From the IMG/VR virus record IMGVR_UViG_3300000117_000264, positions 1 through 23,308 of that record: 23,308 nt of DNA; one strand, given 5' to 3'. The notes under the pieces are model-generated. The model searched no databases and was not told the origin of the DNA. It saw only the letters and a program-made list of their open reading frames with translations. How positions within the stretch are numbered: position 1 is the stretch's first letter; each line of letters begins with the position of its first letter. This DNA comes from a virus. The position numbers and the translations under genes are program-made. This document shows positions 1 to 23,308 of this stretch, one piece after another.

Positions 1-1774
1 CGTCCCCGCTCATTCCTACGCAGGCCCAATTAGCAGAACTAAAATCTGTCGCAATAGTCCAAGTATAATCCCCTGTACCATTATCGGTAATTGAGGTGGT
101 ATTATAGCTCGCATTTACCGTCACAGTACCTGTACCGGTAAAATTTACCCATGCTTTAGAGGCAGAGGCATGATATTGCTGCCTACCGGGACTAACATAA
201 ACATTTGTGGCAGAGCCTGTTTCTTGTTCGGCTTGAGACGCAGCGTCGGGGGAACTAACTGCTTGGAAGGTAGGAGCCGCGCCGGCCCCATTACTAGTTA
301 GGACATGAGTAGCTGTACCTACCGCTACAGTAGTGGGTGCTCCGGCGGCATCCCATGTAATGAGTTCTCCGTCGGTTCCATTAGCTAGATCGGCCACATC
401 TACATTAGATAAACTGTTCCCGGTGCCATTAGCATCAAATGTTTTATTTGTAAAGGTGTCTGTAGTAGCTTTGCCCACTAGAGTATCAGTGGCAGCAGGA
501 AGTGTAAGGGTGGTAGTTCCGGCAACTGCCGTAGCATTAACAGTGGTCGTTCCACTAGTAGCACCAGCATAAATTAGTGTGCCAGAATCGAATGTCTTTG
601 CTCCAGTATTGGTCTGAATGCTGGCTAATACCATATCCCCGGCTCCAGCAGAGGTGGCGACCTGGGACTGCATCTGGAAATTCGTACCGTCATAAATGAC
701 TGTTACTATTTGTCCTGCCTCTATATCGTTATTTGCTGGGTCTTGATCGTGTTTAGTTTTAATCGCCTTCGCACCTAAACCATTAACATTTAATGTGCAA
801 GCACCTGTGTTGGCAGTATTCGCTTTAAAATGAAATAATTGTCCGGTGGCATAGGCCGCGGGAGCGGGACTCAATGTAATGACGTAAGTGTCTGAGGCTT
901 CCCCGTCAGCGGCATAATTATAGACAGAATCTTGTATTTGTAGAGGTAGGGCAGAAACGGGAATTGCTCTGCCTGTATCAGTGCCTGTGGTAGTTTCAGC
1001 AGTCGTTGCTAATTCTACAATACCTTTATTGGTAGCACTGGCATCCTCTCCTAGGATAGTAATAGTACCACTACCGTTGGTAATGTCTATGCCTTCTCCA
1101 GCAGTTAATGTGGCTTTAGCCAAAGTATTACCAGTGCTGTTACCAATGAGGAGTTGACCGTCTGTGTAAGAAGTTTGACCGGTCCCTCCTTGATTTACCG
1201 CTATAGTAGTACCTTGCCAAGTTCCTGAGGTAATAGTGCCAACCGTGGCTATGGAGCTGCCCCCTGCATACGTAGAAGCTAAATTTAAGGTAATAGACCC
1301 TGTACCATTGGTAATTTCTATTTCATCGGCTGTGCCCGTTAGAGTAGCTTTAGTTAGGGTGTTGCCGGTAGTATTCCCAATTAATAATTGTCCATTAGTA
1401 TATGTGGTATCCCCAGTACCCCCTTGATCCACTGCTATAGCGGTACCCTGCCAGGTCCCTGTAGAGATAGTACCTAGGGTAGTTATAGATGCTTGACCTA
1501 CGTAGGCGGCATCTATATCTATAGTGGGATTCCCTGAAACACCATCCCCATCAGAAACACTAATCCTACTTGCCGTGCCCGTAATAGTTCTAGAGGTATA
1601 AGTATCAGCGGCGGTCCTAGCTAAAAGACCGTTAGAGCCACCAAAGGCGGAATCGGTTAGAACCCCATCAAAGGTTAGCTGGACAGTTGTTCCAGCCACC
1701 CGCTCTCCTATTAACTTATCTCCAATCGCTATATTTCCGAGATCTGTTAAATCATTAACATTTGTGACTGCCAT
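1..1774 (-). CDS. Tail-fibre / appendage-like virion protein, 3' end outside window
   Basis: The reading frame is open from ATG at 1774 to the left edge (591 codons seen, no stop), so the C-terminus is missing. The N-terminal part is rich in Gly, Thr, Ser, Ala and Asn and contains two copies of a 78-residue module, each with a GTWQGT(T/A)IAV(N/D)QGGTG core (cores near bases 1380-1475 and 1145-1245). This motif is common in phage tail fibres and related appendage proteins. Further on come low-complexity beta-type segments such as TLTLPAATDTLVG. A ribosome binding site (AGAGGAA) lies 5-10 bases before the ATG, and the preceding gene stops 10 bases upstream, so both are probably on one message. 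The likely role is host-surface binding or a virion spike; the receptor-binding tip would lie in the missing part. Confidence 0.75.
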   Translation of the reverse strand, partial: MAVTNVNDLTDLGNIAIGDKLIGERVAGTTVQLTFDGVLTDSAFGGSNGLLARTAADTYTSRTITGTASRISVSDGDGVSGNPTIDIDAAYVGQASITTLGTISTGTWQGTAIAVDQGGTGDTTYTNGQLLIGNTTGNTLTKATLTGTADEIEITNGTGSITLNLASTYAGGSSIATVGTITSGTWQGTTIAVNQGGTGQTSYTDGQLLIGNSTGNTLAKATLTAGEGIDITNGSGTITILGEDASATNKGIVELATTAETTTGTDTGRAIPVSALPLQIQDSVYNYAADGEASDTYVITLSPAPAAYATGQLFHFKANTANTGACTLNVNGLGAKAIKTKHDQDPANNDIEAGQIVTVIYDGTNFQMQSQVATSAGAGDMVLASIQTNTGAKTFDSGTLIYAGATSGTTTVNATAVAGTTTLTLPAATDTLVGKATTDTFTNKTFDANGTGNSLSNVDVADLANGTDGELITWDAAGAPTTVAVGTATHVLTSNGAGAAPTFQAVSSPDAASQAEQETGSATNVYVSPGRQQYHASASKAWVNFTGTGTVTVNASYNTTSITDNGTGDYTWTIATDFSSANWACVGMSGD

Positions 1775-1784
1775 TTATATTCCT

Positions 1785-2441
1785 CTATACATCCGGGGAG
1801 ACTAGGATATCGTCCCCCTGACTTGTTCTTAAAGTAGTGGCTCCCCCATTAATTCCTAGATAAATATAATTATCTTCAGCAATTTTTCGGGGATAATCAG
1901 CTTCGTTAGAATAGCTTCCTGTACCGGCTCCATTAATGGCCGCTACTCTGTATGTATACTCAGCAGAAACTGAGGCTGAGGTATCATTATAATAAGTATT
2001 ACCTGAACCACTATCACTAATAAGAACTGTCCAAGCAGCACCTTGAGGTTCTTGCCTTTCTATTAGGTAACCCGTAATTTGAGACGTCCCTACGTCAACA
2101 GGCCCCCTCCAAAATAATTCTACAGTGGAACCTAGAGTGGATGCCCTAGCCTCTAATTTTTGAGGAACCCCCGGGACTCGGTTGTCTGTGTCTGGGGTTA
2201 TATACCTATCCGAGGGTTCACTACGTAAAGTTTCGGGGGAGGTGACCAAGCGTTCCTTATGCTTATACGGAATTACCTGAGGATTGATTTTATCTAGATC
2301 CCATCTACATACAACTAATCTATTCTGAAAATTCCATTTATCTCGAACCAATTGGGTATACTTACGTCGAACCTTCCTTCCGCAAACATCGCATATTACG
2401 TATACGTAATCACTGCCGGGATGTTTTACTTTAGATATCAT
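1785..2441 (-). CDS. Virion-associated protein with Cys-rich N-terminus and fibronectin type III domain
   Basis: 218 residues. The N-terminus has a CDVC pair (Cys17, Cys20) and a third cysteine at 45 (VVCRWDLD), followed by NPQ. This resembles small conserved phage proteins placed in the head-tail region that begin with a CxxC-type metal site; a fourth ligand is not obvious. Residues about 90-185 look like a fibronectin type III fold: VPQKLEARAS, then ELFWRGP, GYLIERQ and YTYRVAAINGAGTGSYSN. FN3 domains in phage virions are usually surface-exposed on tails or capsids. The gene lies between the beta-helix protein and the fibre-like protein and is probably a structural or attachment component. 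No enzymatic motif is seen. Confidence 0.6.
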   Translation of the reverse strand: MISKVKHPGSDYVYVICDVCGRKVRRKYTQLVRDKWNFQNRLVVCRWDLDKINPQVIPYKHKERLVTSPETLRSEPSDRYITPDTDNRVPGVPQKLEARASTLGSTVELFWRGPVDVGTSQITGYLIERQEPQGAAWTVLISDSGSGNTYYNDTSASVSAEYTYRVAAINGAGTGSYSNEADYPRKIAEDNYIYLGINGGATTLRTSQGDDILVSPDV

Positions 2442-2498
2442 CTCTAAGTTCCCGGAATTCTTTTTTTGTAATTATTGTAGTCTTCATGTATATAGAAA

Positions 2499-2520
2499 AT
2501 ATGCGGCCGAAGCCGCATAT
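2499..2520 (-). terminator. UUCG-tetraloop hairpin after the beta-helix gene
   Basis: A perfect 9-bp stem (ATATGCGGC / GCCGCATAT) closes a 4-base loop. On the minus strand the loop reads C(TTCG)G, the unusually stable UUCG tetraloop. It starts 8 bases past the stop of the beta-helix gene. The downstream T tract is weak (TTTCTATATA), so it may be a partial terminator or a 3'-end stabiliser / RNA-processing barrier that sets different expression levels for the capsid and fibre sections. Confidence 0.6.
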
Positions 2521-2527
2521 CTAAGTA

Positions 2528-3460
2528 TTATGTAGATACTGTAACAGGTACTAATGCACCTGACTCATCCACTGCATTACAAACATAGTTTTCACAGGAA
2601 AGTAACGATCCTGGATCTACTGCTGTTTCAGGGGCGGTAGCAAATAATGTACCCATCATATTATTGACCATAAGGCCAGTAAAAGCTACATTTAAGTCTA
2701 CTAATAGTCCTGCGGTGGTATCGGCATTGTAAATGACGTTATCTTTGATTAAAAGATTTACGCCGGCAGCACCTTCACCTATAATAGCTGCATCAGTAAA
2801 ATCACCAGAAATATGGTTATTTAAAATGCTTACATTATCACAGTCGTCTAACCGGATTGCTTCATTACATCCTGCCGCGCCTTCCTCTGCTCGTAATTTA
2901 CAATTCTCAATAATCATGCCATCCACAGCATCACAATCAATCATAGTAATAAAATCATCGCCAGTAGCGTTGAATCTAAATTCTAAATTACTTAGCAGGG
3001 CATTGTCTGCGTCTACGTTCACTCCAACAACAACTGCGGAAACATCAGCAGTTAGTGTTAAATTATGTAGGGACACATTAGCAGCATCAATTTCTACAGA
3101 ACCTCCAGTTGCTGAGAAATTAAGATCTGGACGATCATCTCCGCTACCTAGACCAATAACTGCAACCCCGATTTTATCTAAAACCAAGGAAGTAGCAGCC
3201 GCAATATCCTCCGAATGGTTAGGTCTAACCATAATAATATCACCGCGATTATCGGCACATTGACTAATAGCATAGTCGATGGTTGCATATGGTTGCAAAT
3301 AAGAACCCTTATTCCCTGCTCCGTCTGAAGCCCCTTTTTCGCCTCTTAGTAAAGCTGCTGAATTTCCTACCCAGAATACTTTCCCTGGATGGGACAGCTC
3401 TACAGGCATACCTCTAAGGAGTAACCCATTGGGAAATCCTTGGGGATAATTTGATAACAT
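2528..3460 (-). CDS. Right-handed beta-helix (pectate-lyase-like fold) virion protein
   Basis: 310 residues. The middle part (about 60-270) shows repeating short beta-strand turns typical of parallel beta-helix proteins, for example IIENCKLRAEE, VSILNNHISGDF, LLIKDNVIYNAD and LMVNNMMGT. An N-terminal stretch with KGSYLQPYATIDYAISQC resembles the start of pectate-lyase superfamily domains in phage spikes and structural proteins. No catalytic residues of a lyase can be assigned. A clear ribosome binding site (TTAGGAGAT) precedes the ATG. It sits directly after the major capsid gene and is flanked by hairpins on both sides, suggesting separately tuned expression. It may be a capsid- or tail-attached structural protein rather than an active depolymerase. 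Confidence 0.6.
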   Translation of the reverse strand: MLSNYPQGFPNGLLLRGMPVELSHPGKVFWVGNSAALLRGEKGASDGAGNKGSYLQPYATIDYAISQCADNRGDIIMVRPNHSEDIAAATSLVLDKIGVAVIGLGSGDDRPDLNFSATGGSVEIDAANVSLHNLTLTADVSAVVVGVNVDADNALLSNLEFRFNATGDDFITMIDCDAVDGMIIENCKLRAEEGAAGCNEAIRLDDCDNVSILNNHISGDFTDAAIIGEGAAGVNLLIKDNVIYNADTTAGLLVDLNVAFTGLMVNNMMGTLFATAPETAVDPGSLLSCENYVCNAVDESGALVPVTVST

Positions 3461-3476
3461 TTATATCTCCTAATTA

Positions 3477-3527
3477 ACGCTAATAGCGTCCCAATTCGCG
3501 AATCGCGAACTGAGAACACTAATTAGT
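3477..3527. repeat. Three consecutive palindromes between capsid and beta-helix genes
   Basis: The 73-base gap holds three palindromes in a row: ACGCTA-A-TAGCGT (3477-3489), TTCGCGA-A-TCGCGAA (3495-3509) and ACTAATTAGT (3518-3527). The loops are very short, so in RNA the stems would open at the tip. They directly precede the ribosome binding site of the beta-helix gene. They may form a weak attenuator or RNase-processing site, or DNA-level protein sites. Confidence 0.4.
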
Positions 3528-3533
3528 TCGATA

Positions 3534-4442
3534 TTACGCTCCAGGAGAACCGAACATACCGCGTGGATCAGTCCACCCGAATGTATACCGTTCAGAAGCC
3601 TTAAATTTCATATTGTCAGTATCAAACTCAGTATCATTATCGATTATGAGTGCTCTACGGACAAAATGTCTCATTCCATGTGGAACGTCGGTTTTAATAA
3701 ACCATGCATCTGCGTCATCTAAATAATGATTAATGCACATACCATCAGGTAAGTATCTACCTTTGTATAATACATTAATAGCATTGTTAGCTGAATCATT
3801 TTGATATTCAGATTTTAGAATTCGCTGAGCCTCAAATTCAAGCTCACGAGGTACGATTAATTTACGTCCTCTAGCTTGCATTTTTAAGCTCGCGTCATCT
3901 ACAAAACCTGCGATATCAATTAATGCTTGCTCTAAAGAAGCCTCACTTAAATCCGCGGCAGTAGCAAGTTCATTAGAAAATGTACCCCCCTTAGATAGTA
4001 AATGGGCAGAAGAACAAAGTTCTAAACCATCTGATCCAACATACGAACTATTGAATGCACGATTCAGTACATTAGCAGCAACCGTTTCTTTCACTTGCCT
4101 CATACTTTCGGCCAAGGCCTCTGAGTTAGATTTAGCAAGTTTCATATAAAGATTATCCTCAATTGCTTCTCTTGTTATAACAAAACCAAGAGCATACACA
4201 ATATGGATGTAACGCTTTAAGAAACCTTGTTGCATTGTGTCATACTGTACCGCTTCACCTTCGGGTTTAACAACCCCTAAACCAAAACCATGTACATTCA
4301 CGTCTTCTTCGAAATTCATATTTGATTGTTCAATATCAAATATTTCTGAATATTCTCCAGGAAACCTGTTATACATATTACCGAACCACTGATTTACACC
4401 AGGGCGGAGGGCTTTGGCTAATGCACCAGTATTAATAGCCAT
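3534..4442 (-). CDS. Major capsid protein
   Basis: 302 residues. Position and size fit a phage major head protein: it follows the scaffold and decoration-like genes and precedes virion appendages. Features consistent with an HK97-fold head subunit include an N-terminal arm (GVNQWFGNMYNRFPGEYSEI), a spine-helix-like region rich in Ala, Glu and Ser (residues about 115-150, AESMRQVKETVAANVLNRAF), and a C-terminal beta-rich region with TFGWTDPRGMFGSPGA. Similar sequences occur among podovirus and Mu gpT-like head proteins. No separate head protease gene is seen between portal and capsid, so assembly probably uses a scaffold without proteolytic maturation. Confidence 0.75.
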   Translation of the reverse strand: MAINTGALAKALRPGVNQWFGNMYNRFPGEYSEIFDIEQSNMNFEEDVNVHGFGLGVVKPEGEAVQYDTMQQGFLKRYIHIVYALGFVITREAIEDNLYMKLAKSNSEALAESMRQVKETVAANVLNRAFNSSYVGSDGLELCSSAHLLSKGGTFSNELATAADLSEASLEQALIDIAGFVDDASLKMQARGRKLIVPRELEFEAQRILKSEYQNDSANNAINVLYKGRYLPDGMCINHYLDDADAWFIKTDVPHGMRHFVRRALIIDNDTEFDTDNMKFKASERYTFGWTDPRGMFGSPGA

Positions 4443-4455
4443 CTGTTATTCCCCC

Positions 4456-5040
4456 TTAAATTTCAGTCAGATTGGTGGCAGAAGCATTAACCTCTGTATG
4501 CAAGTTAGCCGAAACTAACCATTTTGCATGTTCACCGACTGCGTTATTAGGACGATTAACTAGGGCTTCTAGTCTCCAGGTATTATCTGTAGCTAGTGCT
4601 GCATTATCAATCTCGTATTTAGAGCGTCCAATAGTAGTATCTGCATCGATAGCGGCAACGGAATCGATGTGTTCACCGATATTCACTACTGCTAAGGCTG
4701 TACCACCAGAAACCTCTTGCACTTCGAATAGAAGGTCAGGGTCATCAGCTACTAAAACATAGCCGGTGTCTGCGGAGGCGAGATAGCCTACCTGCTCAAG
4801 ATCACTCTCTTTGGGTTCTATTGCAACTACTACACCAGTAATTGCCGCTCCCGTTGTTGCTCGAACGATTTCAGGGCCACCATCAGGATCCGAGGAATTT
4901 GTTGCTCGGATAACTGGGTCACCTACTCCGATAATACCAGCCGTAGCGCTTTTATAGTAGCGACGTGCTATGCCACTATAAGGTTTACCACTTCGATATT
5001 TAACGGGGGTGAAACCGCGAGGGGCATCTAAATTTGCCAT
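4456..5040 (-). CDS. Capsid decoration / head-stabilising-like protein
   Basis: 194 residues, directly upstream of the capsid gene. The start MANLDAPRGFTPVKYRSG, the central GDPVIRATN and the stretch ITGVVVAIEP...GYVLVADDPDLLFEVQE are typical of a conserved phage structural protein encoded just before the major capsid gene in many podoviruses and siphoviruses. The composition is beta-rich, with few Cys or Trp. By position it is likely a capsid-surface (cement) or head-completion protein, but no experimentally named homologue can be assigned from sequence alone. Confidence 0.55.
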   Translation of the reverse strand: MANLDAPRGFTPVKYRSGKPYSGIARRYYKSATAGIIGVGDPVIRATNSSDPDGGPEIVRATTGAAITGVVVAIEPKESDLEQVGYLASADTGYVLVADDPDLLFEVQEVSGGTALAVVNIGEHIDSVAAIDADTTIGRSKYEIDNAALATDNTWRLEALVNRPNNAVGEHAKWLVSANLHTEVNASATNLTEI

Positions 5041-5070
5041 TTTTTTACCTCACATAATAAAGTTGATTTA

Positions 5071-5499
5071 TTACGCTTTTGATCCATCGGTCCTACTTAG
5101 AGATCCATACATACCGGATTTCTTATGTTCGCCGCTTCGATCAAAAGCGGATTCTCTCTCATCAATTAATCTCTGTTGTTCTGCTTTATCCGCTTCATAC
5201 CACTCGATAGGGATTTCCATCAGAACTGCATGTTTAGCATCAGCTTTAGGATCTCGGTTGACCACTCGTCTTACCGTACTTCCCATTTGCCCTTCAATAT
5301 GTGCTAAACCGTCATGAGTTGTTTCAATATCGCCGTCCGCTATCGTCCAGCCTGCCTTCAAAAAAGCATCAATTCTACCAGGTTTATCTATTACCATCCG
5401 GCGTTTAAACCCATCCCGTTCCTCCGCAACACAAATTTTTTGTTTATGTAAAGGAACTCGCTCTGGCCTCTTCTCGGCCCGTTTGTCATCTTTTTTCAT
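5071..5499 (-). CDS. Conserved phage head-region protein of unknown function
   Basis: 142 residues, highly charged at both ends. The pattern RVPLHKQKICVAEERDGFKRR followed by a K/R-rich turn, a FLKAGWTIADGD segment and AVLMEIPIEWYEADKAEQQ matches, from memory, a small protein often found between scaffold and capsid genes. Its ATG overlaps the scaffold stop codon (TAATG), which implies translational coupling. No enzymatic motif is visible. It may be a minor virion protein or assembly factor. Confidence 0.5.
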   Translation of the reverse strand: MKKDDKRAEKRPERVPLHKQKICVAEERDGFKRRMVIDKPGRIDAFLKAGWTIADGDIETTHDGLAHIEGQMGSTVRRVVNRDPKADAKHAVLMEIPIEWYEADKAEQQRLIDERESAFDRSGEHKKSGMYGSLSRTDGSKA

Positions 5500-6332
5500 T
5501 ATTTCAAATCTCCATTGGAAACTAATTGTTTAATGTACTCGTCGATAGACATTACGCCCATCTTCTCGAAATCCTGGGCAGTTTGTTTCTGCTCCGGATT
5601 TAAATCCCCTAGGGAAAATTTCTTTTTCCTACCTGTGGGATTAGAGACATTACTATCATACCCAGATTCTACCGCAGCTCTACTAACTACCTTCTCCTGC
5701 TCTGGAGGAGGATTAAAATAATCTGGAAATTTTTGTCGTACATGCTCATCTAATAGAGCCATGTGTTCTTGTGGGGATAAATTATAAGCCACCAAATCAG
5801 CATCCCTCTGTACCACCCATCTCTGCATCTCGAGAGCTTCAAATGATTTGTCTTGTAACCAATCCGCATGAGCTTCCTGGAATTCTACCACTGCTTCCGG
5901 GATGGGCTCAGGTTTAACTAAATTATCCTTTTCTTGCTGTATACGTTGGGCTTCTTCCTCATCCCCATTGTATACCGCCGTTTTATGTTCTTTTTCTAAG
6001 TCTCGGAGAGCCCGGTTATACGCATGACTCTCTAATTTTTCCATGTGCGCCTTCAATTCATTTATAGTGCGGCGCATCTGCTTATTCTCTTTTCCGCGGG
6101 CTTTTATTTCCTGATAAAGTGGCTCCGCACGAGCCCACTCCTCAGCAGATTTGGTTCCTTCTGGATTCCAGCCCTTGGCTTTTTGTTCTTTTTCAAATTC
6201 GTTTAATACTTTTTCTTCGGAGACTTGGACTTCTTCATTGGGCTCTTGTTTCTTCTCTTCTTCCGGGGGTTCATTAGTTATTCCTTCTTGATTTAAAAGT
6301 TCTTTTACTTGCTGCACTGCATCATCAGACAT
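5499..6332 (-). CDS. Head scaffolding protein
   Basis: 277 residues. The N-terminal 60 are very acidic and Pro/Glu rich (NEPPEEEKKQEPNEE). Residues about 95-165 are a predicted coiled coil (KENKQMRRTINELKAHMEKL), and the C-terminus is a charged helical segment ending in DFEKMGVMSIDEYIKQLVSN, resembling the C-terminal capsid-binding helix of many podovirus scaffolds. Placement between portal and capsid genes supports an internal scaffold that directs procapsid assembly and is later released. The start overlaps the end of the GroES-like gene by 8 bases. Confidence 0.7.
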   Translation of the reverse strand: MSDDAVQQVKELLNQEGITNEPPEEEKKQEPNEEVQVSEEKVLNEFEKEQKAKGWNPEGTKSAEEWARAEPLYQEIKARGKENKQMRRTINELKAHMEKLESHAYNRALRDLEKEHKTAVYNGDEEEAQRIQQEKDNLVKPEPIPEAVVEFQEAHADWLQDKSFEALEMQRWVVQRDADLVAYNLSPQEHMALLDEHVRQKFPDYFNPPPEQEKVVSRAAVESGYDSNVSNPTGRKKKFSLGDLNPEQKQTAQDFEKMGVMSIDEYIKQLVSNGDLK

Positions 6333-6681
6333 TGTTCACCTCTATTCTTTCCTCTGGGAATATCGCTTCGATATCTCGGTCATTAATAACTCGATATACC
6401 TCACCTTCTTCTATATCAGACAAATCATCACCAGAATACTTGCAAATTAGTACGCAATCTCCTATACTGGCCCATGGAGTACCGTCATCAAATGACTTCC
6501 ATGCTGTAGGACCTATGTCTACTACATATGCCTTTTGGGTTGCCCGTTGCTCTAATTCTCGGGTTGTTTTAGTCTTTACCTTAGTTATTATACCTCCTTC
6601 CGACATTTCTTCCGACCTCTGGTCCATCTCCTCAAGTTTAACTAAAACTCGATAACCTGCGGGTTTAACTTTCTTCGTCAT
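6325..6681 (-). CDS. GroES-like co-chaperonin
   Basis: 118 residues with the order of elements of a Cpn10 fold: GYRVLVKLEEMD near the N-terminus, a candidate flexible mobile loop (about 21-36, ending EGGIITKV, compare GGIVL in GroES), AYVVDIGPTAW, GDCVLICKYSGDDL and a final YRVINDRDIEAIF strand. Phage co-chaperonins of this kind, such as T4 gp31, pair with host GroEL to fold the capsid protein. Here the gene sits between portal and scaffold, which fits that role. The fold call is from motif order only; binding to host GroEL is inferred. It overlaps both neighbours slightly and is probably translationally coupled. Confidence 0.65.
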   Translation of the reverse strand: MTKKVKPAGYRVLVKLEEMDQRSEEMSEGGIITKVKTKTTRELEQRATQKAYVVDIGPTAWKSFDDGTPWASIGDCVLICKYSGDDLSDIEEGEVYRVINDRDIEAIFPEERIEVNNV

Positions 6682-6895
6682 TATTTAGATCCTCTATGGA
6701 TAGATTGATTAATTGGTCAAGTATATCTCTCATACCTGCTAATTCACATAACTTTAATTGGCCTCCCTCTTTGAGGATTACAGACCTACTAAGCATATCT
6801 TCCTCTATAAAGCGTTGTTTCTCTTTCGCCCAGGTGAATACTGCTTTAGTTATCGCTTCCTGTTTCCAGTAACCGAATTCTTGCTTACTTAGCAT
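6665..6895 (-). CDS. Small conserved head-region protein, function unknown
   Basis: 76 residues, mostly alpha-helical with alternating charge (YWKQEAITKAVFTWAKEKQ; MRDILDQLINLSIEDL). Many phages with this type of portal carry a small gene of this size directly after it, but the function is not known to me. It overlaps the portal 3' end by 11 bases and the GroES-like gene by 17, so it is part of the same coupled message. No membrane segment or cysteine pair suggests a specific role. Confidence 0.5.
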   Translation of the reverse strand: MLSKQEFGYWKQEAITKAVFTWAKEKQRFIEEDMLSRSVILKEGGQLKLCELAGMRDILDQLINLSIEDLNNDEES

Positions 6896-8900
6896 CTTTC
6901 TCGTCTTTCTTAGCTATCTCAGCCGCCTTTTGGGCTAGTTCAACCTCTTTCATGGCCTGACCATGCTTATCGGAATCAATTTTCCTGGCAGTATCTGCTG
7001 CCTTAATTTCTTCCTCGTACTGCATCTTTTCTACCACCGTAGTCATCTTGGCACGGTTTACTAGAGCATCTTGCTGCATTTTCCACACCCTAGCAACAGA
7101 TTCCGCTATACGGGCATCTGCTTCTTCATTCGCTTTCGCTATTTTTTGCAATTCTAATTGATTCTTCTCTGCGGAGAGTGTGGCGTCTGCCGATAATTTG
7201 GCCACCTCAGCCTGTAATTTTTGTACCTCAGCAAGAGCTTTCTGTATCTCCGGAGGAGGAGGAGCATTTGGATCTGGGTCAGGGAGGAGACGTTTTTTAT
7301 CTTCCTCGTCTAATTGAATGGCTTCTAATACCATCTCATCGGCTGCTCTTCTGTCTACTGTAGCTAATTGTTGTATAACATTGGCTCTAATAAGCCTCTG
7401 CTGATCTGAGGATAACAATGGATCTGCAATTGGCAGGATATCCATAGTTTCAATTTCAAAATCTTGTTTAACGTTCGCTTCAGGGTCATCCAACACAGCT
7501 GAATATTCTTTCTGGGTTAAATGTTCCCTATTCAATTCATAAATTTTCTGATATTCACGTTTTAGGCTTCTATACACCCGCTTATTCACGGCGGTATATA
7601 CCTTAGTACCTTGGTCTATCAATTGGCTAATCGTTGTACTAGCAACGTTTTGAGCGGGCTGTTTCCCTAAAAGTACATCAGTAGTAGAGGATAGATCCTG
7701 AGCCGTTTGCATTAAAAGACCCAATAATTGGAATAATGTAGCAGAAGGTTCCTTAAACGGGAGGTTAAAAAATTGTTTGTCGAGTGACTCCCCAGATGGG
7801 GCGTCTATTTTCTGGTATACCCCCATTTTAGCCTTCAAATCACCGGCTTTAAGTCGTAATCTATTACTGTAAAATCCCCCTTGCGTATTACTTAGGGTTC
7901 CTGCGTCAATTAATTGATTGATTAAGGTGTTTATTGCTGTATTCAGGGGTAATAAAAACTGTCCAAACCCCATACTGTAGAATCCCCCATCAGGGGAGCG
8001 GATGAAATGGTAATCCGTGAAGTATTGTATAGGTTCAATACTTTGTACTACGTTATTTACCTTATTAATTTTTTTAAATCTAGGTAGAATCCTGAAAATT
8101 CGCTTAGAATCCTTATGTAAAGTAACAATATAGGGTTCTTTGTATCCATCTCCATCTAAATCCCACCAACAGTGCTGTTCCAACACTTCTATAGGATAAT
8201 CCTCATCCTCTACGGAGGCATAGTCTGAAGGTCGTAGAGTTTCTAGATCGATATCATCTAAATATAAGCCCTTACGTTGTCTTTCTAGTATGTCATTAGT
8301 ATATAATGTGAGTATATGTGTGACTCTGCGGGCTGAGTCTAAGCTCTGCGCGGCATAATTCACACATATCTTCTCAGGAACACATAATTCACTAATACAA
8401 CGTCTTTCAACCTCACTATAGTACGTTTTTTTGAATACCGTACCTAATACAGGGAGAGTTTGAAGGAGTTTGTCTATTCCGTCCTCCCAATCAGGAGATT
8501 TTTGTAATAATTGATATGACATATAGGTTGTTACCCTATCTGCCCTTCTTCGTTTGTTTCCCTGAGGGTCTTTACCTATAATAGACCCTTTAACTATCTT
8601 CTCATTTTGGATAATTTCAGGTAATGTTCTAGAGGCGTAGTCGATGCAGGCTCTTGTGATGATAGGCATCTTAATATTAGCCGCCCCCGGCCAAGGAAAA
8701 GATTTAGGCTCCATTACTTGTTTAGCTATTCCCATAGCTTGTTCTATGGTATGGCTCCACTCGGCTCTGCTATCCTCATCTAATTCATAACCCCTTACCG
8801 CAGATTTAGCCATGTGGGCTAGGGTTTCGTTATCCAATAATTCCGCAATGTTATTAGATTTTTGTAACTCTTCCAGTGAAAGAGAGTCATATTCCGCCAT
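6885..8900 (-). CDS. Portal protein
   Basis: 671 residues, in the size range of podovirus portals. It lies immediately after the large terminase gene. Characteristic parts are the N-terminal SFPWPGAANIKMPIITRACIDYAS, the LPVLGTVFKKTYYSE segment, the central FHFIRSPDGG-like region and GFGQFLLPLNTAINTLINQL, and LLGKQPAQNVASTTISQLID. The last 130 residues are a long Lys/Glu/Ala-rich coiled coil, plausible for a barrel or tail extension. The product would be a dodecameric ring at one head vertex, serving as the DNA channel and docking site for terminase and tail. The start is supported by an AGGA site 9 bases upstream. Confidence 0.85.
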   Translation of the reverse strand: MAEYDSLSLEELQKSNNIAELLDNETLAHMAKSAVRGYELDEDSRAEWSHTIEQAMGIAKQVMEPKSFPWPGAANIKMPIITRACIDYASRTLPEIIQNEKIVKGSIIGKDPQGNKRRRADRVTTYMSYQLLQKSPDWEDGIDKLLQTLPVLGTVFKKTYYSEVERRCISELCVPEKICVNYAAQSLDSARRVTHILTLYTNDILERQRKGLYLDDIDLETLRPSDYASVEDEDYPIEVLEQHCWWDLDGDGYKEPYIVTLHKDSKRIFRILPRFKKINKVNNVVQSIEPIQYFTDYHFIRSPDGGFYSMGFGQFLLPLNTAINTLINQLIDAGTLSNTQGGFYSNRLRLKAGDLKAKMGVYQKIDAPSGESLDKQFFNLPFKEPSATLFQLLGLLMQTAQDLSSTTDVLLGKQPAQNVASTTISQLIDQGTKVYTAVNKRVYRSLKREYQKIYELNREHLTQKEYSAVLDDPEANVKQDFEIETMDILPIADPLLSSDQQRLIRANVIQQLATVDRRAADEMVLEAIQLDEEDKKRLLPDPDPNAPPPPEIQKALAEVQKLQAEVAKLSADATLSAEKNQLELQKIAKANEEADARIAESVARVWKMQQDALVNRAKMTTVVEKMQYEEEIKAADTARKIDSDKHGQAMKEVELAQKAAEIAKKDEKDAK

Positions 8901-8903
8901 CTA

Positions 8904-10382
8904 TTAGTATCCTGTGTATTGGTCTTTATCGGAAAAATCGTCATCCCAGGAATCTGTCATACCTGGGTCTGGGGGCGTCTGGAGATAGTCTAGACCACTC
9001 ATACATAGATACCGTAAAGCATCTAGTCCGTGGTCATTCTTTTTCATTATTCTACCTTTCTCATCCCTACGATACACCCTGTACTCTGATAATAATTCGG
9101 TACAAGAAGTAAAAATCTTTAATTGTTGGGCTTCAAACATTTGACCCACTCTTAAAATACCGGCTTCAGTTGTATTTTTAGCTTTTTCTAAGAGTAATCC
9201 CTCTTCTGCATATAAGTCATATAAAGCTCTACCATCAACTTGATTAGCTCCCGCAGAAGCCGGGTCAATTGCTCCAATGATCCAGTCCCCTCTAGATTTA
9301 ATGGCACTGGCATGGATGGCTGGGTGCGCCTCTCCCGCAAAGTGCTCGGAATAAATGTATAAAGTTCTAGTATCGGGGTCCATTGCCCCCCAGACTGCGG
9401 CCGTCATATTCCAGCCAACATCTAGTCCATAAGCTTTAGGCCACCAAGGGGGTATCTCAAATGGGGATTCAGTTACTAGATCTTCAGCATATGGATATAT
9501 AGCTCCGCTACCTAAAGAAGGGATACCTCTGCTTCGGGCATCTCTTTCGTGCTTACTATACGATGCTAATATAGCCTCTTTCTGTTCCTCGTTGAGATGA
9601 GGCACTTCATCCCAGCTCACTTGTGCCACAAACTTATACGGGTCCTTAGGTGACACCCCTCCTGAAGGAAACTTTCCCTCTGGAAGAAACTCCAATACTA
9701 CATCAGATAATCCGAATAAAGGAGTAAAGGTACAATAAATCATACCTGGGTCATATTTATCCATGGTACGAGTGAGACACTCGCTATAAATACTGGCTTC
9801 CCTAGGCTCTTCGTCCAGCCAAATAACTTGTTTCTTAGTCCCCTGGAAAGCATCCCTACCTTGCTCATAGGATTTAAAATCTAATTTAGAGTAACCGCCA
9901 GAGATGTGTTTAACATATATAGTCTCTAAGGCGTTAGTCACTCCAGCTTTTCTTATTAATCTATTTAAATCTAATAATTCTTTAGGTATTAAACCGCTTC
10001 CCGGGTCGTATAAGTCTCCGACCAATTCAAATTGCAGTATATTTTTAGTTGATTCGTTATTAACCGAAGCTGCCCAGGCTTGTATGGGCCTGTGGAACCG
10101 TCTTCCTTCCCACCAATCTGGGTACTTACCGGTTAAGTGGCAGGTCATCTCATACCCGCCCATTAACGTCTTACCTGTCCTATTTGCGGCGATAATAGCC
10201 CGTTGACTATATTGTCCGCTCTTATTCATAAATGTTACATGTTTTGGATAGAGTTCTCGTCTAAACGGGCCGGTATCAGGAAATAGCGCCGCCATCTTAT
10301 TATATCGAAGATATTCTTCTTTAGCTTCAAGGGCCTCAAGAAGTTCAAGTTTCGCCTTATCCTGCACCTCGGTGCTACTCAT
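8904..10382 (-). CDS. terL: Terminase large subunit (packaging ATPase-nuclease)
   Basis: 492 residues. The N-terminal ATPase has a Walker A motif AANRTGKT (residues 65-72, Lys71) and a Walker B motif VIWLDEE (186-192, Asp190/Glu191). The C-terminal RNase H-like nuclease shows acidic residues in the expected order: Asp321 (YGLDVGW), Asp373 (GAIDPAS) and Asp450/Asp454 (KNDHGLDALRY). It cuts concatemeric phage DNA and pumps it through the portal into the procapsid. It overlaps the TerS gene by 8 bases and is followed at once by the portal gene, the standard packaging order. The headful or cos mechanism cannot be decided here. Confidence 0.93.
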   Translation of the reverse strand: MSSTEVQDKAKLELLEALEAKEEYLRYNKMAALFPDTGPFRRELYPKHVTFMNKSGQYSQRAIIAANRTGKTLMGGYEMTCHLTGKYPDWWEGRRFHRPIQAWAASVNNESTKNILQFELVGDLYDPGSGLIPKELLDLNRLIRKAGVTNALETIYVKHISGGYSKLDFKSYEQGRDAFQGTKKQVIWLDEEPREASIYSECLTRTMDKYDPGMIYCTFTPLFGLSDVVLEFLPEGKFPSGGVSPKDPYKFVAQVSWDEVPHLNEEQKEAILASYSKHERDARSRGIPSLGSGAIYPYAEDLVTESPFEIPPWWPKAYGLDVGWNMTAAVWGAMDPDTRTLYIYSEHFAGEAHPAIHASAIKSRGDWIIGAIDPASAGANQVDGRALYDLYAEEGLLLEKAKNTTEAGILRVGQMFEAQQLKIFTSCTELLSEYRVYRRDEKGRIMKKNDHGLDALRYLCMSGLDYLQTPPDPGMTDSWDDDFSDKDQYTGY

Positions 10383-10851
10383 GCTCTACAGAAGCCTCGT
10401 CCGGATCGTAGTTTAAAGCCTTTAATTTAGCTTTGGCCTCTTCTAACTTTCTATCTAAATCTTCTGGGTCTATCGCTACTTGGTTGATACTTCCAATGTT
10501 AATTTCAGTATTACTACCCGTGCCTCTTTTATAATCTTGCGGGAATTTATTATTCATTATCATAGCCATACTAGTAGCATTAAAGCCTTTTGTGAGGCCT
10601 AACGACCCGCGTAGGAGCTGGTCCTCATAAAAAGCCTTAGATATAAGTTGTGCCTCCTTATAGGCCTCAGCAAACTCTGGTATTTCCCTCACCCACCGAA
10701 AGAACGTATCTTCGGAGGCTATACCGATGGCTACACACATACCCGCTACATGGGCGCCCTTACCAGCAGCCTCGATGATTTTTTTACATGCATCAGGGGT
10801 ATATTTAGTCTTAGGACCCCGTTTTTTGGGAATATACTCCTCTTTGGCCAT
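10375..10851 (-). CDS. terS: Terminase small subunit
   Basis: 158 residues. A basic N-terminus (KKRGPKTKYTPDACKKI) leads into a helix-turn-helix-like region (ICVAIGIASEDTFFRWVREIPEFAEAY; HTH around 38-60) and then a helical oligomerisation-type region and an acidic tail. This pattern is typical of small terminases that bind the pac or cos site and load the large subunit. It lies directly upstream of TerL. The start codon shares its A with the stop of the preceding gene (TAATG). Confidence 0.8.
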   Translation of the reverse strand: MAKEEYIPKKRGPKTKYTPDACKKIIEAAGKGAHVAGMCVAIGIASEDTFFRWVREIPEFAEAYKEAQLISKAFYEDQLLRGSLGLTKGFNATSMAMIMNNKFPQDYKRGTGSNTEINIGSINQVAIDPEDLDRKLEEAKAKLKALNYDPDEASVEHE

Positions 10852-11528
10852 TAATCTGCCCTAGGATAAACTATATACACTTGCAATTCAGCAGTATTAG
10901 TATAGGAATTCGATACTACTCTCATAGCTCTAGCTCCAGGGGCGGCTAGGTCATCTAATAAGTCAGCTGTTTTTGCACCGAAGTTCCCGTCATTTACCCA
11001 TGCCAAATCTTCTTGGTCGTCGAAATTAAAGGGAGCAGCACTAGCCTTATCATATAGATTTTGTAATGTTACTTGGATATCATAATCTATGGTACCAGTA
11101 ACGTCCACTTGTATAGTCGGCGCTGAATCATTTAAATGGTCTAATGGGATTGTTTTACTCGCAAACTCATCCACTATACCCATATCTACCGTACCACAAG
11201 CAACTGGACTTGCAATGGCCACACTAGTCACTGTTTTAAAATATTTAGTACTCTCGACGGTGGCCCCACTACCTGGTCCGGTAATTGCTTCACTTTGGGC
11301 CCTACCATCCGCATCTGTCCCTGTGACAGTGAAGGTGGCACTAGATTGGTCCGTCGTAGCAGTATCAATAATATCCAACCTATGGGCAAATCCATCGGCT
11401 GATGTATAACTGCCTGCTGAGGTTAACGCCCCATCTAAAGTTAATGTAGCTCCTGCACTAGAATTATTATCAGCGAGTCCATCTGGATCTGCGTTATCTA
11501 CATCAAAATCATATCTCTTTGGCCGCAT
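10851..11528 (-). CDS. Conserved virion-like beta-rich protein
   Basis: 225 residues rich in Thr, Ser, Ala, Asp and Gly, without Cys pairs or catalytic motifs. It has stretches typical of a recurrent phage protein family (FDVDNADPDGLADN; TFTVTGTDADGRAQSEAITG; KYFKTVTSVAI). The alternating beta-strand pattern suggests a virion component such as a decoration or neck protein. It is unusual in lying upstream of the terminase genes, between lysis and packaging. A good AGAGGA site precedes the ATG, and the start overlaps the 116-residue gene by 20 bases. Confidence 0.45.
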   Translation of the reverse strand: MRPKRYDFDVDNADPDGLADNNSSAGATLTLDGALTSAGSYTSADGFAHRLDIIDTATTDQSSATFTVTGTDADGRAQSEAITGPGSGATVESTKYFKTVTSVAIASPVACGTVDMGIVDEFASKTIPLDHLNDSAPTIQVDVTGTIDYDIQVTLQNLYDKASAAPFNFDDQEDLAWVNDGNFGAKTADLLDDLAAPGARAMRVVSNSYTNTAELQVYIVYPRAD

Positions 11529-11859
11529 TTAATTGTCCTCTTAAATTGTCGCTTAGTGATGCCCTACCTAATAAAGCACTTAAAATAATATTAGGCTCAC
11601 CTAATAAATGGAAATGGCATGCATATTTATGCTCCCAGGTTCTCCAGTTACTTCCCCGGGGATGATCCCCTTGATGAAATCGCTCAGGGTCATGGAGATA
11701 GGGATTTTCTAAAAATTCTTTAAATTTGGTTATAAACCTTTGTTGGACACTACCAGGTAATCCGGGCTCTACTGAGTTAATATACACAGTAACAAATCCA
11801 TCGCCTACTTCTATTGCGTCTATTAATTCAGATTTATCGGTAAATCTAACTCTCTCCAT
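11509..11859 (-). CDS. Hypothetical protein, 116 residues
   Basis: No family recognised. It begins MERVRFTDKSELIDAIEVGDG, has a mixed alpha/beta pattern and a central segment rich in His, Trp and Arg (HDPERFHQGDHPRGSNWRT, then HKYACHFHLLGE) that could bind metal or nucleic acid. Its ATG shares an A with the stop codon of the small membrane gene upstream, so it is translationally coupled to the lysis cluster. It may be an accessory lysis or packaging protein; this is only positional. Confidence 0.45.
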   Translation of the reverse strand: MERVRFTDKSELIDAIEVGDGFVTVYINSVEPGLPGSVQQRFITKFKEFLENPYLHDPERFHQGDHPRGSNWRTWEHKYACHFHLLGEPNIILSALLGRASLSDNLRGQLNAAKEI

Positions 11860-12011
11860 TAATATAAAATCATCCTAGACACGCCTACTATTAATCTGAT
11901 TATTGCTCTCACAATTTCAAATCTAGATATGAATAAAATTGCTAATATTATCGACGCCCCAAAAAATGTTATATAAAGTTCTAACTGCCAACCGTGTAAA
12001 TATAGATCCAC
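11859..12011 (-). CDS. 50-residue single-span membrane protein with GTG start
   Basis: A short frame starting GTG at 12011, whose G is shared with the TAG stop of the gene before it, and ending TAA at 11861-11859, whose last A starts the next ATG. The product begins MDLYLHGWQLELYITFFG, has one strong hydrophobic span (about residues 13-29) and a second amphipathic stretch rich in Ile and Val. The tight stop/start overlaps on both sides support it as a real gene in the holin cluster. It could assist membrane disruption or be a spanin-like or antiholin-like partner; the sequence does not decide. Confidence 0.55.
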   Translation of the reverse strand: MDLYLHGWQLELYITFFGASIILAILFISRFEIVRAIIRLIVGVSRMILY

Positions 12012-12253
12012 TATTTTTCCATTAATCTATCGAGTATCCTATCTAGTTTATTTTCTATATTTTGGATATCGGCATGGATGTCATCTATTACCGACTCATG
12101 TACAGCAGTGTGTTTGTCTAGTTTGTTTACCTTATCTTCTAATTTCTCTACCCGGGCAACCAGTCTTTTCGCTACCCAAATAAAAATCCCTATGGCGGGG
12201 ACGACTAATAACTCTAAAACATACTTTAAAACCATTGCCGCGCCCAATTCCAT
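12011..12253 (-). CDS. Small membrane protein with C-terminal coiled coil (lysis cluster)
   Basis: 80 residues: one N-terminal hydrophobic span (about 9-28, KYVLELLVVPAIGIFIWVA) followed by a basic patch and a long heptad-type coiled coil (RVEKLEDKVNKLDKH, then IQNIENKLDRILDRL). It sits 2 bases after the holin stop. A short anchor plus coiled coil next to a holin could be an inner-membrane spanin or a holin partner. However, no lipoprotein partner gene with a lipobox was seen, and the coil is shorter than in most spanins. Function uncertain. Confidence 0.55.
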   Translation of the reverse strand: MELGAAMVLKYVLELLVVPAIGIFIWVAKRLVARVEKLEDKVNKLDKHTAVHESVIDDIHADIQNIENKLDRILDRLMEK

Positions 12254-12255
12254 AT

Positions 12256-12741
12256 TTATTCCTTAGCTTTTTTGAGGGCCTGGTTGTGTTTATCTACATC
12301 TTTTTGAGCTAAATTACCATATAAGTCTCTTAAGGTATCAAAATACCTCTTATTATCAAACTTTGTTTGTGCGATTTTTTCGCCTGACCTGCCTACTACA
12401 TATCCCCCTACACCAATACTTAAGAGGGTCCACATCTCAGATGGCACTGCCAAACTGATTACGGGGACACCAAATGATTGTAAGTATGGGACCAAAATAT
12501 AATTATTTACTATGATTGCGATAAATGTGAACATGAGGGACGGGCGCCAGTTGCGCTGCATCCAGCTCTTCCCAGTAGCTTCAGCCTTTATTATCTCGCC
12601 TTTGGCTTTGTACTCTTCAGCTTGGGCCTTATACATAACTTCCATAAGCTCAGCTTTAGCCTTAGCTTGCTTAACTTTATCAGGGAAGAGTTTTTCTACC
12701 AATTTAGTAATTACTGGTAGTAGCATAGAGATTGTTGACAT
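12256..12741 (-). CDS. Holin of the 3TM superfamily
   Basis: 161 residues. An N-terminal amphipathic and Lys/Ala/Glu-rich helix (about 20-56) leads into SWMQRNWRPSLMFTFIAII and VNNYILVPYLQSFG (membrane spans about 68-90), then SEMWTLLSIGVGGYVVGRSG (about 101-120). The WxxRNWRP motif, NN after the first span and GGYxxGRSxEK are hallmarks, as I recall them, of the 3TM holin family of phages and gene transfer agents. It would make holes in the inner membrane to release the lysozyme at the end of infection. The ribosome binding site is weak (CGGAAAAAA), and a structured leader precedes it, so translation may be controlled. Confidence 0.75.
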   Translation of the reverse strand: MSTISMLLPVITKLVEKLFPDKVKQAKAKAELMEVMYKAQAEEYKAKGEIIKAEATGKSWMQRNWRPSLMFTFIAIIVNNYILVPYLQSFGVPVISLAVPSEMWTLLSIGVGGYVVGRSGEKIAQTKFDNKRYFDTLRDLYGNLAQKDVDKHNQALKKAKE

Positions 12742-12964
12742 TTTTTTCCGTACATAGAAAGAGACGCAAGAATAAACTAGGACAGTTTACTGCGTCTCTA
12801 TTAAGATAAAAGCCCTGCCTCCAACTGGAGGCCACCCCATTTCAGGGGTCAAGTACTATAAAGGTGGGCTACTTCTTTTATAGAATTCAGCACTCATTAA
12901 TGATGATCCAAAGGCCTTTGGCCGTCAATCCTCGTTGAGCTTCTTCGAGAGGCACGGTGAGTTT
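12742..12964 (-). ncRNA. Structured RNA: long leader of the late operon or separate small RNA
   Basis: Downstream of a strong minus-strand promoter, 220 bases without a gene contain a series of hairpins: CCAAA-GGCC-TTTGG (12908-12921); CTATAAA/TTTATAG (12856-12862 with 12877-12883), interleaved with a competing AAGTA/TACTT pairing; ACCCC/GGGGT (12834-12849); GCCTCC-AGTT-GGAGGC (12817-12832) followed by GGGCTTTT; and a long two-part hairpin at 12761-12798. The GC stem plus TTTT may end an RNA of about 160 nt. Alternatively the whole region is a regulated 5' leader for holin and terminase. It resembles no riboswitch class that I can recognise. Confidence 0.55.
12761..12798 (-). terminator. Two-part hairpin just before the holin gene, possible attenuator
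   Basis: An outer stem GAGACGCA (12761-12768) pairs with TGCGTCTC (12791-12798), and an inner stem TAAACT (12773-12778) pairs with AGTTTA (12784-12789). Read on the minus strand, it is followed by TTTCTATG, a short U-rich stretch. It ends 20 bases before the holin start and could end transcription or shield the weak ribosome binding site. Confidence 0.45.
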
Positions 12965-12970
12965 TAAAGA

Positions 12971-12999
12971 AGTATACCAGATTTACGTGCTCATGTCAA
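12971..12999 (-). promoter_or_regulatory. Sigma-70 promoter for RNA locus / late operon
   Basis: On the minus strand: TTGACA (12999-12994), 17-bp spacer, TATACT (12976-12971), with an extended -10 TGG directly before it. The sequence just after the -35 box reads TTGACATGAG, shared with the promoters at 16199-16227 and 21143-21172. The predicted start is near 12964. It overlaps the 3' end of the 82-residue gene. Confidence 0.75.
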
Positions 13000-13239
13000 G
13001 GGCCTTACCTCTACCACAGAGATACGCCTATCGGCCGCCTTTACGGCCTCTATGGCTGTTACAATGGCCTCTTCCATAGTATCGGCCACTCTAAAGAAGT
13101 CAATGTAAATAGTACCTTTACTATAATGCACCAGTGCATCTTTACATGATTTATACAGGATATCTTCTATCCGGCGGGTATCCGGCGACACTCCTTCGCC
13201 TAATACTAAGGTAAATTCTCTGATATTATCAGGATTCAT
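12991..13239 (-). CDS. Small protein, paralogue of the 95-residue protein at 14470-14757
   Basis: 82 residues. Pattern: REFTLVLGEG, a helix DTRRIEDILYKSCKDA, a strand GTIYIDFFRVAD, a helix MEEAIVTAIEAVKAA and a final strand ISVVEVRP. The same order (FTLV, helix, LHLDF, AIESAIKDI, VTNVEF) is found in the gene at 14470-14757, so the two look like diverged copies. Similar small alpha/beta proteins occur in bacteria and phages without a known function, possibly as antitoxin-like or regulatory proteins. A perfect inverted repeat lies just upstream of its AAGGAAA ribosome binding site. Confidence 0.55.
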   Translation of the reverse strand: MNPDNIREFTLVLGEGVSPDTRRIEDILYKSCKDALVHYSKGTIYIDFFRVADTMEEAIVTAIEAVKAADRRISVVEVRPLT

Positions 13240-13255
13240 ATGATTTCCTTATAAT
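13226..13255 (+). promoter_or_regulatory. Candidate plus-strand promoter for the large RNA
   Basis: TTATCA (13226-13231), 18-bp spacer, perfect TATAAT (13250-13255). The -35 box matches consensus at 4 of 6 positions. It would start transcription near 13262, at the beginning of the highly structured region. It overlaps the start of a minus-strand gene, and the -10 lies in a perfect 9-bp inverted repeat (TTATAATAA, 13249-13257, with TTATTATAA, 13264-13272) that could be an operator. Confidence 0.4.
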
Positions 13256-13257
13256 AA

Positions 13258-13830
13258 TGGGGGTTATTATAACAGGGAGAGGGAGCACTTTAAAGTGCGA
13301 ACCTCCTAGGAGAGGAGAGTGAGCATAAGCTACCCGGCCGGAGGCCGGTGTGGCATAAGGTTTTGTAAGGACTTCCTAAGGTAAAATTTTATATTTTACA
13401 AGGACTTACGTATATATAGAATAAGAGGGTAGGAGTCCCTTTTGGAACGTTTACGTTTCTTTTGCCTACCCCCATTCTATAGTATCTAGGGGTGTATCCC
13501 CGTGGTATAGTATCTATACCCGTAGCGCTGCAAGAAATGGGACATGTATTGCGTTAGAGTGCTGCGAGGGGAGACGTATCCCCGCTAGTTCTCGGATATA
13601 ATGGGCGAGTGATGCCCATTCACTCATACCCTAAGGGGGTAATCGTTCATGTGTTGTAGGCACATGCCCCCCCCTTAATTCCTCTCCGAGTCATTGGCAT
13701 GTGGGTTATTTATTCCTAAAGGAGGCGTACTCATTGAGTACTTAGAGACATAAGAGATGCTAGGCTAACGCCTTCGCTTTTTATGGACTACGATAAATCT
13801 CTTCGTTTGAGCTACGAGATTTCGTAAGTT
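13258..13830 (+). ncRNA. Large, highly structured non-coding RNA (about 570 nt)
   Basis: No credible gene lies in 13240-13846. Instead about 15 hairpins follow one another: GCACT/AGTGC (13285-13298); GCTAC-CCGGCC/GGCCGG-t-GTGGC (13329-13354); GTAAAAT/ATTTTAC (13381-13399); TATAGAAT + GGGTAGG with CCTACCC + ATTCTATA (13415-13481) enclosing GGAACG/CGTTTC; GGGG/CCCC (13489-13501); GGTATAG/CTATACC (13504-13520); CGTAGCGC-TGCAA with TTGCG-GTGCTGCG (13521-13566); GGGGA/TCCCC (13568-13583); CTCGGA/TCCGAG (13591-13596 with 13685-13690) enclosing two more; GTACTCA/TGAGTAC; AAGAGAT/ATCTCTT. Five T-G pairs (in the 13329, 13444 and 13521 stems) work only on the plus strand. Size and style recall the ROOL and GOLLD phage RNAs, but membership is unproven. 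The ends are approximate. Confidence 0.65.
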
Positions 13831-13846
13831 ATTGATTTAATTAGAA

Positions 13847-14098
13847 TTATTTTCTAAATATGTAATGGCCCAGGAAGCCCTTGATAAGAGGCTTCCCGAG
13901 TCTACCTCTATACTTATTCTCTAGGACAGTCAGGATACATTCGCCTCGAGAGGACAAGAGAGCTGCTATACCTGACATAATACTAACCGCTACATAAATA
14001 GGGAGTATAAACGGCACTACTACAAAAGATATTATATTACATATAATTACTATCCAATGTACTAATATTATTCCAGCTAATTTAATTCTATCTACCAT
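13847..14098 (-). CDS. Small two-span membrane protein (DUF2784-like C-terminus)
   Basis: 83 residues. Two hydrophobic spans (about 6-30 and 30-48: IILVHWIVIICNIISFVVV and LPIYVAVSIMSGIAALL) precede a C-terminus ECILTVLENKYRGRLGKP followed by IKGFLGHYIF. This resembles the CPLTxLEN...GFIxHY signature of DUF2784 membrane proteins, whose function is unknown. It overlaps the preceding gene by 7 bases. It may be an early membrane modulator such as a superinfection-exclusion protein; that is a guess from size and topology. Confidence 0.5.
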   Translation of the reverse strand: MVDRIKLAGIILVHWIVIICNIISFVVVPFILPIYVAVSIMSGIAALLSSRGECILTVLENKYRGRLGKPLIKGFLGHYIFRK

Positions 14099-14340
14099 AC
14101 ACTAACACCATGTTTATTTAGCTCAAGAGAGCTACAATCACTGAACGTAACGACTAAGCCATGGTGGAGGGTAATCATATACTTCTCTCTTCCAGCATCT
14201 GAAGCTGAGATACTGTATTCACCTGCATATGTATCCTTAAGATACTCATATGCCTCTAACGAGTTCATCTCTAATAACTCTTCATCTAATACCTGTTCAG
14301 CTTGACTACCATTTCTAGTACTAAAATCATAATTATTCAT
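14092..14340 (-). CDS. Hypothetical protein, first gene after a strong promoter
   Basis: 82 residues, acidic at the N-terminus (EQVLDEELLEMNSLEAYEYL), with a C-terminal beta-rich half (KYMITLHHGLVVTFSDCSS). No family recognised. It has a strong ribosome binding site (TTAGGAGAT) and lies 26 bases from a near-consensus promoter whose -10 overlaps a perfect inverted repeat. It is therefore likely an early or regulated small protein. Confidence 0.5.
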   Translation of the reverse strand: MNNYDFSTRNGSQAEQVLDEELLEMNSLEAYEYLKDTYAGEYSISASDAGREKYMITLHHGLVVTFSDCSSLELNKHGVSVW

Positions 14341-14354
14341 ATCTATCTCCTAAT

Positions 14355-14394
14355 GTCTTATATTAAGTATAAGACATACATCCCCAAAAGTCAA
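14355..14394 (-). promoter_or_regulatory. Promoter with operator-like inverted repeat over the -10
   Basis: Minus strand: TTGACT (14394-14389), 17-bp spacer, TATACT (14371-14366). A perfect 8-bp inverted repeat, GTCTTATA (14355-14362) and TATAAGAC (14368-14375), covers the -10 box and start site. That is a typical layout for a repressor-binding operator. It drives 14340-14092 and the genes after it. Confidence 0.7.
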
Positions 14395-14469
14395 GTAATA
14401 TATCTAATTATTCCTCTTATCATCGTTAAGGTAAGACATAGTTTCCCTAAAAGAACTGTATCACCAACA

Positions 14470-14757
14470 CTAACCTTCAATTTTATTCTCCAACACATTA
14501 AATTCTACATTAGTCACTCGCAACCTAGGTATACCCTTAATACATACGTTATTAATATCTTTTATTGCGGACTCAATAGCTGGCCAGAATGCGGTAGATT
14601 CACGTTCAAAGTCAAGATGTAATACCGTATCTCTAAAGTCAAATGCTACATCATATAACCTATATGTATGAATAATGGTGGATATCATGTCATCTTCATC
14701 ATCGAAATCAAAGATGCCAACATCATTACATACTAATGTAAACTTATATTTATTCAT
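14470..14757 (-). CDS. Small protein, paralogue of the 82-residue protein at 12991-13239
   Basis: 95 residues: YKFTLVCNDVGIFDFDDEDD, a helix ISTIIHTYRLYDV, a strand TVLHLDFERES, a helix AIESAIKDINN and a strand LRVTNVEFNVLE. Order and spacing match the gene at 12991, with an extra acidic insert after FTLV. The gene overlaps the 80-residue gene upstream by 8 bases. Function unknown. Confidence 0.5.
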   Translation of the reverse strand: MNKYKFTLVCNDVGIFDFDDEDDMISTIIHTYRLYDVAFDFRDTVLHLDFERESTAFWPAIESAIKDINNVCIKGIPRLRVTNVEFNVLENKIEG

Positions 14758-14992
14758 TATCTTTTACGTATTTATCTATATATTCAGCTAATATGTCTTG
14801 CTCCGCGCTATTTAATTTACGATTTTCAGTCCATAACTTCCCCCAAAACCGCTTACCCTCTTGTACTAATATCTTCTCTCTACCTATTTGTGGATACCAA
14901 TGGCCACCCGCACACCCCATAACAACATTTTTAAGTGTTACCGGATAACCAAATCCCATGTATATATATTCATCCATTATCTTTTCTTGCAT
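14750..14992 (-). CDS. Hypothetical protein, 80 residues
   Basis: No family recognised. It contains an aromatic- and Gly-rich middle (GCAGGHWYPQIGREKILV, then GKRFWGKLWTENRK) and an acidic C-terminal helix. The start at 14992 has AAGG 9 bases upstream. An alternative ATG at 14973 would remove six residues. It overlaps the tiny membrane gene upstream by 16 bases. Confidence 0.45.
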   Translation of the reverse strand: MQEKIMDEYIYMGFGYPVTLKNVVMGCAGGHWYPQIGREKILVQEGKRFWGKLWTENRKLNSAEQDILAEYIDKYVKDNE

Positions 14993-15144
14993 CGTCTACC
15001 CTTACAATAAGTTCTTGGTTTAGGATTATGTGGTTTATACCAACTACTCGCATCCCAATTGCTGGGAGCTAAGAAGAGAATATATGCCAATATACCCCAT
15101 CCTAATAACGTTGTTAATATGAAAAATATCAATACTATAATCAT
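14977..15144 (-). CDS. 55-residue single-span membrane protein with basic tail
   Basis: A short frame from ATG at 15144, whose ATGA overlaps the stop of the gene before. The product starts MIIVLIFFILTTLLGWGILA, one membrane span of about 24 residues, then a Pro/Trp segment and a strongly basic tail (PKPRTYCKGRRCKKR). With an uncleaved N-terminal anchor, the basic tail would be expected in the cytoplasm. The overlaps on both sides support it as real. Function unknown. Confidence 0.5.
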   Translation of the reverse strand: MIIVLIFFILTTLLGWGILAYILFLAPSNWDASSWYKPHNPKPRTYCKGRRCKKR

Positions 15145-15272
15145 TTACACCACCTATCTAATAATTGATACAACTTACCACCTATCCAGCCTAGGAACAT
15201 AATAAATCCACATACAACCAGTAAAGAAAAGCATAAAGCTCCAGCTGCTGTCATTAATCCTAGTATATCCAC
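15141..15272 (-). CDS. 43-residue membrane protein with GTG start
   Basis: The frame starts GTG at 15272 with GGAG 7 bases upstream and ends TGA overlapping the next ATG (ATGA). The product is MDILGLMTAAGALCFSLLVV plus CGFIMFLGWIGG and a short polar tail, essentially one long membrane span. An internal ATG at 15254 would give 37 residues; the GTG was chosen for its better-placed ribosome binding site. Function unknown. Confidence 0.45.
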   Translation of the reverse strand: MDILGLMTAAGALCFSLLVVCGFIMFLGWIGGKLYQLLDRWCK

Positions 15273-15302
15273 CTTTTATCTCCATTAATGCTATAAATAA
15301 CT

Positions 15303-15322
15303 TATAATCCTAGTATACTAGG
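15303..15322. repeat. 14-bp perfect palindrome with GTATAC core after a TATAAT box
   Basis: CCTAGTATACTAGG (15309-15322) is a perfect palindrome. On the plus strand it follows TATAAT (15303-15308) such that GTATAC begins exactly 4 bases after the box, as at the three plus-strand mRNA promoters at 18587, 19534 and 21236. No -35 box matches here, so it may be a repressor site, a cryptic antisense promoter or simply a hairpin between two small genes. Confidence 0.35.
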
Positions 15323-15415
15323 CTATTTATCCTCATCATTACCATACCCAAAGGCCATAACAATTAACGCAGCTGCTATCGCATAGGCGATTAATACTAT
15401 CCAGAATGTAGTCAT
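15323..15415 (-). CDS. 30-residue membrane peptide
   Basis: ATG at 15415 overlaps the stop of the zinc-protein gene (ATGA) and has a perfect AGGAGG-type site 5-6 bases upstream, strong support despite the tiny size. The product is MTTFWIVLIAYAIAAALIVM followed by AFGYGNDEDK: one hydrophobic span and an acidic tail. Function unknown. It may be one of several small phage proteins that act on host membrane complexes. Confidence 0.5.
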   Translation of the reverse strand: MTTFWIVLIAYAIAAALIVMAFGYGNDEDK

Positions 15416-15612
15416 TCTTCCTCCTCATCACATAACCAGTGAATATCTGATACATTTCCTCCATATCTACTATAGTCATCACCACCATCTAAAAAGAATC
15501 CTCGGGGATTCTTTGTATCATGACTAAAACAGCTACATGACACCCAATCATGCCTATGTTTACTCTCTACAATATCTCCACAATTCAAACACTTAGCTTT
15601 ATTTCTCATCAT
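15412..15612 (-). CDS. Small zinc-binding protein (DUF7695-like)
   Basis: 66 residues. The N-terminus KAKCLNCGDIVESKHRHDWV with Cys8/Cys11 and then SCSC (Cys26/Cys28) recalls a small family seen in phages and bacteria (KCxxCGDxIESKHRHDF...CSC...DGG.DY). Here an insertion (FSHDTKNPRGFF) separates the CSC pair from LDGGDDYSRYGGN. It probably binds one zinc. The role is unknown. The second ATG (15609) sits better relative to the GGAG site than the first. Confidence 0.6.
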   Translation of the reverse strand: MMRNKAKCLNCGDIVESKHRHDWVSCSCFSHDTKNPRGFFLDGGDDYSRYGGNVSDIHWLCDEEEE

Positions 15613-15808
15613 CGAGCTCCAATTTGAATATTATATCAATGTACCCATCATATCCCATGGTAAAAGCCAAACAATTAGAGCAATATAAATCTAGCTCAGT
15701 ATCTAATACAAGGTCACTACCGCCACAATAATTACAACATAGTATGTTAGCATCTTCAGGGAGAGTACGGGGAGGTCTGTGGGCATCTAAATCTACTATC
15801 TTAGTCAT
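15599..15808 (-). CDS. Small zinc-ribbon protein
   Basis: 69 residues with paired cysteines NILCCNYCGG (Cys25/Cys28) and LYCSNCLAF (Cys43/Cys46), a classic CxxC...CxxC zinc ribbon. The start overlaps the previous stop (ATGA) with AGGA 8 bases upstream. It may be a nucleic-acid- or protein-binding adaptor, for example a host RNA polymerase or ribosome interactor; function not shown by the sequence. Confidence 0.55.
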   Translation of the reverse strand: MTKIVDLDAHRPPRTLPEDANILCCNYCGGSDLVLDTELDLYCSNCLAFTMGYDGYIDIIFKLELDDEK

Positions 15809-16017
15809 AAAGCCATTCCTATTCCTATCCCCGTCATTAAATAAATTAAATTAGAAACTATCATCATAAACTTAAAATTTTGTAAAGATTTCTTATTTTC
15901 TTTTTCGATTTGTGATAATGCTTCATCCCAACGTCCTTTAAGGCGTTTATCATGGAACAATAACTCTTCTATAGTACGCTCTCTAACAGAGTTATCTAAA
16001 TGAAATATTTTCTTCAT
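15805..16017 (-). CDS. Small protein with C-terminal membrane anchor
   Basis: 70 residues. The first 50 are charged and helical (RTIEELLFHDKRLKGRWDEA, then LSQIEKENKKSL). The last 20 form one hydrophobic span (FMMIVSNLIYLMTGIGIGMA), a tail-anchored layout. A perfect ribosome binding site (GAGGAAATT) and a strong promoter at 16046-16074 precede it, making it the lead gene of the small zinc/membrane cluster. Function unknown. Confidence 0.5.
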   Translation of the reverse strand: MKKIFHLDNSVRERTIEELLFHDKRLKGRWDEALSQIEKENKKSLQNFKFMMIVSNLIYLMTGIGIGMAL

Positions 16018-16045
16018 AATTTCCTCATATATATGTATATAAATT

Positions 16046-16074
16046 ACTATAGACTATTTATTTGATTTTGTCAA
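16046..16074 (-). promoter_or_regulatory. Near-consensus promoter of the small zinc/membrane gene cluster
   Basis: Minus strand: TTGACA (16074-16069), 17-bp spacer, TATAGT (16051-16046). It starts only 11 bases after the terminator of the small RNA, so the two units are cleanly separated. Predicted start near 16039, about 22 bases before the first ATG. Confidence 0.75.
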
Positions 16075-16084
16075 GGTTTAGACG

Positions 16085-16108
16085 AAAAAAAAGCCCCGTG
16101 AGGGGCTT
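16085..16108 (-). terminator. Intrinsic terminator of the small RNA
   Basis: Minus strand: AAGCCCC-TCAC-GGGGCTT followed by a T run (stem 16108-16102 with 16097-16091, T8 including the last two stem bases, 16092-16085). This is a textbook Rho-independent terminator. It faces the minus-strand promoter at 16199-16227 and ends that transcript after about 108 nt. Confidence 0.85.
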
Positions 16109-16192
16109 AAAATTCAGAAACGGCGGCCGGTGACAAGTCGGTAACGATTCTAAGGTAGCGAAATTCCTTGGTAAGATGTTTTTATATTTATT
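16085..16192 (-). ncRNA. Small RNA antisense to 23S rRNA helices 69-71
   Basis: A promoter (16199-16227) and a perfect terminator (16085-16108) bracket about 108 bases with no gene. Read on the plus strand, the insert contains CTAAGGTAGCGAAA plus TTCCTTG (16150-16170, 21 bases) and AAACGGCGGCC (16118-16128). From memory both are identical to E. coli 23S rRNA, about 1925-1945 and 1899-1909, in the same order. TAACG (16142-16146) also matches 1918-1922. The transcript, being the minus strand, is therefore complementary to the ribosome's helix 69 flanks. A 13-base stretch between the arms does not match helix 69. A sense-strand rRNA decoy is the alternative, but no plus-strand promoter or terminator is visible. 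Confidence 0.65.
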
Positions 16193-16198
16193 ATAAAT

Positions 16199-16227
16199 AG
16201 ATTAACATATTTATATACCCATGTCAA
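16199..16227 (-). promoter_or_regulatory. Promoter of the 23S-antisense small RNA
   Basis: Minus strand: TTGACA (16227-16222), 17-bp spacer, extended -10 TGT + TAATCT (16204-16199). The -10 is imperfect (3 of 6) but keeps the key T1, A2 and T6, and the -35 is perfect. It shares TTGACATGRG with two other RNA-locus promoters. The stop codon of the preceding structural gene lies inside the -35 box. Confidence 0.6.
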
Positions 16228-16655
16228 GTATGTTGTTTAACATAATATCCGAGAATAGTCACAAATACATCATCATCAGATGTTTTACCCATAATATGGA
16301 CCCCTTCTCCACTACATAGGTACATGTTAGGTAATACCAACTGCCCACTCCTAGCTACCGGTATAGATAATATTGTATTTACTGCAGTACTTGTATCAGT
16401 TGCCAATGCTTCATAGATATCTACCACTGCATCAACTGTAGTACTGATATTTTTATTTCCTACTAAAATAATTCCAGTAATACAAAATATATTATCCCCT
16501 AAAGGAGGAACTATTTCTACTGGAGTGTCGTCTACATCCAACGTAGCATTATAACTTTCGGAAAATTGGGGGGGATTTACAGATATCCCTCCTCCAACAT
16601 CTATTGTAGCAGTATATCCAGTAGCGGAATCTACAATATTTATAGGTAATGACAC
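16224..16655 (-). CDS. Small virion-like structural protein (GTG start)
   Basis: The start chosen is GTG at 16655, whose G is shared with the preceding TAG and which has AGGAG 7 bases upstream. That gives 143 residues starting MSLPINIVDSATGY. The next upstream ATG (16721) would overlap the neighbour by 67 bases. The body has GISVNPPQFSESYNATLDVD, a strand-rich core ITGIILVGNKN...DAVVDIYEA and a final VFVTILGYYV, a pattern I associate with conserved phage structural proteins. Probably a virion or tail accessory protein. Confidence 0.5.
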   Translation of the reverse strand: MSLPINIVDSATGYTATIDVGGGISVNPPQFSESYNATLDVDDTPVEIVPPLGDNIFCITGIILVGNKNISTTVDAVVDIYEALATDTSTAVNTILSIPVARSGQLVLPNMYLCSGEGVHIMGKTSDDDVFVTILGYYVKQHT

Positions 16656-17212
16656 TAGGTTACTCCTTGATCTTCGTATATAGTTATTGTTCCAGAGAGG
16701 ATCCCAGTAGAGGTATCCCACAATAAAGCCATAGCTTTACCCGGAGGAATAATTAAATGGGATGATAGTTCTAAACAATAATCTGTATTAGCTACTGCTA
16801 GCCTCATATATTCTAAAACACCTCCGTTAGTTAATCCTGTAGTATCTGTATCAGTTTTAATTGTGGCGGTAATAGCTACAGAACTACCTAGAGTTCTGTT
16901 GACTGGAGTTATATCAGTACCTGAAGTAAATGAAGCGGTTCCTGTTACATAATGTAACTCGACAGTACCTGCCACTGTGCTTCGAATATTTAAAGATTCT
17001 ACATGTAAATTTTTAGTTCCTGTGTTTTTTATATATACAAAATAGTCATCAGCGCCTACAGGATCAATAGCATCGAATGGCAATGTATACATTTTTTCAT
17101 ATATTTCATTAATGTGCTGATCAATGGGACGAGATACTGATTCTACGTCTAATCTATTTTCTACATTAACTCTAGCCGCATTACCTTTTCCGGCTCCATC
17201 TTTTATAATCAT
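16655..17212 (-). CDS. Virion-like structural protein, paralogue of next gene
   Basis: 185 residues starting MIIKDGAGKGNAARVNVENR then LDVESVSRP. The N-terminal block MII(K/V)DG(A/T)GxGN(A/Q)A(R/K)...NRL(D/Q)V.SV is shared with the 194-residue gene upstream, so they are diverged copies. The rest is beta-rich (FVYIKNTGTKNLHVESLNIR, then SHLIIPPGKAMALLWD). This resembles phage neck, tail or capsid accessory proteins; no enzyme motif. A strong AGGAG site precedes the ATG. Confidence 0.5.
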   Translation of the reverse strand: MIIKDGAGKGNAARVNVENRLDVESVSRPIDQHINEIYEKMYTLPFDAIDPVGADDYFVYIKNTGTKNLHVESLNIRSTVAGTVELHYVTGTASFTSGTDITPVNRTLGSSVAITATIKTDTDTTGLTNGGVLEYMRLAVANTDYCLELSSHLIIPPGKAMALLWDTSTGILSGTITIYEDQGVT

Positions 17213-17215
17213 GAA

Positions 17216-17800
17216 TTACTCCTGATTTAAATAGCCAATTAGAGCTACATAACATGTCATTGAAGTATTACTTGCCTGGGGAGTAATTTTAACTCCTAGG
17301 CTCTTCCCTTTAGGAATTACTTCATTAATTGCTGCAAACAACCTGCCATTTGCCGGCTGATAAAAAAACAAATGATCATCTCCGTCAGTTAGAGTTTTAG
17401 CTTCTGCCCCTTTATAAACATCTGCGGATACAGTATTTGAAGATCCAAAATTTCTATTAGAATTTATACTTACATTACTTGCATCATCAACTATAGTTCC
17501 AGCTGTAGGATTCCTAATAACCTTAATTATCGGAATATCGGTAGAAGCTCCCCCCGTACTAGGTCCAAGTCCTACCACTATAGCTTCAATGATGTAATCT
17601 TTAGATTCATTATTTTTGAAATACAGTACGGCGGACTCATTTGCTGAGGTTAGAGTTAATTCCCCAGTATTCATATTATATGCGCTACCTAATCGGTTAG
17701 CATCTAACCCCTCAGGCTCATTAACCGAATGAACTTGGAGTCGGTTACGGGTGTCAATTTTGGCCTGATTTCCAGTTCCTGTGCCGTCAACTATAATCAC
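17216..17800 (-). CDS. Virion-like structural protein, GTG start
   Basis: 194 residues beginning with GTG (MIIVDGTGTGNQAKIDTRNR), where the GTGA overlaps the preceding TGA and AGGAGG lies 7 bases upstream. It shares its N-terminal motif with the next gene. The beta-rich body includes AVLYFKNNESKDYIIEAIVV, the insertion GPSTGGASTDIPIIKVIRNP and a final YVALIGYLNQE. Similar proteins are virion components in several large phages as I recall them. Function inferred only from family appearance and context. Confidence 0.5.
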   Translation of the reverse strand: MIIVDGTGTGNQAKIDTRNRLQVHSVNEPEGLDANRLGSAYNMNTGELTLTSANESAVLYFKNNESKDYIIEAIVVGLGPSTGGASTDIPIIKVIRNPTAGTIVDDASNVSINSNRNFGSSNTVSADVYKGAEAKTLTDGDDHLFFYQPANGRLFAAINEVIPKGKSLGVKITPQASNTSMTCYVALIGYLNQE

Positions 17801-17985
17801 AATAATTCCTCCTTATCGAATTCATCTACATTTAAATCTGCCATATTTGCCAATATGGTTCGAATCATTTGTAATTCCTGATACATGTCTTTAAATAATT
17901 GATAAGAAGTCTGATCAAAAACAGCTTCTTTAGCCCGGATTCCCTGCTCTTGAGCAGGTTTATTGCTCCCTCTATTTACTCTCAT
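17797..17985 (-). CDS. Small helical protein next to virion-like genes
   Basis: 62 residues from the ATG at 17985, which shares its A with the preceding TAA (TAATG) and has GGTGA 7 bases upstream. An in-frame ATG at 18000 would add five residues but has no ribosome binding site. The product is basic at the N-terminus and helical afterwards (SYQLFKDMYQELQMIRTILA), with an acidic end (VDEFDKEELL). It may be a chaperone or linker for the neighbouring structural proteins; function unknown. Confidence 0.45.
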   Translation of the reverse strand: MRVNRGSNKPAQEQGIRAKEAVFDQTSYQLFKDMYQELQMIRTILANMADLNVDEFDKEELL

Positions 17986-18242
17986 TATCCTGTCACCCAT
18001 ATACGATAAGGAACTGAATCCCCATCAATTATTATAGAATTACTCCAAAAATCTAATGAAATCATTTCAGCTGCCTTTACTGTGCCGAATGTACCCTCAC
18101 TTTTAAATTTAAAATTCAAATCTTTAGTCGACGAATCATTTATTATAGTAATTTGTCGCGATTTTAAATTGAAGGTTAATTCAGTTTCTACTGTAACCGT
18201 ACCTTCAAGTGCTTGAAAATTAGCATATACTGTATGCGACAT
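17985..18242 (-). CDS. Small beta-rich virion-like protein
   Basis: 85 residues (MSHTVYANFQALEGTVTVET...FNLKSRQITIINDSST...EMISLDFWSNSIIIDGD). It is beta-rich with no Cys or catalytic motif and looks like a small structural or adaptor protein. It is the first gene after an extended -10 promoter at 18270-18298, so it probably opens the structural operon 18242-16224. Function inferred from context. Confidence 0.45.
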   Translation of the reverse strand: MSHTVYANFQALEGTVTVETELTFNLKSRQITIINDSSTKDLNFKFKSEGTFGTVKAAEMISLDFWSNSIIIDGDSVPYRIWVTG

Positions 18243-18269
18243 TATTATATCCCAAATTTAAGTTTCAAT

Positions 18270-18298
18270 AGTATACCATATTATGTTTCTCATTACTA
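18270..18298 (-). promoter_or_regulatory. Extended -10 promoter of the small structural operon
   Basis: Minus strand: TATACT (18275-18270) preceded by TGG (extended -10), with a weak -35 TAGTAA (18298-18293) 17 bp upstream. The extended -10 element can compensate for the poor -35 box. Predicted start near 18263, about 20 bases before the first ATG. Confidence 0.5.
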
Positions 18299-18305
18299 AC
18301 CTTTA

Positions 18306-18539
18306 TTAAGGCTTTTTTAAGCCCCCTATATAATTTCTAGCCCCTTTACCGTGTTTAACTGTTCCAGTATCATATGTACCCTCACCTTTAAATTCAAAGT
18401 TGCTAGTACCGGTTATCATCCTTTCTAGCTCTATTTCCCCGCATTTAGGACACAGCATGTTAAAATCTTCATCGTATTTCAACATAAACTCTTCTTCATG
18501 TTCACATAAAGAACATCTATAATCGTATAACGGACACAT
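18306..18539 (-). CDS. FmdB-type zinc-ribbon protein
   Basis: 77 residues. The start CPLYDYRCSLCEHEEEF with Cys9/Cys12 and LCPKCGEIELERMI with Cys30/Cys33 gives the FmdB-family zinc ribbon, which usually reads MPLYDYRCxxCGxxFE. A C-terminal FEFKGEGTYDTG fits the same family. These small regulators are common in bacteria and phages; no defined role is established here. AGGGAG lies upstream of the ATG. The gene is followed on its 3' side by the promoter of the next operon. Confidence 0.7.
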   Translation of the reverse strand: MCPLYDYRCSLCEHEEEFMLKYDEDFNMLCPKCGEIELERMITGTSNFEFKGEGTYDTGTVKHGKGARNYIGGLKKP

Positions 18540-18586
18540 ATTATTCTCCCTTATAATCCCAACGGACCAAATGACCTTTTATTGAC

Positions 18587-18624
18587 TTGACTTTTATCAT
18601 AATTAAGTTATAATAGAAGTATAC
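18587..18624 (+). promoter_or_regulatory. Plus-strand promoter with downstream GTATAC element
   Basis: TTGACT (18587-18592), 16-bp spacer, TATAAT (18609-18614), then 4 bases and GTATAC (18619-18624). A second TTGACT lies 5 bases earlier. It drives the 100-residue gene at 18646. The spacing to GTATAC is the same as at 19534 and 21236. Confidence 0.75.
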
Positions 18625-18645
18625 CATATTTTGAGGACTACAGCT

Positions 18646-18948
18646 ATGGCTTCAGGAGAAAAAGATAAGAATTATTCTAAGTATTTAGAAGTATTGGAAA
18701 AGATAGAACAATTAAATATCCCATGTAATCATGATCCGGATAAATATGAGAGATATAATAATTTAGAACTCATTGAATTACGGGATACTTTTGCAAAAAA
18801 GGCTGTAGAATATCAATACCAAGAATTTCTTATTACTATTTTATTGCGTGAAAGAAAAGAAAATCTGGAAAAAGAGCTACTTAAAGCTAGATATGATAGA
18901 GAAAATTCTGATTTAGCTTATAATGAAACTACTTCTACTATTAATTAA
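18646..18948 (+). CDS. Hypothetical early protein, 100 residues, coiled coil
   Basis: The start chosen is ATG at 18646 (MASGEKDKNYSKYLEVLEK), with GAGGA 8 bases upstream. An upstream in-frame TTG at 18631 would overlap that site. The protein is charged and helical, with probable coiled coil (about 60-90, RERKENLEKELLKARYDREN). No family recognised. Its TAA and the lysozyme stop on the other strand overlap in TTAA, so the two converge. Confidence 0.5.
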   Translation: MASGEKDKNYSKYLEVLEKIEQLNIPCNHDPDKYERYNNLELIELRDTFAKKAVEYQYQEFLITILLRERKENLEKELLKARYDRENSDLAYNETTSTIN

Positions 18949-19484
18949 TTGTCCCATATCTCCGATACATTCACCTTTCGAGCAGATTTCCATATGATAT
19001 TACCTTTCATATCTGCTCGATATACTGGGGCTAACCCATTACTGGTATAAGTTCCATGTAAAAACAACCTCATTTCCTTACGTCTTCTACCTATTATTTC
19101 CTTAGGCTTTATCCATCCTAAAAAATGTTTGGCAACATTAACTGGTCTATCTCCAGCATTTAGGGCCTTAGTTAGCTTGGCTCTGTAAATACCTCCAGTA
19201 TTATAGTCAAAGCTCACTAAAGCATCAAATTCATGCTGCTTAAGTTCTACCGTAACAGCTTTATTTACCCTCTTTTCATATTTTTGAATATCTTCCTGAA
19301 ATAGATCCATACAAAAATCAAGAGGATAGGCCTGGCCTCTAGTTAACTTAAAAGGGTCTGGATGTCCCGCATATTTAGTATGTCCTACTCCAAATGTCCA
19401 TACGCCAACACTATCTTTATATGGATATGGAACAATACCTTCGTGACTTACTATCTCTAACAACCCTTCCCGGCTAGTTTTCAC
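18945..19484 (-). CDS. Endolysin: T4-type lysozyme (GH24 muramidase)
   Basis: The start taken is GTG at 19484, with AGGAG 9 bases upstream. The longer frame begins with TTG at 19505 without its own site. From the GTG the protein is 179 residues. It has the catalytic triad of T4 lysozyme with identical spacing: Glu15 (SHEG), Asp24 (YKDSVG) and Thr30 (WTFGVGH). There is also a QHEFDALVSFDYNTGG block typical of phage lysozymes. It cuts peptidoglycan after the holin opens the membrane; there is no signal peptide. It is separated from the holin by over 6 kb and is alone on this strand among early genes. Confidence 0.9.
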   Translation of the reverse strand: MKTSREGLLEIVSHEGIVPYPYKDSVGVWTFGVGHTKYAGHPDPFKLTRGQAYPLDFCMDLFQEDIQKYEKRVNKAVTVELKQHEFDALVSFDYNTGGIYRAKLTKALNAGDRPVNVAKHFLGWIKPKEIIGRRRKEMRLFLHGTYTSNGLAPVYRADMKGNIIWKSARKVNVSEIWDN

Positions 19485-19533
19485 TACTTTACACTCCTGA
19501 AACAATCTTTACTATTCTGTAACAAAATAATTA

Positions 19534-19571
19534 TTGCTTTTTTTTCTTAGTTTGCTAGAATGTAAGTATAC
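19534..19571 (+). promoter_or_regulatory. Plus-strand promoter with downstream GTATAC element
   Basis: TTGCTT (19534-19539), 16-bp spacer, extended -10 TGC + TAGAAT (19556-19561), then 4 bases and GTATAC (19566-19571). It drives the four-gene block 19605-20898. It lies just upstream of, and divergent from, the lysozyme gene. Confidence 0.6.
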
Positions 19572-19604
19572 ATTAATTTACTACTCATTTCAACCTGGAT
19601 TATT

Positions 19605-19844
19605 ATGACAACTAAAGAATATAAGAAATTCTGTAGAATTAGAGCTCATAAAATTGCTAAATTTCTAACATACTGTGTACAGCAATTATTATTAGTACTA
19701 GCGTGGTCATTAGGGGTGTTAACGACCATTAATTTAGCCATTGCCGGACTTAGTATAACCCTTTGGTTTTATCTTCCAGATATTTTAGTACATATTTTAG
19801 AGGATCGGTACAATTTAAAACACGATAAAATTAGTTATAGGTGA
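19605..19844 (+). CDS. Small membrane protein, early operon
   Basis: 79 residues. A basic N-terminus (KEYKKFCRIRAHKIAKF) is followed by a long hydrophobic region (about 19-60, LLLVLAWSLGVLTTINLAIA, then LSITLWFYLPDILVHIL) that likely makes two spans, and a charged tail. It is the first gene after a promoter. It may modify the host envelope early in infection. Function unknown. Confidence 0.5.
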   Translation: MTTKEYKKFCRIRAHKIAKFLTYCVQQLLLVLAWSLGVLTTINLAIAGLSITLWFYLPDILVHILEDRYNLKHDKISYR

Positions 19845-19847
19845 TAC

Positions 19848-20099
19848 ATGAGTATACTAAAAGATATATTAGAAGAGTACAACAAAATGATAGCAGAGGA
19901 AGAGGAAGCTATGTCTAAAAAAGGTAAATTTTATATGTTTAGGATTAAAGCCACGGATAAACAGGGGGAATTGCATGTCCAATATGTTCGGGAATTTTCG
20001 GACAGCCCTGAAGAATTACATTATATTAGAACTAAATGGGAAGAGCATTATAAAAAATATGGATATACGGATATTGAAATAACACATAGAGAGGAGTAG
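19848..20099 (+). CDS. Hypothetical early protein, 83 residues
   Basis: An acidic helical N-terminus (KDILEEYNKMIAEEEEA) followed by a beta-alpha part with FYMFRIKATDKQGELHVQYV and PEELHYIRTKWEEHYKKYGY. It has no recognised family. AGGTGA precedes its ATG. It is part of the operon 19605-20898. The small alpha/beta layout could be a host-takeover or binding protein. Confidence 0.45.
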   Translation: MSILKDILEEYNKMIAEEEEAMSKKGKFYMFRIKATDKQGELHVQYVREFSDSPEELHYIRTKWEEHYKKYGYTDIEITHREE

Positions 20100-20101
20100 A
20101 T

Positions 20102-20443
20102 ATGACTAACGATTCTATCAGTAGTTTAGATGACACTATATTAGAGGCATACGATAACTATAGATGTAGGAATCTTACTGCCCCATTTAGCTATGCCATT
20201 TTAGAACCGGAGGAAGAATATGAACTTTTACTAGCTGCTGCCCAAGAACATATTAAGCAGGACTTCTTAAACCAATGGGAGTATTTTGAGCGGGTAGACA
20301 TGGGACAATTTGCATTGTCATTACTAAGAGGGGAACACTACTGCACTAATAAATTAGTTATGATGAGAAATGAATTAGTACATTTCTTTAAACGGGATGT
20401 CGAAGAAGCCATTGCACACTTCCTAGACCAGGAGTATATGTAA
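20102..20443 (+). CDS. Hypothetical early protein, 113 residues
   Basis: An acidic, mostly helical protein (LEPEEEYELLLAAAQEHIKQ; QFALSLLRGEHYC; FFKRDVEEAIAHFLDQ). No family recognised. A strong GAGGAG site precedes the ATG. Its stop overlaps the next ATG (TAATG), so the two are translationally coupled. Function unknown. Confidence 0.45.
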   Translation: MTNDSISSLDDTILEAYDNYRCRNLTAPFSYAILEPEEEYELLLAAAQEHIKQDFLNQWEYFERVDMGQFALSLLRGEHYCTNKLVMMRNELVHFFKRDVEEAIAHFLDQEYM

Positions 20444-20898
20444 TGAAACCGTTAGGTCCGGAACAAGTGGTCGTCCTAGCCACTCTGCAATTGGCTTTGG
20501 ATAACAATTATATACCTAAACCATATTTAAGTAAAGTATTCTATTACTTAGAGGAATTTTTCGTTACTTTAGGGGCGACTTCCGTGGATAAGCTATATTA
20601 TTTTCTAAATAAACATCCGAAGAAAGATGTTATACGCTCCCTATTAAAGGATAGTATCGATGAGATGACAAAGTTGGGCGATGGGGAACCCTCATCCAAA
20701 GCCCAGATAAAAAAACCTAGAAATATGTTAGGACATTCTATATCCCAAATATGTCGGAGATTAAAATTAGTTAGACCTAATGGGAGACTTAAACATAAAT
20801 CCTTCGAAAAGATTTATTCGGAGCTACAAGCTAACCATGTAGATGTCACACGAATACAACTTAAAACTTACCTTACACACCACTATAGGAAACCCTAG
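20443..20898 (+). CDS. Hypothetical protein, 151 residues, basic C-terminus
   Basis: The N-terminal half is helical (PEQVVVLATLQLALDNNYIP, LSKVFYYLEEFFVTLG). The C-terminal half is basic (IKKPRNMLGHSISQICRRLK then RPNGRLKHKSFEKI...RIQLKTYLTHHYRKP) and could be a helical nucleic-acid-binding domain. No family recognised. It is the last gene of the 19605 operon. Its 3' end meets the antisense RNA locus at 20916-21136. Confidence 0.5.
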   Translation: MKPLGPEQVVVLATLQLALDNNYIPKPYLSKVFYYLEEFFVTLGATSVDKLYYFLNKHPKKDVIRSLLKDSIDEMTKLGDGEPSSKAQIKKPRNMLGHSISQICRRLKLVRPNGRLKHKSFEKIYSELQANHVDVTRIQLKTYLTHHYRKP

Positions 20899-20915
20899 TT
20901 ATGATTTTTAGAATA

Positions 20916-21136
20916 TTATGCCTGCCAGCAGGGCCTCTTAGCTTTGCTTCGAGAAGACAACATAATGCTATTCGCATCATATTGTCGACAATCACGTCTT
21001 TGCATAAGAGCCTTAACGTGATTATTAATGTTATACCCGATAACAGAAATGCTATCTCGTCGCATAAGCAAAGAGATAAGCATTGATGTTTGAATTAAGT
21101 AAGATAACGGGTCTCTTAAGAGAAGAGAGACCCTGT
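20916..21136 (-). ncRNA. Structured non-coding RNA of about 220 nt with own promoter
   Basis: A perfect-consensus minus-strand promoter at 21143-21172 starts an RNA whose first bases form GGGTCTCT/AGAGACCC (21133-21126 with 21116-21109). Further stems follow: an 11-bp stem with one bulge (21084-21073 with 21058-21048); GTTAT-ATAAC (21044-21030); CACGTT/GACGTG (21020-21015 with 20998-20993); and a 13-bp stem GACAATATGATGC/GCATTATGTTGTC (20986-20974 with 20968-20956). The last has two G-U pairs, and the one before has one, that exist only on this strand. The 3' end is uncertain; a weak stem lies at 20934-20920. Short frames on both strands here lack convincing ribosome sites. Confidence 0.6.
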
Positions 21137-21142
21137 AAATGC

Positions 21143-21195
21143 ATTATACAAATAATACCATTCTCATGTCAAGGGGGTAGTGTATGTAACCCCCT
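21143..21195 (-). promoter_or_regulatory. Consensus promoter of the 220-nt RNA with upstream inverted repeat
   Basis: Minus strand: TTGACA (21172-21167), 18-bp spacer, TATAAT (21148-21143), both boxes perfect. It shares TTGACATGAG with the promoter at 12971. An inverted repeat AGGGGGT (21172-21178) and ACCCCCT (21189-21195) with a 10-base spacer touches the -35 box and could be an activator or repressor site, or a plus-strand hairpin. Confidence 0.8.
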
Positions 21196-21235
21196 GATAT
21201 TGTATAATCTTTACACTTTCTTTACAAAATAGTAG

Positions 21236-21273
21236 TTGACTAATACGTATATCCCTGTATACTTGAGGTATAC
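21236..21273 (+). promoter_or_regulatory. Plus-strand replication-block promoter with GTATAC element
   Basis: TTGACT (21236-21241), 16-bp spacer, TATACT (21258-21263), then 4 bases and GTATAC (21268-21273). A second GTATAC overlaps the -10 (21257-21262), so the two hexamers flank TTGAG as an inverted repeat. It starts the replication genes 21294 onward, about 20 bases before the ATG. Confidence 0.7.
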
Positions 21274-21293
21274 CAGGATATTTAAGGAGATTC

Positions 21294-21518
21294 ATGAAAG
21301 ATAAAAACTTTAATCACATAATGGATAGACTAGAACATATATATCATATAGATGATAGGGGAGACCTACTAGATGTACTCTCCTCTGTAATTGAATATAT
21401 GTACCAATCTGAAATAGAGGAGTTGAAAACTCCCTCTCATGTTAGAGAATTTCAGTTATCTAATATTAACATAAAGGTATTTTATGGCCAGAGATTTAAA
21501 ACTACAAAGGAAAGCTAA
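21294..21518 (+). CDS. Hypothetical protein, first gene of replication block
   Basis: 74 residues with acidic, helical composition (NHIMDRLEHIYHIDDRGDLL, then SSVIEYMYQSEIEELK). No family recognised. It has a strong AAGGAGATT site and a near-consensus promoter. It overlaps the next gene by 35 bases. Being first in the replication operon, it may be an early regulator; not shown by sequence. Confidence 0.5.
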   Translation: MKDKNFNHIMDRLEHIYHIDDRGDLLDVLSSVIEYMYQSEIEELKTPSHVREFQLSNINIKVFYGQRFKTTKES

Positions 21519-21864
21519 AACTGTATTAGTGAAGGCATTATTCTGCCTGGCAGAAAAGATAGCTGATAAGTATTCTCACAATGCGGGTCCTGAAGCTGCT
21601 TTATACATTGCTATTATTGCCCAAGCTATACAGGATGGAGCTACAGATTATTTTAATGATGTGGTAGAAGTAAGGCCCGGAGTATACTCCACTATGTTTG
21701 GCTATCATTGGGATTTAATTCCAGAAAATTTTAGATTTGAGGAAGATGAGCGAGGTAAAGGATTATACTATCCTATGGCCACTACATGTTTAGAGATGAT
21801 TAGGAGTGGTAGTAAAGAAAGATTTATTCGTGGATGTAATACCTTATTAGGAGGCAAGCTGTAA
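21484..21864 (+). CDS. Hypothetical protein in replication block, 126 residues
   Basis: A helical N-terminus (KAKTVLVKALFCLAEKIADK) followed by EAALYIAIIAQAIQDGATDY and an aromatic-rich part (YSTMFGYHWDLIPENFRFEE) and basic helical end (RSGSKERFIRGCNTLLGG). No family recognised. AAAGG lies 6 bases before the ATG. Its stop overlaps the DnaA-like ATG (TAATG), which suggests related roles in DNA replication. Function unknown. Confidence 0.5.
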   Translation: MARDLKLQRKAKTVLVKALFCLAEKIADKYSHNAGPEAALYIAIIAQAIQDGATDYFNDVVEVRPGVYSTMFGYHWDLIPENFRFEEDERGKGLYYPMATTCLEMIRSGSKERFIRGCNTLLGGKL

Positions 21865-22115
21865 TGGACCTAACCCCCCTTTGCACTAAGTTTAAAATAA
21901 GTAAGAAAGATTTACGAAGTAAGAAAAGGACACGAGATATCGCATTAAAGCGACAGTTAATTGCCTATACGTTAAGAATAGAGCACGGTTTAAGTTTTGG
22001 AGAGATAGGAAACCTATTAAATGTAGACCATTCTTCTGCAGTATATTATTTACGTGAGGTTAAGAAACTAATAGAGCTTCTTAAGCTTACTGGCGAGGAC
22101 ACTTTTAGTGGGTAA
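21864..22115 (+). CDS. DnaA domain IV-like DNA-binding protein
   Basis: 83 residues. The segment RQLIAYTLRIEHGLSFGEIG followed by NLLNVDHSSAVYYLREVKKL matches the DNA-binding helix-turn-helix of DnaA domain IV (pattern A..L....L.EIG..F..RDHSTV..A..K). The Asp-His-Ser-Ser core replaces the usual RDHST/DHTT. There is no ATPase domain, so it could bind origin DnaA-box-like sites, recruiting or excluding host DnaA. It lies directly upstream of the primase and overlaps it by 8 bases. It is probably a replication initiator or origin-binding regulator; the binding target is unknown. Confidence 0.65.
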   Translation: MDLTPLCTKFKISKKDLRSKKRTRDIALKRQLIAYTLRIEHGLSFGEIGNLLNVDHSSAVYYLREVKKLIELLKLTGEDTFSG

Positions 22116-22860
22116 TTACGTTAAACAGGCTCCCTGCTTTGCTTGTAATGGCAGGGGGGGTACATATTACACAGACGGCTATAAATGCTTCTCTTGCGGT
22201 ATTTCTTATGGAGGCACTGGGAAGCTCAAGGCAGTAGATAAAAAGTCTACTGACGAGCTTGTATGGCCCCCTGGTACGGTATTTGAACCTGAGGCTTTCA
22301 CTCTTGACGTAAAGAAATGGTTATATACACATTATGTAACGGATTACTTAATTACCAAATATTCTCTGGGATGTATTCCGGAATCTAATGCTGTAGTACT
22401 CCCCATTAAAATAGATGGGGAATTAAAAAGTTATAGTGTAAGGAAATTTAGTAAAAATTCATGCAAATATAAATATATTACTAAAGGTTCAAAGAAAGAA
22501 GCTAATTTCTTTACGGGACAGGATATACAATCTGATAAGATTGTACTGGTAGAAGATTTTCTATCTAGTATACGTGTAGGAGAATATTGTCCATGTCTTT
22601 GCTTGCAGGGGACTAACATATCTGATACACTACTGAGAGAATTAATAAAGAAATACAATAAAATAGTTATCTGGTTAGATGACGATGAAGGCGGAAATAA
22701 CGGATATAAAAAGATAAAGACACGAGCTAAAACCCTGTTAGCAGATAATTATGTACGCAATTTATGGGCTTTAAATCCTCAAATGGGAAAATGTGTTAGG
22801 TTAAAAACTGAGAAAGACCCTAAATGTTTAAGTCCTAATGAATTAAAGGAATTATTATGA
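22108..22860 (+). CDS. DNA primase (zinc ribbon + TOPRIM, T7 gp4-like N-terminal half)
   Basis: 250 residues from GTG at 22108 (GAGG 9 bases upstream). The N-terminal zinc ribbon has Cys10/Cys13 and Cys27/Cys30 (APCFACNGRGG...YKCFSCGIS). A TOPRIM-like domain has KIVLVEDFLSS (acidic pair Glu149/Asp150) and VIWLDDDEGG (Asp191-193), the conserved acidic motifs for metal-dependent RNA synthesis. The C-terminus TEKDPKCLSPNELKELL is typical of the T7-like primase family. No RecA-type helicase half is fused, so it acts as a stand-alone primase and would need a separate helicase, not seen here. It makes RNA primers for lagging-strand synthesis. Confidence 0.8.
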   Translation: MGNYVKQAPCFACNGRGGTYYTDGYKCFSCGISYGGTGKLKAVDKKSTDELVWPPGTVFEPEAFTLDVKKWLYTHYVTDYLITKYSLGCIPESNAVVLPIKIDGELKSYSVRKFSKNSCKYKYITKGSKKEANFFTGQDIQSDKIVLVEDFLSSIRVGEYCPCLCLQGTNISDTLLRELIKKYNKIVIWLDDDEGGNNGYKKIKTRAKTLLADNYVRNLWALNPQMGKCVRLKTEKDPKCLSPNELKELL

Positions 22861-23308
22861 AAATGAATAGATATCATTCATTGAATACTGCATCTGAGGA
22901 GGTACAGCTAGCAGCTGTACAACAGAGTGGATGGGCTATCGCATACATAGATAGCCCCAGTGAAGCTGTACATCTAGCAGCTGTACAACAGGGTGGATGG
23001 GCTATCGCATACATAGATAGCCCTAGCGAAGCTGTACATCTAGCAGCTGTACGAAAGGATGGATGGGCTATCAATTACATAGATAGCCCTAGCGAAGCTG
23101 TACAGCTAGCGGCTGTACAACGGAGTGGACGGGTTATCAAATTCATAGATAGCCCCAGTGAAGACGTACAGCTAGCGGCTGTACAAGTGGATGGATGGGC
23201 TATCAATTACATAGATAGCCCTAGCAAAGCCGTACAGTTAGCGGCTGTACATAATATGTATGAAATAACAATACATCCTAATGGAGATATCCAAATAGGA
23301 TGTAAATG
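22857..23308 (+). CDS. DUF4116-like repeat protein, cut by window end
   Basis: Starts ATG at 22857 (ATGA overlap with the primase stop) and is open to the right edge, so the C-terminus may be missing, although the last codons (IGCK, then TG) could be just before a stop. Six copies of a 22-residue repeat, consensus IDSPSEAVQLAAVQxxGWAI(A/N)Y, fill residues about 15-130, followed by a short non-repeat tail. This matches the EAVQLAAVQQxG repeats of DUF4116-type proteins seen in phages and some bacteria; function unknown. The 66-bp DNA repeats also form paired hairpins, described separately. Confidence 0.65.
   Translation, partial: MKMNRYHSLNTASEEVQLAAVQQSGWAIAYIDSPSEAVHLAAVQQGGWAIAYIDSPSEAVHLAAVRKDGWAINYIDSPSEAVQLAAVQRSGRVIKFIDSPSEDVQLAAVQVDGWAINYIDSPSKAVQLAAVHNMYEITIHPNGDIQIGCK
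22902..23250. repeat. Six 66-bp coding repeats, each with two built-in hairpins
   Basis: Units begin at 22902, 22968, 23034, 23100, 23166 and 23232. Each starts with a near-palindrome of the form GTACAGCT-AGC-AGCTGTAC. Each complete unit also has an 8-bp inverted repeat GGGCTATC ... GATAGCCC (first copy 22933-22940 with 22950-22957). Some copies carry changes, for example GGGTTATC in the fourth unit that still pairs by G-U in RNA. The repeats encode protein, so this is not a CRISPR array. Confidence 0.75.

Follow-up and report, generated by a model that had tools for sequence, protein, structure and literature searches.

Phage intergenic cassettes with antisense complementarity to the inter-subunit junction of 23S rRNA: a candidate family of viral RNAs

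A 23,308-base stretch of viral DNA from IMG/VR (hereafter the window), together with the phage contigs that share its core motif, raises the possibility that phages carry a widespread and repeatedly acquired class of RNAs that could hybridise to the inter-subunit junction of host 23S rRNA, and in some Firmicute phages also to the anti-Shine-Dalgarno region of 16S rRNA. Such RNAs might control the host ribosome pool, either by stopping its production or by guarding sites that toxins cleave, and we regard this general reading as probable. The complementarity to 23S rRNA, its conservation, its antisense orientation, its placement and the accompanying terminator can all be read from the sequences themselves, and at that level the existence of the family is well supported.

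The window contains genes for phage head, packaging and lysis, and its terminase is similar to that of EBPR podovirus 1 and to those of uncultured phages. The cassette lies in the gene-free gap between the stop codon of a minus-strand ORF and a strong intrinsic terminator, and its plus strand reads as two collinear 23S blocks of 13 and 21 nt (Table 1). The initial annotation had matched these blocks to E. coli 23S rRNA; by calculation the 21-base block is identical to the positions that it named and the short TAACG segment between the blocks falls where it was placed, whereas the second block, present and in rRNA order as described, is 13 rather than 11 nt long. BLAST aligned the stretch to 23S in 5,375 of 5,426 E. 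coli genomes, in agreement with that annotation, and to phage and plasmid records bearing 23S at E values of about 4e-4 to 1e-3. None of 300 shuffles of the flanks gave a match as good as the 13-nt block. RNA from the minus strand would form a duplex with the 23S core with z = -5.9 relative to dinucleotide shuffles, RNA from the plus strand paired no better than shuffles, and the minus-strand RNA has little predicted self-structure besides the terminator. A likeness of the linker to 16S 1488-1501 was dropped, 23 of 60 shuffles being equally good.

The minus-strand terminator proposed at first sight is real, with a 7-bp stem containing five G-C pairs and a U tract. The promoter proposed with it held in part: the -35 hexamer is perfect, whereas the -10 hexamer TAATCT agrees with TATAAT at only three of six positions and the TTGACA-17-TAATCT site was not listed by a consensus promoter scan of the window, so that transcription from this site is only plausible. 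A perfect TATAAT lies 9 bases beyond TAATCT, at the wrong spacing to the -35 hexamer. Processing of a 3′ UTR could just as well be the source of the RNA. Just past the terminator there is a strong promoter-like TTGACA-17-TATAGT (16046-16074, minus strand), which probably serves the ORFs at 16017-15412.

Table 1. Coordinates of the cassette features in the window (23S positions in E. coli numbering) and of the element in phage CRP-7
Feature	Position	Strand	Basis or remark
-35-like hexamer TTGACA	16222..16227	-	Sequence; shares bases with the upstream ORF's stop codon
Weak -10-like TAATCT with TG extension and 17-nt spacer	16199..16204	-	3/6 to consensus
Predicted small RNA of ~108 nt, or processed 3′ UTR of ORF 16224-16721	16085..16192	-	Span from promoter-like site to terminator
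Antisense block 2, against 23S 1925-1945 (strand joining H69 to H70/H71)	16150..16170	-	21/21
Extension of block 2	16142..16149	-	TAACG (16142-16146) against 23S 1917-1921; then G.U, pair and mismatch to 1924
Unrelated 12-nt linker in place of the H69 loop segment (23S 1911-1916)	16130..16141	-	
Antisense block against 23S 1898-1910 (H68 3′ strand and H69 5′ strand)	16117..16129	-	13/13
Intrinsic terminator AAGCCCCTCACGGGGCTT and U tract	16085..16108	-	
Upstream ORF, 165 aa, no family	16224..16721	-	Cassette sits in its 3′ UTR
CRP-7 element	record ~54.25-54.45 kb		

Relatives were sought by scanning viral contigs with three seeds, namely the core 17-mer, a 16-mer preceded by C or G, and an 18-mer preceded by A or T; the 17-mer gave non-rRNA matches in phages, and the other two seeds added many more. 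Raw matches to the 16-mer (43 stretches) did not exceed those to its reversed control (64), so genomic context and second blocks, instead of the match count, were used as evidence. Sixteen of the 27 real clusters fell outside long open frames as against none of 32 reversed-control clusters (p ~1e-7), and an antisense-side intrinsic terminator accompanied 12 of the 27 as against 1 of the 32 (p 2e-4), beginning, where present, 6-19 nt from the core. A significant second 23S match, independent of the seed and within 60 nt, was found in the window and in L079, L083, L094, L107, L217, L224 and L076, while L066, L110 and L080 have gapped extensions over H72-H73 with duplex z values of -4.4 to -7.0. 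Across the well-supported groups, the duplex z values range from -4 to -9 with the sense strand at shuffle level, and the antisense block occurs in about ten such phage lineages, mostly unrelated to one another, plus several weaker ones. Among the latter, L078/L098/L104/L086, L097, L114 and L074 combine the seed with a terminator, and L078, L097, L104 and L081, in which the seed is the only block, have weak duplex scores; these weaker groups may include chance cases. Most members of the family are contig fragments.

Matches in coding frames (L063, L064, L082, L085, L087, L090, L109, L112 and L115) were treated as chance, and a contig-end match (L061), a true 23S (L062) and several "phage" records with 23S were excluded. 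Records labelled as phage that carry 23S segments include KT319643, OR844775 and MZ092003, which are most likely host contamination or chimeras, and a DNA-similarity search of named phages returned only rRNA contamination and one 17-nt match. In L096 (~3436-3476), about 40 nt within a long open frame are near-identical to the 23S complement (24 and 16 nt exact), which could reflect an insertion in a gene or a chimera. Among GTDB-representative genomes, the variant GTCRTAAGGTAGCGAAATT appeared only four times, in an Anaerococcus element, in two genuine 23S sequences and once, chance-like, in a gene. Within the otherwise invariant H69-H70 strand of 23S, position 1925 is C almost everywhere but A in Kapaibacterium and Saccharibacteria (L181, L182).

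When mapped on the Rfam bacterial LSU model (RF02541), the blocks correspond to strands of the junction that H67 (CGCC/GGCG) closes, covering 23S 1826-1841, 1898-1910, 1917-1945 and 1962-1981. The hairpins H68, H69 and H71 are wholly or partly omitted, some phages carrying an unrelated hairpin in the gap, and this skipping is the look that would be expected of an RNA pairing with 23S after its hairpins have formed. Among relatives the complementary blocks stay constant while linkers, hairpins and terminators change, the pattern that the initial annotation had proposed to look for. In the family of the cultured Roseobacter phage CRP-7, GGCG has become AACG, which breaks H67 in the sense strand and leaves the antisense pairing with 23S intact through G.U pairs, and the consensus fold with its covariation term favours the antisense over the sense strand (-41.7 vs -31.8 kcal/mol). 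A hand tally over all groups of wobble-compatible against incompatible transitions gave 15:9, which is not significant (p 0.15). Taken together, the terminator side, the H67 change in the CRP-7 family, the consensus fold and the duplex energies lend good support to an antisense orientation, and they favour, as a prediction, the initial proposal that the phage makes a small RNA complementary to 23S helices 69-71.

The member groups differ in their genomic settings. In T4-like marine phages (L079, L083, L084, L088 and L094) the cassette stands directly 3′ of a gp23-type major capsid gene; across the five aligned cassettes there is little or no change in the CGCCATTCGTGT and GGAATTTCGCTACCTTAGGGC-type blocks, the linker and terminator vary, and CGCCATTCGTG(TA) stands as an independent 23S block in antisense order. 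In the isolated T4-like relatives HTVC008M, Melnitz and Mosig the same place holds a terminator and no cassette. Likewise, the closest syntenic relative of the window (L233) encodes a 54% homologue of the upstream ORF and has no cassette, so that the cassette is an accessory trait, and its absence from all four relatives indicates that it is not essential. The same relative keeps the order of a pair of tandem paralogues that are 27% identical and have no assigned family, at 16658-17212 and 17219-17800 on the minus strand of the window.

The CRP-7 family comprises L217, L218, L220-L226 and CRP-7 itself (MK613349, L227), whose identity was confirmed through its terminase. Three blocks lie upstream of the terminase gene (in CRP-7, directly upstream of TerL), the extra ones consisting of 16-18 nt of 23S 1826-1841 and of the 1962-1981 region. 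A CRP-7 block matches 18 nt of Roseobacter 23S, represented by a Sulfitobacter sequence instead of the actual host, and 16 nt of E. coli 23S, and these two additional nucleotides give a small hint of host fit. The 5′ part of the element showed no repeated promoter for a phage RNA polymerase. The CRP-7 terminase, gp62, has its annotated start (L227 1399, record 54353) inside the antisense element; 54251 is the probable conserved start. Neither noncoding nor sRNA occurs as a word in the paper describing CRP-7 (PMC6918029).

Two Firmicute phages, L065 and L070, and an identical stretch of an Anaerococcus genome (L183, prophage) carry, besides the core, 12-13 nt (AGGAGGTGATCC or GAGGTGATCCAAC) that could pair with the 3′ end of 16S rRNA in the anti-Shine-Dalgarno region; in antisense orientation they are located about 60-125 nt upstream of the core and share its gap. 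In L070 there is, in addition, a mini-ORF of 7 codons with a strong Shine-Dalgarno sequence just ahead of it. L066, L077, L110 and L089 form one group, to which L107, with independent 23S pieces from H72-H73 in antisense order, is perhaps related; L080, L093 and L111 form another, with a permuted tmRNA nearby. The permuted (two-piece) tmRNA gene of L080 occupies 7531-7734, about 0.5 kb from the cassette. Further members are L067/L072, L105, L095, L219, whose cassette lies directly downstream of a tRNA, and L074, whose cassette lies in the tRNA array of a 344-kb phage. One phage contig (L100, 1-10927) brings together a ROOL RNA, a raiA-type RNA, many tRNAs and an antisense-23S-like stretch.

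What such an RNA would do has to be inferred from its predicted target, as do its transcription and binding. We favour, with a probability of about one half, a trans-acting antisense RNA that would pair with H67-H72 of 23S in immature or free 50S subunits and block maturation or subunit joining. The minus strand would give rise to a small antisense RNA, either from its own promoter or from a 3′ UTR, with its 3′ end set by the terminator. Acting in trans, this RNA would pair with host 23S around the multi-branch junction that helix 67 closes, at about 1898-1945 in the window and additionally at 1826-1841 and 1962-1981 in relatives, with H68, H69 and/or H71 looped out of the duplex. Invasion of the junction strands would be most likely in immature and free 50S subunits, because there the strands are unpaired or weakly paired and exposed. 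Either late 50S maturation or 50S-30S joining would thereby be blocked, so that late in infection the production of new ribosomes could be stopped or subunits could be idled. Helix/loop 70 is accessible to the toxin MazF-mt6 in free 50S and not in 70S, and a mutation at this site abolishes 50S-30S association (PMC5408214); depletion of the assembly factor YjgA yields immature 50S subunits that are abnormal mainly at the peptidyl transferase centre and H68/69 (PMC11260487). Blocking ribosomes would bring no obvious benefit to a phage that depends on them, unless it happens late or only on new subunits.

The main rival to such a block of maturation or joining is protection, which we rate as unlikely on present evidence. 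The RNA would serve as a shield or counter-defence, covering rRNA sites that toxins cleave (UUCCU in 23S helix/loop 70 and, for L065/L070, the 16S anti-Shine-Dalgarno region), or as a splint for repair. The cleavage sites of MazF-mt3 are exactly 23S helix/loop 70 and the 16S anti-Shine-Dalgarno region, MazF-mt6 cleaves H70 (PMC5408214), and the complements of both MazF-mt3 sites stand in one stretch of L065/L183/L070; several cassettes also have phage tRNA or tmRNA genes close by, where counter-defence functions that protect translation are typically encoded. However, covering H70 should itself block the ribosome, the blocks reach well past the cleavage site, and AGGAGGTGATCC may simply be a strong ribosome-binding site. 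An RNA-ligase splint was rejected, since Rnl2-type RNA ligase (PF09414) is not enriched (3/34 cassette records vs 2/34).

A duplex of this kind might instead recruit RNase III or other nucleases, so that 23S is degraded and its nucleotides are freed for phage DNA synthesis. Continuous duplexes of about 20 bp are possible, and a number of the phages seem to come from the sea, where phosphorus and nitrogen may be in short supply. Decay is nevertheless a doubtful explanation: the complementarity is broken into blocks, and expression together with late genes is expected for many of the RNAs. A slimmer prospect is a cis-acting element, in which pairing would tether phage mRNAs for capsid or terminase to the 50S subunit and favour their translation. 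The location within the major capsid gene's 3′ UTR in T4-like phages and directly upstream of TerL in CRP-7 would fit, but most cassettes have a stop codon on one side and a terminator on the other, others lie by tRNA genes at a distance from late mRNAs, and they thus serve no common mRNA.

The simpler origin put forward in the initial annotation, a captured rRNA fragment or homing-site remnant, or else an assembly chimera, in each case functionless, appears very unlikely. The blocks overlap the I-CeuI region, true chimeras and rRNA contamination do occur among the records searched (L061 and several labelled as phage), and L233 lacks the cassette; nevertheless, a multi-block architecture recurs across unrelated phages in the same orientation, between genes and with a terminator, the blocks past the endonuclease site are retained, the hairpins are skipped precisely, and the blocks are invariant across several diverged loci of one group. 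Least probable of all is a sense-strand rRNA mimic, also raised at the outset, whose plus-strand RNA would titrate a ribosomal protein, an assembly factor or an rRNA-modifying enzyme: the stretch resembles the H70-H71 region, a substrate of RlmD, but terminators are antisense-side rather than sense-side (12 vs 3 of 27 clusters), the H71 hairpin is mostly missing, H67 pairing is lost in the CRP-7 family, and the sense consensus fold and covariation are weaker.

If an antisense RNA that blocks 50S maturation or joining is confirmed, phages would possess a compact, RNA-only tool against the ribosome where it is most conserved, a tool put to use in phages as diverse as Firmicute prophages and large marine phages, which suggests a previously undescribed viral route to act on the host protein-making machine. 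CRP-7 and its RCA Roseobacter hosts, which can be cultured, would allow direct tests of how phages handle the host ribosome pool, and the design of antibacterials could draw on natural antisense sites in 23S. No family among the Rfam 15 covariance models covered the cassettes at gathering score, and the open-access literature searched yielded no phage or antisense RNA directed against 23S or other rRNA. To our knowledge, no virus-encoded antisense RNA against ribosomal RNA has been described; antisense pairing is an old principle, and what appears to be new is a viral class directed at junctions in rRNA.

Several known systems share single features with the cassettes. Phage trans-acting small RNAs are likewise short intergenic or 3′-UTR RNAs with an intrinsic terminator that act through base pairing; those known to us act on mRNAs or transcription factors, whereas the cassette RNA would target rRNA through two or three discontinuous blocks. 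The C/D-box guide RNAs of archaea and eukaryotes and the antisense ribosomal siRNAs of C. elegans pair with rRNA, as the cassette RNA would, but the cassettes are viral and bacterial and involve no short-RNA machinery, and no C/D boxes or kink-turn are apparent in them by eye. The 23S-methyl leader RNA of Rfam is also a non-rRNA element resembling 23S, but it is a leader acting in cis and in sense orientation. MazF-mt3 and MazF-mt6 share a target with the cassettes, since they attack 23S helix/loop 70 and also the 16S anti-Shine-Dalgarno region that is complemented in L065/L070 (PMC5408214); these toxins are protein endoribonucleases, whereas the product of the cassette is predicted to be an antisense RNA.
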